This document shows positions 1 to 61,743 of a stretch of 61,743 nt of DNA, piece by piece; within the stretch, counting starts at the first letter, position 1, and every line of letters starts with the position of its first letter. Both the position numbers and the translations under genes were made by a program. Source of the DNA: Actinomycetes bacterium (GTDB lineage Bacteria > Actinomycetota > Acidimicrobiia > Acidimicrobiales > RAAP-2); NCBI GenBank assembly GCA_021809495.1, contig JAKAZI010000004.1, positions 1-61,743 of the forward strand, read 5' to 3'. The notes under the pieces are model-generated. The model saw nothing but the letters and a program-made list of their open reading frames with translations, was not told where the DNA came from and searched no databases.

Positions 1-60
1 CACGATGACCGACGCCACCACCGCCAGGTCGAGCCACGCGCCCGGCGACCAGCGACGCAT
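1..60 (-). CDS. 5' fragment of a membrane protein, cut by window edge
   Basis: Only the first 20 codons are visible, reading leftwards off the window. The ATG overlaps the TGA of the CPBP gene (TGATG), so the two are probably cotranscribed and translationally coupled. The residues run from a short basic start (MRRW) into a hydrophobic stretch (LAVVASVIV), which suggests an N-terminal membrane segment or signal anchor. Nothing more can be said about function. Confidence 0.5.
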   Translation of the reverse strand, partial: MRRWSPGAWLDLAVVASVIV

Positions 61-800
61 CAGTGCACCCGGTTGGCGATGACCGAGGCCATCGCCACCG
101 CGTTGAAGGCCACGTGGGTCAAGACACTCGGCAGGAGGCGCTTGGTGCGCCACGCCACCACGGCGAGCACGACGCCGAGTCCGGCGAGTCCGGCGAACTG
201 GCGGGCCTCGCCGTGGGCCGCGGCGAAGACCAGGGCGCTCACGACGACCCCGACGACGACCGCGAGTCGCGGCAGACGTCTCGGTCCGAGCTCGACGACG
301 CCCCGAAAGACCACGCCACGAAAGAACCACTCCTCGACGATGGGCGCACCGAACGTGGTCAACACGACGAGCAGCGCGAATCCGGCACCGTGAGCGGCGC
401 CAAAGAGCTTGTCCACCGGCGCGTTCAGGTGCTGAAGGTGCAGTGGTCGGTAGGCGATCGCGACGGCGAACTGGGCGGCGACGCCGAGCGCGACGAACCA
501 CAGATCGCCCGGCGCGAAGCGCCACTGGTTGGGCCACGGACGAAGCCCCCCCACGCGCGTCGCCGCCACGATGGCGACGATGAAGCCCGCCCAGAGTCCG
601 ACCAGACTGAGCGAACTCGCCCACCAGGGATCTTGGTGCGCCGCGGCCAGGCCGCTGAAGCCCCCGGGGAAGTGCGCGAGCGCGGTCGCCGCGCCCAACA
701 GCGCCGAGGCGAACAACTCGCCGAAGGCGAAGCCCGCGATCGCCGCGACCAGGACGGCGCCCGGCCGGACCGTTCGCTCGATGTCCCGTGCGTTCTCCAC
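60..800 (-). CDS. CPBP-family intramembrane metalloprotease
   Basis: A 246-residue, very hydrophobic protein with about six to eight predicted membrane helices. It carries the three CPBP (Abi/Rce1-like) active-site motifs in order: EEWFFR (EExxxR), a His in FAAAHG, and HVAFNA (HxxxN) near the C-terminus. The family cleaves or processes membrane proteins and prenylated substrates; the substrate here is unknown. Translation starts at a GTG. An AAGGA sequence lies just upstream, and a TAGCGT hexamer lies 8 nt before the start, so either a short-leader or leaderless transcript is possible. It is divergent from ftsH and overlaps the next membrane gene. Confidence 0.85.
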   Translation of the reverse strand: MENARDIERTVRPGAVLVAAIAGFAFGELFASALLGAATALAHFPGGFSGLAAAHQDPWWASSLSLVGLWAGFIVAIVAATRVGGLRPWPNQWRFAPGDLWFVALGVAAQFAVAIAYRPLHLQHLNAPVDKLFGAAHGAGFALLVVLTTFGAPIVEEWFFRGVVFRGVVELGPRRLPRLAVVVGVVVSALVFAAAHGEARQFAGLAGLGVVLAVVAWRTKRLLPSVLTHVAFNAVAMASVIANRVH

Positions 801-808
801 AGGTCCTT

Positions 809-814
809 ACGCTA
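809..814 (-). promoter_or_regulatory. Putative -10 (TAGCGT) for CPBP gene
   Basis: TAGCGT on the minus strand lies 8 nt before the GTG start, fitting the TAnnnT-start spacing seen at many genes in this window. No convincing -35 is visible. Confidence 0.4.
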
Positions 815-864
815 ATGCGCGACCCGATTCGAGTCGTGCGAGCCCGGTGTTGCACCGCGGCCTC

Positions 865-870
865 TAGATT
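865..870 (+). promoter_or_regulatory. Putative -10 (TAGATT) for ftsH
   Basis: TAGATT ends 3 nt before the ATG at 874 and 6 nt before an in-frame GTG at 877. The second spacing matches the leaderless pattern elsewhere in the window, so GTG 877 may be the true start. Confidence 0.4.
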
Positions 871-873
871 GGA

Positions 874-2898
874 ATGGTGAGTACACCACCCAACGAGAAG
901 CCGGGCCTGAAGAAATTGATGCCGTCGGGTGAACGACCGATGGCGCCCGAGTCGAGGCGGCGGATCATCACCATCGCCATCATCGCCTTCGTGGTGGGCA
1001 TTCTGTTCATCCCGTCGCTCTTTCAAAGCAAGACCGTGCGAACCATTTCCTATTCGTCCCTGATGAGCGACGTCCACAACCAGAAGGTGGTCTCGGCCAC
1101 GGTCGACAACGCCAACGGCGTCATCTCGGGTCAACTCGCCAACGGCACGAACTACACGGCGAACGGCCCCGCGCCGGCCATCTCGAGTGAGATCGACACC
1201 CTGCGCTCTAACAACGTGAACGTCACGTTCTCCAACCCGTCGAGTTTCGCCTCGACGTTCCTGCCCTACCTGATCTGGATCCTCATCTTCGCGCTGTTCA
1301 TGGTCTACGCCAGTCGTCAGGCTCGCGGACAGATGAACGGCATGATGTCAGTGGGCCGCTCCAAGGCCAAGCAGTTCAACCAGGACAAGCCCAAGATCAC
1401 CTTCGCCGACGTCGCGGGCTACCTCGGCGTGAAGCAGGAGATCAGCGAGGTCGTCGACTTCCTTAAGAATCCCGCGCGCTTTCGCGACGTCGGCGCATTG
1501 ATCCCTAAGGGACTGCTCCTCGTTGGCCCACCGGGCACGGGTAAGACCATGCTCGCGCGAGCGGTCGCGGGTGAGGCCGGGGTTCCGTTCTTCTCGGTCT
1601 CGGGCTCGGACTTCATGGAGATGTTCGTGGGCGTTGGCGCGAGTCGCGTGCGCGACCTCTTTAACACCGCCCGCAAACAGTCGCCCGCCATCGTCTTCAT
1701 CGACGAGATCGACTCGATCGGGCGCAAGCGCGGCGCGGGCGTCGGGGGTGGTCACGACGAGCGCGAACAGACCCTGAACCAGATGCTGAGCGAGATGGAC
1801 GGCTTCGACCCCACCGAGGGCGTCGTCGTCATCGCCGCCACCAACCGACCCGACGTGTTGGACCCCGCGCTGCTGCGCCCGGGTCGCTTCGACCGCCAGA
1901 TCGTCGTTCCCCTACCTGACCTGGAAGAACGGCTACCCATCCTCCAGGTACACTCGAAGAACAAACCACTCGACCCGAGCGTGGACCTGCACATGGTGGC
2001 GCGCGGAACCCCGGGTATGAGCGGCGCGGACCTCGCGAATCTCGTCAACGAGTCGGCCCTGCACGCCGTGCGACGCCACTCGACCACCATTGGTATGGAG
2101 GACTTCGAGTCGGCGCGTGACCGGGTCATGATGGGCCAAGAGCGAGACACGATGATCTTGCACGACGACGAGCGCGAACGCATCGCCTTCCACGAGAGTG
2201 GCCACGCGCTGCTCGCCTACGTGCTCGAGAAGGCCGACCCACTGCACAAGATCACGATCATCCCGCGCGGCATGGCGCTCGGCGTGACGATGACGCTGCC
2301 CGAAGAGGACCGCCACATCATGTCGCGCCAACACCTCGAAGACGCCCTGTGCATGCGCATGGGTGGACGCGTCGCCGAGTTGCTCGTCTACGGTGACCTC
2401 TCGACGGGCGCCGCGGACGACCTGCAGCGCAACACCGACCTGGCGCGACGCATGGTCCGCGAGTGGGGCATGTCCAAGGAGATCGGCCCGATGGCGTGGG
2501 GTTCGAACAACCAGGTGTTCCTCGGCGAGGACCTGATGCACACCCGCGACTACTCCGACCACACCTCTCAGATGATCGACGACGAGGTCGAACGAATTTT
2601 GCGCGAGCAGGAATCACGCGCCATCGAAGTGCTCACGCTGCACCGGCGCGGACTCGAGGCGTTGACGCGGTCCCTGCTCGAACACGAGACCATTGACGGC
2701 GAAGAAGCCGCTCGGCTCATCGACGAGGCCCACGGTGAACCGGTGCACCCGCACGGCACCAAGACGGTCTCCTCGTTGAACGGCGCCGGTCGCTCGTCGA
2801 GTCCGTCGTCCGACACCCCGTCGACCGAAGCCCCGGTCTCGGTCGCCGCCGAGGTCGCGACCCAGCCCTGGCAGCCGCCGACGCTACCCACCGTTTAG
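874..2898 (+). CDS. ftsH: ATP-dependent zinc metalloprotease FtsH
   Basis: A 674-residue AAA+ membrane protease that degrades unassembled or damaged membrane and regulatory proteins. Two N-terminal membrane helices (about residues 33-50 and 130-150) flank a small extracytoplasmic domain. Walker A GPPGTGKT is at about residue 218, followed by Walker B ([10 protein letters not shown]) and the second region of homology ([19 protein letters not shown]). The M41 zinc motif is HESGH at residues 440-444, Ser replacing the more usual Ala. The C-terminus ends in a Ser/Pro/Thr-rich tail. ATG 874 is used here, but GTG 877 is favoured by the promoter. The 3' end overlaps the convergent DUF5719-like gene by 15 bp. 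Confidence 0.97.
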
Positions 2899-4212
2899 GG
2901 CTGACACGACGGCGATCCCCCGTGGGGTCGTCGGCAGTGTCGTGGCGACGATGAGGTCGCGACGGTTCGCGCCGATCAGGAACGACCGACCGCGCAGGGT
3001 CGAGGGCACGCCGTCTCGCCCGCGCAGATCGATCGTCGCACCGGGAGCGACCGTGATGACCCGGCTCGTCGCTATCGCCCCGAGCACGGTCACCGTGACC
3101 GACAGCGGACGGTCGCCGACGTTGGTCGCCGTCATCGCGTCGAAGCCACGACCGGCGAAATCGCTCACGAGGTAGAGCGTCGAAGCCACGGCCGGCACCG
3201 AGAGCGACTCGCCGCTCGCCGTTCCGGTGGCCAGACTCGCGGCGACGGGCACGCTGGAGTACAGCCGCACGGTGGCGTAGCCGTGCGCCGGCACGGCCGA
3301 GTTGGGCGTGATCACGATCGAACCCGTCGAGTAGGGCGCGACGGTGACCGACTGCGGGGCGACGGTATAGGGCGCGAGACCGATCGTCGCCTTCACCGAC
3401 GCGGTGGCGTCGGAGGGATTGGTGATGAGGATCCGCGCCAGCGAGCCACTCACCGTGGTCACGCGGGGAAACCAGTCGGTGCGCGCGAGCTCGGACGAAC
3501 CGGCGTTGAAGGAGGTAACCGTGCCGGCCTGCTGGACGGCGGTGCTGACGACTTCGCCGCGGATGGCCCGCACCCGGATGCCGACGTTCGCCTGGTTCAC
3601 GATTCTCGTCCCGAGGTCCAACGTCACGACCCGGTGTGCAGGGATCGCCACCCCCTGGTACGGAGCGGGCGCCGAGAAGCCCGACGCCGTCTCCGCGGTC
3701 ACGTTGACGACCGCGGAGGTCGACGACGGGTTGTAGAGCGTGACGTAGGCCCGCGAGCCGACCGTCGTGTCCAAGCCACTGGCGTACCAGATGGTCGAGC
3801 CCGCGTTGAGACACGGGGCCTGGGCGGTCCCCGGCGCGTTCAGCTCATCGGCGACGATGCCCCGGCCGTTGGCGATGAGCGTGATCCCGTACCAGTGACC
3901 GCTCGGCGGTGGGCTGACCGACGTCGACCTGTGGGCGGCGAGGACGAGGTGGCGCGTCTGGGTGGTACCGATGTCGGTGTCGATCTCGACTGCGACCTCG
4001 CGGGTGTGGTCGGCGGTGTTGAGCACGACCACGTGTCCGGCCGGTGAGCCCGACGCCCCGAGTCCGGTGCAGTACAGGGCCGTGGACTCGACCGGACCGG
4101 CCGAGATGCTCGAGGCCACCTCAGACGGGTTCGCGGCGTGCGTGACGCTCGTGGCCGCGGCGGTGACCGCGATTACGGCGCCGAGCACCAGGACGAGGGG
4201 ACGACGACTCAC
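2884..4212 (-). CDS. DUF5719-like exported protein
   Basis: A 442-residue protein with an N-terminal signal peptide or anchor (about residues 5-26) and then all-beta, Ser/Thr/Val-rich sequence with repeated patterns such as VTLYNPSST and LITNPSDATASV, typical of tandem immunoglobulin-like folds. I assign DUF5719 mainly because in many actinobacteria such a protein is encoded directly after a large GT2 membrane protein, as here. The GTG start overlaps the upstream stop (GTGA), indicating coupling. It is probably surface-located and works with the glycosyltransferase; the biochemical role is unknown. No catalytic motif is visible. Confidence 0.65.
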   Translation of the reverse strand: MSRRPLVLVLGAVIAVTAAATSVTHAANPSEVASSISAGPVESTALYCTGLGASGSPAGHVVVLNTADHTREVAVEIDTDIGTTQTRHLVLAAHRSTSVSPPPSGHWYGITLIANGRGIVADELNAPGTAQAPCLNAGSTIWYASGLDTTVGSRAYVTLYNPSSTSAVVNVTAETASGFSAPAPYQGVAIPAHRVVTLDLGTRIVNQANVGIRVRAIRGEVVSTAVQQAGTVTSFNAGSSELARTDWFPRVTTVSGSLARILITNPSDATASVKATIGLAPYTVAPQSVTVAPYSTGSIVITPNSAVPAHGYATVRLYSSVPVAASLATGTASGESLSVPAVASTLYLVSDFAGRGFDAMTATNVGDRPLSVTVTVLGAIATSRVITVAPGATIDLRGRDGVPSTLRGRSFLIGANRRDLIVATTLPTTPRGIAVVSALNGG

Positions 4213-7200
4213 GACTGGTCCCCGTGGCGCGCTCGCACCACCCGCCGTCGACGCTTAAAGATCCACTCGAAGCGCTCGACGGACCCGAAGCCGAGCCAGA
4301 CGATCGCCCACAGCCCCAGGGTGAAGAGTGCGAGCAGGCCGTTCAAGGGGAACTGGTGCAACACCAGCTGGGCCTTCGCGGGCCCGCGATAGTGGTTGAT
4401 GAGGTAGGTGGGCGCCCACCCGAAGGACGTGTGACGGGTTGCGGCGACCCCGTTGACGTCGAGGGCGAAGGCGCTCGCCGGGGCGAGACCGGCCACGACG
4501 GTCGCCCCCGGACTGACCGAACCGGTCGCGAACGTGGTGCCGGCCAACGGGGACCAGCCGGTCGATGCGGAGCGCGACGACTGGGCCACCAGTCCGTGGA
4601 ACGCGGCGTTGCTGTAGATGGTGACCGACGGTGATTGCAGCTGGAGTGCGAGGTCGGTCTGACGCGCGAGCGAGGCGACGAGCGTGCCGGGCACGGATCG
4701 CGACGGCGCGTCCACGGCGCCGGAGTAGGTGGGGGCCGACGAGTTCATCACGACGATCGTCGCCACGCCGGCCTGGGCGAGCAGCGAGCCCAGGTGGACC
4801 GTTCGATCGAGCACCGCGAGGTTGATGGCCTCGAGTAAGACGTCCGACGTCCCCGAATCCGGCGGCGTGAAGAGTGTTGAGCCGCCCGGCAGCCCGTTCA
4901 TCGACGTCGCCGCCGCGAGGCCCGGTGCGACGGACCAACCCGCGACCGGCAACACCGATGGGTCGCCCAGCCACAGGATGCGATACCCGCTCGCGCTCGG
5001 TGGCTCCACCGCGCTCATCGACTCCGCCACGCTGGTCAGGGGAAGATTGAATCGCCCGCTGGCGAAGTCACCGAGCAGCGGCAGCGCCGACGCGATGATC
5101 ACCACGACGAACAGGGCCGCCACGCTCTGGCGCCACCCGAAGCCCGCCTGACGCAGGTCCGATTCGAGCGCGGCCACCCCGAGCCCGACGAGCCCGGCGA
5201 TGGCCACGGCGTAGAGGGTCAAGGTCACGTCGATGTCGGGGGCGAAGGCGCCGAGCCAGTGGCGCGCGCTCAGCGTCGCGAGCACCAGGGACAGTGTGGC
5301 GATGGTCGCGAACTTTCCCGCGATGACGCGCCGTTCGCCGCGGGTGAGCAGGAGCCCGATGACCGCTGCGCCGGGCAAGAGCCATCCCCACCAGGAAGCG
5401 CCGAATCCACCGTCGGCGCCGCGCGCGAGCGTAGCCAGCGATGGCGCGGACCAGGGGCCGCGTGCGAGCCCGAACACCTCGAGGGCCCGCCTGCCCGCGA
5501 GCGCCACGTCGACGGTCATCGGGGCGAGGAAAACGGCCACGCCCCCGAGCACCGCGCCGAGGAGTCGCCACGGACGGCTGTGCCCCGCGTCGGGTTCGAA
5601 CCAGCGGGCCACGACGACGCCGAGCACGATCAGAACGACGGCCACGACCATCGCCGGCGCCAGAGCGCTCAGGATCGCCGTCTCCATGACCACCACCATG
5701 CGTTGCCCCGAGCGGGTCGCGGGCCAGCCCCGAGTCCCGAAGGGCACGGCCGGCGGGTACGGCGTGTCGCGGAACCCCGGAACGGCGAGCAACTCCATGA
5801 GCCGACGGGTCACGAAGGGCAGGCCGGCGGTGACCGCCAGCACGTCGATGCGTCCCTGGCCGATCATGTTCAAGCCGATTGGCGCGGCCACGTAGGCGAG
5901 GACCGCGACCAACCTCGCCCGGTTCGATACTCGACCACGCAGGAGACGACCCACGCCGAAGGCGCCGATCGGCACGGCGAAGATCAACGCGACGCGCGCC
6001 AGAATGCCCATGCGCCCCAGGACGAAGGTGCCCGCGAAGGCGAGCACGCCGTAGCCGGGCATGCCCGGCGTCCCCGTGCCCAGTCCGTTGGGCGACCAGG
6101 ACGCGAAGAAGTGCCGCCACGTCGACCACCACGAATCCAAGGGGGCCAGCCGTCCGATCAACGGCAGGTGGGTGGCGACGAGGTTGCGCGAGCCAATCAG
6201 CCACAACACCGCGGCGAGTGCCACGGTGAGGCCCTGGGCCCGGAAACTGGTGAGGAACCGCGACGGGCCCCGCCCGGCGACGTCCACGCGCTCGGGGATG
6301 TCATCGAACGCGTCGTCCTCGGCGAAGGCCGCGGCGAAGCCGACGCCCGCGTCGACGTCGGGCTCGGCGGCGGGTTCGGGGGGCAGGATGCCTCGGGCGC
6401 GGTCCAACCCGTCGCGCAACAGTGTGACGACGAACCTTCGCAGGCGCGTGGCGCCACCGACCTGGAGGCGCCGCAATTCGTTGTCGGTGAGCACGGTGTA
6501 GATCCGCCGCTGCCGGCGACGCTCGCGGACCCGCCGTTGGTTGGCCAAGAGCCAGCGCCACGACCCGAGAATGGCACCGACCCGGTCACCGTCTCGCCCG
6601 GCGATCGCGACCACCAGTTCGACGAGGTCCAGCACGATGAGCATCGCCAGGGTGCTGACGGCGGTCCAGCGGCCCCAACCCGTGGCGACGACGAGTAGCC
6701 GGTGACGTCGCTGGAGGTCCTGACGGCTCGCCTTGCGCGTGCCGGCGGCGGTGACCGGCCGCTCACCACTCGCCACCGTCTGGCGGTGCGCGACGCGAGC
6801 GGACGGCGCCACGACGATGCGCGCGCCGGCCAGTTGGGCGCGCCAGCAAAAGTCGAGGTCCTCCCCGAGCAGGGGAATCATGGGGTCGAATCCGTGAAGC
6901 GTCACGAAGAGGTCGGCGCGGATCAGGGTGACGCCACCGGGCGCTACGAAGACGTCTCGTTCCAGGTCCTGTTGACCGTGGTCGATCTCGCCGGGCTCGA
7001 CGCGCTCCTGGATGACCCCGAAGCGATCGCAGGTCTGTCCGACGTGCAACAGGGTGAGCGGATCGTCGTAGGCGACGACCTTGGGCGCGAGCACCCCGGC
7101 GTTCATCCGAAAGGCCGCCTCGACGAGTCGGTGCACGACGTCGGGGTCCAGTCGCACGTCGTCGTGGCAGAACAGGAAGAACGTCGCCCCCTCGATGGCG

Positions 7201-7439
7201 AGCACCGCCTCGTTGCACGCGGCGGCGAAACCACGGTTCTCGGCGAGGACGCGAACGAACGCGTCGGGTGCCACGGCGGCCACGCGCGCGGCGACGTGGT
7301 CGCTCTCGCCATTGGCGACGACCAGCACGCTGAGCTCCGCGTAGTCCTGGGCCACCAACGAAGCGAGCGTGGCCTCGAGGCCCGGGCCCGGGCCCGTAGT
7401 AACGACGACGGCGACGACCGCCGGTGCACGAACATCCAT
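4209..7439 (-). CDS. Large GT2 glycosyltransferase with polytopic membrane domain
   Basis: About 1076 residues. Residues 1 to about 240 are a GT-A family 2 transferase: a hypervariable start, a DxD-like acidic motif in CHDDVRLDP, and the acceptor-site ED motif in GEDLDFCWR. Two helices near 250-290 are followed by a charged loop, then from about residue 400 a long multi-spanning region resembling GT-C or arabinofuranosyltransferase-type domains. An extracytoplasmic segment (about 820-1030), a final helix and a very basic tail (FKRRRRVVRARHG) complete it. It probably builds or exports a surface polysaccharide. An upstream TTG at 7442 is in frame; ATG 7439 is preferred. There is no Shine-Dalgarno. 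Confidence 0.85.
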   Translation of the reverse strand: MDVRAPAVVAVVVTTGPGPGLEATLASLVAQDYAELSVLVVANGESDHVAARVAAVAPDAFVRVLAENRGFAAACNEAVLAIEGATFFLFCHDDVRLDPDVVHRLVEAAFRMNAGVLAPKVVAYDDPLTLLHVGQTCDRFGVIQERVEPGEIDHGQQDLERDVFVAPGGVTLIRADLFVTLHGFDPMIPLLGEDLDFCWRAQLAGARIVVAPSARVAHRQTVASGERPVTAAGTRKASRQDLQRRHRLLVVATGWGRWTAVSTLAMLIVLDLVELVVAIAGRDGDRVGAILGSWRWLLANQRRVRERRRQRRIYTVLTDNELRRLQVGGATRLRRFVVTLLRDGLDRARGILPPEPAAEPDVDAGVGFAAAFAEDDAFDDIPERVDVAGRGPSRFLTSFRAQGLTVALAAVLWLIGSRNLVATHLPLIGRLAPLDSWWSTWRHFFASWSPNGLGTGTPGMPGYGVLAFAGTFVLGRMGILARVALIFAVPIGAFGVGRLLRGRVSNRARLVAVLAYVAAPIGLNMIGQGRIDVLAVTAGLPFVTRRLMELLAVPGFRDTPYPPAVPFGTRGWPATRSGQRMVVVMETAILSALAPAMVVAVVLIVLGVVVARWFEPDAGHSRPWRLLGAVLGGVAVFLAPMTVDVALAGRRALEVFGLARGPWSAPSLATLARGADGGFGASWWGWLLPGAAVIGLLLTRGERRVIAGKFATIATLSLVLATLSARHWLGAFAPDIDVTLTLYAVAIAGLVGLGVAALESDLRQAGFGWRQSVAALFVVVIIASALPLLGDFASGRFNLPLTSVAESMSAVEPPSASGYRILWLGDPSVLPVAGWSVAPGLAAATSMNGLPGGSTLFTPPDSGTSDVLLEAINLAVLDRTVHLGSLLAQAGVATIVVMNSSAPTYSGAVDAPSRSVPGTLVASLARQTDLALQLQSPSVTIYSNAAFHGLVAQSSRSASTGWSPLAGTTFATGSVSPGATVVAGLAPASAFALDVNGVAATRHTSFGWAPTYLINHYRGPAKAQLVLHQFPLNGLLALFTLGLWAIVWLGFGSVERFEWIFKRRRRVVRARHGDQS

Positions 7440-7449
7440 CAAGTACTCA

Positions 7450-7455
7450 AGGCTA
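7450..7455 (-). promoter_or_regulatory. Putative -10 (TAGCCT) for GT2 gene
   Basis: TAGCCT lies 10 nt before ATG 7439 and 7 nt before the alternative TTG 7442. It sits in a 67-nt gap that otherwise separates this gene from the upstream glycan operon, suggesting an internal promoter. Confidence 0.4.
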
Positions 7456-7509
7456 GTTGGCCACCACCGGAGGAATCGGCACGACGGCGTTGAGTTTTCA
7501 ACCCCGTAA

Positions 7510-8418
7510 TCAGGTACTTAGATTCGGGCGTCCCTCGGTGAACTCCTCGACGACATCCTCGAGGGACCTCGCGAGGGTGATTCGCGGCTCCCACCCCGTC
7601 GCGCGCTGGAGTTTGGCGAAACTGCCGCGCGAGACGGGCAGTTCGACGGGCCGCAGCAACGCCTCGGACACGCTCAGGCGAACCTCCGGCGCGAGGCGGG
7701 CAACAAGCCATTGGGCGATGTCGCTGATGGCGACGTCGTGGCCGGAAGCGACGTTGTACACCTCGCCCGCCGCGCCAAAGGTCGCGAGCAGCCGATAGGC
7801 GCGCACGACGTCGCGCACGTCGCAGAAGTCGCGACGGGCCGACAGGTCACCCACCGACACGCTCGAGGCTCCGAGGTCTCGGGCCTCCACCAGTCGTGAC
7901 ACGAGGGCCGGCACGACGAAACTCCTCGCCTGTCCGGGGCCGATGTGGTTGAAGGGTCGCACGATCACGACACGTTGGCCCAGGTGGGCGGCCTCGCGCG
8001 CGAGACGCTCCGCCTCGATCTTGGACTGGGCGTAGGGACTCGCGGGCCGCGGCGGATGCCCTTCGTCCAACGGGAGCTCTGACTCGTCGACCACGCCGTA
8101 GACGTCGGCCGAACTCACGACGATCACGACGGCGTCGGGCGCGGCCCGACGTGCCGCTTCGAGCACGTTGAGCGTGCCGACGACGTTCACTCGCGTGAAG
8201 TCGTCCGGGTTCCGCCAGGAGTCCCCGACGTGGGTCAGCGCGGCCAGGTGGTAGACGACCTGCGGAGCTATGGCGGCGAACGCGGTTACGAGCCCGCCGA
8301 GGTCCGTGACGTCAACCTCGCGATCGACGCCGTGGACCTCGTCGCCCGATGACGTCAGATGCGCCTTCAGGTGCCGCCCGACGAAACCGTGAGCACCGGT
8401 GATCAACGAGCGCGTCAC
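7510..8418 (-). CDS. NAD(P)-dependent sugar-nucleotide reductase/epimerase (SDR), GDP-deoxymannose reductase-like
   Basis: A 302-residue extended SDR protein. The N-terminal Rossmann motif is GAHGFVG (residues 7-13), with an acidic cofactor-loop residue in HGVDRE. The catalytic triad is visible as SSADVYG (Ser) and YAQSK (Tyr and Lys). Overall sequence and length fit GDP-4-dehydro-6-deoxymannose reductase (Rmd) or closely related dTDP/UDP-sugar epimerases; the exact substrate cannot be fixed. It is the fifth gene of a tightly overlapping glycan operon: its GTG overlaps the TGA of the preceding glycosyltransferase. It likely supplies an activated deoxy-sugar to the neighbouring transferases. 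Confidence 0.8.
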   Translation of the reverse strand: MTRSLITGAHGFVGRHLKAHLTSSGDEVHGVDREVDVTDLGGLVTAFAAIAPQVVYHLAALTHVGDSWRNPDDFTRVNVVGTLNVLEAARRAAPDAVVIVVSSADVYGVVDESELPLDEGHPPRPASPYAQSKIEAERLAREAAHLGQRVVIVRPFNHIGPGQARSFVVPALVSRLVEARDLGASSVSVGDLSARRDFCDVRDVVRAYRLLATFGAAGEVYNVASGHDVAISDIAQWLVARLAPEVRLSVSEALLRPVELPVSRGSFAKLQRATGWEPRITLARSLEDVVEEFTEGRPNLST

Positions 8419-9500
8419 GCGCGCGCCGCCAGTTCGTAGGCCTCGAGGTGTCGCTCAACCGACGCGGCCCACGTAAAGGACTCCGCGCGACGTCGCGCGC
8501 GCCGACCGAGGTCGAGTCGGGCCGCGTCGTCGAGGTCGATCGCCCGCGCGAGGGTCTCGGCGAGTGCGGTGGCGTCGCCCGGTGGACACACGAGGGCGGT
8601 GCCGTCGGCGATCTCTTCCATCACCGTGCCACTCGAGGTCACCACGACCGAACCGCAGGCCATGGCCTCGAGCACCGGCAGTCCGAACCCCTCGACCCGC
8701 GACGGGTAGACGACCGCGCGCGCGCCTGCGAGCAGTGACGGGAGTGCGGCGTCCTCGACGAACCCGAGTCGCCGGATCCGTCGCCGCGCCGGGTGCTCGT
8801 CGACGAGGCGCCCGACGGCCTGGTCGGCCCAGCCAGCCTGTCCGGCCAGCCAGAGCTCGAGGTCCGGCGTATCCGCGGCCACCAGGGCGAAGGCCTCGAG
8901 GAGCGTGTCGAGTCCCTTGCGCGGTTCGATCGTCCCGAGGAATAGCAGATACGGCGTCTCGGGGGCCGGCGCACCGGGGCGGAACCGCTCGAGGTCCACG
9001 CCGTGCGGGGCGACGACGATCGGCGGAGGGTCCGAGACGATCTCGCGCAACTGGCGCGCGGTAAACGCACTGACGCAGACCAGTACCCGGGCGTGGCTCG
9101 ACGCGTAGAGGATCGCTCGGCGAAAGAAGGACGCCTTGGCCGACTCGTGGTACTGCGGGTGGGTGAAGAACGTGAGGTCGTGCACGGTGACTACCGTCGG
9201 CGTCGACCCGCGGCGCGGCATCGTATAGTGCGGGCCGTGCCAGACCGTCGCGTTCGACGCGACCGTCGTCGTGCCCAGTCGCCACGCCTCATAGGCCAGG
9301 CGCGAAACACGCGAGGTGGGAACGAGCGGTTCGAGTGACGCGTCCGGTGACCACGACCGCCACCGGTCCCGGTCGTCTCGCCGACTCACCAGGGTGAGGT
9401 CCACCCCCGCGGCGGGAAGACGACGGGCGATCTCAACGACGTATCGGCCCGCGCCCGCGACGTGCGTGGGCACGGCGGAGACGTCGAGCGCTACTCGCAT
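8415..9500 (-). CDS. GT4-type glycosyltransferase
   Basis: A 361-residue GT-B glycosyltransferase. The N-terminal half begins MRVALDVSAVP with a glycine-rich acceptor loop (AGAGRYVVEIA). The C-terminal donor domain has LGTIEPRKGLDTLLEAF and the family E-x7-E motif in VEGFGLPVLEAMACG. ATG 9500 was chosen over the longer in-frame reading because conserved sequence begins there and it overlaps the upstream gene by only 10 bp. It lies in the glycan operon and is presumably cytoplasmic or membrane-associated, using a nucleotide sugar. Specificity is unknown. Confidence 0.88.
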   Translation of the reverse strand: MRVALDVSAVPTHVAGAGRYVVEIARRLPAAGVDLTLVSRRDDRDRWRSWSPDASLEPLVPTSRVSRLAYEAWRLGTTTVASNATVWHGPHYTMPRRGSTPTVVTVHDLTFFTHPQYHESAKASFFRRAILYASSHARVLVCVSAFTARQLREIVSDPPPIVVAPHGVDLERFRPGAPAPETPYLLFLGTIEPRKGLDTLLEAFALVAADTPDLELWLAGQAGWADQAVGRLVDEHPARRRIRRLGFVEDAALPSLLAGARAVVYPSRVEGFGLPVLEAMACGSVVVTSSGTVMEEIADGTALVCPPGDATALAETLARAIDLDDAARLDLGRRARRRAESFTWAASVERHLEAYELAARA

Positions 9501-10555
9501 TGCCAACCCGCCAGGTGATCGAGCGCGCAGCGGCGCCACGTGAGATCGGCGACTGAGGACCGTCGCGCGGCGCGTGCGGCCTCCGTGGTCGGCCGTTCGA
9601 GGGATCGGACCAGCGCGTCCGCGATCGACTCCACGTCGAGTGGGTCGGCGAGGTCGACCTCGCGGTTCTCATCCACGCTCGGCGTGGTGGTGCTCGCGAC
9701 GACCCGGGTTCCCTGCGCGAGCGCCTCAACGGGTGGTAGCCCCCATCCCTCGCTGCGCGGGACGTAGGCGACCACGGCAGCGTCGCGGTAGAGCCCGCGC
9801 AGCATCTCGCGGGTCACCCGCCCGAGCACGACCGCGCCGTCGAGGCTCACCGACCCCCACCCGCTCGGCCCGACGATGACCAGGGGGCCGAGGTCCGGGG
9901 AATCGGCGCGGGCCCGGACGTGGGCCTCGAGCAGCCGCTCTATGTTCTTTCGGGGCTCACGCGTTCCCGCGTAGAGGGTGAAGGGCCCCTCGACCCCCGC
10001 GCCGGCGAGCAGGCGCGCCACCGTTGACGTCGCTGCGGGCGTCGTGTCGTCGTCGACGCCGAGGTGGATCCGGTGCAGGCGTGACCGGTCAAAGCCATCG
10101 GCCACCAACCGATCGTCCAATCCCGGCGAGGACGTAAAGACCCGTAGGTCCGTCCGACGCCGGATGAGTGCCAGTCGCTGCTCGTGGAACCGACGGCCGC
10201 GGGCGGTGGTGGCGTCGGGTTCGTCGCGCCAGAGCAGGTCGTGGACGGCGACCGAATGAACGGCCGAGCGGCGGCCCCCACCGAAGGGTCCCGCGAGCGA
10301 CGACGCGTGCACCACGTCGGCGTCGCTCGGCACCCCCACCGGCCACCGCGCCCAGAGGCGCGTGAGGACTGCGAGCGGGAGCCGGATCCGGCGGGCCGTG
10401 ATCGCGAGTGCCTCGAGGTCCACCGTGTCCGACGGCGCGAGTCCGACGAGCGGACCGGACTCGAGTGACGCGAGGGCGCCCACGAGGCCCCGGACGTAGG
10501 TGGCGATCCCGCCCGGTTGGGGTCGCGACAGCTGGTCGAGCGAGATGGTGATCAT
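9491..10555 (-). CDS. GT4-type glycosyltransferase
   Basis: A 354-residue GT-B glycosyltransferase with an N-terminal GGIATYVRGLV loop and a donor-binding half with YAGTREPRKNIERLLEAH and SEGWGLPPVEALAQG (E-x7-E). It is clearly related to its downstream neighbour, consistent with an old duplication. The ATG start shares its A with the upstream TGA (TGATG); a GTG one codon earlier is also possible. Part of the glycan operon. Confidence 0.87.
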   Translation of the reverse strand: MITISLDQLSRPQPGGIATYVRGLVGALASLESGPLVGLAPSDTVDLEALAITARRIRLPLAVLTRLWARWPVGVPSDADVVHASSLAGPFGGGRRSAVHSVAVHDLLWRDEPDATTARGRRFHEQRLALIRRRTDLRVFTSSPGLDDRLVADGFDRSRLHRIHLGVDDDTTPAATSTVARLLAGAGVEGPFTLYAGTREPRKNIERLLEAHVRARADSPDLGPLVIVGPSGWGSVSLDGAVVLGRVTREMLRGLYRDAAVVAYVPRSEGWGLPPVEALAQGTRVVASTTTPSVDENREVDLADPLDVESIADALVRSLERPTTEAARAARRSSVADLTWRRCALDHLAGWQCE

Positions 10556-11562
10556 CACGACTCCCAGCCTCGCACGACGTCACCGTACAGGTTCAGGTAC
10601 GCCGTGGCCGCGCTCGACGGCGCAAAGTCCGCGGCCCGGGCCCACCCCGCGGCCCGGGCCAGGGCCCGGCGCGGCTCGTTGGACCAGAGGTCCTTCACCT
10701 GTTCGACGATGTCCCCGTCGGACTCGGCGAGTTCACTCGCCCCATTGAGCAACTCGCGATTAATGGGCGTGGAGCGGGCGATCGTCGGCACCCCCGCCTC
10801 GAGCGCCGCAATGGCGAACGAGGGGAAGCGCGCGCCGTCGGACACGTGCACGACGACCCGTGCCCGAGCCAACGCCGAGCGCGCCTCGCGCCGGGCCGCG
10901 AGGTCCACGTCGATCCCGCGGGCGCGAATACGCTGGGCCGCGGCGATGCTCGTGAGCGCGATGACCCGGGCTCCGAGGCGTGCGCCGGCCTCGGTGAGTG
11001 CCGGAGCGAGACGAATGAAGTGCTCGACGGCACCGGTGACGTTCACCACGAGGGCGTCCCCGTCCAGGGTCAGATCGACGTTAGGCACCGCCGGGGGCAC
11101 GACGACGACCCGGTCGCGAGCGACGCCGAGGTTTCGCAACACCTCGTCGCGAGCGACCTGACTCGACGCCACGACCACCGCCCCGCGAGCGATCACCCGA
11201 CGAAGTTGGGTGGCTCGCTGGCTCGTGCGCGACTCCTCGCGCAGCGTGCGCAGGTCGTCCACCGAGACGATCTCGGGGACGTTGCGCGTCGGCGGCGTCG
11301 CGACGCCGGCCACGTGGACCACGTCTACTGGCGGCAACAGACGGTCGATCGAACGACCCATCCCGTGACGCCACCACGGCGACCACCAGAGTCTCGACGC
11401 GAGGACGACGTCACCGGTATCGGCCCGGCTCCTGGTTCGAAAGCGCACCAGGGTGCACCCACCGGTGGCGGCCAGGGCGTCGGCGAGGTCGGTCATCGAG
11501 TCGCCCAGTGATTCGAGTGACCCGTCGAGGTCGAGTCCGACCCGCAGCGGCGACGCGTTCAC
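10555..11562 (-). CDS. Divergent GT4-like glycosyltransferase
   Basis: A 335-residue protein starting at GTG 11562, which overlaps the upstream stop (GTGA). Fold and order match GT-B transferases: a Rossmann-like N-terminal half, then VIALTS and a segment ending in FPSFAIAALEAGVPTIA that corresponds to the family 4 donor site. The usual glycine-rich Arg/Lys donor motif (xxRKGxxxL) is not evident, so it is more diverged than its neighbours, and could be a weakly conserved transferase or a non-catalytic partner. It shares the operon with two canonical GT4 proteins. Confidence 0.7.
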   Translation of the reverse strand: MNASPLRVGLDLDGSLESLGDSMTDLADALAATGGCTLVRFRTRSRADTGDVVLASRLWWSPWWRHGMGRSIDRLLPPVDVVHVAGVATPPTRNVPEIVSVDDLRTLREESRTSQRATQLRRVIARGAVVVASSQVARDEVLRNLGVARDRVVVVPPAVPNVDLTLDGDALVVNVTGAVEHFIRLAPALTEAGARLGARVIALTSIAAAQRIRARGIDVDLAARREARSALARARVVVHVSDGARFPSFAIAALEAGVPTIARSTPINRELLNGASELAESDGDIVEQVKDLWSNEPRRALARAAGWARAADFAPSSAATAYLNLYGDVVRGWES

Positions 11563-12371
11563 GGGGCCAGCGCGAGCGTGCGTATCGCGGTGATCCAGCT
11601 CGGCCAGAGTGCGACGGCCCACGGACCGAAGTCCACGGTGCTCGTGGCGACGACGGCGATGCCCTCGCGGACGTTGAAGAGCGCGAGGGCCCCGCTCTTT
11701 CCGAAATGACCCGCGCTGTCGGGTGGCCAGTCCCCCATCCAATGCTGCTTGTCGCCCCGGACCTCGGGTCCGAGTCCCCACGGGCACGGGCGGAATCGTC
11801 CGAATCCCGGCACGATGCCGTCGAGCTCACCGAGGAAGGGACTCAGAATCCGGTCGCGGGTCGGGACCGCGAGTCCGTCGGAACGCAGCCACGCGCCCGC
11901 GAAGGTCATGAGGTCGCGCGTCGACCCGACGACGCCCGCCGCCGGGCGGCCCTCGAGGACTGCGTCGGCCAGCCCGAGGCCGCGAAATACCCGGTCGTCG
12001 AGCCACCGGGCCGGTGACCCGTCGCCAACGACCGCGTCGACCGCCCGGTCCACGGCCACGTTGGAGTAGACGCGCTTGGTCCCCACCGGCGCGGTGGCGT
12101 CACCCGCTTCGAGGCCGTACCCGGCGCTATGGGAGAGGTGGTGGGCCAGGGTCGCCCCGGAGGGGCCGAGCGGCTCGTCGTAGCGGTGCAGACCCCAGTC
12201 GACCTCGACCCCGATCGCCATCGCGACCGCGAGTTTTGACACCGAGGCCCACGGTCGACGCGCGTCGAGATCACCGTTCGCGCCGATCACGTCGATCTCT
12301 CCGTCAATGAGGCGAAGCACCCCGACGGCCGGCGAACCCGGCCAACCGGCACAGAGCGTCGAGGAGTCCAC
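11559..12371 (-). CDS. Serine beta-lactamase-like hydrolase (penicillin-binding fold)
   Basis: A 270-residue protein of the class C beta-lactamase / esterase / DD-peptidase superfamily. The nucleophile motif SxxK is SVSK (about residues 44-47), the second motif YxN is YSN, and HFGKSG stands where the KTG/HxG motif usually lies. There is no obvious signal peptide, so it may be cytoplasmic. It is the first gene of the glycan operon and its stop overlaps the next start. The substrate cannot be inferred; hydrolysis of an ester or acyl group on the glycan is a guess. The GTG start is preceded at 6 nt by a TAACAT hexamer, indicating a leaderless mRNA. Confidence 0.75.
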   Translation of the reverse strand: MDSSTLCAGWPGSPAVGVLRLIDGEIDVIGANGDLDARRPWASVSKLAVAMAIGVEVDWGLHRYDEPLGPSGATLAHHLSHSAGYGLEAGDATAPVGTKRVYSNVAVDRAVDAVVGDGSPARWLDDRVFRGLGLADAVLEGRPAAGVVGSTRDLMTFAGAWLRSDGLAVPTRDRILSPFLGELDGIVPGFGRFRPCPWGLGPEVRGDKQHWMGDWPPDSAGHFGKSGALALFNVREGIAVVATSTVDFGPWAVALWPSWITAIRTLALAP

Positions 12372-12377
12372 GAATCG

Positions 12378-12383
12378 ATGTTA
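12378..12383 (-). promoter_or_regulatory. Leaderless -10 (TAACAT) of glycan operon
   Basis: TAACAT lies exactly 6 nt before the GTG of the serine hydrolase, with no Shine-Dalgarno. The gap to divergent cofD is only 35 nt and holds both -10 elements. Confidence 0.5.
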
Positions 12384-12393
12384 GAAGGCCACG

Positions 12394-12399
12394 TAAGGT
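12394..12399 (+). promoter_or_regulatory. Leaderless -10 (TAAGGT) of cofD
   Basis: TAAGGT ends 7 nt before the cofD ATG; no ribosome-binding site at proper spacing except the same AAGG. Confidence 0.45.
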
Positions 12400-12406
12400 T
12401 TCGAGG

Positions 12407-13321
12407 ATGATCACCGTTCTCAGTGGTGGCGTTGGGGCCGCCCGGCTGTTGCGCGCACTGCGCGCCGAAGCCCGCCCGAGCGAGTTGCGAGCGGTGGTGA
12501 ACGTCGGCGACGACCTCGTCTTGCACGGCCTGACCATCTGCCCGGACCTCGACACCATTCTCTACACGCTGGCCGGGCTCAACAACGACCAGACCGGGTG
12601 GGGCTTGGCCGGCGAGAGCTGGCGGGTGATGGACGAACTCGAGGCCATCGGCGGCGAGTCCTGGTTCCGCCTCGGCGACCGGGATCTCGCGACCCACCTC
12701 TATCGAAGCCAGCGAATGGCCGACGGCGCGACCAAGACCGCGGTCAGCGCCGAGTTGACCAGTGCCCTGGGTGTGGACGTTGCGCTCTTACCCGTGACTG
12801 ACGACCCCGTCTCGACGGTCTTTGAGACCGCCCTGGGTCGCCTCTCGTTCCAGGAGTACTTCGTGCGCCACCACCACGAGGTCGCCGTCTCGAGGGTCGA
12901 GGTGCTCGGTGCCGCCAGTGCCCGCGCGACGCCGTCGGCCCTGTCAGCCATCGACGACGCCCGACGCGTCGTGCTGGCGCCGTCCAATCCGATCATCTCC
13001 ATCGACCCGATCCTGCAGATCCCCGGCGTGCGCGACGCCGTGCGGCGTCGTCGCGATGACGTCGTCGCGGTCTCGCCCATCGTCGGTGGCGCGGCGCTGA
13101 AGGGTCCGGCCGATCGGTTGCTCTTCGAGCTCGGTCACGACGTGAGCTGCGTCGGCGTCGCCGACTTCTACGGCGACATCGTGGGGACCTGGGTCATCGA
13201 CGAAGTCGACGCCGGCCACGAACGTGCACTTCGCCAGCGCGGCTACGAGGTGCGCGTCACGACCACGATCATGGGCCGCGGCGCGAACGACGCGGCGCTC
13301 GCCTCGGCGGTGCTGTCGTGA
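12407..13321 (+). CDS. cofD: 2-phospho-L-lactate transferase (F420-0 synthesis)
   Basis: A 304-residue CofD/FbiA protein. It transfers a phospholactyl or phosphoenolpyruvyl group from the GDP-activated donor to the deazaflavin Fo, giving (dehydro-)F420-0. The glycine-rich N-terminus LSGGVGAARLL and the internal NVGDDLVLHGLTICPDLD block are hallmarks of the family; the C-terminal VGGAALKGPADR also fits. The downstream cofE overlaps it by 4 bp (GTGA). In mycobacteria the equivalent gene is fbiA, also beside fbiB and mannose-nucleotide genes. Its presence implies the organism uses coenzyme F420. Confidence 0.95.
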   Translation: MITVLSGGVGAARLLRALRAEARPSELRAVVNVGDDLVLHGLTICPDLDTILYTLAGLNNDQTGWGLAGESWRVMDELEAIGGESWFRLGDRDLATHLYRSQRMADGATKTAVSAELTSALGVDVALLPVTDDPVSTVFETALGRLSFQEYFVRHHHEVAVSRVEVLGAASARATPSALSAIDDARRVVLAPSNPIISIDPILQIPGVRDAVRRRRDDVVAVSPIVGGAALKGPADRLLFELGHDVSCVGVADFYGDIVGTWVIDEVDAGHERALRQRGYEVRVTTTIMGRGANDAALASAVLS

Positions 13322-14025
13322 ACCTTCTCGTGACCCCGATCGCGTTGGGGGTCGCCGTGACCGCCGACGGCGACCTCGCGGCGCTCCTCCTCGGGGCGAT
13401 GGACGAGTTGGGCGAGACCGTGAGCGACGGCGACGTCATCGTCGTCACGAGCAAGGTCGTCGCCAAGGCCGAGGGGCGCGTGGTGGCCTTTGACGGGACC
13501 GAGGACGCGAAGCTGGCCCTCATCGAGTCCGAGTCCCGGCGCATCCTGCGACGTCGCGGCACCCTTCGAATCACCGAGACGCGACACGGCTTTATCAACG
13601 CTAACGCCGGCGTCGACCTCTCCAACACCGATCCAGGGACCGCCGTACTGCTGCCCCTCGACCCCGACCGCTCCGCCCGACGGCTGCGCGCCGCGTTGCA
13701 CCGGCGCCGCGGCGTCGACGTCGGGGTCGTCATCACCGACACCTTCGGTCGCGCCTGGCGACACGGCGTGACCGACGTGGCCATCGGCGTCGCGGGACTG
13801 CGGGCCGTGCTCGACCTACGGGGCACGCTCGACGCGACGGGACGCACCCTCGAGGCGACCGAGGTCGCGATCGCGGACGAAATCGCCGGCGCCGCCAACC
13901 TCGTGCTCGGCAAGGCCGCCGGCACGCCGTTCGCGCGACTGCGCGGACTCGATCCCACCTACTTCGGTAACGGCTCGGTCGCGCGCGACATCGTCCGCCC
14001 GGTCAACGGCGACCTGTTCCGCTGA
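13318..14025 (+). CDS. cofE: Coenzyme F420-0:L-glutamate ligase (CofE only, no FMN domain)
   Basis: A 235-residue protein matching the CofE/FbiB N-terminal ligase, which adds glutamate to F420-0. Visible landmarks are DVIVVTSKVVAKAEGR near residue 40-55, TRHGFINANAGVDLSN, and ITDTFGRAWRHG. Mycobacterial FbiB is about twice as long and carries a C-terminal FMN-dependent reductase domain; that domain is absent here and the stop codon is followed immediately by the convergent gene's stop. The GTG start overlaps cofD, so the two are translated together. Confidence 0.92.
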   Translation: MNLLVTPIALGVAVTADGDLAALLLGAMDELGETVSDGDVIVVTSKVVAKAEGRVVAFDGTEDAKLALIESESRRILRRRGTLRITETRHGFINANAGVDLSNTDPGTAVLLPLDPDRSARRLRAALHRRRGVDVGVVITDTFGRAWRHGVTDVAIGVAGLRAVLDLRGTLDATGRTLEATEVAIADEIAGAANLVLGKAAGTPFARLRGLDPTYFGNGSVARDIVRPVNGDLFR

Positions 14026-15048
14026 TCAGACTCCCCCGAGTCGGACGTCGCCGCTCAGCACTGATCCCGGGGCGACCGTTTCCTTGGCCCCGACGACACA
14101 CGTCGGGCCGAGCTCGGCGTAGTCACCGATGACCGCGCCCGGGCCGATGATCGACCACCGAACGACGGCACCCTCGCCGACCACGGCACCGGGCAAGAGT
14201 ACGGCTCGCTCGATGCGTGCCCCGGCGCCGACCTGACAGTCCCGGTCCACGACCGCGTTGTTCAAGGTCGCCGATTCGTCTACGAAACTGGCGGCGTGCG
14301 CCCAGGAACCGTTCACGATGGCCGACACGTTGCGTCCGTCGCGTCCGCGCAGGATGTCGACGTTGGCCTGCAGGTACGCGTGGGGCGTGCCCGTGTCGAG
14401 CCAGTAAGCGTGGTCGGCCATCGCGTAGAGTTCGCCGTCGGCCGCGAGAGCGGGGAACGTCTCGCGTTCCACGCTGACGCGACCCGTCGGCGCGATGCGC
14501 TCCAACACCGACGGCTCCATGACGTAGGTCCCGGCGTTGATCAGGTCGGTGGGCGCCTCGTCGCGCGGGGGCTTCTCGACGAAGGCGAGAACCCGTCCGT
14601 CGGGCGCCGTCGGCACCACGCCGAACAGGGACGGATCAACGACCGGGTGCAGGGCGATGGACGCCTGGGCGCCGTGCTCGCGGTGAAAGGCGAGCAGCGC
14701 CGTCAGGTCGAGGTCGGTGACGACGTCGCCGTTGACCACGATGAAGGTCTCGGCGATCCCCGCCTCGGTCGCGGCGTAGCGAATCGCCCCGGCCGTGTCG
14801 AGCGGTTCGGCCTCCACCGCGTAGGTGACGTTGATGCCCGCGATCACGTTGTCCGGGTACGCCTCGATGAACCGGTCGGGCATGTAGCCAAGCGACAGCA
14901 CGACGTCGGTGACCCCGTGGCGCGCCAGGTTCTCCAAGGCGCACTCGATCATCGGCACACCGACGAGGGGCAGCATCTGCTTGGGCGTCTCGTAGGTCAG
15001 CGGGCGCAGCCGCGTCCCCATACCGCCGACGAGGATGACGGCCTGCAA
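14026..15048 (-). CDS. Sugar-1-phosphate nucleotidylyltransferase (mannose-1-P guanylyltransferase-like)
   Basis: A 340-residue protein with an N-terminal nucleotidyltransferase domain (VGGMGTRLRPLT, VVNGDVVTDLDL, EKPP) and a C-terminal left-handed beta-helix (hexapeptide repeats, about residues 245-340). Length and architecture fit bacterial GDP-mannose pyrophosphorylases of the ManC/MpgB type, encoded near fbiA/fbiB in other actinobacteria. UDP- or dTDP-glucose synthesis cannot be excluded. A TTG start is preceded by AAGGG; the upstream stop is 1 nt away, so it follows the Thr-rich membrane protein in an operon. GDP-mannose could feed the glycan operon. Confidence 0.85.
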   Translation of the reverse strand: MQAVILVGGMGTRLRPLTYETPKQMLPLVGVPMIECALENLARHGVTDVVLSLGYMPDRFIEAYPDNVIAGINVTYAVEAEPLDTAGAIRYAATEAGIAETFIVVNGDVVTDLDLTALLAFHREHGAQASIALHPVVDPSLFGVVPTAPDGRVLAFVEKPPRDEAPTDLINAGTYVMEPSVLERIAPTGRVSVERETFPALAADGELYAMADHAYWLDTGTPHAYLQANVDILRGRDGRNVSAIVNGSWAHAASFVDESATLNNAVVDRDCQVGAGARIERAVLLPGAVVGEGAVVRWSIIGPGAVIGDYAELGPTCVVGAKETVAPGSVLSGDVRLGGV

Positions 15049-15049
15049 G

Positions 15050-15856
15050 TTATCCCTTTGGCGTCGTCGTCGTCGTCACTGTGCTGGACGTGGAAGACGG
15101 TGTCGACGTCGTCGTCGTGGATGCGCCCGTCGACTTCACCGTCGTCGTCGTGGCCGGTGCGACGGTGGTCGTCGTCGACGGGGTCACCGCCGTCTGAACC
15201 ATCGCGGTGACCGTCGACTTGGACGGCGGGGCCGGGGTGACGCCGCTCGGCAGGAAGGCCATGGTCACGCGCATGTACTGCGAGAACTTGATCGTGCTCG
15301 GATCAGTGGTGACCGTGGGCTTCGTCTGGGCGAGCGAGGACCAGTAGGCGTACGAGACCTGGCCGACCTTGCCGGCGTACTTGGTCTTGGGCGCACACGT
15401 GGCACCGTTCTTCAGTGTCGTGGTGCCCTTGGCGTGAGGGTAGCTCAACTCGGTCGACGTCGCGAGCAGGCCCGAGTACTCGCGTGTGAACTGAGCCAAC
15501 GTCGCGTTATTGCCCGCGTCAGCCTTGGTAACCGGGCTCACCTTGATGACGTTGTTGGCTTCGAGCGTGAATCCGCCGGTCGTCGTGGGGTCGGGCGTAA
15601 GACTGGCCGCCGGCGTGCCGCAGTTGTCAATCGACAGCGCCGCGTACCACGTCGTGCCGATGGTCGGCGGCGTGGACGGCGAGCCCGCACTCGGATTCTG
15701 GTACTCGTAGCGCGCCAGCACCGTCGCGGCGAGCCCGAGCACGACGATCACCACGAGCGCGCCGTAGTAGTTCGACGGCCTCGAACGCTTGTAGGACCGA
15801 CCGCCACCCGACGACCCGACCCGACTGACCCATTTACCCGCTGCGCTCTTAGCCAC
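15050..15856 (-). CDS. Membrane-anchored exported protein with Thr/Ser-rich tail
   Basis: About 268 residues. A basic cytoplasmic N-terminus (SYKRSRPSNYYG) precedes one membrane helix (about residues 34-52, LVVIVVLGLAATVLA), then an extracytoplasmic domain of about 130 residues with two Cys (DNCGT and ATCAP), and a disordered tail of nearly pure Thr/Ser/Val/Pro. I do not recognise a family. GTG 15856 was chosen because a TAGCGT -10 lies 7 nt upstream and a longer reading would start inside it. It precedes the sugar-nucleotide transferase, so a cell-envelope role is plausible but unproven. Confidence 0.75.
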   Translation of the reverse strand: MAKSAAGKWVSRVGSSGGGRSYKRSRPSNYYGALVVIVVLGLAATVLARYEYQNPSAGSPSTPPTIGTTWYAALSIDNCGTPAASLTPDPTTTGGFTLEANNVIKVSPVTKADAGNNATLAQFTREYSGLLATSTELSYPHAKGTTTLKNGATCAPKTKYAGKVGQVSYAYWSSLAQTKPTVTTDPSTIKFSQYMRVTMAFLPSGVTPAPPSKSTVTAMVQTAVTPSTTTTVAPATTTTVKSTGASTTTTSTPSSTSSTVTTTTTPKG

Positions 15857-15863
15857 GGGGGCA

Positions 15864-15869
15864 ACGCTA
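15864..15869 (-). promoter_or_regulatory. Leaderless -10 (TAGCGT)
   Basis: TAGCGT lies 7 nt before GTG 15856 of the Thr-rich membrane protein gene; no Shine-Dalgarno is present. Confidence 0.5.
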
Positions 15870-15897
15870 CTAAAAATCACCGGGTCAGCCGAACGCG

Positions 15898-15971
15898 TAG
15901 GGGCGGAGGGACTCGAACCCTCACTGGAGGCGGTTTAAGCGCCCTGCCTCTGCCAATTGGGCTACGCCCCC
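15898..15971 (-). tRNA. tRNA with UAA anticodon (Leu by codon), type-I body
   Basis: Folds by eye into a cloverleaf: acceptor GGGGGCG/CGCCCCT with a G-U pair at 1:72, a 3-bp D stem, anticodon stem GGGCG/CGCCT with loop CTTAAAC, a 5-nt variable loop CCAGT, T stem GAGGG/CCCTC with loop TTCGAGT, and discriminator A. The anticodon is UAA, which reads the leucine codon UUA. Leucine tRNAs normally have a long variable arm (type II), which this lacks. CCA is not encoded. UUA codons are used occasionally here, for instance in cofD and the bL37 gene. Confidence 0.8.
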
Positions 15972-16053
15972 TCGCGATCGTGTTTGACACCGTAACCCAT
16001 CGGCGTTGGGCGAGGGAATCATGCGGTTGGACCACTCGGGCGTCAGGCCTGTC

Positions 16054-16059
16054 TAGGCT
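16054..16059 (+). promoter_or_regulatory. Leaderless -10 (TAGGCT) of NlpC/P60 gene
   Basis: TAGGCT ends 6 nt before ATG 16066, without a Shine-Dalgarno. Confidence 0.5.
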
Positions 16060-16065
16060 GAAACA

Positions 16066-17244
16066 ATGAACCACGTGCGTCGTCGGGGCACGGCCCGTTC
16101 ACTACAGACTCGACTCATCGCCGTCCTGGCGGGCGTCGCGATGGCGACGGTGACGCTGCCCGTGACCTCGGGGGCGCAAACGATCGCCCAGACCCGCGCC
16201 GAGATCGCCGCGTTGTCGGCGACCCTCGCCCAGCAACAGCGAACGAGTGAGACCACCGCCAACGCCTACGACGCCGCCAAGGTCCAGTTCGCGACCATCA
16301 CGGTCAACGTCAAACGACTCGAAGCACGAGAGACCTTGAAACGGGCGGCCATCGCCACGACGTCCCAACAGCTGGTCACGGCGGTCGTGCGCGCCTACGT
16401 GCTCGGGGCGGCCGTGGCCCAGGCGATCTCCCTGTTCGATCAGCCGGTCACGTCGAGCGACGCGCGCACCGAGTACCAGAACCAGGCCATCGGCGACCTG
16501 ACCAAGATCAGGACGAGGTTCCAGAACGAGAAGCGCTCGCTCGATTCGACGATCGCCCAGCTGGCGGCCCAGCGACTCCAGGCCCACCAGCAAGAGAACA
16601 CGATGCGTGACCTGCTCCACCAGAACATCCGCAACGAGGCGTCGACCCAGGCCACGCTGACCGCGGTGACCCAGTCGTTGAAAAAGCAGATCATCGCCTA
16701 CGAGATCCAGGTCGGCACGGCCGCCGCGAAGGTTCGCGACGTCGCCCAAGAACAGGCCGCCGTCGCCGCCGCGTCGGCCGTCGGCGGCCAGAGCGCCGCG
16801 AACCTCGTGCTCGCCGCAATTCAGGCCGCAACGCCGCCGATCTTCACGGGGGGTACGGCCGGCTCGGCCGCCGGGCGCGCCGCGCTCGCCGCGGCCGTTT
16901 CCCAGATCGGCGTGCCCTACGTCTGGGGCGGCGAAACACCCGGGAAGGGCTTTGACTGCTCGGGGCTCGTCCAGTGGGCTTGGGCGCGCGCCGGCTTCCA
17001 GATCCCGCGCACGACCGAGACCGAATGGCCGGCGTTGCGTCACATTCCGCTCAGTCAGCTCCAACCCGGTGACCTGCTCTTCTACTACAACCTCGACGGC
17101 GACCACCTGGTGGACCACGTCGTGATGTACGCCGGCAGCGGCCCGTGGGGCACCAACACGATCATCGCGGCCGCCAGTGCCGGCACGCGAATCAGCTACG
17201 CACCAATTTTCACGTTCGGACTCGTTGGTGCCGCCCGACCCTAA
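16066..17244 (+). CDS. Exported NlpC/P60 peptidoglycan endopeptidase with coiled coil
   Basis: A 392-residue protein with a basic N-terminus and signal peptide (about residues 14-38, ending near SGAQT), a long Ala/Gln-rich coiled coil (about 40-240), and a C-terminal NlpC/P60 domain (about 270-390). Catalytic residues are visible: the Cys in KGFDCSGLVQWAW and the His in DHLVDHVVMY. The architecture matches RipA/CwlO-type hydrolases that cut peptidoglycan stem peptides for cell separation, with the coiled coil as a likely regulatory partner site (FtsX in studied systems). The next gene starts inside its end. Confidence 0.92.
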   Translation: MNHVRRRGTARSLQTRLIAVLAGVAMATVTLPVTSGAQTIAQTRAEIAALSATLAQQQRTSETTANAYDAAKVQFATITVNVKRLEARETLKRAAIATTSQQLVTAVVRAYVLGAAVAQAISLFDQPVTSSDARTEYQNQAIGDLTKIRTRFQNEKRSLDSTIAQLAAQRLQAHQQENTMRDLLHQNIRNEASTQATLTAVTQSLKKQIIAYEIQVGTAAAKVRDVAQEQAAVAAASAVGGQSAANLVLAAIQAATPPIFTGGTAGSAAGRAALAAAVSQIGVPYVWGGETPGKGFDCSGLVQWAWARAGFQIPRTTETEWPALRHIPLSQLQPGDLLFYYNLDGDHLVDHVVMYAGSGPWGTNTIIAAASAGTRISYAPIFTFGLVGAARP

Positions 17245-18181
17245 CGACCCCGCTATCGCCACCACCGTGATCGTGCCCGCCTTCAACGAGGCGGCTCGCC
17301 TGGGCCGCGGCTTCGGGCGGCTCGAACCCGCCCTGGACGATTTGGACGTCGAGCACACCGAATTCGTGATCGTCGACGACGGTTCCACCGACGACACGGC
17401 CCGCGAAGCCCTCGCGGTCTACGGCGACCTGCCGCACCACCTCGTCGTGCAACAGCCGTCGAACCGAGGCAAGGGCGCCGCCGTGCGCCTGGGCGTCGCG
17501 GTCGCGCGCGGTGAACGAGTCCTCGCGGTGGACGCCGACATGGCCATCGACCCGCGCCACTATCCGACGATGCTCAACGAACTCGAGCGAGCCGACCTCG
17601 TCGCGGGTTCGCGCGCCCACGACGGCCACATCCGCTACGAGTCGCGCACGCGCACGGTGGCCGGACGAGTATTCAACCGACTGGTGCGCCACTACACGGG
17701 GGTCACACTCGTGGACACCCAGTGTGGCGCGAAGGCCTTTCGCCGCGGCCCGGCCCGCCTCTTGGGACTGTTGGGCGTGGTCGACGGCTACGCCTACGAC
17801 GCGGAGTTCTTCCTACTGGCTCGCCAACTCGGCCTCACGGTTCTCGCACACCCGGTGACCTGGGAAGACGTCCGTGGATCCACCGTGCACCTGCGCTCTG
17901 CCCCGCTCTCGATGATCGCGGACCTGCGCGCGCTGCCGCGCACGAAGCACGTGAACCCGGTCGTCGTCGTCGCCGCCGACGTATCGCTCGATGCGCTCGG
18001 TCACGCCGCTCGCGCCGCGCGAGTTCAGGGACTCGTGCTCGCTCGAGGACCCGAGGACGCGCTGATCGTCTTCGCCCGCGACGGCGCCATCGCGGCGACG
18101 TCGATTGCGGCGACACTCGGGGGCGTCCTTAGAACCACCGACGTCGGTGGCTTGGTCGGGCGCTCGATCGAGGCCGTCTGA
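17228..18181 (+). CDS. GT2 polyprenyl-phosphate sugar synthase-like glycosyltransferase
   Basis: About 317 residues from GTG 17228, which overlaps the NlpC gene by 17 bp; a longer in-frame reading starts inside nlpC but adds no conserved sequence. The GT-A core shows TVIVPAFNEAARLG, EFVIVDDGSTDDT, the DxD motif in LAVDADMAIDP, and DTQCGAKAFRR, typical of dolichyl/polyprenyl-phosphate mannose or glucose synthases (DPM1/Alg5 type). No C-terminal membrane helices are obvious. The last 70 residues look like an extra small domain. It probably makes a lipid-linked sugar donor. Confidence 0.8.
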   Translation: MPPDPNDPAIATTVIVPAFNEAARLGRGFGRLEPALDDLDVEHTEFVIVDDGSTDDTAREALAVYGDLPHHLVVQQPSNRGKGAAVRLGVAVARGERVLAVDADMAIDPRHYPTMLNELERADLVAGSRAHDGHIRYESRTRTVAGRVFNRLVRHYTGVTLVDTQCGAKAFRRGPARLLGLLGVVDGYAYDAEFFLLARQLGLTVLAHPVTWEDVRGSTVHLRSAPLSMIADLRALPRTKHVNPVVVVAADVSLDALGHAARAARVQGLVLARGPEDALIVFARDGAIAATSIAATLGGVLRTTDVGGLVGRSIEAV

Positions 18182-18184
18182 TCG

Positions 18185-18811
18185 TCAATCGGCCCGCGGC
18201 AGCAGCCAGTCCGCGACCAGTTGGGGCGCCCGGTCGGCCCACTCCTCGGCGGTGATCGCGTAGCGGCCGTGGTCCTCCCAGGCGCCGTCGATCTCGAGGT
18301 AGCGCTCGGCCACACCCTCAAAGCGCAGGTCCAGCTTCTCGACCACTCGGCGCGAGGCTCGATTGCGCGGGATGATGTTGATCTCGATGCGGTGCAGCCG
18401 CAACGTCTCGAAGGCGTACTGCAAGACCACCACCACCGACTCGGGCATCAGCCCGCGCCCCGCCACGGCCTCGTCGATCCAGTAGCCGACGAAGGCCGAC
18501 TGCAGGGGGCCACGCTGGATCGAGGAGAGCGTGAGTTCGCCCACGAACCGATTGTCGTAGAAGATCCCGAAGCCGTAGCCGCTGCCCAACTGGCGCTCGC
18601 GCTCGCGCAGGGCGCAGCGGCTCTCGAAGCTTCGTTGATCCTCGGCCAGGTGCGACGAGTGAGCCGAACGAGGCTCCCACTTCACCAGCCAGTCGTGACA
18701 TCGCGTGCGCACCTCGAGCCAACCGTCGTAGTCCTGCTCGCTGAGCGTGCGCAGCACGACGCGTCGTCCGTGCAGGGTCACCGGCGAATACAGCGTTCCT
18801 CGCGCGCTCAC
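18185..18811 (-). CDS. GNAT N-acetyltransferase, RimJ/RimL-like
   Basis: A 208-residue GNAT protein that probably acetylates the N-terminal amino group of a protein. Landmarks are the start LHGRRVVLRTLSEQDYDGW, the acetyl-CoA loop EAVAGRGLMPES, and the RimJ-type ending HRIEINIIPRNRASRRVVEKL. GTG 18811 overlaps the stop of the DUF501-Ppx gene (GTGA). The target could be a ribosomal protein or an unrelated substrate. Confidence 0.82.
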   Translation of the reverse strand: MSARGTLYSPVTLHGRRVVLRTLSEQDYDGWLEVRTRCHDWLVKWEPRSAHSSHLAEDQRSFESRCALRERERQLGSGYGFGIFYDNRFVGELTLSSIQRGPLQSAFVGYWIDEAVAGRGLMPESVVVVLQYAFETLRLHRIEINIIPRNRASRRVVEKLDLRFEGVAERYLEIDGAWEDHGRYAITAEEWADRAPQLVADWLLPRAD

Positions 18812-20249
18812 CGTTGCCACCTCACCCCTCCATCGTGCCAGGTCGACGGGGTGCCGCGTGCCGCCAACAACCACGCGGCGACGCCGTCGAGGATGTCACT
18901 CTCCGAACTGAGCAGGTCCGACGCCCCGACGCGGTCCATGACCGCGTCGAGCACCATCAGACCGGCGACGAGCACGTCCTCGCGACCCGACACCATCCCG
19001 GGGTGGCCGAGGCGTTGCGCGGGCGACTCGTTGGCCAGTCGGTCACGCCAGTACTGGACGACGTCGCGGGTCACGAGGTGATGGTGGACGGCCTCGCGCG
19101 AGTAGGTCGCCAGTCCCAGGTCCAGCTGGACCAGCGTGGCGACCGTCCCGGCCAGCCCGACGAGGCGAACGCCACCGGGCACCGACGCGAGCGCCGGGTC
19201 CGCGTCGATCGCCGCGTCGAGCGCACGCGCGATCATCGCCTCGGCGGCGATCCGTCGGGCGTGCGTAACGACCTCGCGCCCGAGGGAGCGCTCCGTGACG
19301 CGCACGCACCCGATCTGCATCGACGTCGCGTGCATCACACCGTCGAGGCGAACCGCGAGTTCCGTACTCCCGCCGCCGACGTCGACGATCATCAACGCCC
19401 GGCCGTCCTGGGCCAGACCGGTCGTCGCCCCGGCGTAGGAGAACTCGGCCTCGGTCGGCCCGTCAAGCACGCGCACGTCGACGCCCGCGATCGCGCGCGC
19501 GCCGTCGACGAAGTCGTCGCGATTCGCGGCGTCGCGCACGGCGGAGGTTCCAACGACCATCCCCGCGCCGACGCCGTGGCGGTCCATGAGGGCCCGGTAC
19601 TCGCTCAGCACCGCGTACGTCCGGGCCAGGGCGTCGGGGGCCAGCTGACCCGTCGCGTCCACGCCCGCGCTGAGTCGGGTGATGCGCATCTCGCGCTCGA
19701 GGGTGCGCATCGACGCGTCGACGATCACGAGCCGCGTCGAGTTCGACCCGCAGTCGATGACCGCGACCGGCCCGTCGCGCACGTCGTCGCGGCGTAGTTC
19801 GGGCAGCCCGACGGCGTCGGCCACGAGCGCCCCGACCGGGTCGCTCGCCCCGGCGAGGAAGTTCGCGAGGTGGGCGTGGAGACACTTGATCCCCGTGCGC
19901 GTCCCACCGACGCCCCCCGTCGGGGCCACCCCGCGCTGCACGATCGCCGCGTCGCGGCGCCGGGCGTAGTCCTCGTGGGCCGCGGCCAACTCGGCGGAAT
20001 CGACGAGTGACTCGAAACGATGGACCCCGCCGTCGCCCTCCAGGCGGCTCACCGCGGCGTTCAGTTCCCGGTCGACCAGCCAGTACAGGGTCGGCATCGG
20101 GGTGCCGTCGCGCAGGTGCGGCTCGTTCTCGATCACGACGGGGCGCCCGTCGAGTCGGCGCACGACGACGGCGCAGCGACCGGCGAGGGGACGACCGATC
20201 AACGCTTCGATAACGACGAGGTCGTCTCGCGACGCGTCGCGAAACGTGC

Positions 20250-20253
<4 letters not shown>
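18808..20253 (-). CDS. ppx: DUF501 domain fused to Ppx/GppA exopolyphosphatase
   Basis: About 481 residues. Residues 1 to about 155 are a DUF501 domain (CAVVVRRLDGRPVVIENEP, PTLYWLVDREL, CLHAHLANFLAG). Residues from about 160 on are a Ppx/GppA phosphatase of the ASKHA fold (VAVIDCGSNSTRLVIVD, VGTSAVRDAANR, LMIVDVGGGSTELAV, GLAGTVATL), hydrolysing polyphosphate or pppGpp. In most actinobacteria these are two adjacent genes, here joined in one frame with no stop between. The start is taken as the TTG overlapping the FtsB stop (TTGA); GTG 20301 would reach into ftsB. Confidence 0.85.
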
Positions 20254-22020
<1,767 letters not shown>

Positions 22021-23406
22021 CTAGTTGGTGTCCTGCGGCGTCTCGGTCGTCGACTCGCGCTCGCGCACGAGCTGGGCGACGCTGCGGACCCGATCGCGCA
22101 GGACGCCCTCGAGGTCGACGCCCGCGGCGTAGGCGGCGCGAGCCAGCGCCTCGATCGCGTCACCCCAGGCGGGATCGACGGCCGAGGTCGAGCTCGCGTC
22201 CGACGTGGCGGGTGAGACTTCGACCACGGCGAGGGCGTGCGCCGCGGCGCTGATCGATCCGGCGAGTTCGGGGCGCGCGACGCCCACCGACGTCGCCTTG
22301 CGCAGCACTTTGGTGTAGAGGGTGAGGGCGGGCAACTGCCACGCGACGCCGTCGAGCACCGAGGTGCGGCCCTTTTCGACCTGCTTGATCACTTCCCAGC
22401 GCGCCGCGACGTCGTCGGCGTCGCGCACCTCGACGTCGGCGAAGACGTGCGGGTGGCGCCCGATCAACTTGGTGCGAACCGCGTCGGCGATCGTGGTCAG
22501 GTTGAACCGGTCGAGTTCGTCGCCGAGTTCGGCGTGGAAGACGATCTGAAACAGCAGGTCGCCGAGCTCCTCCTGGACGTGGGCGATCACGTCCGGCGAC
22601 GGCTCGGGCTCGGCGCGCACGAGGTTCTCCAGGGCGTCCAGGGCCTCGTAGGCCTCCTCGAGCAGGTGACGGGTCAGCGACGCGTGGGTCTGCTCCTGGT
22701 CCCACGGACAGGAGCGACGCAGGGTGCGCATCAGCGACACGAGATCCTCGGTCGCCGGCCCCACCGTACGCAGCTCGTCCACCCACAGCGAGGTCAGGTG
22801 GTCCGCGGCGAAGCCGGCGAGCTCTCGAGCCGAGCGGACTTCGATGACCTGGTCGGCGAGACCGAGGTGATGCAAGACGGTCACCGGTGTTTCGGGTGCG
22901 AGCCGGTCGGCGACCGAGGCGAGGACCGGCGAGGAGTAGGCCTGGAGCACGAGCAAGGGTCCCGGCCCCGCCAGGGGCTCGGTGGAACCGAGCGCGTCCA
23001 CCACGCGCAGTCCCGCCGCCATCGGGTCGCGCCCGAGCGCAGCGCAGGCGACGTCGATCACCGAGACGGCCGGCTCGCAGATCACCCGCACGGGCCGTTC
23101 GTGGAGCAGCTCAACGGTGCGTTCGGCGACGACCGGCGATCCCGGCACCACGTAGACGACCTCGCCGACCTCGCCGGCCAGGCGCGCGAGGTCGTCGGCG
23201 ATGGACTCGTAGAGCGTCTCGAAGGACTCGGCCGTGTCGTACCAGTCGTCGTAACTCGACAGTGCGTCGAGCGAGGCCGCGGCGGGGTGGCGACGGGTGC
23301 GCAGGCGCACCACCGGTGACTGCGTGATGAGCCGCCACGCGCCCTCGGTCACCAGGTCTCGATCACCCGGCCCCAGTCCGACCACCCGGACCGTTGGTTG
23401 GCTCAC
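22021..23406 (-). CDS. mazG: MazG nucleotide pyrophosphohydrolase with N-terminal methylase-like domain
   Basis: A 461-residue YabN-type fusion. Residues 1 to about 210 resemble tetrapyrrole methylases (start VVGLGPGDRDLVT, YVVPGSPVVAERT). Residues from about 225 form MazG (SCPWDQEQTHASLTRHLLEEAYEALDAL and EELGDLLFQIVFHAEL), supplying the E-x2-E and E-x2-D metal ligands that hydrolyse NTPs to NMP and PPi. The C-terminal part is more variable. GTG overlaps the stop of the PPIase gene. Likely role: house-cleaning of aberrant nucleotides. Confidence 0.92.
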   Translation of the reverse strand: MSQPTVRVVGLGPGDRDLVTEGAWRLITQSPVVRLRTRRHPAAASLDALSSYDDWYDTAESFETLYESIADDLARLAGEVGEVVYVVPGSPVVAERTVELLHERPVRVICEPAVSVIDVACAALGRDPMAAGLRVVDALGSTEPLAGPGPLLVLQAYSSPVLASVADRLAPETPVTVLHHLGLADQVIEVRSARELAGFAADHLTSLWVDELRTVGPATEDLVSLMRTLRRSCPWDQEQTHASLTRHLLEEAYEALDALENLVRAEPEPSPDVIAHVQEELGDLLFQIVFHAELGDELDRFNLTTIADAVRTKLIGRHPHVFADVEVRDADDVAARWEVIKQVEKGRTSVLDGVAWQLPALTLYTKVLRKATSVGVARPELAGSISAAAHALAVVEVSPATSDASSTSAVDPAWGDAIEALARAAYAAGVDLEGVLRDRVRSVAQLVRERESTTETPQDTN

Positions 23407-24485
23407 TGATAGTTGAGCGCGCTCGGAGCGGTCAACGTCGTCGAACCGGGAACGTCCGACGTCGACGGCAGCGCCGGCGCGAAGACCGACGGCCCGTTGG
23501 TCCCGAGCGCCCAGCGACCGAACGCGGGGTCGACGGCGATCACCGCACGACTGAGGATGTCGTTCTTGAGCGTGTTGGCCGACGTGGCGTTGAGCGTGCG
23601 CACGTCGGCGAGCACGGCCGCCTCGGCCCCGGTAAAGGGCGTCGGGATGCGCTTGGTCGCCGCGACGTAGAGCGCGTAGGTGACGCCGTTGTTCGTCGTG
23701 GACAGCGGGGACTTCGGGAACGTGTTGAGCGGCGTCGTGCCCGCGTCAGCGCGAACGGCCGCGTAGTACGTCGAGGTCGGGCCGTAACAGCCGTAGACGC
23801 CGCCGCGCGCCGCGGAGGGGTCGATGGAGAACTTCTTCGCCAGGGCCGACACCGTCGCGCCCTTGGCCTGGGCGGCCGCGAAGGCGGTGACGTCGGCCGT
23901 GGGCACCTCAGCGACGCTGATGCAGATGGTGTCGTAGTTCGAACGGTGGGCGTCGTAGTAAGCCCGCAGCGCGCTCAGGGTGAGCGGGATCGTCGAGTTC
24001 AACTTGCTCACCAGGTAGAGCGACTCGGCCTGGGCGAGGACCTCGGTGGCGCGCATCGACGGGGTCATCGCGGCGAGCGCCTGGGCGGCCGTCCCGGGAC
24101 AGCTGAGCTGGTTGGACGCCGCGGCCTGGGACATCTCGAGTTCGAGCGACGTCTGGGCCTTCACGAGGTCTGAGCCGGGCACGTAGTGGAGTTGTCCGCG
24201 AACGTACTGGTCGATCGCCATCCCCTCGATGCGCAGGTTCGACCACGCGGCCACCCCGGACGCGGCCATGGTGGACGACCCCCCGCCGGCCGCGAAGCTC
24301 GCGGGGGCGATCGCGGTGAGATAGCACTGCAGCGTCGGCGAGGCGGCGATGGCGCTCAACTCGGCTCGCACCTCGGTTCCCGAGACGGTGGACCCGTTGA
24401 CGCTCACCCCCGAGGAGATGGCGGAGCGGCCCACGAGGACCGCGAGGACGAGGGCGATGACGAAGAGAGCAGTGATTCGACGCAC
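23403..24485 (-). CDS. Membrane-anchored SurA/parvulin-like peptidyl-prolyl isomerase
   Basis: A 360-residue exported protein with an N-terminal uncleaved helix or signal (residues 5-24), no lipobox Cys, and a SurA-type N-terminal helical domain. A parvulin-like segment is suggested by LRAYYDAHRSNYDTICISV and FSIDPSAARGGVYGCYG. In streptomycetes and relatives a SurA-like lipoprotein sits between mfd and mazG, as here. Isomerase activity is uncertain; a chaperone function is possible. A TAGGCT -10 lies 6 nt before the GTG. Confidence 0.75.
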   Translation of the reverse strand: MRRITALFVIALVLAVLVGRSAISSGVSVNGSTVSGTEVRAELSAIAASPTLQCYLTAIAPASFAAGGGSSTMAASGVAAWSNLRIEGMAIDQYVRGQLHYVPGSDLVKAQTSLELEMSQAAASNQLSCPGTAAQALAAMTPSMRATEVLAQAESLYLVSKLNSTIPLTLSALRAYYDAHRSNYDTICISVAEVPTADVTAFAAAQAKGATVSALAKKFSIDPSAARGGVYGCYGPTSTYYAAVRADAGTTPLNTFPKSPLSTTNNGVTYALYVAATKRIPTPFTGAEAAVLADVRTLNATSANTLKNDILSRAVIAVDPAFGRWALGTNGPSVFAPALPSTSDVPGSTTLTAPSALNYQ

Positions 24486-24491
24486 CTAGAC

Positions 24492-24497
24492 AGCCTA
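24492..24497 (-). promoter_or_regulatory. Leaderless -10 (TAGGCT) of PPIase gene
   Basis: TAGGCT ends exactly 6 nt before GTG 24485, inside the 20-nt gap after mfd, indicating an independent promoter. Confidence 0.45.
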
Positions 24498-24505
24498 CCG
24501 AGTGA

Positions 24506-27500
24506 TCACGATGGCGACGTGGTCGCCGTCGTGGCGCGCACGAGGTCGCGCAGCGCCGCGGGCGTGACCGACGACGCCGACACCTCGAGGCGAACCTCGC
24601 CCGTGGCCTCGTCAAAGGCCCGCGATCCGTGACGTCGTCGCAGACGCATCTGCTGGCTGAGCGACAGTTGAACCGGCCCGAAGCGCACGACCGGCGCCGA
24701 GCGCACGCCGACCTTGGCCGGCAGCACGGTGAGCTGGCTCGCCCCCGCTTCGAGACAGGCCAGACGCAGGTCGGCCAGATCGAGCAGGCCCTGCGCCGCC
24801 CGGGGCAGCGGGCCGTAGCGGTCGATCCACTCGTCACGCAGGTCCACCAGCGACTCGGGGCTCGCCACGGCCGCGAGGCGCCGATAGGCCTCGAGTCGTG
24901 CGTCGTCGGCCTCGACGTAGTCCTTGGGCAGGTGCGCCTCGCCGGGCACGTCCAGCGTGATCGTCACGACCTCGGGCGCCACGATCCCCTTGGCCTCCGC
25001 GACGGCTTCGGCGACGAGCTGGACGTAGAGGTCGTAGCCGACCGCCGCGACCGGACCGGACTGGTCGTGGCCGAGGAGGTTGCCCGCGCCGCGAATCTCG
25101 AGGTCGCGCATCGCGATCTTGAAACCGCTGCCGAGCGCGGTGTTGTCCCCGATGGTGCGCAGCCGCTCGAAGGCGGTCTCCGAGAGCGTCTGGCCCGCGG
25201 CGTGGAAGAGGTAGGCGTAGGCCCGTTGACCCGACCGGCCGACGCGCCCGCGCAGCTGGTGGAGCTGGCCCAGGCCCAACCGTTCGGCGCGATCGACGAT
25301 GAGCGTGTTCACCGACGGCAGGTCGATGCCCGATTCGACGATCGTGGTACAGACGAGCACGTCGTAGCGACGCTCCCAGAAGTTCACCATGATCCGTTCG
25401 AGGGTGCCTTCGTCCATCTGACCGTGAGCCACCGCGATCCGCGCGTCGGGCACGAGCTGGCCGAGACGTCGGGCGACCACGTCGATGTCCGACACCCGGT
25501 TGTGAACGAAGAAGACCTGCCCCTCGCGCAGCAGTTCGCGGCGCACGGCCTCGACGACGGCGGCCTCGTCGTACTCGCCCACGTGGGTGAGGATCGGGCG
25601 GCGGTCGGCCGGCGGCGTGGTGACCATCGAGAGGTCGCGGATACCGGCGAAGGCCATCTCGAGGGTACGCGGGATGGGACTGGCCGACAGCGTCAGTACG
25701 TCCACCCCAACCGATCGGGTCTTGATCGCCTCTTTGTGGCCGACGCCGAATCGCTGTTCCTCGTCGACGACCAGCAGACCGAGCTGCTTGAAACGCACAC
25801 TGTCAGCGAGCAGCCGGTGGGTGCCGACGACCACGTCGATCGAACCGTCCTCAAGTCCGCGCACCGTCGCTCGGGCGTCGGCGTCTTCTACGAACCGGCT
25901 GAGCAGCGCCACGCGAACCGGGAAACCGGCGAAACGCTCGGTCAACGTGGCGAAGTGCTGGCTCGCGAGCAACGTGGTGGGCACGAGCACCGCGGCCTGG
26001 CGGTTGTCCTGGACGGCCTTGAAGATGGCCCGCACGGCGATCTCGGTCTTGCCGAATCCCACGTCGGCACAGACCAGCCGGTCCATCGGACGTTCGCGCT
26101 CCATGTCGGCCTTCACGTCGTCGATCGCCTGGGCCTGGTCGGGCGTCAGGGTGAAGGGGAAGAGGTCTTCGACCTCGCGCTGCCAGGCGGAATCGGGTGC
26201 GAAGGCGTGACCGACCGCGACCGAACGCTGTCGATAGAGGTCGACCAGCTCCTGGGCCACCAGGTAGGCGGCGGCGCGCGCTTTCGCGCGAGTCTTTTGC
26301 CACTCGGCCCCGCCCATGCGCGAGAGCGTCGGCGCGTCGCCGCCGGCGTAGGGCGTGAGGACGTCGATCTGCTCGGTCGGCCAGTAGCTACGGCCGTCCT
26401 TGAACTCGAGGATCAGGTAGTCGCGCACCGTTCCGTTGATCGCTCGCGTCGTGGTGCCCGAAAAGCGCGCCACCCCGTGGTGGCGGTGCACGACGTAGCT
26501 GCCGACCGCCAGGTCGTCGAAGAAGCCGTCACTGGTGCGGGTGCGGGTTCGTGCGGCCCGGTGCACCGCGCGACGACCCGTCAGGTCCGTTTCGCTCCAG
26601 ACCACGACCTCGGGGTCGTCCATCGCGAAGCCCGCGGGCAGGAGGCTGTGCAGCACCGTGATGCGAACGTCCAACGCTCGCAGCGGGTCGGTCGTGACCT
26701 CCAGTCCCTCGGCGCGCAACTGGTCGGCCATCCGTTCGACCGCGGCGGCGTTCGCGGTCAAGACGACGCCGCGACGCTTGGCCGACCACCCTCGAACGTG
26801 CGCCGCGATCCGGGCGGGGTCGCCCTGGACGACGGGCGGCGAGGCGACGATCAACTCGCCACCGCCGGGGTTGTCCCCGAAGGCGACGTAGGGCCGGTCC
26901 ATGACGTGCGCCCAGTCCTCGTGCAGTAGTGGCACGGCGTCACTCGCGCGCCACGTCGCAGCCACGGTGTCGGTCAGTTCGCGCTCCTCGTCGAGCAACT
27001 CGGCCAGGCGGTGCGACACCCGCGCGGGTTCGACGACGAAGACCGAGGCCTCACCGATCTCATCGAGGATGGTGCGGCGTTCGTCGTCGAACAGGGGCAT
27101 CCACCCCTCCACCCCGTCAAAGGACTCCCCCGCCGCGATGCGATCGAAGGCGACGCTCCCCCAGGGCTGATCGATGGCCAAGCGCAGCGCGCGTTCGCGA
27201 GTCGCGGGACTGGGTAGCCACTCGCGAGCCGTGATGAGCATCGTCTCGTCGAGGTCGCCACTCGAACGCTGACTCGCGACGTCGAAGTTCGTCACCCGCT
27301 CGATCTCGTCACCGAAGAAGTCCAGGCGGACCGGCTGATCCGCGTGGGGCGACCACAGGTCGACGATGCCACCGCGAACGGCGAATTCGGCCCGGTGCTC
27401 GACGATGGACTCGCGGCGATAGCCCATCGAGACCAGCGCGACGAGCAGCTCGTCACGATCGCGGAACCCACCGCGCGTCACGACGACGGGTTCCGGGGCG

Positions 27501-27889
27501 GCGTGCGGGGCGAGGATCTGGGCGAGCGCGCGGATCGGCGCGACCACGATGCGCGGTCGTTCGGAGCGAGCGAGGCGCCAACGCACGAGGGATCGCGCGG
27601 CCATGACCGACGCGTCGGGACTCACCCGTTCCAGTGGGTGGGTGTCCCAGGCCGGCCACAGGGCCACGTCCTCGGTGTCGCCGAGTAGCGCCACCAGTGC
27701 GTCGTGGAGCACCTCGGCCTCCGTCGAGGTCGCCACCACCGCGACGGTCAGGTCCCTCGCGCGGGCGTGGGCCGCGACGGCGAGTGGCGTCGTGGCGCCG
27801 CTCGGGGTGAGCGTGCCCGCCGCCAGGGCGTCGTTTAGGCGCGGCGTCGCGAGTTCGAGGACCCGCGCGAGGCCGTTCGCGGCGTTCAC
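24506..27889 (-). CDS. mfd: Transcription-repair coupling factor
   Basis: A 1127-residue SF2 translocase that removes stalled RNA polymerase and recruits UvrA. The N-terminal UvrB-homology region is followed by a CarD-like RNA-polymerase-interacting domain (LAVGSYVVHRHHGVARFSG, about residue 455), helicase motif I (VCADVGFGKTEIA), the DEEQ box (LLVVDEEQRFGVGHKE), TLSASPIPRTL, and QLRGRVGRSGQRAYAYL, then the TRCF C-terminal domain. Full-length, no frameshift. GTG overlaps the pth stop (GTGA). Confidence 0.98.
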   Translation of the reverse strand: MNAANGLARVLELATPRLNDALAAGTLTPSGATTPLAVAAHARARDLTVAVVATSTEAEVLHDALVALLGDTEDVALWPAWDTHPLERVSPDASVMAARSLVRWRLARSERPRIVVAPIRALAQILAPHAAPEPVVVTRGGFRDRDELLVALVSMGYRRESIVEHRAEFAVRGGIVDLWSPHADQPVRLDFFGDEIERVTNFDVASQRSSGDLDETMLITAREWLPSPATRERALRLAIDQPWGSVAFDRIAAGESFDGVEGWMPLFDDERRTILDEIGEASVFVVEPARVSHRLAELLDEERELTDTVAATWRASDAVPLLHEDWAHVMDRPYVAFGDNPGGGELIVASPPVVQGDPARIAAHVRGWSAKRRGVVLTANAAAVERMADQLRAEGLEVTTDPLRALDVRITVLHSLLPAGFAMDDPEVVVWSETDLTGRRAVHRAARTRTRTSDGFFDDLAVGSYVVHRHHGVARFSGTTTRAINGTVRDYLILEFKDGRSYWPTEQIDVLTPYAGGDAPTLSRMGGAEWQKTRAKARAAAYLVAQELVDLYRQRSVAVGHAFAPDSAWQREVEDLFPFTLTPDQAQAIDDVKADMERERPMDRLVCADVGFGKTEIAVRAIFKAVQDNRQAAVLVPTTLLASQHFATLTERFAGFPVRVALLSRFVEDADARATVRGLEDGSIDVVVGTHRLLADSVRFKQLGLLVVDEEQRFGVGHKEAIKTRSVGVDVLTLSASPIPRTLEMAFAGIRDLSMVTTPPADRRPILTHVGEYDEAAVVEAVRRELLREGQVFFVHNRVSDIDVVARRLGQLVPDARIAVAHGQMDEGTLERIMVNFWERRYDVLVCTTIVESGIDLPSVNTLIVDRAERLGLGQLHQLRGRVGRSGQRAYAYLFHAAGQTLSETAFERLRTIGDNTALGSGFKIAMRDLEIRGAGNLLGHDQSGPVAAVGYDLYVQLVAEAVAEAKGIVAPEVVTITLDVPGEAHLPKDYVEADDARLEAYRRLAAVASPESLVDLRDEWIDRYGPLPRAAQGLLDLADLRLACLEAGASQLTVLPAKVGVRSAPVVRFGPVQLSLSQQMRLRRRHGSRAFDEATGEVRLEVSASSVTPAALRDLVRATTATTSPS

Positions 27890-28503
27890 GAGCGATTCGC
27901 GCGCCGCTGGGCCTCGTCGAATCCGTCGTCGAGCAGCACTTCGATGGCGTCGGCGGCTCGGATGACGTCGGCCTCGAGGGCGAGCCGTCGAGCGCCGGTC
28001 GGACGCTGCAGCACGTGATCGGCCCCCTGCTCCTTGCGCGGCGGCTTACCAACGCCGATTCGCAATCGACAGAAGTCTTGTGAACCGAGGGTCTGGGCGA
28101 TCGAACGCAGTCCATTGTGTCCGGCGAGACCACCGCCGCACTTCACCTGGAGTCGTCCGGGCTCGAGGTCGAGTTCGTCGTGGACCACGAGTAACCGGGT
28201 CAGGTCCTCGAGCGAGGTTCGTCGCAGGAGCGGTGGCAGGGCGGCCCCCGATTCGTTCATGAACGTCGTCGGCACCGCCAGGGTGACCAGACCCTGGGCC
28301 GTCTGAATCGTGGTCGAAAGAGCCCGCTGTCGCCGCTCGAGGGTCAGGCGCGCGCCGCGCCGCTCGACGACGAGGCGTACGGCGTCACCGCCGACGTTGT
28401 GACGACTACCGACGTAGTCCGCCCCGGGATTCGCGAGACCCACGATGAGCCAGGCGCTGGCACTGCCGTGACGCGTCGCGGCCGCCGAGCGCCGCAGCGA
28501 CAC
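27886..28503 (-). CDS. pth: Peptidyl-tRNA hydrolase
   Basis: A 205-residue Pth that recycles peptidyl-tRNA. Key residues: Asn in LIVGLANPG, catalytic His in SRHNVGGDAV, FMNESG, the Asp in VVHDELDLEPG, and GGGLAGHNGLRS. GTG 28503 was selected because it lies 4 nt after the rplY stop and conserved sequence begins soon after; the longer open frame lies inside rplY and is not protein-like. The pair rplY-pth followed by mfd is a common actinobacterial arrangement. Confidence 0.95.
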   Translation of the reverse strand: MSLRRSAAATRHGSASAWLIVGLANPGADYVGSRHNVGGDAVRLVVERRGARLTLERRQRALSTTIQTAQGLVTLAVPTTFMNESGAALPPLLRRTSLEDLTRLLVVHDELDLEPGRLQVKCGGGLAGHNGLRSIAQTLGSQDFCRLRIGVGKPPRKEQGADHVLQRPTGARRLALEADVIRAADAIEVLLDDGFDEAQRRANRS

Positions 28504-28507
28504 GGGA

Positions 28508-29095
28508 CTACTCCGTCGCGGCGGCGCCGGCCTTGGCGGATCGACCAGCGTGGGTTGCGACGACCGCGGTCGCCGGGTCGCCGACGGGCTCGACACCGGC
28601 GGGCAGCACGACGTCGGCGATTCGAATGGTCCCGCCAACGCGCAGCTCCGAGATGTCCACGTCGATGTGCGTGGGGATCTGGTCGGGGCGGGTGCGCAGC
28701 TCGAGGCTGAACAGCTGCTGGTCGACTTCCCAGTCCGCGTGGCGAACCTCGACGGCGTCACCAATGATGTGCAGCGCGACCTCGGCGACGACCGGCTTGG
28801 TGGGGTCAACGATCTGAAAGTCCACGTGCGCGACGGTGCCGCGCACCGGGTGACGCTGGATCTCTCGGGCCATCACCAGGAATCGACGGCCGTCGGCGTC
28901 GAGCTCGAGCAGCGTGTTGAGCCCCTGGTCGCCCGAGACGGCCGTGCGGAATTCCTTGGCGTCCACGGCCACGGCGAGGGGCTCAGAGCCGACCCCGTAG
29001 ACCACGCCGGGGATGGAACCGGCCGAGCGCAGGCGCCGCGACGTGCGCGAACCAGGCGTCCGACTCGTCGACGCGTTCAGGGTGACCTGCGACAT
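28508..29095 (-). CDS. rplY: 50S ribosomal protein L25 (CTC form)
   Basis: A 195-residue two-domain CTC-type bL25 that binds 5S rRNA. N-terminal domain LNASTSRTPGSRTSRRLR and IPGVVYG; C-terminal TL5-like beta domain with VHIDVDISELRVG-type sequence. A clear Shine-Dalgarno AAGGAG sits 5 nt upstream of the ATG. First gene of rplY-pth-mfd. Confidence 0.95.
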   Translation of the reverse strand: MSQVTLNASTSRTPGSRTSRRLRSAGSIPGVVYGVGSEPLAVAVDAKEFRTAVSGDQGLNTLLELDADGRRFLVMAREIQRHPVRGTVAHVDFQIVDPTKPVVAEVALHIIGDAVEVRHADWEVDQQLFSLELRTRPDQIPTHIDVDISELRVGGTIRIADVVLPAGVEPVGDPATAVVATHAGRSAKAGAAATE

Positions 29096-29180
29096 GAGAA
29101 CTCCTTACCGATTGCCGCCCGAACGAGGGCAGCACACAGGACGAAGAGTCTAGTCCGTGCGCGCCGCAGTGGCGAACCCG

Positions 29181-30170
29181 TCAGAGCAGGTTCTCGCCGC
29201 CGAAGATGTCCGACACCGAGGAATCCTCGAAGATGGCCGATATGGCGTTGGCGACGATCGTCGCCACGGACAGGATCTCGAGCTTCTCGAAGCGTCGTTC
29301 GGGGCCGAGGGGCAGCGTGTCGGTGACGATGACGCGGCTCACGGGGGCGTTGAACAGTCGCTCGACGGCCGGCGGCGAGAAAACGGCGTGGGTCGCCATC
29401 ACCCAGATCTCGTCGGCACCGTGGGATTTGAGCAGGTCACAGGCTGCGACGATCGTGCCCGCCGTGTCGATCATGTCGTCGATCAAGACGCAGTGACGAC
29501 CGCGGACGTCGCCGACGATATGGCGGGCCTCGGCCACGTTGACCAACCCGCGGGGCCTGGTCTTGTGCACGAGCGCGAGGTCACAGCCCAGGTGCTGGGC
29601 GTATCGTTCGGCGACCTTGACGCGGCCGGCGTCGGGGGCTACGACCACGATGTCGTGGGGGTCGGCGTTGGCGTTGAGGTACGCCTCGAGCACGGGCGCG
29701 GCGACCAGGTGGTCGACCGGGATGTCGAAGAAGCCCTGGATCTGGCCCGAGTGGAAGTCGACCGACAGGACGCGGTTGGCCCCGGCGGTCTGGAGCATGT
29801 CCGCGATGAGTTTGGCCGTGATCGGCTCGCGGCCCGCCGATTTGCGGTCCTGACGGGCGTAGCCGTAGTTGGGGATCACCGCCGTGATGCTCTTGGCCGA
29901 CGCTCGTTTGGCGGCGTCGATCATGATTAGCTGCTCCATCACCGCGTCGTTGACCGGCGAGGAGTGGGTCTGGACGATGAACACGTGGGCGCCGCGGATC
30001 GACTCGTCAAAGCGGCAGTGGATCTCGCCGTTGGCGAACTCGCGAACGTTGGCCTCGGTCAACTCGACGCCCAACCGATCGGCGATGTCCTTGGCGAGGG
30101 CGGGGTGACAACGTCCCGTCACGATTACCAGACGGCGCTTCGCGAGAGACTCCACCGGTCCAGCGTACAA
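29181..30170 (-). CDS. prs: Ribose-phosphate pyrophosphokinase
   Basis: Up to 329 residues; makes PRPP from ribose-5-phosphate and ATP. Landmarks: IVTGRCHPALAKDIA at the start, FANGEIHCRFDESIRG, the ATP/flexible-loop region YARQDRKSAGREPITAK, SVDFHSGQIQGFFDIP, and the PRPP loop LIDDMIDTAGTI. The start is uncertain: TTG 30170 or GTG 30155, with conserved sequence beginning shortly after the latter. It follows glmU by 14 nt, a widely conserved pairing. Confidence 0.96.
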   Translation of the reverse strand: MYAGPVESLAKRRLVIVTGRCHPALAKDIADRLGVELTEANVREFANGEIHCRFDESIRGAHVFIVQTHSSPVNDAVMEQLIMIDAAKRASAKSITAVIPNYGYARQDRKSAGREPITAKLIADMLQTAGANRVLSVDFHSGQIQGFFDIPVDHLVAAPVLEAYLNANADPHDIVVVAPDAGRVKVAERYAQHLGCDLALVHKTRPRGLVNVAEARHIVGDVRGRHCVLIDDMIDTAGTIVAACDLLKSHGADEIWVMATHAVFSPPAVERLFNAPVSRVIVTDTLPLGPERRFEKLEILSVATIVANAISAIFEDSSVSDIFGGENLL

Positions 30171-30184
30171 GGTGTCGCCGACGC

Positions 30185-31273
30185 TCAGAATGAACGGTGG
30201 GATCCCGGCGCGACGACCTCACCGCGAGCGACCTCGCTGTTGGGTCCAAGGACGCTGAAGGACCCCACGGTCGCCGAGTCGCCCACGACTACCCGATCGA
30301 GCTCGACGGTACCGATCCGGACGTTTTCGCCAATCGACGAGTCCGTCACGTGGGCGTTCGGGCCGATTGAGGTTCCCGCGCCCACCACGGTGCGTCCGCG
30401 AAGCACGGTGCCGGGCAGCAACGAGACGCCGGTGGCTAGTTCGACGTCGGCGTCGATGTAGGTCGTCGCGGGGTCCCAGATCGTCACCCCAGCGCGCAGC
30501 CAGCGCCGATTGATGCGCTCGCGCATCACCGATTCGGCCGCCGCCAGCTGCTCGCGGTCGTTCACGCCCATAGCCTCGAGGGGGTCGTCGAGCACGACGG
30601 CGCTGGCCAGGTGCCCCGCGTCGTGCAACACCGACACCACGTCGGTGAGGTAGTACTCGCGCTGGGCGTTGCGACGGTCGACGCGCCGCAGCGCCGGACC
30701 GAGCAGGCTCGCGCGTACGACCATGATCGCGGTGTTGACCTCGGTCACGCGACGCTCGTCGGGCGAGGCGTCGCGTTCCTCGACGATGCGCTCGATCGAG
30801 CCGTCGCGAGCGCGAATGATGCGTCCGTAGCCGGTGGGGTCGGACAGGTGGGCGCTCAGCACCGTGATCGCCGCGGCGCTCTCGCGGTGGCGCGAGACCA
30901 GGTTGGCCATGGTTTCTCGGCGCAGCAGCGGCGTGTCGCTCGGCACGATCACCACGTCGATGTCGTCCTCACCGGCGACCTCGGACACGGTGGGCATCGC
31001 CACCGACACGGCGTGGCCGGTGCCCAGCTGCTCGAACTGCTCCACGAATCGAATCGGCACGCCACTCGGCCGTTCGCCGAGGACCTTCTCCACCCACCGG
31101 GCCTGATGCCCGACGACAACGACCGTGGCGCGAACCCCCTCGAAGTCGGTGGCGTCCATCACGAAGTACGCGAGGGGACGCCCACCGACCACGTGCAGCG
31201 GCTTGGGCCGGTCCGATCGCATCCGCGACCCTTCGCCCGCCGCGAGCACCACGACGCAAGTAGGTCGATTCAC
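30185..31273 (-). CDS. glmU: GlmU-like UDP-GlcNAc pyrophosphorylase, shortened C-terminus
   Basis: A 362-residue protein with an intact uridylyltransferase domain (VVLAAGEGSRMRSDRPKPLH, EQLGTGHAV, VPSDTPLL, DPTGYGRI, EVNTAIMV) and the linker plus first turns of the left-handed beta-helix (TIWDPATTYID, LRGRTVVG, IGPNAHVTDSSIGENV). E. coli GlmU has 456 residues; the coils carrying the acetyltransferase His and acetyl-CoA site are missing, and the stop is 14 nt before prs. It can therefore probably make UDP-GlcNAc from GlcNAc-1-P but not acetylate GlcN-1-P. Confidence 0.88.
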   Translation of the reverse strand: MNRPTCVVVLAAGEGSRMRSDRPKPLHVVGGRPLAYFVMDATDFEGVRATVVVVGHQARWVEKVLGERPSGVPIRFVEQFEQLGTGHAVSVAMPTVSEVAGEDDIDVVIVPSDTPLLRRETMANLVSRHRESAAAITVLSAHLSDPTGYGRIIRARDGSIERIVEERDASPDERRVTEVNTAIMVVRASLLGPALRRVDRRNAQREYYLTDVVSVLHDAGHLASAVVLDDPLEAMGVNDREQLAAAESVMRERINRRWLRAGVTIWDPATTYIDADVELATGVSLLPGTVLRGRTVVGAGTSIGPNAHVTDSSIGENVRIGTVELDRVVVGDSATVGSFSVLGPNSEVARGEVVAPGSHRSF

Positions 31274-31340
31274 GCCCTATTCTCTAGCACCATCGACGCC
31301 ACCCGGCGTCGGCCGTCCCCGATTCGGCCGTCACGTCCTG

Positions 31341-31356
31341 ATACCCCAGGGGGTAT
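31341..31356 (+). promoter_or_regulatory. CsoR/CstR-type operator-like palindrome
   Basis: The 16-bp near-perfect inverted repeat ATACCCCAGGGGGTAT overlaps the -10 of the thioredoxin promoter. The ATACCC...GGGTAT layout with G tracts resembles binding sites of the CsoR/CstR/RcnR repressor family, which sense copper, persulfides or other metals. No such repressor gene lies in the window. Confidence 0.6.
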
Positions 31357-31359
31357 ACT
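31354..31359 (+). promoter_or_regulatory. -10 element (TATACT) of thioredoxin gene
   Basis: A near-consensus TATACT overlapping the palindrome at 31341-31356. The -35 region (TCACGT at 17 nt) is weak. The transcript would have a leader of about 25 nt with a strong Shine-Dalgarno. Confidence 0.6.
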
Positions 31360-31392
31360 GGTCCCCGTAGCCGAGACGCAAAAGGAGCACTC

Positions 31393-31794
31393 ATGGCGAC
31401 CGTACAACTCACCGCCGATCGATTCGACGAGGTCGTCTCGTCCAATGACGTCGTCTTGATCGACTTCTGGGCTGCGTGGTGCGGCCCGTGCCGGACCTTC
31501 GCGCCGATCTTCGAGAAGTCCTCCGAAGCGCACCCCGACATCGTCTTCGCCAAGGTCGACACCGAGGCCGAGCAGCAGTTGGCCGCGGCGTTCAACATCT
31601 ATTCGATCCCGACGCTGATGATCATCCGCGAACAGGTCGTGCTCTACGCCGAGGCGGGCGCACTGCCCGAACGAGCCCTCGAAGAGCTCATCGGCAAGGT
31701 CATGGAAGTCGACATGGCCGACGTCCACCGCCAGGTCGCCGAGCAGCGCGCCCAGGGCGACGTCACGGAACCCTCCGAAGCCGCCGAGGTGTAG
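31393..31794 (+). CDS. Thioredoxin with acidic C-terminal extension
   Basis: A 133-residue thioredoxin with the redox motif WCGPC (about residues 30-34) in LIDFWAAWCGPCR and the cis-proline in YSIPTLMI. The core ends near residue 108; an extra hydrophilic, acidic tail of about 25 residues follows. It is cytoplasmic (no signal) and a general protein-disulfide reductant. A strong Shine-Dalgarno (AAAAGGAG) lies about 7 nt before the ATG. The promoter carries a CsoR/CstR-like operator, so expression may respond to copper or reactive sulfur rather than only disulfide stress. Confidence 0.95.
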   Translation: MATVQLTADRFDEVVSSNDVVLIDFWAAWCGPCRTFAPIFEKSSEAHPDIVFAKVDTEAEQQLAAAFNIYSIPTLMIIREQVVLYAEAGALPERALEELIGKVMEVDMADVHRQVAEQRAQGDVTEPSEAAEV

Positions 31795-31815
31795 CTACCC
31801 GCCGCCGGCGTCTTC

Positions 31816-31821
31816 TACGAT
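31816..31821 (+). promoter_or_regulatory. Leaderless -10 (TACGAT) of alpha/beta hydrolase gene
   Basis: TACGAT lies 7 nt before the in-frame GTG 31829 and overlaps the alternative ATG 31820, favouring the GTG as true start. Confidence 0.4.
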
Positions 31822-31828
31822 GCACGTC

Positions 31829-32722
31829 GTGGGCGGTTACGACTACAACGAATTCGCGTACTTCCACGAAAACCTCGCGGAGTGGGGGCTCACCTCGCCC
31901 GTCCCGCCGGTTGAACGGTTCTTCGTCGCCGTCGATGGGCTGCGCGAGGTGAGCGGGCTTCGCTGGGGCGACGCGGCGCCCGAACTCGTCCTCGTCCACG
32001 GCGGAGCGCAGAACGCGCACACGTTCGACACGGTGGCCCTGGCCCTGGGCCGGCCCCTGGTGGCGTTCGACCTGCCGGGACACGGCCACTCCGACGCCAG
32101 CCCCTTTGGGTCGAGCGCCTTTCGCCACCACGCGGCCGACCTCGCCGTGGCCCTACCCCAGGTGGTCACTCCCCCGTTGCCTCTGGTCGGCATGTCGCTC
32201 GGTGGGCTGACCTCGATCGTTCTCAGCGCGTCGCGGCCCGACCTCGTCTCGTCGCTGATCCTCATCGACATAACCCCCGGCGTCGACGCGACCAAGTCTC
32301 GTCACATCACCGAGTTCGTGAACGGGCCGAAGACCTTCGACGACTTCGACGCCCTGCTCGAGCGAACCGTGCGCTACAACCCGACCAGGTCGGTCTCGTC
32401 GCTGCGACGCGGGATCGTGCACAACGCCATCCAGCGGCCCGACGGATCGTGGGTCTGGCGTCACCAGCAGCATCCCGCAGTCGACGTGGTCGAGCCAGAC
32501 CCGGGCGACCTCTGGGACATGATCAGCTCGATTCCCGTGCCGCTGACACTGATCCGCGGGATGGCCCCCGGATCGGTCGTCGATGACGACGACGAGGCCG
32601 AACTGTTGCGCCGTCGACCTGACGCGACCGTCGTGCACGTCGCCGACGCCGGCCACTCCATCCAGGGCGACGCGCCACTCGAGCTCGCGGCGCTCCTGGA
32701 GCGGCTCTGCCCCCGGCGCTGA
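31829..32722 (+). CDS. Alpha/beta-hydrolase
   Basis: About 297 residues. The oxyanion strand LVLVHGGAQNAHTFD, nucleophile elbow VGMSLGG, and catalytic His in VADAGHSIQGD are all present, with a cap region between. It is a typical esterase, epoxide hydrolase or C-C hydrolase fold; the substrate is unknown. ATG 31820 is an alternative start three codons upstream but overlaps the probable -10. The tRNA-Gln gene lies on the opposite strand 6 nt after its stop. Confidence 0.88.
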   Translation: MGGYDYNEFAYFHENLAEWGLTSPVPPVERFFVAVDGLREVSGLRWGDAAPELVLVHGGAQNAHTFDTVALALGRPLVAFDLPGHGHSDASPFGSSAFRHHAADLAVALPQVVTPPLPLVGMSLGGLTSIVLSASRPDLVSSLILIDITPGVDATKSRHITEFVNGPKTFDDFDALLERTVRYNPTRSVSSLRRGIVHNAIQRPDGSWVWRHQQHPAVDVVEPDPGDLWDMISSIPVPLTLIRGMAPGSVVDDDDEAELLRRRPDATVVHVADAGHSIQGDAPLELAALLERLCPRR

Positions 32723-32728
32723 ACGCGG

Positions 32729-32804
32729 TGGCTGGCGGGGGAGGGCTCGAACCTCCAACCTTCGGATCCAAAGTCCGCTGTTCTGCCAATTGAACTACCC
32801 GCCA
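32729..32804 (-). tRNA. tRNA-Gln (UUG anticodon)
   Basis: Cloverleaf by eye: acceptor TGGCGGG/CCCGCCA, D arm GTTCAATTGGCAGAAC, anticodon loop CTTTGGA (anticodon UUG), variable loop, T arm GGAGG-TTCGAGC-CCTCC, discriminator G and an encoded CCA. The U1-A72 pair is characteristic of glutamine tRNAs. It reads CAA and, by wobble, CAG. Confidence 0.95.
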
Positions 32805-32833
32805 CTACAGTACAAACGAGTCTTCGTGAATTC

Positions 32834-32861
32834 TTAACGAATCAACGCAGTCGGTTAATAC
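32834..32861 (+). promoter_or_regulatory. Possible promoter of the two-component operon
   Basis: An unusually AT-rich patch: TTAACG (-35-like), 16 nt, TAATAC (-10-like), giving a leader of about 40 nt before GTG 32908. A short inverted repeat (TTCGT at 32823, ACGAA at 32837) overlaps it. Weak evidence. Confidence 0.3.
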
Positions 32862-32907
32862 CAACCAGCCACACTAGAGCCTGGCCCTACCGGTGAAAGA
32901 AGGCGAC

Positions 32908-33609
32908 GTGACGACGGCCCCCAGCCCCAGCTCGTACATCGCGATTGTCGACGACGACGGCGCCATCCGGACCGCCCTGGGCCGGGCGCTACGTATGGAG
33001 ACCTACGAGGTCGGGCTGTTCGAGGACGGTGGCTCGGCCCTCAAATCGATACAGCTGCGAGCGCCCGACGCCATCGTGCTCGACCTCCAGTTGCCCGACA
33101 TCGACGGGCTCGAGGTCTGTCGGCGGATTCGCCGCGCCGGCGACGCCACGCCGATACTCATGCTCACCGCCCGCGACGCGGTGAACGACCGGGTGGCCGG
33201 CCTGGACGTCGGCGCCGACGATTATCTCGTCAAACCCTTCGACCTGGCCGAGCTGCTCGCGCGGCTGCGGGCGCTACTGCGTCGCCACACCAACCTCGAC
33301 GGCGAGGTCAGCGTGCTGCGCTTCGAGGACCTCACGCTCAACGCGAACACCCGCGAGGTCTACCGCGGCGAGCGGCGCATCGAGTTGACCAAGATCGAGT
33401 TCGACCTCTTGGAGCTCTTCCTCCAGCACCCCCGTCAGGTACTCACCCGCGACCAGATCCTCGACCTCGTCTGGGGCTACAACTTCGACTCGGGCACGAA
33501 CTCGCTCGCGGTGTACATCGGCTACCTGCGCCGCAAGCTCGAGGAGGATTCCGAGCCGCGCCTCATCCAGACGATTCGCGGTGTTGGGTACGCCCTGCGG
33601 GCCACGTGA
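32908..33609 (+). CDS. OmpR/MprA-family response regulator
   Basis: About 233 residues. Receiver domain: acidic pair in IVDDDGAI, phospho-acceptor Asp in IVLDLQLPD, conserved Lys in YLVKPFD. C-terminal winged helix of the OmpR/PhoB type (LTKIEFDLLELFLQHPRQVLTR, IQTIRGVGYAL). GTG 32908 was chosen for its AGAAGG Shine-Dalgarno; GTG 32893 is an in-frame alternative. The histidine kinase overlaps it (GTGA), so the two are a cognate pair. Confidence 0.94.
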   Translation: MTTAPSPSSYIAIVDDDGAIRTALGRALRMETYEVGLFEDGGSALKSIQLRAPDAIVLDLQLPDIDGLEVCRRIRRAGDATPILMLTARDAVNDRVAGLDVGADDYLVKPFDLAELLARLRALLRRHTNLDGEVSVLRFEDLTLNANTREVYRGERRIELTKIEFDLLELFLQHPRQVLTRDQILDLVWGYNFDSGTNSLAVYIGYLRRKLEEDSEPRLIQTIRGVGYALRAT

Positions 33610-34964
33610 CCTTCCGGTTCCGCGTCATCAGCGCCACGGTCGGGGTGGCGGCGATTGCCGTCGTCTTAGCGAGTCTGGCGTCGTTTCTCACGACCCGCGA
33701 CGCGCTGATGCGCTCGGTGGACGTGTCACTGATCCAGGCGGCCCAGTCCCCCACGTCGCACACCGTTGGCGACGAGAGCCGCGTGACCGGCGCCTACTTC
33801 GAGTTGGTGCTGGCCAACGGCACGACGATTCCGACGTCCAACGTCCCCGTCGACGCGACGATCCTCGCGACCGCTCGCGGTCACGCCGGTCAGACCCTAC
33901 GGACCGTCACCTTCGGCGGCGAGTCCTATCGCGAACTCGTCGTGCCGCTGCCCGCCAAGTCGGTCGTGATCTGCCAGACCGGTCCGTGCACGATCAGCAC
34001 CACCTCGGCCGAGTTGTTCGTGGTCAACATCAGCGGCCAGATCGGCGAGCTGCGCCACCTGGCGAGCACGCTGCTCGCGGTGGCCGCCGGGGGCCTGCTG
34101 CTCGCCCTGGTGCTCGGACTGCTGATCGCGCGCGCGGCGCTTCGCCCGCTCGAGGCGGTGACCAATGAGATCGAGGAGGTCGCCGAGACCAGTGACACCT
34201 CGCGACGCATCGACGAAGGCGGCTCCGACGAACTCGGACGGCTGCGACGGGTCTTTAACCGACTCATGAGCTCGGTTCAGTCGAGCGAGAACCTCCAGCG
34301 CCAGCTCGTCGCCGACGCCAGCCACGAACTGCGCACGCCGTTGACGAGCCTGCGCACCAACGCCCAGGTGCTCTCGCGCGCCAGCGAGCTCGGGGCCGAC
34401 GACCTGCGCCAGCTCACCGGTGACATGGTGACCCAGGTGGACGAGCTGGCGGCGCTCGTGACTGACCTCGGCGAGTTGTCGCGGGGCAACCGCAGCGAGG
34501 GTCGCGTCGAGCAACTGCGTCTCGACGAGTGCGTGGACGAGTGCGTGGACACCGCGCGCACCTACGCGCGGATCAAGAACATCACCATCGACGCCGAGGT
34601 CACCGAGTCCCTGGTCACCGGCCGGCGTGACCGACTCGTGCGAGCGATCAGCAACCTGCTCACCAACGCCGTGAAGTTCACGCCCAACGACGGTCGTATC
34701 GTCGTGCGCTCCAACGACGGCGTCGTCACGGTCTCGGACACGGGTCCCGGTATCGCCACCCACGAGCGCCACCACGTCTTTGACCGGTTCTGGCGTTCGG
34801 CGTCGGCCCGGTCACTGCCCGGTTCGGGCCTCGGACTCTCCATCGTCGCCCAGGTGGTCGACGAGTTCCGCGGCACCGTGCGCGTCGATCAGGACCCCGA
34901 GTTGGGCGGCGCGCGCTTCACGATCGTGCTGCCGACCGACGACGACGCTGACGACGACGACTGA
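33606..34964 (+). CDS. Membrane sensor histidine kinase
   Basis: A 452-residue HisKA kinase of the MprB/BaeS type. First membrane helix about residues 8-28, an extracytoplasmic sensor of about 115 residues with one Cys pair (ICQTGPC), second helix about 145-172, HAMP, H-box ADASHELRTPLTSLR, N-box ISNLLTNAVKF, G1 VSDTGPGI and G2 GSGLGLSI. The C-terminus is very acidic. The sensor Cys pair could form a disulfide. Only 46 nt separate it from the Thr-rich gene that begins the redox module, so the pair may regulate that module, though this is not shown. Confidence 0.93.
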   Translation: MTFRFRVISATVGVAAIAVVLASLASFLTTRDALMRSVDVSLIQAAQSPTSHTVGDESRVTGAYFELVLANGTTIPTSNVPVDATILATARGHAGQTLRTVTFGGESYRELVVPLPAKSVVICQTGPCTISTTSAELFVVNISGQIGELRHLASTLLAVAAGGLLLALVLGLLIARAALRPLEAVTNEIEEVAETSDTSRRIDEGGSDELGRLRRVFNRLMSSVQSSENLQRQLVADASHELRTPLTSLRTNAQVLSRASELGADDLRQLTGDMVTQVDELAALVTDLGELSRGNRSEGRVEQLRLDECVDECVDTARTYARIKNITIDAEVTESLVTGRRDRLVRAISNLLTNAVKFTPNDGRIVVRSNDGVVTVSDTGPGIATHERHHVFDRFWRSASARSLPGSGLGLSIVAQVVDEFRGTVRVDQDPELGGARFTIVLPTDDDADDDD

Positions 34965-35010
34965 TTTTCACGACTTTCTTACCTAACGCTCCTGCGAGCT
35001 TTAGTGGCGG

Positions 35011-35343
35011 GTGTCAGACTTTTCAAAGCAGATCCCTATGCGTACCTACCACCGCACCCCCCAACAACGCGACCGCCGCTTCGCCCGGGTCCGCAGGACG
35101 ACCCAGAGCGTCCTCATCGGATCGGGCGTGGCGTCGGGCGTCCTGGTGGGCTACGCCGCGAGCACCGCCAAGCCCCTCGTCCCCGTGCGGCCTCCGACCA
35201 CCGCCACGGCGACGACGCCCACGACGACCACGACGCCCGCGACCGGTTCCGCGAGTACCGTCTACACCCCGCCGACCACCGCCCCCGTGACGACCTCCAC
35301 GACGTGCTACACGACGCCATCGGGCACCACGGTCTGCTACTGA
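35011..35343 (+). CDS. Small anchored protein with Thr-rich exported tail
   Basis: A 110-residue protein (or 101 from ATG 35038): very basic N-terminus, one membrane helix (about residues 32-52), then an extracytoplasmic tail that is mostly Thr/Pro/Ala/Val and ends in C-x9-C-Y. The two Cys near the end could form a disulfide loop around PSGTT. I recognise no family. It lies 3 nt before apbE and so heads the redox operon. A canonical ApbE flavinylation site (S/D-G-A-T-x-T) is not present; SGTT is the nearest string. Confidence 0.65.
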   Translation: MSDFSKQIPMRTYHRTPQQRDRRFARVRRTTQSVLIGSGVASGVLVGYAASTAKPLVPVRPPTTATATTPTTTTTPATGSASTVYTPPTTAPVTTSTTCYTTPSGTTVCY

Positions 35344-35346
35344 TCG

Positions 35347-36246
35347 ATGAAGTTCACCACCTGGGGCCTGACGGGCACCCTCACGACCGAACGCCCCGCT
35401 GACGCGTCGTTCGCCTCGGCGTGCCTCTGGCGCGTCATCGGCGAACTCGACGCCGCCTGCAACCGGTTCCGCGTCGACAGCGAACTCTCGCGGCTCAACG
35501 CCGCGGCCGGCTCGCCGCTTCGCGTGTCCTCGACGCTGCTGGCGGCACTCGACGCCGCCATCGCCGCCTCGGCGGCGACCGATGGACTCTGCGACCCGAC
35601 CGTGCTCGCGTCCCTGCTCGCGTGGGGCTACGACCGCGACTACGACCAAGTTCGCGAACGCACCGACCTGGTCGAGCCGACCGTCCAGGCCGCGCCGGGC
35701 GTCGACGCCATCGAGATCGATCGGCGCGCGCGCACGGTGCGTCTCGCGCCGGGCTGTCAGGTCGACCTCGGCGCGAGCGCCAAGGCCCTCGCCGCCGACC
35801 TCGTCGCCGACGAGGTCGGTGAACGCGGTGGCGTAGTCGTGGAGATCGGTGGTGACGTCGCCGTTCGCGGAAGCGGCCCCGACGGCCCCTGGGTCATCGG
35901 TGTCGCCGACCGGCTGAGCATCGCGGGCGATGAGCCACGCGTGCGCGTCGTCGGTGGCGGCGTTGCGACGTCCTCGCTCGCGACGCGGGTCTGGCGAGTC
36001 GCCGGACGACTCGTCAACCACGTCATCGACCCGCGTACGGGCGGCGTCGCCGACGGTCCCTACGCGACGGCCACCGTCGCCGCCGACCGCTGCGTGACGG
36101 CCAACGCCTTCGCCACCGCCGCCCTGCTCTGGGGCGCGGACGCCGGCTACCGGGTCGCCCAGGCCGGCTGGTCGGGACGACTGGTGCGACGCGACGGTAC
36201 CGTGGAGTTCGTCGGTGGTTGGCCCGTCGAGGAGGGAGCCCCGTGA
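35347..36246 (+). CDS. apbE: ApbE-family FAD:protein FMN transferase
   Basis: A 299-residue ApbE protein, which attaches FMN covalently to a Thr/Ser of a target protein. Landmarks: NRFRVDSELSRLN near the N-terminus, LGASAKALAADLV, VVEIGGDVAVRG, VNHVIDPRTGG and the metal/FAD-binding C-terminal segment TVAADRCVTANAFATAAL. No signal peptide or lipobox is present, so it should act in the cytoplasm, unlike most ApbE. It is cotranscribed with the ferric-reductase-like gene (GTGA overlap). No FMN-binding-domain substrate is encoded in the window. Confidence 0.9.
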   Translation: MKFTTWGLTGTLTTERPADASFASACLWRVIGELDAACNRFRVDSELSRLNAAAGSPLRVSSTLLAALDAAIAASAATDGLCDPTVLASLLAWGYDRDYDQVRERTDLVEPTVQAAPGVDAIEIDRRARTVRLAPGCQVDLGASAKALAADLVADEVGERGGVVVEIGGDVAVRGSGPDGPWVIGVADRLSIAGDEPRVRVVGGGVATSSLATRVWRVAGRLVNHVIDPRTGGVADGPYATATVAADRCVTANAFATAALLWGADAGYRVAQAGWSGRLVRRDGTVEFVGGWPVEEGAP

Positions 36247-36968
36247 TCGCCCTGACCTCGCCGTACCTGTGGTACACCACGCGGGCCACCGGACTGGTCA
36301 CGCTGGCCCTGTTCGCCCTCGTCGTGTCGCTGGGCACCCTGGTCGCAAACCGCGCCGGCGGCACGGCCGTCGGCCGCTTCGAGCTCAACGAACTGCACCG
36401 GACGATCGCGGCGGTCGCCATCGCCTTCCTCGCGATCCACATCGTCACCACCGTCATGGACAGCTTCGTCTCGACCGGTCCCCTCGCGGCCGTCGTACCG
36501 TTCATCTCGTCCTACAAGCGACTGCCGGTCGCCTTGGGCACGATCGCCCTGGACCTCATGGTGGCGGTGTGGATCTCGAGCCTGCTGAAGGCGCGCATCG
36601 CGAATCGGAGTTGGCGCTTCATCCACTGGTTCAGCTGGCTCGCGTACGCGATCGCTCTGGTGCACGCGTTGATGACCGGCACCGACGCCCGTCACGGGGT
36701 GGGCCTCGCAATCGTGATCGCCTGTCTCGCCGTGGTCGCCGGCGCCGGCGCGTGGCGAGTCCTTGCTCGACCGACTCGCGCGGCCGGGCGAACCGCCCTC
36801 TCCCCGCTCGGCGCCGAACCCGATGCGCGCCGCGCCGAGCGCGCCACGGACCCGACGCCGGTGGCCCCGAGTAGCCGCGAAACCCCGAGTCGCGAGAACG
36901 CGCCGTCGGGACCAGGACCCGACGACGCACCCTTCCCGCGTCGTCGCCAACCCCCGCGGCGCCGATGA
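36243..36968 (+). CDS. Ferric-reductase-like transmembrane haem protein
   Basis: About 241 residues from GTG 36243. Five or six membrane helices with His pairs spaced as for haem b ligands: ELHRTIAAVAIAFLAIHIV (two His 13 residues apart) and IHWFSWLAYAIALVHAL. This matches the ferric reductase-like / YedZ superfamily, which carries electrons across the membrane through haems. The cytoplasmic C-terminus is long, Pro/Arg/Ser-rich and disordered. It overlaps apbE and the NuoF-like gene, so all are made together. Confidence 0.85.
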   Translation: MIALTSPYLWYTTRATGLVTLALFALVVSLGTLVANRAGGTAVGRFELNELHRTIAAVAIAFLAIHIVTTVMDSFVSTGPLAAVVPFISSYKRLPVALGTIALDLMVAVWISSLLKARIANRSWRFIHWFSWLAYAIALVHALMTGTDARHGVGLAIVIACLAVVAGAGAWRVLARPTRAAGRTALSPLGAEPDARRAERATDPTPVAPSSRETPSRENAPSGPGPDDAPFPRRRQPPRRR

Positions 36969-38242
36969 TCGCCCCCGAGTCGCTCCCGCGGGTGTTGCAC
37001 GGCGCCACGGGCCGTCCCCTCACCCTGGCCCAGCACGAGGAGGCCTTCGGCCCGATGCCCACGGCGACGCCGTCGCTGGACCTGCTCGAGTCATCGGGAC
37101 TGACCGGTCGCGGTGGCGCCGCCTTCCCCACGGCGCGCAAGGCCCGTCTCATCGGCGAGCAGCGGGGCCACAACAAGTTCGTGGTCGTCAACGCCATGGA
37201 GGGTGAACCCGCCGCCCACAAGGACCGCACGCTGATCAGCGCCAACCCGCACCTGGTCCTGGACGGCGCACAGTATCTGGCGCGCGTCGTCGGCGCCCGC
37301 CACGTCGCGGTGTGCGTGTCTCGTGACGACCCGATCATGGTCAACCACCTCCAGCGCGCCGTTCACGAACGCGACCGGCACGCCACGCGCGCGGTCAGCT
37401 TCGAACTGCACACCCCGCCGTGGCGCTACGTCGCCGGGGAGGAGTCGGCGCTCGTGCACTGGCTCGACGACAACGAGTCACTCCCCCAGTACCGGCCCCG
37501 GCGACCCCACGTGCTGCGCATCGGGCACGCGCCCGTGCTCGTTGACAACGCCGAGACGTGCGCCCACGTCGGCCTGATCGCACGCTACGGCGCCGACTGG
37601 TTCCGGCGTCTCGGCACGCCGACGAGTCCCGGCAGCACCCTGGTGTCGGTGAGCGGTGCGGTCGCACGACCGACCGTGCTCGAGGTCCCCCTCGGGGTGC
37701 CGGTGCGCGCAATTCTCGAACGGGCCGGCGCCGACCCCGACCCGCAGGCCCTGTTGATGGGCGGCTACGGCGGCGCGTGGCTCGACGCGCGCCACCTCGA
37801 CGTCGCCTACGCCAACGACGCGCTCGCCCCCCTCGGGTCCTCGGTCGGTGCCGGGATCATCATCGTGCTGCCCCGTTCGGGGTGCGGCCTCATCGAAACC
37901 CAGCGCATCGCACGGTGGATGGCCAACGAGAGCGCTCGCCAGTGCGGCCCGTGCGCCTTCGGCCTCCCCGCAATCGCCGACGACCTCGCGCGGCTCACCG
38001 TGGACACCCCGGGCGCCGGCGCCGCCTACGACCGCCTGGTGGACCGCTGCGGGGCGATCGAGGGTCGAGGCGCCTGTCGGCACCCCGACGGCGTGGTTCG
38101 ACTGGTGCGTTCGGCGCTTCAGGTCTTCTCCGCCCACGTCGAGGATCACGTTCGTGGGCGAGCCTGCGCCGCGAGTCGATCGAACCACCACTACAGCGCC
38201 GTGCCAACCCTCGAGCGCGAAGAGGAGCTCGTATGGGAGTGA
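36965..38242 (+). CDS. NuoF-like NADH:acceptor oxidoreductase subunit (SLBB/FMN)
   Basis: A 425-residue homologue of the NADH-binding subunit of complex I and of RnfC-like proteins. It has the FMN/NADH glycine-rich segment GLTGRGGAAFPTARKARL (about residue 43), NAMEGEPAAHKDRTL, the AGEESALVHWL region, an SLBB-like domain, and a C-terminal Fe-S motif ESARQCGPCAFGLP plus a distal Cys in GRGACRHPDG. Complex I NuoF has E-S-C-G-x-C-x-P-C; here the first Cys is Ala, leaving three. It probably passes electrons from NAD(P)H to the neighbouring ferredoxin and the haem protein. Confidence 0.85.
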   Translation: MIAPESLPRVLHGATGRPLTLAQHEEAFGPMPTATPSLDLLESSGLTGRGGAAFPTARKARLIGEQRGHNKFVVVNAMEGEPAAHKDRTLISANPHLVLDGAQYLARVVGARHVAVCVSRDDPIMVNHLQRAVHERDRHATRAVSFELHTPPWRYVAGEESALVHWLDDNESLPQYRPRRPHVLRIGHAPVLVDNAETCAHVGLIARYGADWFRRLGTPTSPGSTLVSVSGAVARPTVLEVPLGVPVRAILERAGADPDPQALLMGGYGGAWLDARHLDVAYANDALAPLGSSVGAGIIIVLPRSGCGLIETQRIARWMANESARQCGPCAFGLPAIADDLARLTVDTPGAGAAYDRLVDRCGAIEGRGACRHPDGVVRLVRSALQVFSAHVEDHVRGRACAASRSNHHYSAVPTLEREEELVWE

Positions 38243-38475
38243 GACGACGCGCCGGCGGATTCGTCCTGCTCGTCAACCCGATCCTCTGCGACGGGTTCGG
38301 TCACTGCGCCGAATTGGCGCCGGACCTGGTCCACGTCGACGAGTGGGGCTACCCCGTCATCGTCACCGAGCCCGTTCCCCTGGCCAATCTGGCCGCGCTG
38401 GAGTCGGCTCGCTACGCGGTGCGCGGCTGTCCTCGCCAGGCACTTCGCATCGAACGGGTGAGCGACGCGCACTGA
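38233..38475 (+). CDS. Small ferredoxin, probably [3Fe-4S]
   Basis: An 80-residue ferredoxin starting at ATG 38233 with Shine-Dalgarno AGGAG 5 nt upstream, overlapping the NuoF-like gene by 10 bp in another frame. It has three cluster Cys: C-x5-C in LCDGFGHCAELAPD, and a distal Cys-Pro in RGCPRQAL. The missing fourth Cys points to a [3Fe-4S] cluster, as in cytochrome P450-type ferredoxins. It is the last gene of the redox module and is the likely soluble electron carrier. Confidence 0.88.
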   Translation: MGVRRRAGGFVLLVNPILCDGFGHCAELAPDLVHVDEWGYPVIVTEPVPLANLAALESARYAVRGCPRQALRIERVSDAH

Positions 38476-38520
38476 GCGCGTGGAACGGGTACCGCCAGAC
38501 CTAGTAGTGTTCTACGAGCC

Positions 38521-38622
38521 ATGGGATCTCTGATTAAGAAGCGCCGCAAGCGCATGCGCAAGAAGAAGCACAAGAAGATGCTGAAGCGGACACGCTTCCA
38601 GCGCCGCGCGGCGGGTAAGTGA
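38521..38622 (+). CDS. Small ribosomal protein bS22 (AURKAIP1/COX24-like)
   Basis: A 33-residue, extremely basic protein starting MGSLIKKRRKRMRKKKHKK and ending RRAAGK. It matches the AURKAIP1/COX24 family of tiny actinobacterial proteins seen in mycobacterial 30S structures as bS22. No other function fits this composition. It lacks a Shine-Dalgarno; TAGTGT at 38505-38510 gives a very short leader. Its end lies 5 nt from the convergent ispE stop. Confidence 0.88.
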   Translation: MGSLIKKRRKRMRKKKHKKMLKRTRFQRRAAGK

Positions 38623-38627
38623 TCTAG

Positions 38628-39374
38628 TTACGCGCCCGCGGGCGTCGTGGTGGTCGTAAGAACGCGCAGTCGCATCGCGGGACCGTTCACGTCCAGGGGC
38701 TCGCTGAGCACTCCCTCGACGAACATGGTGGAGCCCGATCCGGCGAGGCGCACGTCGCCCAGTCGCGCCCGCAGCCAGTCGAGCACGACGCCGAGGCGCG
38801 GCTCGACCCGCCGGGCCGGCTCTTCGAGGTGGTTGGTGCCCGAGGGGCGCCAGCCCGATTCGCGCAGCTCGTCGTAGGCGCGATAGCACGCTGGCGTCGA
38901 CACCCCAAACTCCGGGATGAAGAGGGTCACCGTGCGTTCTTCGAACGTGAGCGGGCTCACCCGCTCACCGACGCCCTCGACCAGCGCTCGACCGCCCACC
39001 TGACAGAACGGCACGTCACCGCCCAGGGTCAGCGCGCGCGCGGTGTCGACCCCGCCGGCCCAGCGCAGGACGGCCGCGGCGTCGGCGCTGCCCCCGCCGA
39101 GCCCGCCACCCGCGGGTATCGACTTGTCGATCAACACCCCCGCGCGGCGTCCCACGAGCGCGAGCGCGCGCGCGACGAGGTTGTCGCCCCCCTCGGGCAC
39201 CGGGCGCTCGAAGGGGTTGCGAACGCGCACGTAGTCGCCCGACTCGTCGAGCGTGAGTTCGTCGGCGAGCGCGAGGGTCGTCATCTCGCTTCGCAGTTCG
39301 TGGTAGCCGTCGGGGCGGCGCCCCGTGACCTCCAGGAACCAGGTGAGCTTCGCCGGGGCGCTCAGGACGATCAT
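38628..39374 (-). CDS. ispE: 4-diphosphocytidyl-2-C-methyl-D-erythritol kinase
   Basis: A 248-residue GHMP kinase of the MEP isoprenoid pathway. Start with SAPAKLTWFLEVTGRRPDGYHEL; ATP-binding motif IPAGGGLGGGSADAAA; C-terminal LAGSGSTMFV. Slightly short for the family (usually 280-300) but all motifs are present. ATG overlaps the rsmA stop. Confidence 0.95.
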   Translation of the reverse strand: MIVLSAPAKLTWFLEVTGRRPDGYHELRSEMTTLALADELTLDESGDYVRVRNPFERPVPEGGDNLVARALALVGRRAGVLIDKSIPAGGGLGGGSADAAAVLRWAGGVDTARALTLGGDVPFCQVGGRALVEGVGERVSPLTFEERTVTLFIPEFGVSTPACYRAYDELRESGWRPSGTNHLEEPARRVEPRLGVVLDWLRARLGDVRLAGSGSTMFVEGVLSEPLDVNGPAMRLRVLTTTTTPAGA

Positions 39375-40186
39375 CGCGACGCCGCCAAGCGCGCGAACTC
39401 CTCCAGGGTCAACTCCTCGGGCCGGCGCGTCGCCTCGACCTGCGCGCGTTCAAAGACGCCCTCGGTCGTCCAGTCGGCGAGCGAACGGCGCAGCATCTTT
39501 CGCCGTTGACCAAAGGCGGTGCGGATCACCGCGAAGAGCTCGGCTTCGCCGACCACGCCCGGGTCGACGCGCACGGCGTCGCGGCGCACGACCGCGACGA
39601 GCGCCGACTCCACCTTCGGGCGCGGCACGAAGACGTTGGGGCTCACGCGTCCCACGACGGTGGCGTCGGCGAAGTACTGGACGCGCAGCGACACCGCGCC
39701 GTAGGCCTCGTCACCGGCCGAGGCGGCCAGTCGCTCGCCGACCTCGCGCTGGACCATGACGAGCATCCGCTTGACCACGGGCTGGGACTCGAGGATCCGA
39801 AGTACGAGCGGCGTCGCCACGTTGTAGGGCAGGTTGGCGACCACGACGGCCGAGCGGCCCGCGGTGATCGCCGCGAAGTCCGCCTGGAGGGCGTCGACGT
39901 GGTGCACCACGACGTCGTGGCCCTCGACGACCGATCGAAGCGGCTCGATCAGGTAGCGGTCCACCTCGATCGCTATCACCTCGGCGCCCGTCTCGACCAG
40001 GGCGAGGGTCAGCGAGCCCAGGCCCGCGCCGATCTCGACGACGAGGTCCCCGGGGCCGACGTCGGCCAGACGGGCGATGCGTCGAACGGTGTTGGCGTCA
40101 GCGACGAAGTTCTGACCCAGCGCGCGTGACGGGGACAGGCCGTGTTCGGCGAGCAGCGCCTGGATCGTCGTGCGTGAGTGGGTCAC
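39371..40186 (-). CDS. rsmA: 16S rRNA (adenine1518/1519-N6)-dimethyltransferase
   Basis: About 271 residues from GTG 40186, which overlaps the upstream stop (GTGA). Motifs: LGQNFVADANTVRRI, SAM-binding VEIGAGLGSLTLAL, the acidic ribose site EVDRYLIEPL, catalytic NLPYNVATPL, and the C-terminal helical domain RRKMLRRSL. It dimethylates two adjacent adenines near the 3' end of 16S rRNA in late 30S assembly. Confidence 0.96.
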   Translation of the reverse strand: MTHSRTTIQALLAEHGLSPSRALGQNFVADANTVRRIARLADVGPGDLVVEIGAGLGSLTLALVETGAEVIAIEVDRYLIEPLRSVVEGHDVVVHHVDALQADFAAITAGRSAVVVANLPYNVATPLVLRILESQPVVKRMLVMVQREVGERLAASAGDEAYGAVSLRVQYFADATVVGRVSPNVFVPRPKVESALVAVVRRDAVRVDPGVVGEAELFAVIRTAFGQRRKMLRRSLADWTTEGVFERAQVEATRRPEELTLEEFARLAASR

Positions 40187-41484
40187 CAGGAGACTTTGAC
40201 ACGCACGACGCCCCGCCAGAGCGGGGTTAGCTCGGCGAACTGCACACTCGAGAGGTCGACGACCCGTCCGGGCGAGTAGTCCTGGCGATCGGTCACGAGA
40301 CACGAGATGGTCCGACCCGTCGCGAGGTCCTCCACGGTGATGCGGGTGCCGCGCGGCAGGTACCACGTCGCGCACTGGCCGGGGATGTACGCGTACCACG
40401 TCGCCACCCCGATGCGCGTGCGCGCCGGCGCGGGCCGTACGGTCGTGGTCGGCGTGGGTCGGGTCGTCGTCGTGGTCGTGGTCGAGGACCCCGGCGTCGT
40501 CGTGGTCGTGGACCCACCCGTCGGGATCGAAGTGGTGGTCGTGGTGGTCGGCGGCGGCGTCGTTCGCTTCGTGTCCAGGACGACCACGCTGTCGCGGTGC
40601 ACGACGGTCCCCGGGAGCGGGCTCTGCGCCACGACCGCGGTCCAGGTACCGTCGGTGCTACCGGGACCCTGGGGATGCGCTCGCAGACCCGAACGCGCAA
40701 GGAGCGCCAGCGCCGCCGCACGGGTGCGTCCGACGAGTGCGGGAACCCTCGTCAGCGCGGGGTGGGGTTGGGTCGTGGTCGTGGTCGTCGTGACCTCGCG
40801 CGCCACGCGCAGTGCGACCGTCGAGTGCCACGCGACGCGGGATCCGGGCGCTGGACTCTGGCCGATGACGACGTTCCAGTTGCTCGGACCCGACACGGTG
40901 AAGTACAGCCCGGCCTTCGCCATCGCCGTGAAGGCGGCGCCGCGGGCGTGGCGCACGACGTCGGGCATGACCGTGGTGCCAGAGGGCGACGTCGTCGCCA
41001 CCCGAGCCGTGACGACCACGACCGACGAGTGCACGGGGATCGAGGTGCCGGGTCGGGGACGCTGGGCGATCACGATGGTCCAGTTGGCCGGGCCGTGCGT
41101 GGTGAAGTAGAGCCCCGCGTGGGACATCGCCGCGAAGACCTCGCTTCGCGTGCGATAGAGCACGTCGGGCATGATCGTGTTGCCCGACTGGGGTGCGCTG
41201 GCCACGGTGGTGGCGAGCACGACGGTGGAGTGCCAGGGCACTACGGTCCCCGGCGCCGGATTCTCGGCGACGACCTCGTTCCAGTTGGACGGACCGTTGA
41301 CCCGGAAGTAGAGCCCGACCCGCGACATCGCGGCGAACGTGGTCACGCGATCGAAGTGGATCACGTTGGGCATGCGAACGGGCGCGTGACTAGTACCCGC
41401 CCCGGCGACCGGAAGCGCGTACAGGACCGGCAGCTGGCCTAGTAGGCCGACCACGGTCATCAGCAACGCCGAGCGCAGACGCAC
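40183..41484 (-). CDS. Exported PASTA-repeat protein with RlpA-like double-psi barrel domain
   Basis: A 433-residue protein. N-terminal signal (about residues 5-28), then four PASTA-like repeats: three near-identical copies (each with MPDV/MPNV, FxAMxxAGLYF, GPxNWxxVxAxxPxPG) and a diverged fourth (RVPALVGRTRAAALALLARSG), a long Thr/Pro-rich linker, and a C-terminal RlpA-like double-psi beta-barrel (ATWYAYIPGQCATWYLP, GRVVDLSSVQFAELT). PASTA repeats bind peptidoglycan; RlpA domains can be lytic transglycosylases. It sits between tatD and rsmA, where other actinobacteria encode rpfB. GTG start; no strong Shine-Dalgarno. Confidence 0.82.
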   Translation of the reverse strand: MRLRSALLMTVVGLLGQLPVLYALPVAGAGTSHAPVRMPNVIHFDRVTTFAAMSRVGLYFRVNGPSNWNEVVAENPAPGTVVPWHSTVVLATTVASAPQSGNTIMPDVLYRTRSEVFAAMSHAGLYFTTHGPANWTIVIAQRPRPGTSIPVHSSVVVVTARVATTSPSGTTVMPDVVRHARGAAFTAMAKAGLYFTVSGPSNWNVVIGQSPAPGSRVAWHSTVALRVAREVTTTTTTTQPHPALTRVPALVGRTRAAALALLARSGLRAHPQGPGSTDGTWTAVVAQSPLPGTVVHRDSVVVLDTKRTTPPPTTTTTTSIPTGGSTTTTTPGSSTTTTTTTRPTPTTTVRPAPARTRIGVATWYAYIPGQCATWYLPRGTRITVEDLATGRTISCLVTDRQDYSPGRVVDLSSVQFAELTPLWRGVVRVKVSW

Positions 41485-41552
41485 CCGACGATTCGATGTC
41501 CTCAGTTGTTCACCCTCCGCCAGGACTACGGGCCGTCGATGCGCCCCACCTA

Positions 41553-41581
41553 ACGCTAGGCAAGCGGGGCCCGAAAGGCAA
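41553..41581 (-). promoter_or_regulatory. Promoter of the PASTA-RlpA gene
   Basis: TTGCCT (-35, 41576-41581) and TAGCGT (-10, 41553-41558) are separated by 17 nt, the best two-element promoter in the window. It would give a leader of about 60 nt. Confidence 0.55.
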
Positions 41582-41596
41582 ACCGATTCGACCCCG

Positions 41597-41625
41597 TAAT
41601 CCTATGCCCTGATCAGCCAGGATTA
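41597..41625 (-). repeat. Inverted repeat (7-nt arms) after tatD
   Basis: Perfect arms TAATCCT/AGGATTA (41597-41603 and 41619-41625) separated by 15 nt that contain TGATCA. It includes the tatD stop codon and lies 16 nt upstream of the -35 of the PASTA-RlpA promoter. No U tract follows, so an operator is as likely as a terminator. Confidence 0.45.
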
Positions 41626-42411
41626 ATTGGCGGGGAGACGAAAGAGCCGGGCCGTGTTCGCCGACGTCTGGCGACGAAAGAGTGAACTTTCTTCACCCCG
41701 CAGCGCGGCGACGTACTCGCCCACGACCGCGACGAGGGCCGGCTCGTTGGGCCGACCCCGGTGCGGCACGGGGGCGAGGAAGGGGCTATCGGTCTCGACG
41801 TGCAGGCGCTCCAGGGGGATCGTGCGTACCGCCTCGCGCAGGCCTTCGGCGTTCTTGAACGTCACCACCCCGGCGACGGAGATGTCACAACCGAGCTCGA
41901 GACAGCCCGCGGCGTCGTCGGTGGTCCCCGTGAAGCAGTGGATCACCGTGCGAGCCGGCACGCCCTCGCGCGCCAATATCTCGAACAGGTCGTCGAACGC
42001 GTCGCGGGCGTGGATGACGAGCGCGAGATCGAGCTCGTGGGCCAGGGCGATCTGCTCACTAAAGGTCCGGCGCTGGTCACTACGCGGGGCGTGCTCGTAG
42101 TAGTAGTCGAGGCCCGTCTCGCCGATGCCCACGAGTTTCGGGTGGCCCGAACGCGCGAGCGCCGCAACCGCCGCGAGGTCCTGGGTCGAATCGTGGGGGT
42201 GCAGTCCGACAACGGCGTAGACCTCCACGGGGACGTCCAGGGCGGTCATGGCCAGGGCTTCGGCCGAGTTCGCGGCGTCGGTGCCGATCACCACGACCCG
42301 GTTCACGCCACTCGCGCTCGCGCGCTCCAGGGTCGCGCGAACCGCCATCTCGCCCCCGTCGCCCATGAACTGGTCTTGGAGGTGGCAGTGCGCGTCGGTC
42401 CAGAACGTCAT
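41623..42411 (-). CDS. tatD: TatD-family metal-dependent hydrolase (DNase)
   Basis: A 262-residue TIM-barrel hydrolase. Metal ligands: DAHCHL at the start, the Glu in VGIGETGLDYYY, later His residues (VIHARDAFDD, VIHCFTG) and Asp in VETDSPFLAP. The family has 3'-5' exonuclease activity on DNA. ATG 42411 overlaps the metG stop (ATGA), a conserved metG-tatD pairing. Confidence 0.93.
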   Translation of the reverse strand: MTFWTDAHCHLQDQFMGDGGEMAVRATLERASASGVNRVVVIGTDAANSAEALAMTALDVPVEVYAVVGLHPHDSTQDLAAVAALARSGHPKLVGIGETGLDYYYEHAPRSDQRRTFSEQIALAHELDLALVIHARDAFDDLFEILAREGVPARTVIHCFTGTTDDAAGCLELGCDISVAGVVTFKNAEGLREAVRTIPLERLHVETDSPFLAPVPHRGRPNEPALVAVVGEYVAALRGEESSLFRRQTSANTARLFRLPAN

Positions 42412-43940
42412 CGCGATTCGTTGATCCGCGGAAAGAGCGGCACGCCCTTGTCGATGGCGATTCCCCCGGGGTAGCGACCCCACTGCAGGCTCTCGCGAGC
42501 CGGCTCGTCGGTCGGCGAGCCCACGAGACCCAGACGGCGCCACAGCTCGCGCGCGACGCTCGGCATCGCCGGCGACACGAGGACCGCGACCAATCGGATG
42601 ACTTCGAGCGCGTCGCCGAGCACGCGCTCGACCGGCTCCCCCGGCGCCATCTTCCAGGGCGCGTGACGTTCGAGGTACGCGTTGGTCGCCGCGATGAGTC
42701 CCCAGGTCGCCTCGAGGGCGCCGTGGGGCGCGAACTGCGCCCAGGCGGCTGTCGCAACGGCAATCGACGACTCGGCGGCCTCGCGCAACTCCGAGTCCGG
42801 GTCCGGCGCCGGCGCGACGCCCGCGCACTTGGAACCGACCACCGTCGCGACGCGCGCCACCAAGTTGCCGAGGTTGTTGGCCAGATCGGTGTTGTACCGG
42901 TGGGTGATTCCCTCGTAGGAGAACTCACCGTCGTTGCCGAGGGACGTCTCGCGCAAGAGGTAGTACCGCACGGGGTCGACGCCGAACTCTTCGGTCAGGG
43001 TGACCGGCGCGATGTCGGTGAGCTTGACGGCGCCTTCGGCCGCCATGGTCTTCGAGAGCTTCTGGCCGCCCACCAACAGCCACCCGTGAACCTGGATGTG
43101 GCTGGGCGGCTCCAGGCCCGCCGCCATGCACATGGCGGGCCACCAGACGCAGTGGAACCGGATGATCTCCTTGCCGATCAGGTGATGCGACCACGGCCAC
43201 CACGTCGAGACGCGATCGTCGTCGCGGCCGTAACCGATCGCGGTGAGGTAGTTGATCAGCGCGTCGTACCAGACGTAGAAGACGTGGCGTTCGTCCCAGG
43301 GCACTGGCACGCCCCAGGCGATCGACGTGCGCGTGATCGAGATGTCGCGCAGGCCGCCCTTGATGAAGGAGTAGGCCTCGTTGCGTTTGGTCTCGGGCGT
43401 GACGAACTCGGGGTGCGAGTCGTAGTACTCCACGAGCCGGTCCTCGAAGGCCGAAAGGCGAAAGAACCAGTTCTCCTCTTCCATCTCGGTCAGCGCCCGG
43501 CCGTGGATCGGGCAGTTGCCGTGGTCGCTCGCCTCGAGCGTGTAGTAGTCCTCGCAGCTGACGCAGTACAGGCCCTGGTAGACGCCCTTGTAGATATAGC
43601 CGTTGTCGTAGATGGCCCCGAGGAACTTCTGGACGCTTTCGTAGTGGCGCGGCTCGGTCGTGCGAATGAAGTCGTCGTAGCTGACGTCGAGGGCGTCCCA
43701 AGCCTCTTGGAACCTCGCGGAGGTCCGGTCCGTCCAGGCCTGGGGCGTCATGTCGTGCGCGGCGGCGGCGTCGGCCACCTTCTGGCCGTGCTCGTCGGTT
43801 CCCGTCAAAAAGAGCGTCTCGTCACCGTTCAACCGGTGCCAGCGCGCCAGCGCGTCGGCGTTCAGGGTCGTGTACGCGTGTCCGACGTGTGGGGCGTCGT
43901 TCACGTAGTAAATCGGCGTGGTGATGTAGAAACGACCCAT
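42408..43940 (-). CDS. metG: Methionyl-tRNA synthetase
   Basis: A 510-residue class I synthetase. HIGH-region ATPIYYVNDAPHVGHAYTT-type start, a metal-knuckle region with CVSCEDYYTLEA and CPIHGR, KMSKS-loop variant KLSKT, and an alpha-helical anticodon domain. No C-terminal tRNA-binding (Trbp111) extension, as in other actinobacteria. Leaderless: TACGCT is 6 nt before the ATG. Confidence 0.97.
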   Translation of the reverse strand: MGRFYITTPIYYVNDAPHVGHAYTTLNADALARWHRLNGDETLFLTGTDEHGQKVADAAAAHDMTPQAWTDRTSARFQEAWDALDVSYDDFIRTTEPRHYESVQKFLGAIYDNGYIYKGVYQGLYCVSCEDYYTLEASDHGNCPIHGRALTEMEEENWFFRLSAFEDRLVEYYDSHPEFVTPETKRNEAYSFIKGGLRDISITRTSIAWGVPVPWDERHVFYVWYDALINYLTAIGYGRDDDRVSTWWPWSHHLIGKEIIRFHCVWWPAMCMAAGLEPPSHIQVHGWLLVGGQKLSKTMAAEGAVKLTDIAPVTLTEEFGVDPVRYYLLRETSLGNDGEFSYEGITHRYNTDLANNLGNLVARVATVVGSKCAGVAPAPDPDSELREAAESSIAVATAAWAQFAPHGALEATWGLIAATNAYLERHAPWKMAPGEPVERVLGDALEVIRLVAVLVSPAMPSVARELWRRLGLVGSPTDEPARESLQWGRYPGGIAIDKGVPLFPRINESR

Positions 43941-43946
43941 CCGACC

Positions 43947-43952
43947 AGCGTA
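43947..43952 (-). promoter_or_regulatory. Leaderless -10 (TACGCT) of metG
   Basis: TACGCT lies exactly 6 nt before the metG ATG and no Shine-Dalgarno is seen. Confidence 0.5.
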
Positions 43953-43957
43953 ACGAG

Positions 43958-44818
43958 TCAGGCGCCCCGTTCCGAACGGATCCGGAGCGCCACGTCGTAG
44001 GCGATTCGGTGCGCCACGCGCAACTCCTCGGCGACGGCGCTCACCGCGTCTCGCACGGTCTCACCCGTCGCCAGGCGTCGCTCGAGGGCGTCGCGCACCG
44101 CCTCGTCGGGGGTCGCGACCGGCGCGGCGCCCTCGAGGACGACGACGACCTCGCCGCGCACGTCCCCCTCGGCCCAGTACGTGGCGACTTCGGCGAGAGA
44201 GCCGCGCACGACCTGCTCGTGGAATTTGGTCAGTTCGCGGGCCACGACGACGCGTCGCTCGCCGAACTGATCAGCGAGCTCGCCCAGCGTGGCCACGAGG
44301 CGCTGGGGCGACTCGTAGAAGACGATCGTGCGCGCCTCCGTGGTCCACTGGCTGAATCGGGCCCGGCGCTCCCCGGCGCGGCGCGGCACGAAACCCTCCA
44401 TCACGAAGCGCTCGGTGTCTAAACCGCTGATCGACAGTGCGGCGACCACCGCGCTCGGCCCCGGGGTCGTGCTCACTCGCAGACCCGCCTGCGCGACCGC
44501 GGCGACGACCCGCCGACCGGGGTCGCTGATTCCCGGGGTACCGGCGTCGCTCACGAGCGCGACGACGGCGCCCGCCGACACCCGCTCGACCACCTCGACG
44601 CTCTCGGCCATCTCGTTGTGCTCGCGCAACGAGCGCAGGCGACCCCGCGGGGTGATCCCGCACGCGCTGAAGAGCACCCGCGTACGCCGGGTGTCCTCGC
44701 AGTAGACGATGTCGGCACTCGCCAATACGGACCGAGCCCTCGGGCTCAGGTCTTCGAGATTCCCGATTGGGGTCGCGACGACCACGAATTCACCCTGCCC
44801 GCCCGTTGGTTCTTGCAT
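43958..44818 (-). CDS. rsmI: 16S rRNA (cytidine1402-2'-O)-methyltransferase
   Basis: A 286-residue tetrapyrrole-methylase-fold rRNA methyltransferase. Motifs: VVVATPIGNLEDLSPRA, YCEDTRRTRVL, LVSDAGTPGISDPG, TTPGPSAVVAAL, IVFYESPQRLV. It methylates C1402 in the 30S decoding centre. The ATG is preceded by GGAGG at 7-8 nt, so it is Shine-Dalgarno-led. Confidence 0.96.
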   Translation of the reverse strand: MQEPTGGQGEFVVVATPIGNLEDLSPRARSVLASADIVYCEDTRRTRVLFSACGITPRGRLRSLREHNEMAESVEVVERVSAGAVVALVSDAGTPGISDPGRRVVAAVAQAGLRVSTTPGPSAVVAALSISGLDTERFVMEGFVPRRAGERRARFSQWTTEARTIVFYESPQRLVATLGELADQFGERRVVVARELTKFHEQVVRGSLAEVATYWAEGDVRGEVVVVLEGAAPVATPDEAVRDALERRLATGETVRDAVSAVAEELRVAHRIAYDVALRIRSERGA

Positions 44819-44857
44819 CGATCCGCCTCCGTTTGGCTACCGGGTACCTCGCCGTAC

Positions 44858-44863
44858 TAAGAT
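44858..44863 (+). promoter_or_regulatory. Leaderless -10 (TAAGAT) of bL37 gene
   Basis: TAAGAT ends 8 nt before ATG 44872. No Shine-Dalgarno; this tiny ribosomal protein mRNA would be leaderless or nearly so. Confidence 0.45.
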
Positions 44864-44871
44864 TGTCCCCT

Positions 44872-44955
44872 ATGTCGAAGCGGACCGTGAAGCGCAAGTT
44901 ACGCGCCAAGAAGAAGGCCAACCACGGCAAGAAGCCGAACTGCGGCCGCGGCTAG
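44872..44955 (+). CDS. Tiny large-subunit ribosomal protein bL37
   Basis: A 27-residue basic protein, MSKRTVKRKLRAKKK then ANHGKKPN and a CGRG end. The ANHGK(R/K)PN core is the signature of actinobacterial bL37, found in mycobacterial 50S structures. Its leucine is encoded by the rare TTA codon. Its stop overlaps the stop of the convergent GDPD gene by 3-4 nt. Confidence 0.87.
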   Translation: MSKRTVKRKLRAKKKANHGKKPNCGRG

Positions 44956-45803
44956 CGAGCACCGTCCCACGTCAGTCCCCGTCGAGCGATCGTCTCGGCG
45001 AGCATCGACGGACGGTCACTCACCAGCCCGTCGACCCCCAGGTCGAGCAGTCGATCCATCCCTGACTGGTCGTTGATCGTCCAGACGTGCACGGCGACGC
45101 CCGCGGCGTGGGCGGCGGCGACGAATCGCTCGTCGACCACCGTCACGTCGCCGTAGGTCTCGGGTACCTGGAAGGCGACCACCGGCGGCACCACGGGCCG
45201 GGCCTCGGACCTCGAGAAGAAGAACGCCGCCGTCTCCTCGGTCGCCGCCGACGTCGCAACCCCCGGCGCGGCGCGGCGAAACGCGTCGATCGCGCGGTCG
45301 AGGAATGACGCGACGATCACGCGCTGGGCGCAGTCGAGACGAGCGATCTCACGGGCGAGTAGCTCCTCGTACGCGGCGACCTCGGGCGCGGTCTGCTTGA
45401 TGTCGAGGTTGAGCAGCACGCCGGGCACACCGGTCACGACCTCCTCGAGGGTGGCCACCCCGAAGCGACGGTCCTGGGGGGCCCGGCCGCGCCACGGGTA
45501 GGCCGCGGCCTCGCGGCTGGGCGACGCCGTCTCGCCGGGAATGAACCAGTACGCGTTGTCAAGCTCGCGCAGTTGGGCGAGGGTCATCGAGCTGATCGCG
45601 CCGCGCCCGTCGGTCGTGCGATCGACGGTCTCGTCGTGGCAGACCACGAGGTGGCGATCCGCGGTGGCGTGCACGTCGAGTTCGATGGCCGTGGCGCCCG
45701 CGGCGACGGCTCGCTCGATGGCGAAGATGGTCGACGAGGGGGCCTCGAACGAACCACCCTGGTGCGCGAAGGCGATCACCCGCCGATCGAGCCAGTCACT
45801 CAC
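44952..45803 (-). CDS. Glycerophosphodiester phosphodiesterase
   Basis: A 283-residue GDPD-family TIM barrel that hydrolyses glycerophosphodiesters to glycerol-3-phosphate and an alcohol. Motifs: FAHQGGSFEAPSST (HxGG in place of HRG), ELDVHATADRHLVVCHDE, the second-half LDIKQ, and VWTINDQSGMDRLLDLGVDGLVSDRP. GTG 45803 overlaps the DUF3817 stop (GTGA). No signal peptide. Confidence 0.9.
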   Translation of the reverse strand: MSDWLDRRVIAFAHQGGSFEAPSSTIFAIERAVAAGATAIELDVHATADRHLVVCHDETVDRTTDGRGAISSMTLAQLRELDNAYWFIPGETASPSREAAAYPWRGRAPQDRRFGVATLEEVVTGVPGVLLNLDIKQTAPEVAAYEELLAREIARLDCAQRVIVASFLDRAIDAFRRAAPGVATSAATEETAAFFFSRSEARPVVPPVVAFQVPETYGDVTVVDERFVAAAHAAGVAVHVWTINDQSGMDRLLDLGVDGLVSDRPSMLAETIARRGLTWDGAR

Positions 45804-46126
45804 ATCGAGTTCGCCCGCAACTCGGCCGTGCGCAACGCCACGCGGTGCTCCATGTAAAAGGCGAGCCCCGGCACGAAGCCCGCGAGCAGCATCAACACGA
45901 GTAGCCCGAAGTGCAACCGGGCCTTCAGCGTGAACTGGAAGCACATCACCAGGTAGATCGGATAGAGCACCACCCCGTGACCGATGCCGACGACGGTGAC
46001 GAGAGGTTTCAGCCGGGTCCACAGCGACAGGTCCACGGTGTGCAGGATCAGGAACACGACGAGCACCATCAAGGTCGTTCCGGTGACAAAGGACATCACG
46101 CGATATCGCCGGAACGCCGCCTGCAC
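45800..46126 (-). CDS. DUF3817 membrane protein
   Basis: A 108-residue protein with three membrane helices, starting VQAAFRRYRVMSFVTG, which matches the DUF3817 domain. GTG 46126 overlaps the previous stop (TAGTG). The family is widespread in actinobacteria with no known function. Its C-terminus contains an unusual Met-Stop joined to the GDPD start. Confidence 0.8.
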   Translation of the reverse strand: MQAAFRRYRVMSFVTGTTLMVLVVFLILHTVDLSLWTRLKPLVTVVGIGHGVVLYPIYLVMCFQFTLKARLHFGLLVLMLLAGFVPGLAFYMEHRVALRTAELRANSM

Positions 46127-46497
46127 TAGTGGCCCCAGAGTTTCTTCTTTGAGCGCTCCGCCAACTGCTCGAGGTGGTCGTTGTACGCCGCGAGGTCCGG
46201 GTCCTCGGCGTCGTCGCGCTGGCGGGCCTGGCGGGCCTCGAGGCGCATCTTCTCCTCGTAGGCCCGGCGCTCGAGCTCGTCGTCTTCGCTGACGCGGTCG
46301 ATGTTGAGCAGCGCGTACCAGCCGAGCACACCGAGCACACCGAAGACCGGCCACTCGATCGAGTACAGAAAGCTGAGCGAGTTACCCTGGACCGCTCGAC
46401 CGACCTGCCACCACGCTGCGGTCGCACTCATCGCGAGCCACGCGATGAGTGCGAGGTGCAGCACCAGGGCCTTTGCACTCAACCACTTCGACTTCAC
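46126..46497 (-). CDS. Two-helix membrane protein with charged tail, SURF1-neighbour type
   Basis: A 123-residue protein: two helices (about residues 8-30 and 45-66, GVLGVLGWYALLNID) and a charged, alpha-helical cytoplasmic tail. It resembles unnamed proteins next to DUF3817 genes in other actinobacteria; I cannot give a function. It is divergent from ctaG, so an oxidase-assembly link is possible but unproven. The GTG start is 6 nt after TAGGAT. Confidence 0.7.
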   Translation of the reverse strand: MKSKWLSAKALVLHLALIAWLAMSATAAWWQVGRAVQGNSLSFLYSIEWPVFGVLGVLGWYALLNIDRVSEDDELERRAYEEKMRLEARQARQRDDAEDPDLAAYNDHLEQLAERSKKKLWGH

Positions 46498-46503
46498 CGG
46501 GCC

Positions 46504-46509
46504 ATCCTA
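46504..46509 (-). promoter_or_regulatory. Leaderless -10 (TAGGAT)
   Basis: TAGGAT lies exactly 6 nt before GTG 46497. It is part of a 48-nt divergent promoter region shared with ctaG. Confidence 0.5.
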
Positions 46510-46533
46510 CTGAGCCTCCCCGTCGCCTCATCC

Positions 46534-46539
46534 TAGGAT
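46534..46539 (+). promoter_or_regulatory. Leaderless -10 (TAGGAT) of ctaG
   Basis: TAGGAT ends 6 nt before GTG 46546; identical hexamer and spacing to its divergent neighbour. Confidence 0.5.
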
Positions 46540-46545
46540 GGGTCG

Positions 46546-47382
46546 GTGTTGTCCGCCGTTACACCCTTCCACTGGCGCGACGCGACCCAATTGGCGCTCG
46601 AACCCGGTGCGATCGCGCTCATGGTGGCCGCGGCGGCGCTCTACGGCTGGGGTCAGCACCGCGTCCGGGACTGGCCCCGGAGCCGCAGCCTCTACTTCTT
46701 CTTGGGCCTGATCGTCACCTTTATCGCGACTGAATCGTTTCTCGGCCGCTACGACCGGGCGTACTTCAGCGACCACATGGTCCAGCACCTCTTGTTGATC
46801 ATGGTCGCCGGCCCGCTCTTTGCCATCTCGACCCCGCTCGACCTCGCGTACGCAGCGGGGACCACGCGTCTGCGAGCCGTGCTCGACGGCCGGATCGTGG
46901 CGCTCGTCACCGAGCCCATCGTGGCTTTCGCCCTCTACTTCGTCTTCATCCCGGTTTCGCACCTGACCGGTCTGTTCAACGAGATGCTGCTGCACGAGTG
47001 GATCCACCAGTTCGAACACCTGGGCTTTCTCGTCGTGGGCTACCTGTTCTTTCGCGTCGCCTTCGGCCTCGAGCGCGGCCACGTGATCCACCCCGGGCTG
47101 CGCCTCGTGTACGTCATGGCCGCCGTTCCGGTCGACACCTTCACGGGACTCGCCCTCGCGATGTCCTCGCACAATCCCTTCTCGGCCTACCGCACCCTGG
47201 CACCGATCGGCTCGACGCCCGCGTCGATTCTCACCAACGTCCAGTTGGGCGGCGCGATCATGTGGATCGGCGGCGACGCCCTGATGCTCCTCGCCTGCAT
47301 CCCCATCGCCGTGGCGTGGGTTCGCTGGGAGACTCGGCGTACCGTCGAACTGGACGCTCGCCTCGACGCCGAGGGCCGCTGA
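46546..47382 (+). CDS. ctaG: Cytochrome c oxidase assembly protein CtaG (caa3 type)
   Basis: A 278-residue protein with about seven membrane helices. The signature HMVQHLLLIMVAGPLF and the C-terminal His-rich helices (HEWIHQFEHLG) match the caa3_CtaG family, implicated in Cu delivery during oxidase assembly. It starts at GTG 46546 (MLSAVTPFHW). Its stop lies 1 nt from the stop of the convergent kinase gene. Confidence 0.9.
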   Translation: MLSAVTPFHWRDATQLALEPGAIALMVAAAALYGWGQHRVRDWPRSRSLYFFLGLIVTFIATESFLGRYDRAYFSDHMVQHLLLIMVAGPLFAISTPLDLAYAAGTTRLRAVLDGRIVALVTEPIVAFALYFVFIPVSHLTGLFNEMLLHEWIHQFEHLGFLVVGYLFFRVAFGLERGHVIHPGLRLVYVMAAVPVDTFTGLALAMSSHNPFSAYRTLAPIGSTPASILTNVQLGGAIMWIGGDALMLLACIPIAVAWVRWETRRTVELDARLDAEGR

Positions 47383-47383
47383 G

Positions 47384-48421
47384 CTAGAGCAGACCGACTT
47401 CGATAGCCAGTGCTTCGAGGTCGGTCTCGGGGCGCGCGCCCAGGTGCTTGATGATCTCGCCCGCGCAGAGCGAGCCGAGTTCGGCCGCCTCGATGGGGTC
47501 GGCCCCGAGCGCGAGGCCGTAGAGGAAGCCCGCGGCGAACATGTCGCCCGCCCCGTTCTGGTCGACGACCTCGTCGACCTCGCTGGCGGGAACCGACACG
47601 ACCCCACTGGTGGTCAGGACGTCGGCGCCGAGCGGTCCGCGCGTGACCACCGCGAGTACCCCGAGCTCGTCGAGGGCCGCGAAGGCTCCCTCGAGGTCGG
47701 TGACCTGAAAGAGGGCGAGGATCTCGGCCTCGTTGGCGAGCAGCACGTCGACGTAGTTGGTCACGAGGTCCAAGAAGTCGCGGCGGTGGCGCTCCACGCA
47801 GAACATGTCCGACAGCGACAGCGCGACCATCGAGTCGTGTTGGTGGGCGAAGTCCACGACCTTCTGGATCGCCATCTTGGCCGGGGGCAGATCGTAGAGG
47901 TAGCCCTCGATGTAGGTGATCTCCGAACGGGCGATCAGGCGTTCGTTGATGTCGGCGACGTGGAGCCGGTTCGAGGCGCCCAGGTAGGTCGCCATCGTGC
48001 GCTGGGCGTCGTCGGTAATGAAGACGTGGCAGCGACCCGTGGCGCCCTCCTCGGGCGAGGCGATCGCGAGGTCGAGCTCGACGCCCATGGTGCGCAGGTC
48101 GTGGGTGAAGCGCTCGCCGAACTCGTCGTCGGCGACCTTGCCGATGTAGCCGCAGGTCCCACCGAGCGCCGCGATCCCCGCGATCGAGTTCGCGACCGAG
48201 CCGCCCGACATCTGGATCGTCGGGCCCATCGATTGGTAAAACGTGTCCAGCTGGTCTTCGTCGATCAGCGTCATGGACGACTTGACCAGGCCCAAGTCGT
48301 GGTAGACCTCGGCCGAATCGCGCGCGATGATGTCGAGCATGGCGTTGCCGATTCCGGTGACCGCGAGCCTCGTCGGCCCCGGCTTGAGGCGAAGTGAGAC
48401 GGGTGTCGGAGGAGTTGTCAC
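47384..48421 (-). CDS. PfkB-family carbohydrate/nucleoside kinase (adenosine kinase-like)
   Basis: A 345-residue ribokinase-fold enzyme. Substrate-site GGSVANSIAGIAALGG and C-terminal ATP/catalytic motif DQNGAGDMFAAGFLYG (catalytic Asp). The actinobacterial adenosine kinase group and several sugar kinases have this layout, so the substrate is uncertain. A TACGCT -10 lies 6 nt before the GTG start. Confidence 0.85.
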   Translation of the reverse strand: MTTPPTPVSLRLKPGPTRLAVTGIGNAMLDIIARDSAEVYHDLGLVKSSMTLIDEDQLDTFYQSMGPTIQMSGGSVANSIAGIAALGGTCGYIGKVADDEFGERFTHDLRTMGVELDLAIASPEEGATGRCHVFITDDAQRTMATYLGASNRLHVADINERLIARSEITYIEGYLYDLPPAKMAIQKVVDFAHQHDSMVALSLSDMFCVERHRRDFLDLVTNYVDVLLANEAEILALFQVTDLEGAFAALDELGVLAVVTRGPLGADVLTTSGVVSVPASEVDEVVDQNGAGDMFAAGFLYGLALGADPIEAAELGSLCAGEIIKHLGARPETDLEALAIEVGLL

Positions 48422-48427
48422 TTAGCG

Positions 48428-48433
48428 AGCGTA
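48428..48433 (-). promoter_or_regulatory. Leaderless -10 (TACGCT) of PfkB kinase gene
   Basis: TACGCT lies 6 nt before GTG 48421; the divergent pepN promoter is 13 nt away. Confidence 0.5.
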
Positions 48434-48446
48434 GAAGATTTGCCTC

Positions 48447-48452
48447 TAGTGT
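48447..48452 (+). promoter_or_regulatory. Leaderless -10 (TAGTGT) of pepN
   Basis: TAGTGT ends 8 nt before ATG 48461; no Shine-Dalgarno. Confidence 0.5.
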
Positions 48453-48460
48453 TTCCAACT

Positions 48461-50962
48461 ATGACTTCCCCCAACCCCTTCCGCCTGCCACGCACCATCG
48501 TCCCTCGCGCCTACCGGATCTTTCTGACCCCCGACCTCGACGCGGCCACTTTCGTCGGGCGCGTCGAGATCGACGTCCACGTGACCGAGCCCGTCGAGGT
48601 CGTCACGATGCACTCGAAGAACCTCGACCTCGGCCCCGCGACGCTCACCGGCCAGGGCAGGAGTTATCGCTCCGACGCGCCGGCCTTTGACGAGACCTAC
48701 GAGACGGTCGCCTTCGCCTTCCACGAGACGCTGCCCGTCGGTCAGGCGACGATCGAGATCGCCTTCACCGGCGCGATCAACGACCAGTTGGCGGGCTTCT
48801 ACCGCTCGACCTACACCGACGAGGCCGGCGTGACCCACACGATCGCCACGACCCAGTTCGAGCACTCCGACGCCCGACAGGCCTTCCCCTGCTTCGACGA
48901 GCCGTCCTTCAAGGCCACGTTCCAGGTCAACCTGACGGTGCCGAGTCACCTCGCGGCCATCTCCAACTCGCCCGAGATCGAGAACACCGACCTTGGCAAC
49001 GGACAGCGTTCGGTGCGCTTCGCCCCGACGATGGTCATGTCCACCTACCTCGTGGCCTTCGTCGTGGGACCGTTCGAGTCCACCGACGTGCTCGACGTTG
49101 ACGGCGTGCCGCTGCGCGTCGTCTACCCCGCCGGCAAGGGCCACCTCACCGCGCTCGCCCTCGAGGCCGGCGCCTTCGCGCTGCGCTTCTTCGGCGACTA
49201 CTTCGCCATCCCCTACCCCGGCGAGAAGCTCGACATGATCGCGATCCCCGACTTCGCCTTCGGCGCCATGGAGAACCTCGGCTGCGTGACCTACCGCGAG
49301 ACGGCCCTGCTAGTGGACCCGTCGAGCGCCTCGGCCGCCGAGATCCAGCGCGTCGCCGAAGTCGTTCACCACGAGATCGCCCACATGTGGTTCGGCGACC
49401 TGGTGACCATGGAGTGGTGGGAGGGGATCTGGCTCAACGAAGCGTTCGCGACCTTCATGCAGCTGGTCTGCACCGACGCCTTCCGCCCGCAGTGGCACAT
49501 CTGGACCGACCAAGCCGTCCTGCGCGACCTGGCCATGCACCTCGACGGTCTGGCCGCGACCCGGGCGATCGAGTACGAAGTCATCTCCCCCGACGACACC
49601 CAGGGCATGTTCGACGCGCTGACCTACGAAAAGGGCGGCTCGGTGCTGCGCATGCTCGAGCAGTACCTCGGGGCGACCACATTCCGTGACGGCATCCGCC
49701 ACTACCTGGCCAAGCACAGTTACGCCAACACCGTCACCGCCGACCTGTGGGACGCCCTCGAGACCATCTCGGGCCAGCCCGTTCGCGAGATGATGGACAC
49801 CTGGATCCTCCAGGGGGGTCACCCGATGGTGACCCTCGCCGACGGCCGATTGAGCCAGGCGCCCTTCGTGTTCGCGGACCCCGCCCACAAGGGGGCGATC
49901 GGTGACCACTGGCTCGTGCCGGTGCTGACCCGGTCGCTCGAGGGCGGCGAGGCGTCCCACCACCTGCTGCGCGACGAGCCGATCACGGTGAGTGACGCGG
50001 CACCCGTACTGCTCAACGCCGGTGGTTCGGGCTTCTTCCGGTCGCGCTACGCGCCCGCGGAGCTGGCCGCGATCGCGGCGAGGCTCGGCGAGCTCGACGA
50101 GCTCGAACGCGCCACGCTCGTCGCTGACGCGTGGGCGCTCTTGTTCGCGAGCGAGATCACCTGGTCCGACTTCTACACCGTGGCCGCCGGGCTCGGCGAT
50201 GAGAACGAGCCCACGCCGTGGACCTTCGTCGCGACGGCGATCGACATGGTGCACCGGGCGCTGCCCGCCCCGGCGCGCGAGACCCTCGCGGCCCAGGTCC
50301 GCCCGCTCGCCGAAGCGCCGTTCGCGCGTCTCGGCTGGGACCGGCGCGAGGGTGAAGAGCCGCTCACCGGCCAGCTGCGCGCGATCGCGATTGGACTGCT
50401 CGGCACCGTCTGTCACGACCAAGACGTGCGCGACGAAGCGCGGCGTCGATTCGAGTCCGGGGTCATGGACGGCGACCTCGCGTCGGTGATCCTGCGCATC
50501 GTGGCCGACCAAGGCAGACCGGGCGACTACGAGACCTTCCTCGAGCGCTACCGCGCCGCAGCCTCACCCCAGGAGTCCCTGCGCTACCAGTACGCCATGG
50601 GTGCCTTCAGCGACGAGACCATCGCCCTGGACGCGGCCGAACGCTGTTTCAGCGAGTTCCGCAGTCAAGACTCCCCCCTGGTCTTGCCGCACCTGATGCG
50701 CAACGAGACGACCGGACCCGCCGTGTGGCGCTACCTCACGCGCCGATGGGACGACGCGCTCGCCCGGTTCTCGCCGAGCCACTACGCCCGTCTCGTGTCG
50801 GGCGTGCCGACCTTCATCAACGACGCGGCCCTCGCCGACGAGGTGGAGGCGTTCCACCGGGCCCACCCGGTCGTCGGCGGCTACCCCGCCTCGGTCGAAC
50901 AGCAGATCGAACGCATGCGCGTCGGTCAGGTCTTCGCCACCGCGATTCGACGTCAGTTCTAA
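48461..50962 (+). CDS. pepN: Aminopeptidase N (M1 metallopeptidase)
   Basis: An 833-residue M1 aminopeptidase. N-terminal beta domain, exopeptidase motif GAMEN (in FGAMENLGCVTYRE), zinc site HEIAHMWFGD with the third ligand Glu in WLNEAFATFMQ, and a C-terminal ERAP1-like helical domain. ATG 48461 was chosen from the promoter position; an in-frame ATG 21 nt upstream would lie inside the -10. Followed after 4 nt by the GDT1-family gene, so probably an operon. Confidence 0.95.
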   Translation: MTSPNPFRLPRTIVPRAYRIFLTPDLDAATFVGRVEIDVHVTEPVEVVTMHSKNLDLGPATLTGQGRSYRSDAPAFDETYETVAFAFHETLPVGQATIEIAFTGAINDQLAGFYRSTYTDEAGVTHTIATTQFEHSDARQAFPCFDEPSFKATFQVNLTVPSHLAAISNSPEIENTDLGNGQRSVRFAPTMVMSTYLVAFVVGPFESTDVLDVDGVPLRVVYPAGKGHLTALALEAGAFALRFFGDYFAIPYPGEKLDMIAIPDFAFGAMENLGCVTYRETALLVDPSSASAAEIQRVAEVVHHEIAHMWFGDLVTMEWWEGIWLNEAFATFMQLVCTDAFRPQWHIWTDQAVLRDLAMHLDGLAATRAIEYEVISPDDTQGMFDALTYEKGGSVLRMLEQYLGATTFRDGIRHYLAKHSYANTVTADLWDALETISGQPVREMMDTWILQGGHPMVTLADGRLSQAPFVFADPAHKGAIGDHWLVPVLTRSLEGGEASHHLLRDEPITVSDAAPVLLNAGGSGFFRSRYAPAELAAIAARLGELDELERATLVADAWALLFASEITWSDFYTVAAGLGDENEPTPWTFVATAIDMVHRALPAPARETLAAQVRPLAEAPFARLGWDRREGEEPLTGQLRAIAIGLLGTVCHDQDVRDEARRRFESGVMDGDLASVILRIVADQGRPGDYETFLERYRAAASPQESLRYQYAMGAFSDETIALDAAERCFSEFRSQDSPLVLPHLMRNETTGPAVWRYLTRRWDDALARFSPSHYARLVSGVPTFINDAALADEVEAFHRAHPVVGGYPASVEQQIERMRVGQVFATAIRRQF

Positions 50963-50966
50963 CACC

Positions 50967-51557
50967 ATGTCCGTGGGCGCCTTCCTCGGGATCATGGTGC
51001 TCATGTTCCTGCTGGAACTGCCCGACAAGACGATGGTCGCGACAATCGTGATGTCGACGCGGGCGCGACCGACGTCGATCGTGATGGGCGCGTCGGCTGG
51101 TTTCGTCGTCCAGATGGGCATCGCGGTCGCCGCCGGCAGCGCGCTCACCCTGCTGCCCGCGCGACCCAAGGAGCTCGTCATCGCGGCGCTCTTCCTTGGC
51201 GGCGCGGCCTACCTGCTCTTCGTCCCCGAGAAGGTCGAAGAGCGCGAGGGTGAGCGCGAAGCCCAGCGCGAACGGGTCGGCACGCGCTGGAAGGAGGTCA
51301 CGACCGCCTTCAGCGTGATCTTCCTCGGCGAATTCGGCGACCTCACCCAGATCCAGGCCGCGAACCTGAGCGCGAAGACCCACCAGCCCGTGGAGGTCTT
51401 CGTCGCCTCGTCGCTGGCGATGATCGCCGTCTCGTTCCTCGGCGCCTTCGGCGGACGGGCCCTGCAGCGGATCGTCCCCCTCCGGTTCATCCGCCTGGGC
51501 GGCGGGGTCGTCTTCGCGGTACTCGGCCTCTACACGCTCGTCGAGGCGTTGCGGTGA
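50967..51557 (+). CDS. GDT1/TMEM165-family cation transporter
   Basis: A 196-residue protein with six helices in two halves, each with the family ExGD motif in variant form: ELPDKT in the first and EFGDLT in the second. The middle loop is charged (a run of Glu and Arg). GDT1/MneA-type proteins export Mn2+ or exchange Ca2+. ATG begins 4 nt after the pepN stop; pepN is a metalloenzyme, but no direct link is known. Confidence 0.82.
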   Translation: MSVGAFLGIMVLMFLLELPDKTMVATIVMSTRARPTSIVMGASAGFVVQMGIAVAAGSALTLLPARPKELVIAALFLGGAAYLLFVPEKVEEREGEREAQRERVGTRWKEVTTAFSVIFLGEFGDLTQIQAANLSAKTHQPVEVFVASSLAMIAVSFLGAFGGRALQRIVPLRFIRLGGGVVFAVLGLYTLVEALR

Positions 51558-52180
51558 CCTACGAGGAACGGCTCGCGTTCGCCGCGACGGTGAACGGCTT
51601 CATGCCCCCCGACGAGGGTCGCGCGCTGGCGCGCCACGGACTCGCGCGCGCGAGCGAGCGGCCCGGGGGCACCTGGCTCGAGATCGGCGCGTGGTGCGGC
51701 AAGTCCGCGGTCTACCTGGGCGCGGCCGCGGCGACGGGCGAGAGCGTGCTCTACTCGCTCGATCACCACCGCGGCAGCGAGGAGAACCAGTTCGGCTGGG
51801 ACTACCACGATCCGACCCTCGTCGATCCGATCGACGGCCGGCTCAACACGCTGCCCTCGTGGCAGCGCACAATCGCCGTGGCCGGCCTCGAGGAGACCGT
51901 CATCGGCCTCGTCGGCCCGTCGAGCGTCGTCGCCGCCCACTTCGCCCAGCCACTCGACCTGCTGTTCATCGACGGCGGGCACGGCCACGACGTCGCGTGG
52001 GCCGACTACACGGCCTGGACACCCGCGGTGGTCTCCGGTGGCCTCCTCGCGATCCACGACGTCTTCCCCGACCCGGCTGACGGCGGTCGCCCGCCCTACG
52101 AGATCTACCTCGCCGCCCTGGCCGATCGCTTCGTCGAGGTCGACGCCGTCGGTTCGCTGCGGGTGCTACGCGCCAACTAG
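51554..52180 (+). CDS. Class I SAM-dependent methyltransferase (Methyltransf_24-like)
   Basis: A 208-residue protein with the SAM motif WLEIGAWCGKSAVYLG, SLDHHRGSEENQFGW, the motif LDLLFIDGGHGHDVAWAD and IHDVF. This pattern belongs to Methyltransf_24 / macrocin-O-methyltransferase relatives that act on sugars or small molecules. GTG overlaps the GDT1 stop. The 3' end overlaps the convergent toroid enzyme by 15 bp. Confidence 0.8.
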   Translation: MTYEERLAFAATVNGFMPPDEGRALARHGLARASERPGGTWLEIGAWCGKSAVYLGAAAATGESVLYSLDHHRGSEENQFGWDYHDPTLVDPIDGRLNTLPSWQRTIAVAGLEETVIGLVGPSSVVAAHFAQPLDLLFIDGGHGHDVAWADYTAWTPAVVSGGLLAIHDVFPDPADGGRPPYEIYLAALADRFVEVDAVGSLRVLRAN

Positions 52181-53254
52181 GCGCACACAGTCCGGCTCGG
52201 CGACGTCGGCGACGTCGACGAGCACGCCCGCGTCGTGGCGGAACATGCCCGAGGCACCCGACGAGGAGGTGAGCGCGTCGGCGGCGAGCAGGACCGCGGC
52301 GACGGTGTAACTGGTCACCTCGTCACCGGGGAAGATCACCCGCTCGGGGTACGCGAGCCCCGTCCAGTAGGCCCCGTCGTCTCGCCGGTGGCGGTTCGTC
52401 TGTTCGAAGAGCTCGAGGGCCTCGCCGGTCAGCCCGATCGCGTCGAGGGCGAGGACGCACTCGGCCGTCTCGGCGGCGGTCACCCAGTCGTTGGTCGACA
52501 CGCACCGGACCCCGTAGCCGGTCATGACGTGACGCTCCCAGCCGTCGCGGATGCGCCGCGCGCCGGCTTCGCCGGTCAGCGCGCCGCTGATCACGGGGTA
52601 GTACCAGTCCATGGCGAACTCGTTCTTCGGCGCGAAGGCGCCGGGGTGGTGGGCGACCGCGTGGCCGAGGCGCTCCGCGGCGCGCACCCACGCCGGATGG
52701 TCGGAGCCGAGTCGTTCGCCCAGCGTGATCGCGCAGCGCAGCGAGTGGTAGATCGACGACGAACCGGTGAGCAGCGCGTAGGCCTCGGGTCGACCCGCGG
52801 CGTCGATGGACCAGCGAATCGTCCCGTCGTCGAGCTGCCAGCGCAGCACAAAGTCGATCGCGCGCTCCACCACGCCGAAGTGCTCGGCGACGAAGTCCAC
52901 GTCGTCGGTGGCGAGCAGGTAGTGACACAGGCCCGCGGCCACGTAGGCGCAGACGTTGGTGTCCAGGCGCGCGTCGGTGACGTCATCGCCGCGGTAGTAG
53001 TTGAACCAGCTGCCGTCGCCGAGCTGGGTGGCGGCGAGCCACCGGTACGCGGCGCGGGCCGCGTCCTGACGACCGGCCACCGTCAGGGCCATCGCCACTT
53101 CGACGTGGTTCCAGGGGTCGCAGTGACCCCCGTCGAACCACGGCAACTGCCCGTTGGGCCGCTGGAGTCCCGCGAGGAAGTCCGCGCTCGTCGCGACCTG
53201 CTCGGCACTGAGGAGTCCCGGCACCCCACCGAGCTTGGTGGCGAGGATGGTCAC
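52166..53254 (-). CDS. Alpha/alpha-toroid enzyme (prenyltransferase-like or six-hairpin glycosidase-like)
   Basis: A 362-residue, Trp/Asp/Gly-rich alpha/alpha-toroid protein with repeats such as LQRPNGQLPWFDGGHCDPWNH, LDTNVCAYVAAGLCHY, LTGSSSIYHSLRCA, AMDWYYPVISGALTG and VSTNDWVTAAETAECVLAL. Automated annotation tends to call such proteins prenyltransferases by fold, but DPWNH and AMDWYYP look more like a six-hairpin glycosidase. It is the last gene of a GT4-methyltransferase-toroid trio, starting inside the methyltransferase stop (ATGA-type overlap). Confidence 0.65.
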   Translation of the reverse strand: MTILATKLGGVPGLLSAEQVATSADFLAGLQRPNGQLPWFDGGHCDPWNHVEVAMALTVAGRQDAARAAYRWLAATQLGDGSWFNYYRGDDVTDARLDTNVCAYVAAGLCHYLLATDDVDFVAEHFGVVERAIDFVLRWQLDDGTIRWSIDAAGRPEAYALLTGSSSIYHSLRCAITLGERLGSDHPAWVRAAERLGHAVAHHPGAFAPKNEFAMDWYYPVISGALTGEAGARRIRDGWERHVMTGYGVRCVSTNDWVTAAETAECVLALDAIGLTGEALELFEQTNRHRRDDGAYWTGLAYPERVIFPGDEVTSYTVAAVLLAADALTSSSGASGMFRHDAGVLVDVADVAEPDCVRLVGA

Positions 53255-53970
53255 GACGCGGGCTTGTCGAGATAGAAGACGACGGACTTACCCATCACGG
53301 GGGCGAGCACCCGTTCGGCGAGGCGCGTGATCGCCGGACGTTTCACGATGTCCCACACGAGCAGCTTGTGGTAGGCCTTCACGTACCGGTTCTCCTCGTT
53401 AGTCGTCCCGACCAGGCACTTCAGCCACCAATAGGGACTGTGCAACCCGTGGGCGTAGCCGTGTCCTCGTACCCGCAGGCCGACGTCGCGCAACCGCGCC
53501 TCGATCACCGATCGGCGGTAGATGCGCACGTGGCCCCCGGGAACCATGTGGTACTCGTCCGAGAGCGCCCAGTTCACGAGCTCGGGGAAGAACCGCGGCA
53601 CGGTGATCGCCATCGTGCCGCCGCGGCGCAGCACGCGCGCGAGTTCGGCCATGGCCGCGCGATCGTCGGGGATGTGTTCGAGCACCTCGGAACAGATCAC
53701 GCGATCAAAGGACTCGTCGGGAAACGGCAGGTGCAGGGCGTCGCCCTGGACCGCGGCGGCGCGAACGTCGCCGGCGACCAACTCGCCCGCTTCGACCATC
53801 GCGACGAACGTCGCCACGACGCCATCCACCTCGTCGCGCCCGGCGTCGAGGGCCACGACGTCCGCGCCGCGGCGCGCCGCCTCGAAGGCGTGACGTCCGA
53901 ACCCGCAGCCCAGGTCCAAGAGACGGTCGCCCGTGACGAGTCCCAGCCGGTCGTAGTCGGCGGTCAGCAT
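53251..53970 (-). CDS. Class I SAM-dependent methyltransferase (Methyltransf_11-like)
   Basis: A 239-residue protein with LLDLGCGFGRHAFEAARRG (motif I), VVALDAG, and the later ICSEVLEHIPDD and RVLRRGGTMAITVPRFF. The C-terminus has a Trp/Tyr-rich insert (GHGYAHGLHSPYWWLKCLVG). It starts at the last nucleotide of the GT4 stop and is followed by the toroid enzyme, so the three are coexpressed. The substrate is unknown. Confidence 0.83.
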   Translation of the reverse strand: MLTADYDRLGLVTGDRLLDLGCGFGRHAFEAARRGADVVALDAGRDEVDGVVATFVAMVEAGELVAGDVRAAAVQGDALHLPFPDESFDRVICSEVLEHIPDDRAAMAELARVLRRGGTMAITVPRFFPELVNWALSDEYHMVPGGHVRIYRRSVIEARLRDVGLRVRGHGYAHGLHSPYWWLKCLVGTTNEENRYVKAYHKLLVWDIVKRPAITRLAERVLAPVMGKSVVFYLDKPAS

Positions 53971-55340
53971 CAGTCGAACTGCACGGAGTCGGGCAGGGGA
54001 CGATGGTCGAGGATCGCGTCGTAACAGGCCGCGGTCCCGCGCGCGGTGACTTGCCAGGTGAAGCGCTCCATGACCCGCTCGCGCCCACTCGCGCCGAGTC
54101 GTTCGCGCAGCGCCTCGTCGTCGAGCAGTGAGCGGATCGCCACGAGTAACGCCTCGGGGTCGTTGGGCTCGACCAGCACGCCCGTCTCGCCGCTGACCCC
54201 GACCACCTCGGGCAGGGCACCACCGGTCGTCGCCACGACCGGCACGCCGCAGCTCATCGCCTCGATCGCCGGCAGTGAGAAGCCCTCGTAGAGGCTCGGG
54301 ACGATGGCCACTTCGGCCTGCCCGTAGAGCCGGGCCAGCTCTTCGTCGCTCACCCCCGTGATCGTGGTCACGATGTCAGCGAGTCCGAGACGCTCGAGCG
54401 CCTGGGCGACGCGCCCCCCGGGACGGGGTTGGCCGATCACGACGAGCTCGATGTCGCGCTCGACGCGCAGCTTCGCGATCGCCTCAAGCAGCGGGACGAG
54501 CCCCTTCATGGGCACGTCGCTGCTGGAGGTCACCATCAGTCGACCGCGGCGCTTGGCCACGTCAGCGTAGGGTCGAAAGACCGCGTGGTCCACGCCCACC
54601 GGGACCACGGTCAGCCGCTCGAGGGGGACGTGCATCTGGGCGTTGATGTCAATCCTGGAGTTGTGCGACACGGTCAGTACGGCGGGCAGGCGCCGCGCGA
54701 CGCGCACCTGCATGCGCAAGAAGCCGAACCAGCGCCGGGTCGTGAACCGCGCGAGTCGGGTTTCGGCGTGGTCCAAGGCGATCGTGCGGTCGACGGTGAT
54801 CGGGTGGTGCAGGGTCTCGAGCAACGGCCAGCCGTCGCGGTGCAGACCGAGGATCCCGTTGCCGAGGCACTGGTCGTCGTGGACGAGGTCAAAGTCCCCC
54901 CGACGGGCGTTGAGAATCCGCCGGATCCGGCGTGCGAAGGCGAGCGGCTCGCCGAATCCCGCGCTCAGCATCACCGCGAATTCGGCCAGGTCGGCGAAGG
55001 ACGTGAACTCCGAGCGGGCCGGGATACGAAACGGGTCGGGGTCGCGATACAGGTCCAGTCCCCGAACCGGCGTGAACCCGACCCCGTCGTCGAGCTCGGG
55101 CCACGGCGGGCCAGAAAAGACCTCGACGCTGTGGCCGAGTGCCACCAATTCGCGCGTGAGGTGGCGGGTGTAGACGCCCTGGCCGCCGCAGCGCGGGTTG
55201 CCCCGGTAGACGAGGAAGGCGATGCGATGTTTCCCCGGCTGGGGCGCGCGCGCGGGCACAGCGGGCGGCAGCGTGATCGCGCGCGAGCGCGCCCAGGACT
55301 CCCTGGTCTGAGCGACGGCCTGACGAATCGAACGGGGCAC
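53970..55340 (-). CDS. GT4 glycosyltransferase with N-terminal extension
   Basis: A 456-residue GT-B enzyme. About 30 unusual residues precede the start of the fold at IAFLVYRGNPRCGGQGVYTR (glycine-rich loop). The donor half has SSSDVPMKGLVPLLEAIAKL and SLYEGFSLPAIEAMSCG (E-x7-E). The LHHPITVD motif in the middle is distinctive. It is related to phosphatidylinositol mannosyltransferase-type GT4 enzymes. It begins the trio with the methyltransferase and toroid protein; GTG start. Confidence 0.85.
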   Translation of the reverse strand: MPRSIRQAVAQTRESWARSRAITLPPAVPARAPQPGKHRIAFLVYRGNPRCGGQGVYTRHLTRELVALGHSVEVFSGPPWPELDDGVGFTPVRGLDLYRDPDPFRIPARSEFTSFADLAEFAVMLSAGFGEPLAFARRIRRILNARRGDFDLVHDDQCLGNGILGLHRDGWPLLETLHHPITVDRTIALDHAETRLARFTTRRWFGFLRMQVRVARRLPAVLTVSHNSRIDINAQMHVPLERLTVVPVGVDHAVFRPYADVAKRRGRLMVTSSSDVPMKGLVPLLEAIAKLRVERDIELVVIGQPRPGGRVAQALERLGLADIVTTITGVSDEELARLYGQAEVAIVPSLYEGFSLPAIEAMSCGVPVVATTGGALPEVVGVSGETGVLVEPNDPEALLVAIRSLLDDEALRERLGASGRERVMERFTWQVTARGTAACYDAILDHRPLPDSVQFD

Positions 55341-55429
55341 GGGCCAACTTTCGGTCTCGACGAGGACTCATTCTCGCCCAATTCCACGACCAGCACAAAT
55401 GGCCCCAGCGCGCGCCGCGGCGCCGTGAC

Positions 55430-55435
55430 TACGCT
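55430..55435 (+). promoter_or_regulatory. Leaderless -10 (TACGCT) of acyl-CoA dehydrogenase gene
   Basis: TACGCT ends 6 nt before ATG 55442, in the divergent gap with the GT4 operon; no Shine-Dalgarno. Confidence 0.5.
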
Positions 55436-55441
55436 GCCGGT

Positions 55442-56668
55442 ATGGACCTGACCTACCCCGCCGACGCCGAGGCCTTTCGCGCCCACATCCGTGACTGGCT
55501 CGTTCAGAACCTGCCCGAGGGCTGGTTCGAACCGGGATTCGCGCTCACCGGCCAACAGCGGGCGGCCTTTAACGAGAGTTGGACCGAAAAACTGTTCGAG
55601 GGCGGGTGGATCTGCGCCGGCTGGCCCACCGAGTACGGCGGCAAGGGTCTCTCACTGCTCGAACAGGTGGTGCTCAACGAGGAGTTCGCCCGCGCCGGCG
55701 CGCCCATGCGCGCCGACTTCTTCGGCGACACCCTGGTTGGCCCCACCATCCTGCAGTGGGGCACCGAAGAACAGAAGCGCGAGTTCATCCCGGGCATCCT
55801 GCGCGGGTCGATCGGCTGGTGTCAGGGCTTTTCTGAGCCCAACTCCGGCTCGGACCTCGCGAGTCTGAAGACCAGCGCGGAACTCGACGGTGACGAGTGG
55901 GTGATCAACGGCCAGAAGGTGTGGACGACCCAGGCCCAGCACGCCGACTACGTGTTCCTGCTCGCGCGTACCGATCCGGCCGCGCCCCAACACGCGGGCA
56001 TCAGTTACCTGCTCGTGCCCATGCACCAGCCGGGCGTGGACGTTCGTCCCATCACCCAGGTCGACGGCACGGCCGAGTTCAACGAGGTCTTCTTCACCAA
56101 CGCCCGCTGCCCGCGCGGCAACGTCGTCGGCGGCGTGAACAACGGCTGGAAGGTGGCGATGACCACGCTCGGCTTCGAGCGCGGCTCGTCGTCAACGACC
56201 GGATACCGACGGTTCTTAAAGGAGTGGTCCTCCATCGCCGACGAGGCGCGTCGCCCGGCGCGAGTCGTCGACCGCCTGACCCGCGACCGCCTCGTACGCT
56301 CGTGGTCCAAGATCAAGATCATGGAGATCAACGGGTACCGCTCGCTCACCGACGCCCTGAACGGCACCCACGACGCCGCCCTGCTCGGCGCCTGCAACAA
56401 GATGTTCTGGTCCGAGACCCACCGCGAGATGATGGAGCTCGCCATCGACGTGCTGGGCATGGGGGGTCAGGTGCTCACGGGCACGCAGGCCACCGACGAG
56501 GACACCGGCGGCCTGCGGCGGGGGCGCGCGGACTACCCCGTGTCGGACCTTCAGGCGTCGTTCTTCTTCTCTCGCTCCGAGACGATCTGGGGCGGCACCG
56601 CCGAGATCCAGCGCAACATCATCGGCGAGCGCGCCCTCGGCCTACCGAAGGAACCGCGGCCTAACTGA
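55442..56668 (+). CDS. Acyl-CoA dehydrogenase
   Basis: A 408-residue FAD-dependent acyl-CoA dehydrogenase family protein. QGFSEPNSGSDLASLKTSA and KVWTTQAQHADYVFLLAR line the FAD site; the C-terminal SETIWGGTAEIQRNIIGERALGLP carries a family signature. The catalytic Glu is not at an obvious place, so the subgroup is unclear; it resembles CaiA/FadE-like enzymes. Its end overlaps the convergent MFS gene by 8 bp. Confidence 0.9.
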   Translation: MDLTYPADAEAFRAHIRDWLVQNLPEGWFEPGFALTGQQRAAFNESWTEKLFEGGWICAGWPTEYGGKGLSLLEQVVLNEEFARAGAPMRADFFGDTLVGPTILQWGTEEQKREFIPGILRGSIGWCQGFSEPNSGSDLASLKTSAELDGDEWVINGQKVWTTQAQHADYVFLLARTDPAAPQHAGISYLLVPMHQPGVDVRPITQVDGTAEFNEVFFTNARCPRGNVVGGVNNGWKVAMTTLGFERGSSSTTGYRRFLKEWSSIADEARRPARVVDRLTRDRLVRSWSKIKIMEINGYRSLTDALNGTHDAALLGACNKMFWSETHREMMELAIDVLGMGGQVLTGTQATDEDTGGLRRGRADYPVSDLQASFFFSRSETIWGGTAEIQRNIIGERALGLPKEPRPN

Positions 56669-57908
56669 GCGCTTCGGCGACGCCGCGGCGCGACTCACCG
56701 CCGCGCAGTGACACCAACAGACCCACGGCCATCGCGAGGGTCAGCACCGCGCCGACGAGCAGGCCCACGCGCGGGTCGCTCTCAGCGATGATGTAGCCGA
56801 TGAGCGGGGCCCCGATGGGGGTCACGCCCATGAAGGCGACGCCGTAGAGGCTCATGACCCGCCCGCGCATCGACTGACTCGAGTTCAACTGCAGGGTCGA
56901 GTTCGCCGTCGACATGAAGGCGATCGAGAAGGCCCCCGTCGGCACGAGCGCCAGCGCGGCGAATCGCAGCGACGGGGCGAGGGCCGTGAGAGTCATGAAC
57001 ACCCCGAAGCCGAGCGCGAGCCCGGCGAGCAGCTGGGGGGTCGGGTTCGCGCGGTGCGCGATCACGAGGCCGCCGATGACCGCGCCCAGGCCCATGGCGC
57101 CGAGCAGGAGCCCGTAGTTGGCCGCGCTGTGCTGGTGGAACGTGATGTGGGCGAAGACCGGCAGGGTCACCGTGAAGTTGAAGGCGAAGGTGCCCACGAC
57201 CGCCACGGCGAGGATCACGTTACGAAGCCGCGGCGTCTCCATGACGTAGCGCAGTCCGTTGCGCACCTGACCCTTCTCGCGTTCGACGGTCTGCATCGGC
57301 GTGAAGTCCGCTCGCTTCATCAGCGCGAGTGCGACGATGACGGCGATGAAGGACACCGCGTTGAGGTAGAAGCACGCCGCCGTGCCGACCAGGGCGATGG
57401 TCACGGCGGCGACCGACGGCCCGATGAGTCGGCCCGAGTTCATCAAGACGCTGTTGAGGCTTACCGCGTTGGCGATGAGGTCGCGCCCGACCATCTCCTG
57501 GACGAAGGATTGGCGTCCGGGAAGGTCGAAGACGTTCACCACGCCGAGCAGCGCGGCGACGGCGTAGATGGAGTCCACGGTGACGTGGTGCGTCGAGACG
57601 AGCACGCCCAGGGCGAGTGCGAGCAGCCCCGCCCCCGACTGGGTCAGGTAGAGGATGCGACGCTTTTCGTGGCGGTCGGCGACCAACCCCCCGTAGGAGC
57701 CGAACACCAGCATCGGCGCGTACTGCAGGGCGACGGCGATTCCGAGGTCGACCGACGAACCCGTGATCTGCAAGAGCAGCCAGCCCTGGGCCACCGACTG
57801 CATCCACGTCCCCGACGTCGAGATCAACTGACCGATGAAGTACAGGCGGAAGTTACGGACTCGCAGCGCGGCGAAGGTCCGCGACGAGAGGGCCGCGACG
57901 GCGCTCAC
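56661..57908 (-). CDS. MFS transporter (MFS_3/enterobactin-exporter-like)
   Basis: A 415-residue protein with 12 predicted membrane helices. The first helix region SRTFAALRVRNFRLYFIGQLISTSGTW is typical of the MFS_3 efflux family, with GGLVADRHEKRR as the MFS A-motif loop. It overlaps the MarR gene stop, so the regulator and pump are coexpressed from the operator at 58330-58346. Substrate unknown; drug or metabolite export is likely. Confidence 0.9.
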   Translation of the reverse strand: MSAVAALSSRTFAALRVRNFRLYFIGQLISTSGTWMQSVAQGWLLLQITGSSVDLGIAVALQYAPMLVFGSYGGLVADRHEKRRILYLTQSGAGLLALALGVLVSTHHVTVDSIYAVAALLGVVNVFDLPGRQSFVQEMVGRDLIANAVSLNSVLMNSGRLIGPSVAAVTIALVGTAACFYLNAVSFIAVIVALALMKRADFTPMQTVEREKGQVRNGLRYVMETPRLRNVILAVAVVGTFAFNFTVTLPVFAHITFHQHSAANYGLLLGAMGLGAVIGGLVIAHRANPTPQLLAGLALGFGVFMTLTALAPSLRFAALALVPTGAFSIAFMSTANSTLQLNSSQSMRGRVMSLYGVAFMGVTPIGAPLIGYIIAESDPRVGLLVGAVLTLAMAVGLLVSLRGGESRRGVAEALS

Positions 57909-58330
57909 GACTGTTCCAGGATCGTCTCGAGCAGTGCGGCCAGCTCACCCGCGCGACGGCGGTCGGCTTCGGGGAGGGCCGCGAGCGCTCGTTCGAGGAA
58001 CTCGTCCTTGCGGCGTCGGATCGCGGCCAACTCGCGCCGGCCCGACGCGGTGATCGTGACGCGCGTGCAGCGCCGGTCGACGTCGTCTACCACCCGCTCG
58101 ATCAGGCCGGCCCGCTCCATGTCGCGTATGAGACGCGTCACCGACGGGGGCGAAATCTGCTCGGCCGCCGCGAGGTCACCGAGCGAGGGACGCTGAAGTC
58201 GGTGCACCACCGCGAGCATCGACGCCTGGGCCGGCGAGACACCACCGAGCGCGGACTGACGCAGTCGCCGACTCAGCCTCGTGATCGCGTACCGGAGTCG
58301 CGTCGCTGTTTCGTTGGTCACCGTATCCAT
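57905..58330 (-). CDS. MarR-family transcriptional regulator
   Basis: A 141-residue winged-helix protein with PSLGDLAAAEQISPPSVTRLI as the recognition-helix region and the basic wing DVDRRCTRVTITASGRREL. It is the first gene of a two-gene operon with the MFS pump. A 17-bp palindrome overlaps its start codon, so it is likely an autorepressor released by a ligand exported by the pump. Confidence 0.92.
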   Translation of the reverse strand: MDTVTNETATRLRYAITRLSRRLRQSALGGVSPAQASMLAVVHRLQRPSLGDLAAAEQISPPSVTRLIRDMERAGLIERVVDDVDRRCTRVTITASGRRELAAIRRRKDEFLERALAALPEADRRRAGELAALLETILEQS

Positions 58331-58346
58331 TAGTTTACGTAACTAA
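58330..58346 (-). promoter_or_regulatory. MarR operator palindrome
   Basis: The sequence TTAGTT-TACGT-AACTAA is a perfect 6-5-6 inverted repeat that overlaps the start codon of the marR gene and lies directly after its -10. Size and symmetry fit MarR-type sites. Confidence 0.7.
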
Positions 58347-58352
58347 ATAATA
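58347..58352 (-). promoter_or_regulatory. -10 element (TATTAT) of marR-MFS operon
   Basis: TATTAT lies immediately upstream of the operator; CTGACA at 58372-58377 is a possible -35, but the spacing of 19 nt is long. The start site would fall inside the operator. Confidence 0.55.
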
Positions 58353-58387
58353 CCGTACCGCGCGTCACGCGTGTCAGCGGCTATTGG

Positions 58388-58645
58388 TCAATCGGGCTGA
58401 AGTGGCCCGTGCTCGCTCTCGTACTGGCGAATCGTCTCGACGTGGCGCTCGATGTCGTCCTCGGCGTTCGCCGGTGCGCGGCCGACCTTGGTCAGATACA
58501 CCGCCAGACCCATTTCACGAAGCACGCCGTCGGCCGCCCGTCGGGCCTGTACTTCGTCGACCTTCGCCTGGCCCTTTTGCGCGACGTCCTTGGCCACCGA
58601 CGCGGCCGCCGCCGCCTGTTCCTTGACCTTGTCCATCAAACCCAT
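58388..58645 (-). CDS. Small Ala-rich cytoplasmic protein of unknown family
   Basis: An 85-residue protein starting MGLMDKVKEQAAAA, with an amphipathic helical first half rich in Ala/Lys/Gln and a second half AADGVLREMGLAVYLTK then an acidic end. It resembles small actinobacterial stress or membrane-peripheral proteins, but I cannot name a family. ATG 58645 was chosen over two alternatives nearby; a G-rich tract lies just upstream. Confidence 0.65.
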   Translation of the reverse strand: MGLMDKVKEQAAAAASVAKDVAQKGQAKVDEVQARRAADGVLREMGLAVYLTKVGRAPANAEDDIERHVETIRQYESEHGPLQPD

Positions 58646-58700
58646 GCCCACCCCCGCTCTCAAGGCTGAGCGTACTCCCGCGCCGGCGCGCCGACCAGAG

Positions 58701-59033
58701 CTAGATGGCGCGATAGCGCGGCACGTAGCCGCCGGTCCCCAGCGACATCGAGTCCTCCGGGTCGATAACCTCGTCGACCCCGCCGATTACCTGGGTCACC
58801 CAGTCCAGGCGATCGGTCAGGATCCGCGTCACCCCGCCCTGGAGCGTGTCCGACGAGATGGCGCAACTCGAGCAGGCGCCCTGGAGCTGGACCTCGACGA
58901 CGCCGGACTCGACGTCGGCTCGCACCAGCACCAGGTCACCACCGTCGGCCTGAACGGCGGGGCGCATGAGGTCGATGAGCACGTTGAGCGCCTTCAGACG
59001 GCTTTGGCGGACCTGGTCGGTGAGTTCTTCCAC
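58701..59033 (-). CDS. NifU C-terminal-domain Fe-S scaffold/carrier
   Basis: A 110-residue single-domain NifU-like protein. Core LMRPAVQADGGDLVLVRAD and the CxxC pair in GACSSCAISSDTLQGG, the usual Fe-S cluster ligands. Such proteins carry clusters to apo-targets. The GTG start (VEELTDQVRQ) follows CAGACT by 6 nt, a possible variant leaderless -10. Confidence 0.9.
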   Translation of the reverse strand: MEELTDQVRQSRLKALNVLIDLMRPAVQADGGDLVLVRADVESGVVEVQLQGACSSCAISSDTLQGGVTRILTDRLDWVTQVIGGVDEVIDPEDSMSLGTGGYVPRYRAI

Positions 59034-59206
59034 TCAACCAGTCTGCCGGACGGCGCGCCCGGCGTGACCTAACCCGGTCGCTCCGAGCGCGATGAAGGCG
59101 ACGAGGGCCCCGCGCGCGAAGGCGACCGCTCGCACTGGCCATCGAACGCGACGGCGCTCGGCACGAAATCACTGGTGACGGGGTGAAGCACCCGCGCGGT
59201 ACTCGA
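59034..59206. other. 173-nt intergenic region
   Basis: The region between the NifU-like and CMD genes holds no gene I can support. On the minus strand a 30-odd-codon frame encodes a short hydrophobic string ending at the nifU GTG, but it lacks a convincing start. Confidence 0.5.
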
Positions 59207-59560
59207 CTACTCGGCCCGTCGGGCCTCGACCGCCTCGTCAAAGGAGCGCAGCGCGCGCGGTCCCCACACCGTTCCGGGGCCGCCGTTCATCATGATCGAG
59301 ACCCCGACGGCCTCGGCGACCTGCTGGCGGGTCACGCCAGCGCGCGCCGCGCCGCGCGTGTGCGAGACGACGCACCCGTCACACTGACGCGTAATCGCCA
59401 CGACCAGGGCCAACAGCTCTTTCATCCCCGTCGAGAGTTCACCATCGGCCATCGCCGCGTGCGACATCGCCGAGTACCCCTTTAACACCTCGGGGATCAT
59501 CGCGCGCAGGTCGAGGGCGGGCTGGCGCAACTCGGCGCGTACCTCGTCGTTGTGTTCCAT
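59207..59560 (-). CDS. Carboxymuconolactone decarboxylase/AhpD-like protein
   Basis: A 117-residue CMD-family protein with the redox motif CDGCVVSH (CxxC-x3-H), as in AhpD-type peroxidase partners. Starts at ATG 59560, preceded at 6 nt by a perfect GGAGGTG Shine-Dalgarno; the longer frame upstream is not conserved. Probably handles peroxides or acts as a CoA-lactone decarboxylase; the Cys motif favours the former. Confidence 0.87.
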   Translation of the reverse strand: MEHNDEVRAELRQPALDLRAMIPEVLKGYSAMSHAAMADGELSTGMKELLALVVAITRQCDGCVVSHTRGAARAGVTRQQVAEAVGVSIMMNGGPGTVWGPRALRSFDEAVEARRAE

Positions 59561-59593
59561 GTACACCTCCGTGTCGAGCGTAGCGAGTCTCCC

Positions 59594-59599
59594 TACACT
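59594..59599 (+). promoter_or_regulatory. Leaderless -10 (TACACT) of carbonic anhydrase gene
   Basis: TACACT ends exactly 6 nt before GTG 59606, without Shine-Dalgarno. Confidence 0.55.
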
Positions 59600-59605
59600 G
59601 TCCGC

Positions 59606-60103
59606 GTGATCATCAACGAGCTCCTCGCGAACAACCACGCCTACGTCGCCCGCCACGGCCACCAGGTGCTACCCACCGAACCGCAGCGACACCTCGCCGT
59701 GTTGACCTGCATGGATTCGCGTCTCGACCTCTTCGGGGCCCTCGGACTCGAACTCGGTGAGGCCCACCTGATCCGCAACGCCGGTGGACTGGCGACCGAC
59801 GACGCCGTCCGCTCGCTCGTTCTGAGCCAACGCCTGCTCGGCACGCGCGCGATCATGGTCATCCACCACACCCGGTGCGGACTCGAGTCCTTTGTGGAGG
59901 AGGAGCTCGCCGACGCGATCAGCGCCGACATCGGGTTTCGCCCGCCGTTCCGCCTGGGCGCCTACCGCGACGTCGACGCCGACGTCCGTGAGACGGTGGC
60001 CGCCCTGCGTTCGAGCCCCTTCGTGGACGGCACCGACGTTCGCGGGTTCGTCTTCGACGTCGACGACGGATCCCTGCGCGAGGTCACCCCAGCGTCTTCT
60101 TGA
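59606..60103 (+). CDS. Beta-carbonic anhydrase
   Basis: A 165-residue beta-class enzyme interconverting CO2 and bicarbonate. Zinc ligands and the Asp-Arg dyad are in TCMDSRLD, the His and second Cys in VIHHTRCGLE. Short type-B-like form. GTG 59606 is fixed by the leaderless -10; an upstream frame would start inside the CMD gene promoter. Its 3' end overlaps the GNAT gene by 20 bp. Confidence 0.9.
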   Translation: MIINELLANNHAYVARHGHQVLPTEPQRHLAVLTCMDSRLDLFGALGLELGEAHLIRNAGGLATDDAVRSLVLSQRLLGTRAIMVIHHTRCGLESFVEEELADAISADIGFRPPFRLGAYRDVDADVRETVAALRSSPFVDGTDVRGFVFDVDDGSLREVTPASS

Positions 60104-60533
60104 AGCCCTGGCTCATCTGTTCAAAGCCCAGCGCACGGTAGAACCGGTGGGCGTCGAGGCGCGGATTGCGACTGGTGAGCTGGATCCGGTAACACCCCGC
60201 TGCGCGCGCGAGGTCCTCGGCCGCGCGAAGCATCGTCGCGCCAACGCCCCCGCCTCGCCGATCGGCGCGCACGTAGACGCTCTCGAGTTCACAGCACCAG
60301 CCACCGGCGTGTTGGAAGTGGGGAAACACCATCACCTGACAGACCCCGACCACCGCGGATCCGTCGAGCGCGACTAGGACGTCGCCCCCACGTTCGCGCG
60401 TGGCGAGCACCGCGCGCCAGTACGCGTCGAGGTCGTCGGGCCGTTCACCACCCGGCGCCAAGGTTCCGTCGACGATGAGCGCCACCGCGTCAGGGACCTC
60501 GGCGCGTTCGATTCCCCGTACGACGACGCTCAC
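60084..60533 (-). CDS. GNAT-family N-acetyltransferase
   Basis: A 149-residue GNAT domain. Acetyl-CoA motif A is ADRRGGGVGATML (in YVRADRRGGGVGATMLRAAEDLA), followed by GFEQMSQGF. It overlaps the amidase stop (GTGA) and so is its cotranscribed partner. Substrate unknown. Confidence 0.85.
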   Translation of the reverse strand: MSVVVRGIERAEVPDAVALIVDGTLAPGGERPDDLDAYWRAVLATRERGGDVLVALDGSAVVGVCQVMVFPHFQHAGGWCCELESVYVRADRRGGGVGATMLRAAEDLARAAGCYRIQLTSRNPRLDAHRFYRALGFEQMSQGFKKTLG

Positions 60534-61743
60534 GGACGCGGGTCGATCGGTGTCAAGACCCCGATCGCGCGCTCGACGGCTTCCGCGGCGTCCAGACAGA
60601 GGTCGTCACGGTACATGGTGCCGATGATCTGGGCCCCGGTCGGCAATCCGTCGGCGACACCGGTGGGCACGCACACCGCCGGTAGACCCATCAGATTCGC
60701 GGGCAACACGAATCGGAACAGTTCCGAGACGGCCATGGCCGAATCGTGGTCGACGATGTCAAAGCCGTGCTCGAACGGCGGCTGGGTCCAGGTCGGTCCG
60801 ACGATCAAGGGGTAGGACTCCATGAATTCGCGCCAGGCGCGCTCGACGGCGAAACGGGCCTGGTGCATCGCGTACAGGGTCTCGTCGGTCGCCGGAAACT
60901 CCACCGTCGTGAGTTCGAGGAATCGACGGCCGCCGTCGCCGAGCAGCGGCACGATCAGCGGTGCGGCGACCTTGAGGCTGGTCATCATGAGTTCCGTCCA
61001 GCACAGGTAGGCCTCGAAGAGCTTCGGCGGCTCGACCTCGTCGACCTCGTAGCCCGCGGCTTCGAGGGCGTGCCCGGCGGCGCGAACCCCGGCGGCCACG
61101 TTCGGGTGCGTCGCTCCCCCCGTGGGTTCGGGAACGAGGGCGACCCGGCGCGCGACCGGACGACCGCCGAGGGGAACGTCGACCGACTGGGGGTCTCGCG
61201 AATGCGAGCCCATCACGACCGACAGCCCGAGGCGAACGTCCGCGACGTGGCGCGCGAGCACGCCCTCGGCGAGCATGAGCTGGGCGTTGATCGGCCGTTC
61301 GATGGGGTCGGTGACGTTGGCCATCGGCACGCGCCCGCGCGACGGCTTGATCGACGTGATCCCACAGGCGTAGGCCGGGTTGCGCAGCGACCCGCCGATG
61401 TCGTTGCCGAGCCCGATGGGGCTCATCCCCGCCGCGATCGACGCGGCTTCGCCGCCCGACGAGCCGCCCGTCGTGCGACCTCGACGCCACGGATTGTGCG
61501 CGGCCCCGTAGAGCGACGATTCGGTGTTGATGCGCAGGCCCAGGTCGGGCATGTTGGTGCGCGCGAGCATGACCCCACCGGCACCGCGCATCCGTTCGAC
61601 GGTCGGGGCGTCACTCGGCGCGATCCGCTCGGCGAACGCGGCGGTCCCCTCGGTGGTCGGATAGCCCGTGACGTCGATGTTGGTCTTGACGGTGAAGGGC
61701 ACGCCGTGCAGGGGACCGAGCGGGCGACCCGCGGCGAGTTGTT
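60530..61743 (-). CDS. Amidase signature enzyme, 5' end outside window
   Basis: At least 404 residues are visible; the reading frame runs to the edge with the typical amidase approach GPLHGVPFTVKTN. The Lys-Ser-Ser triad is visible: Lys in VKTN, then GGSSGG (with the cis-Ser and nucleophile Ser in GNDIGGSLRNPA). It is related to GatA and to fatty-acid amide hydrolases but lacks gatB/gatC neighbours. The true start is upstream of the window. Confidence 0.92.
   Translation of the reverse strand, partial: QLAAGRPLGPLHGVPFTVKTNIDVTGYPTTEGTAAFAERIAPSDAPTVERMRGAGGVMLARTNMPDLGLRINTESSLYGAAHNPWRRGRTTGGSSGGEAASIAAGMSPIGLGNDIGGSLRNPAYACGITSIKPSRGRVPMANVTDPIERPINAQLMLAEGVLARHVADVRLGLSVVMGSHSRDPQSVDVPLGGRPVARRVALVPEPTGGATHPNVAAGVRAAGHALEAAGYEVDEVEPPKLFEAYLCWTELMMTSLKVAAPLIVPLLGDGGRRFLELTTVEFPATDETLYAMHQARFAVERAWREFMESYPLIVGPTWTQPPFEHGFDIVDHDSAMAVSELFRFVLPANLMGLPAVCVPTGVADGLPTGAQIIGTMYRDDLCLDAAEAVERAIGVLTPIDPRP

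Follow-up and report, generated by a model that had tools for sequence, protein, structure and literature searches.

A small tethered protein without a flavin-binding domain as candidate ApbE substrate in a NuoF-like redox gene cluster of Acidimicrobiales

Which protein could an ApbE modify in a redox gene cluster that lacks an FMN-binding-domain gene? The 2021 survey by Meheust et al. reports that 4% of genomes (670) have apbE but no known substrate and that rarer substrates remain (PMC8238504). The cluster described here is a concrete candidate for such genomes. It lies in a window of 61,743 nucleotides, the whole stretch of DNA that was analyzed, and comprises five genes on the forward strand that almost abut one another. 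They encode a small protein of 101 residues (35038..35343), referred to below as the tail protein; ApbE (299 residues, 35347..36246); a Ferric_reduct membrane protein of NOX/MsrQ/STEAP-like type (36243..36968); a NuoF-like NAD(P)H:acceptor flavo-iron-sulfur protein (425 residues, 36965..38242); and a 3-Cys single-cluster ferredoxin (80 residues, 38233..38475). Tail and ApbE genes are separated by 3 bp and the next three junctions overlap by 4, 4 and 10 bp. The initial annotation had described a compact five-gene redox module, and this description holds: all genes are present, Pfam supports four of them, and the module is conserved across 82 loci.

The membrane protein matches Ferric_reduct (PF01794) with 36.6 bits (cut-off 28), and its His ligands H52, H66, H128 and H141 are retained in 78-79 of 79 sequences. 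Its model has five long helices, MsrQ-like systems being described with six transmembrane helices and two heme sites. Foldseek alone gave no match to this model at E ≤ 0.001; in a VIA comparison the top folds were SpNOX (Z 14.2), cytochrome b561/Dcytb (b561 Z 13.1) and STEAP4 (Z 12.3), with unrelated helical bundles in the same list at Z 10-11.5. The NuoF-like protein matches Complex1_51K (PF01512) with 115.8 bits (cut-off 31.2) and NADH_4Fe-4S (PF10589) with 50.3 bits (cut-off 23.5), and scores 204.8 bits against the Complex I NuoF model TIGR01959, below its curated cut-off of 558.65. It departs from the CxxCxxC...C ligand set of NuoF in that the first Cys is replaced; C327, C330 and C371 are retained and, together with C307, H395 and C401, are present in 82 of 82 sequences. 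The ferredoxin matches Fer4_15 (PF13459) with 29 bits (cut-off 22.4) and has its three Cys in 80-81 of 81. Profiles and conserved Cys/His ligands thus bear out the NuoF-like, ferredoxin and diheme-like parts that had been read from the sequence.

Cluster membership in relatives, a comparison that had been suggested from the outset, proved conserved from genus to class level. We chose 82 loci centered on the NuoF-like gene: the window, 60 loci from 58 of 140 matching genomes of the family, 20 from 19 of 24 matching genomes of the class outside the family, and one from genome contigs; L089 comes from a genus genome but is another cluster, distinct from the first one there, and is grouped with the loci outside the genus. 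A same-strand ApbE lies upstream in 75 of the 82, the membrane protein is present in 79 and the ferredoxin in 81, and tail and ApbE are adjacent in 72, again from genus to class level. Seven loci lack a same-strand upstream ApbE; a contig edge lies in three of these (L069, L077, L097) and in none of the other four (L093, L095, L098, L104), and L093, L095 and L098 contain the module without such an ApbE. There was no tail row in L045, L069, L077, L088, L093, L094, L095, L097, L098 and L104; the tails of L094 and L104 were found later, and in L088, which has ApbE, no tail was found.

The small first gene is coding, because its codon differences to relatives pile up at the third position: at positions one, two and three they number 11/8/34 and 15/8/34 against two close relatives, and 25/17/51 and 31/21/50 against two others. 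This excess rules out a spurious reading frame. The start had been placed at a GTG at 35011; the N-terminus of relatives, ..RTPQQRDRRFARVR, agrees instead with the ATG at 35038, the start codons of relatives being assigned by a simple rule that may err and one tail (L075) being entered manually. A basic N-terminus is followed by one putative membrane helix at about residues 24-41 (35107..35160), seen as a hydropathy peak, a T/P linker, and a C-terminal tip, CYTTPSGTTVCY (residues 90-101, 35305..35340). A single-sequence AF2 model shows no helix at the presumed membrane segment. As the basic side is N-terminal, the C-terminus would lie outside. Pfam searches with the tail protein yielded no family above cut-off, FMN_bind (PF04205) included. 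In most relatives across the class, the architecture is the same: a single membrane helix, then an S/T/P linker that is hypervariable, and a C-terminus conserved at its very end. What had been called a "Thr-rich anchor" is presumably membrane-tethered, but it appears to be more than a mere anchor, since with its conserved tip it is the leading candidate for the protein that ApbE modifies.

Seven residues with the acceptor in last place are reported to be all that ApbE needs; in one test the Asp among them could largely be dispensed with, and tags perform best when placed at a terminus (PMC12052999). Outside the window's genus, the tails often end in [ST]G[AGQ]S-COOH, resembling the core of the flavinylation motif; most have [ST]G[GQA]S or similar, without Asp. 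An exact [ST]G[AGQS][ST] terminus, a wider pattern picked after the tails had been inspected, occurs in 22 of 33 tails outside the genus. In 2000 shuffles of the tail C-terminal parts this terminus occurred 0.43 times on average and at most 4 times, and it was shared by 5 of 200 S/T/P/G/A-rich control ORFs with a TM-like stretch from 98 loci, statistics that ignore the kinship of the sequences and include many control ORFs that are probably not genes. All five are encoded on the strand of the NuoF-like gene, at distances of 0.5 to 4.8 kb upstream, and resemble additional or missed tail proteins. Shuffles and control ORFs together rule out that the tip is an artefact of low-complexity composition. 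An extended list of 54 tails outside the genus joins those of the 82 loci with tails of later loci and omits the non-fitting candidates L184 and L188; six of its members have a strict [ST]GA[ST] near the end (three exactly terminal, three close by), none has the full D-x-x-[ST]-G-A-[ST] motif, and 11 fit no motif class.

The ApbE of the cluster matches PF02424 with 157.7 bits (cut-off 25.6), and its structure matches include 6nxi, 1vrm and others. In an alignment to the V. cholerae enzyme (6nxi), for which a catalytic Asp285-Ser241-His257 has been proposed, His257 and Ser241 are retained and Asn replaces Asp285. This position is Asn or Glu in 67 of the 69 rows of the ApbE group that we label B, so that the activity of this group may differ. 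In the ApbE tree, one branch (support 100/98) splits the ApbE adjacent to FMN_bind genes (11 rows, 10 genes) from the other 69 rows, and the window's cluster ApbE falls outside the FMN_bind-adjacent clade. Among 17 further loci, L179, L180, L191 and L192 have a group-B ApbE without fitting tail neighbor. By hydropathy, the cluster ApbE has no strongly hydrophobic N-terminus. The initial annotation was right that no signal peptide is seen, but this is nothing peculiar, as none of the 11 ApbE rows beside FMN_bind genes has such an N-terminus either.

Could the flavin carrier be encoded elsewhere? As noted at the outset, the module has no FMN_bind match; the one FMN_bind gene of the same genome lies on another contig (C56), accompanied there by a separate ApbE and by a ferric reductase of FNR type. 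It does not refute the role of the module, because 21 relatives (at least 90% complete) keep a NuoF-like gene and exactly one ApbE match without FMN_bind. A search of these 21 genomes for five substrate families (FMN_bind, NqrB/RnfD, DUF2271, DUF3570 and Flavodoxin_4) gave no match. The sole ApbE adjoins the NuoF-like gene in 18 of them; in G111 the two are on separate contigs, and G164 and G069 have no listed coordinates. Within the genus, 13 near-complete genomes have no ApbE match besides that of the cluster, and G155, G157 and G161 (96-97% complete) have FMN_bind with its ApbE and no NuoF-like match at E ≤ 1e-40. G120 (97% complete), with three ApbE matches and no FMN_bind match, conforms to neither arrangement. 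Loss of an FMN_bind gene from the window by an accident of assembly is ruled out, since the tail fills the slot in most relatives read, and an FMN_bind protein on C56 serving both ApbEs is not needed, as FMN_bind-free relatives retain the cluster.

We propose, with a confidence that we would put at even, that the cluster encodes a regulated system for exporting electrons across the membrane, whose flavin carrier is domain-less and in which a dedicated ApbE places FMN on the tethered tail. Electron order, heme sides, modified residue, timing of flavinylation and acceptor are what we infer for it. The NuoF-like protein would oxidize NAD(P)H, its FeS cluster relaying the electrons to the 3-Cys ferredoxin; this in turn would reduce the inner heme (H52/H128) of the Ferric_reduct protein, from whose outer heme (H66/H141) the electrons would leave to the outside. 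The group-B ApbE would attach FMN to the tail tip, in many relatives at the C-terminal Ser of [ST]G[AGQ]S-COOH and in the genus at a Ser/Thr of the C..[PA]SG..C tip, in the window perhaps Ser95 (codon 35320-35322) or Thr97/Thr98. Flavinylation would take place before or during export, because ApbE looks cytosolic. On its single helix and flexible S/T/P linker, the tail could then ferry the flavin away from the outer heme towards an acceptor outside the cytosol, Fe(III) being one possibility.

The tail need not be the substrate, and this is where the most serious competing explanation arises, which we nevertheless regard as unlikely: an MsrQ-like/NuoF exporter whose small protein serves just as spacer, anchor or partner, with ApbE modifying another, unrecognized protein encoded elsewhere or within the cluster. 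The tails without motif class, six further group-B ApbE loci without fitting tail neighbor, and an acceptor position that is not kept in the window's genus are in its favor, as is the scope of the substrate search, since FMN_red or undescribed substrates lie outside the five families. Also in its favor is a GRTALSP-like stretch of the membrane protein, specific to the genus (38 of 40 sequences, against 0 of 37 outside); this stretch is, however, on the presumed cytosolic side. Against such a substrate speak also the adjacency of tail and ApbE in most loci, the variable linker with its nonetheless conserved tip, and the absence of the five known families from the 21 single-ApbE genomes.

Flavinylation of the tail would be least secure in the window's own genus, because Ser/Thr is often missing there at the canonical acceptor position: it is present at the canonical fourth position in 17 of 39 tails, and at the fourth or fifth in 26 of 39. 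The window tip ends in TTPSGTTVCY, where SGTT without Asp or Ala departs from D-x-x-[ST]-G-A-[ST], and Ser95 as its acceptor would be a post hoc reading. All 39 genus tails share C..[PA]SG..C with both Cys and SG, and in the AF2 model of the window tip, strands 90-92 and 98-100 form a hairpin, in which [PA]SG could be just a turn. The genus tip may accordingly be a disulfide hairpin that serves structure, thiol redox chemistry or metal binding, flavin-bearing tails being confined to relatives outside the genus and ApbE acting in FAD hydrolysis or on another substrate. An ApbE relative has been reported as an FAD pyrophosphatase (PMC4767422), and at several alignment columns, such as those of Asn39 and Glu166 in the window's protein, ApbE of the genus differs from the other ApbE. 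Yet ApbE is retained in the genus with conserved His and Ser and is the sole match in the 13 near-complete genomes, and the tip of one relative outside the genus, CHSTGSRPC, is intermediate; we thus find this explanation improbable.

Some clusters, in other actinobacterial families, have the membrane and NuoF-like proteins but neither ApbE nor a fitting tail at the locus, so the electron path can perhaps run without flavin. These clusters, and the four of 82 loci without same-strand upstream ApbE although uncut by a contig end, would fit a conventional reductase of ferric iron or quinones, driven by NAD(P)H, with ApbE and the small gene as incidental hitch-hikers, but with ApbE and tail together in 72 loci, four of the other ten (L045, L069, L077, L097) at contig ends and the L094 tail found later, this is hardly credible.

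Returning to the exporter with a flavin-bearing tail, its nearest relatives are in the 2021 survey, which counts 31 clusters with a NuoF-like protein among 1797 MsrQ-like ones (PMC8238504). In this subset, too, genes for a PF01794 protein and a PF10589 NuoF-like protein cluster with apbE; it is found mostly in Actinobacteria and has NAD(P)H as proposed donor, as here. By the survey's description, our cluster differs in having no FMN-binding-domain gene, a domain-less tail beside ApbE and a dedicated 3-Cys ferredoxin. The survey defines MsrQ-like clusters by PF01794 near apbE, which is present at the locus, and by an ApbE, FMN_bind, DUF2271 or DUF3570 gene that encodes a signal peptide or a lipid site (PMC8238504). 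Hydropathy shows no strongly hydrophobic N-terminus on ApbE, and Pfam found no FMN_bind, DUF2271 or DUF3570 among the seven locus proteins. As no signal peptide is seen on ApbE, the rule as given would exclude such a cluster unless another target gene had one.

The C56 system resembles the cluster in its presumed electron export to an anchored, linker-borne FMN and in a nearby ApbE without hydrophobic N-terminus. It differs in the site expected for the flavin, an FMN_bind domain with the canonical ..VSGASYTS.. motif, in an ApbE of the other group, and in a membrane protein with its own fused dehydrogenase part. NOX, STEAP and cytochrome b561 reductases appear to share the fold and two bis-His hemes, whereas here the model has five helices and separate NuoF-like and ferredoxin donors would take the place of a fused dehydrogenase domain. 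The engineered flavin-tag (Tong et al., via PMC12052999), in which a short terminal peptide is the entire ApbE substrate, is a further parallel, but it contains Asp, whereas the tails are natural, mostly without Asp, and have Gly, Gln or Ala in third place.

The tails may be a natural flavin tag: an ApbE group whose substrates lack any flavin-binding domain and have just a membrane helix and, on a disordered S/T/P/G/A tether, a handful of residues at the terminus, with the flavin swinging freely from the outer heme to an outside acceptor. That this holds, and accounts for part of the orphan apbE genomes of the survey, we judge an evenly balanced proposition. If it is true, a few residues on a tether suffice for an electron-carrying flavoprotein, with no domain required; this would be a new and very minimal type of flavin carrier and would give electrons a new way out of uncultured Acidimicrobiales. 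The order is reported to include a cultured iron reducer, Acidimicrobiaceae sp. A6. Among the titles and abstract beginnings listed by searches of open-licence literature, none described an ApbE substrate that is domain-less, nor the small tail protein, and the label "under-described" given to the system stands.

The exporter would be regulated, and a two-component system lies directly upstream of the module on the same strand, as initially noted: an OmpR-type response regulator (238 residues, 32893..33609; Response_reg and Trans_reg_C) and a sensor histidine kinase (452 residues, 33606..34964; HAMP, HisKA and HATPase_c). A scan for promoters and terminators gave no signal above chance. The two-component system is retained in 39 of 41 genus loci, the remaining two (L045, L069) being contig ends. 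In its presumed extracytosolic part, the histidine kinase has a CQTGPC stretch, both Cys of which are found in 34 of 47 aligned rows.

On the + strand, a response regulator and a histidine kinase precede a Thr-rich protein of 101 residues with a TM-like stretch (35038-35343), ApbE (35347-36246), a Ferric_reduct membrane protein (36243-36968), a NuoF-like protein (36965-38242) and an 80-residue ferredoxin (38233-38475). Neighbours among the last five genes either overlap, by 4 to 10 bp, or stand 3 bp apart, bearing out the initial annotation, which had described them as consecutive with tiny gaps or overlaps. The flanks look unrelated: upstream lies the gene of an alpha/beta hydrolase, and downstream are those of a COX24_C small protein, a GHMP kinase, an rRNA adenine dimethylase and a PASTA protein. 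The COX24_C protein directly follows the module (38521-38622) and is small and very basic, with 33 residues and 34.9 bits against a cut-off of 23. The presumed extracytosolic part of the histidine kinase (33606-34964) contains a CQTGPC stretch, both cysteines of which occur in 34 of 47 rows; it is possibly a thiol or metal sensor.

At E <= 1e-40, 140 of the family's 172 genomes have the NuoF-like gene; at E <= 1e-60, searches of wider samples that include the family found it in 49 of 395 genomes (class) and 25 of 396 (phylum). Cluster membership across relatives, which had been proposed as a check on the module, was compared in the window's locus and 81 others, 60 of them from the family, 20 from the class search and one from genome contigs. 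Among these 82 loci, a same-strand ApbE lies upstream in 75, the membrane protein is found in 79 and the ferredoxin in 81. Within the genus, 39 of 41 loci also have the two regulator genes and the small gene upstream, and the remaining two end at a contig edge. The named relatives (42 loci) are MAGs, chiefly labelled Acidimicrobiaceae, Acidimicrobiales, Actinomycetes or actinobacterium, with three labelled Acidobacteria or Acidobacteriota. Nine loci (L163, L165-L172) come from other actinobacterial families, in genomes of roughly 7-10 Mb; here the stretch examined holds the membrane protein and the NuoF-like gene, with a ferredoxin in all except L163, and neither ApbE nor a fitting small protein. 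Genome G858, one of this set, lacks ApbE and FMN_bind matches altogether.

Across the family, FMN_bind is found in 108 and ApbE in 170 of 172 genomes. The window's own genome (1.54 Mb assembly, 89% complete) has a single FMN_bind match, on another contig. That contig, C56, carries a second, canonical flavinylation cluster of ApbE, an FMN_bind protein with a VSGASYTS motif, an FNR-type ferric reductase and, by eye, a TetR-like ORF; clusters of this type also occur in relatives (L154-L157, L175, L177, L178). Twenty-one genomes at least 90% complete, 13 from the genus and eight from other genera, have the NuoF-like gene and exactly one ApbE match, and in none of these did FMN_bind, NqrB/RnfD, DUF2271, Flavodoxin_4 or DUF3570 match. 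The lone ApbE adjoins the NuoF-like gene in all 18 of them for which its placement could be read. Outside the family, 26 genomes have the NuoF-like gene, 13 with FMN_bind and 25 with ApbE; seven have one ApbE and no FMN_bind match (G278, G411, G438, G456, G552, G574, G866), and G858 matched neither.

In the ApbE tree, 11 FMN_bind-adjoining rows (10 genes) are separated by one branch (support 100/98) from 69 others, which adjoin NuoF-like or Ferric_reduct genes or have unknown context. At the position of V. cholerae Asp285, Asp is kept in all FMN_bind partners; among the 69 other rows, 53 have Asn, 14 Glu and 2 Asp. Because most FMN_bind-partner ApbE give two separate partial hits to the ApbE profile, a match count of 3 in the family search is probably often one gene of each group. 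By hydropathy, the N-terminus is not strongly hydrophobic in either group, one row of 96 excepted, in agreement with the earlier claim that ApbE lacks a signal peptide.

In most loci, the ORF directly upstream of the window-type ApbE (group B) codes for a small protein, here called the tail, that combines a TM-like stretch with a variable linker rich in S/T/P/G/A. Filtering detected the tail in 71 of 82 loci, and a further one was added manually. Of the 33 tails from outside the genus, 22 end exactly in [ST]G[AGQS][ST] (mean 0.43, maximum 4 in 2000 shuffles) and 28 carry the motif somewhere in their last ten residues (shuffle mean 2.9, maximum 9). Among 200 control ORFs of like make-up, nine have it within the last ten residues and five at the exact end; all five (L080, L084, L094, L104, L160) lie on the same strand upstream of a NuoF-like gene and resemble additional or overlooked tails. 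With later loci added, the tails from outside the genus number 54: 28 have [ST]G[AGQ][ST] at the end, seven have it near the end, eight end in the related [ST]-[HNRTF]-[AG]-S (followed in one case by another residue) and 11 are other; only six follow the strict [ST]GA[ST]. Six of 17 further group-B loci had no candidate or fitting tail (L179, L180, L184, L188, L191, L192), and the genomes of L179 and L180 have an SRGS-ending tail at a separate NuoF-like locus instead. Five loci (L036, L080, L084, L159, L187) encode two tail-like proteins each, with their own tips (TTTGGS and VKTGAS in L080). In seven loci from other genera and families (L183, L184, L188, L190, L192-L194), group-B ApbE adjoins Ferric_reduct, and no NuoF-like gene was found in the stretch examined. 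A histidine variant of the tip, SHGS or SHAS, terminates the upstream tails of L190, L194 and L189, the last of which has a NuoF-like gene nearby on the opposite strand.

The best-conserved exported part of the tail is a terminal Ser with motif-like surroundings. According to PMC12052999, a seven-residue motif suffices for ApbE, loss of the Asp was tolerated in one tested protein and termini are the best place for labelling. A separate ApbE group adjoining such a tail fits a natural flavin tag, on the tip of which FMN would be placed. This reading is weaker for the window's genus, where the terminal hairpin may well have a structural or thiol function instead: all 39 genus tails have C..[ST]x[PA]SG..C plus one more residue and only 17 have Ser/Thr at the canonical acceptor position. 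A single-sequence AF2 model of the window's tail is of low confidence (pLDDT 61) except for a hairpin at about residues 90-100 (block mean about 91).

The initial annotation had named the module the best candidate for an under-described system. We found no description of the tail in the open-licence literature searched. The general system has been described in silico under the name 'MsrQ-like', and PMC8238504 counted 31 such clusters that contain NuoF. Its authors also state that unidentified ApbE substrates remain; their survey admitted a cluster only if at least one of four target genes had a signal peptide or lipid site, a feature seemingly missing from the window's cluster. The cluster would work like an MsrQ-like exporter, but the defining substrate feature was looked for and is absent.

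Established knowledge of these families makes it likely that electrons would pass from NAD(P)H to FMN/FeS of the NuoF-like protein, then to the ferredoxin, and from there through two hemes of the membrane protein to the outside. The NuoF-like protein scored far under the cut-off of the complex I NuoF profile. In its canonical cluster site, C327, C330 and C371 are present and the first Cys is lost; C307, H395 and C401 are invariant (82/82), and an FeS ligand has likely been relocated, judging from the lost first Cys and the invariant C401. The ferredoxin keeps three Cys. In the membrane protein, H52, H66, H128 and H141 are kept in 78-79 of 79 sequences and lie, in a structure model, on two helices near opposite ends; basic loops suggest which are inside and outside. 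Some Ferric_reduct proteins from outside the family (L099, L100, L101, L104) run on into a further hydrophobic stretch and a GWARRxGTP segment (7 of 77 loci) with a long extension, a putative further domain. Among genus members, 38 of 40 have a GRTALSP-like stretch behind the last helix, against 0 of 37 outside.
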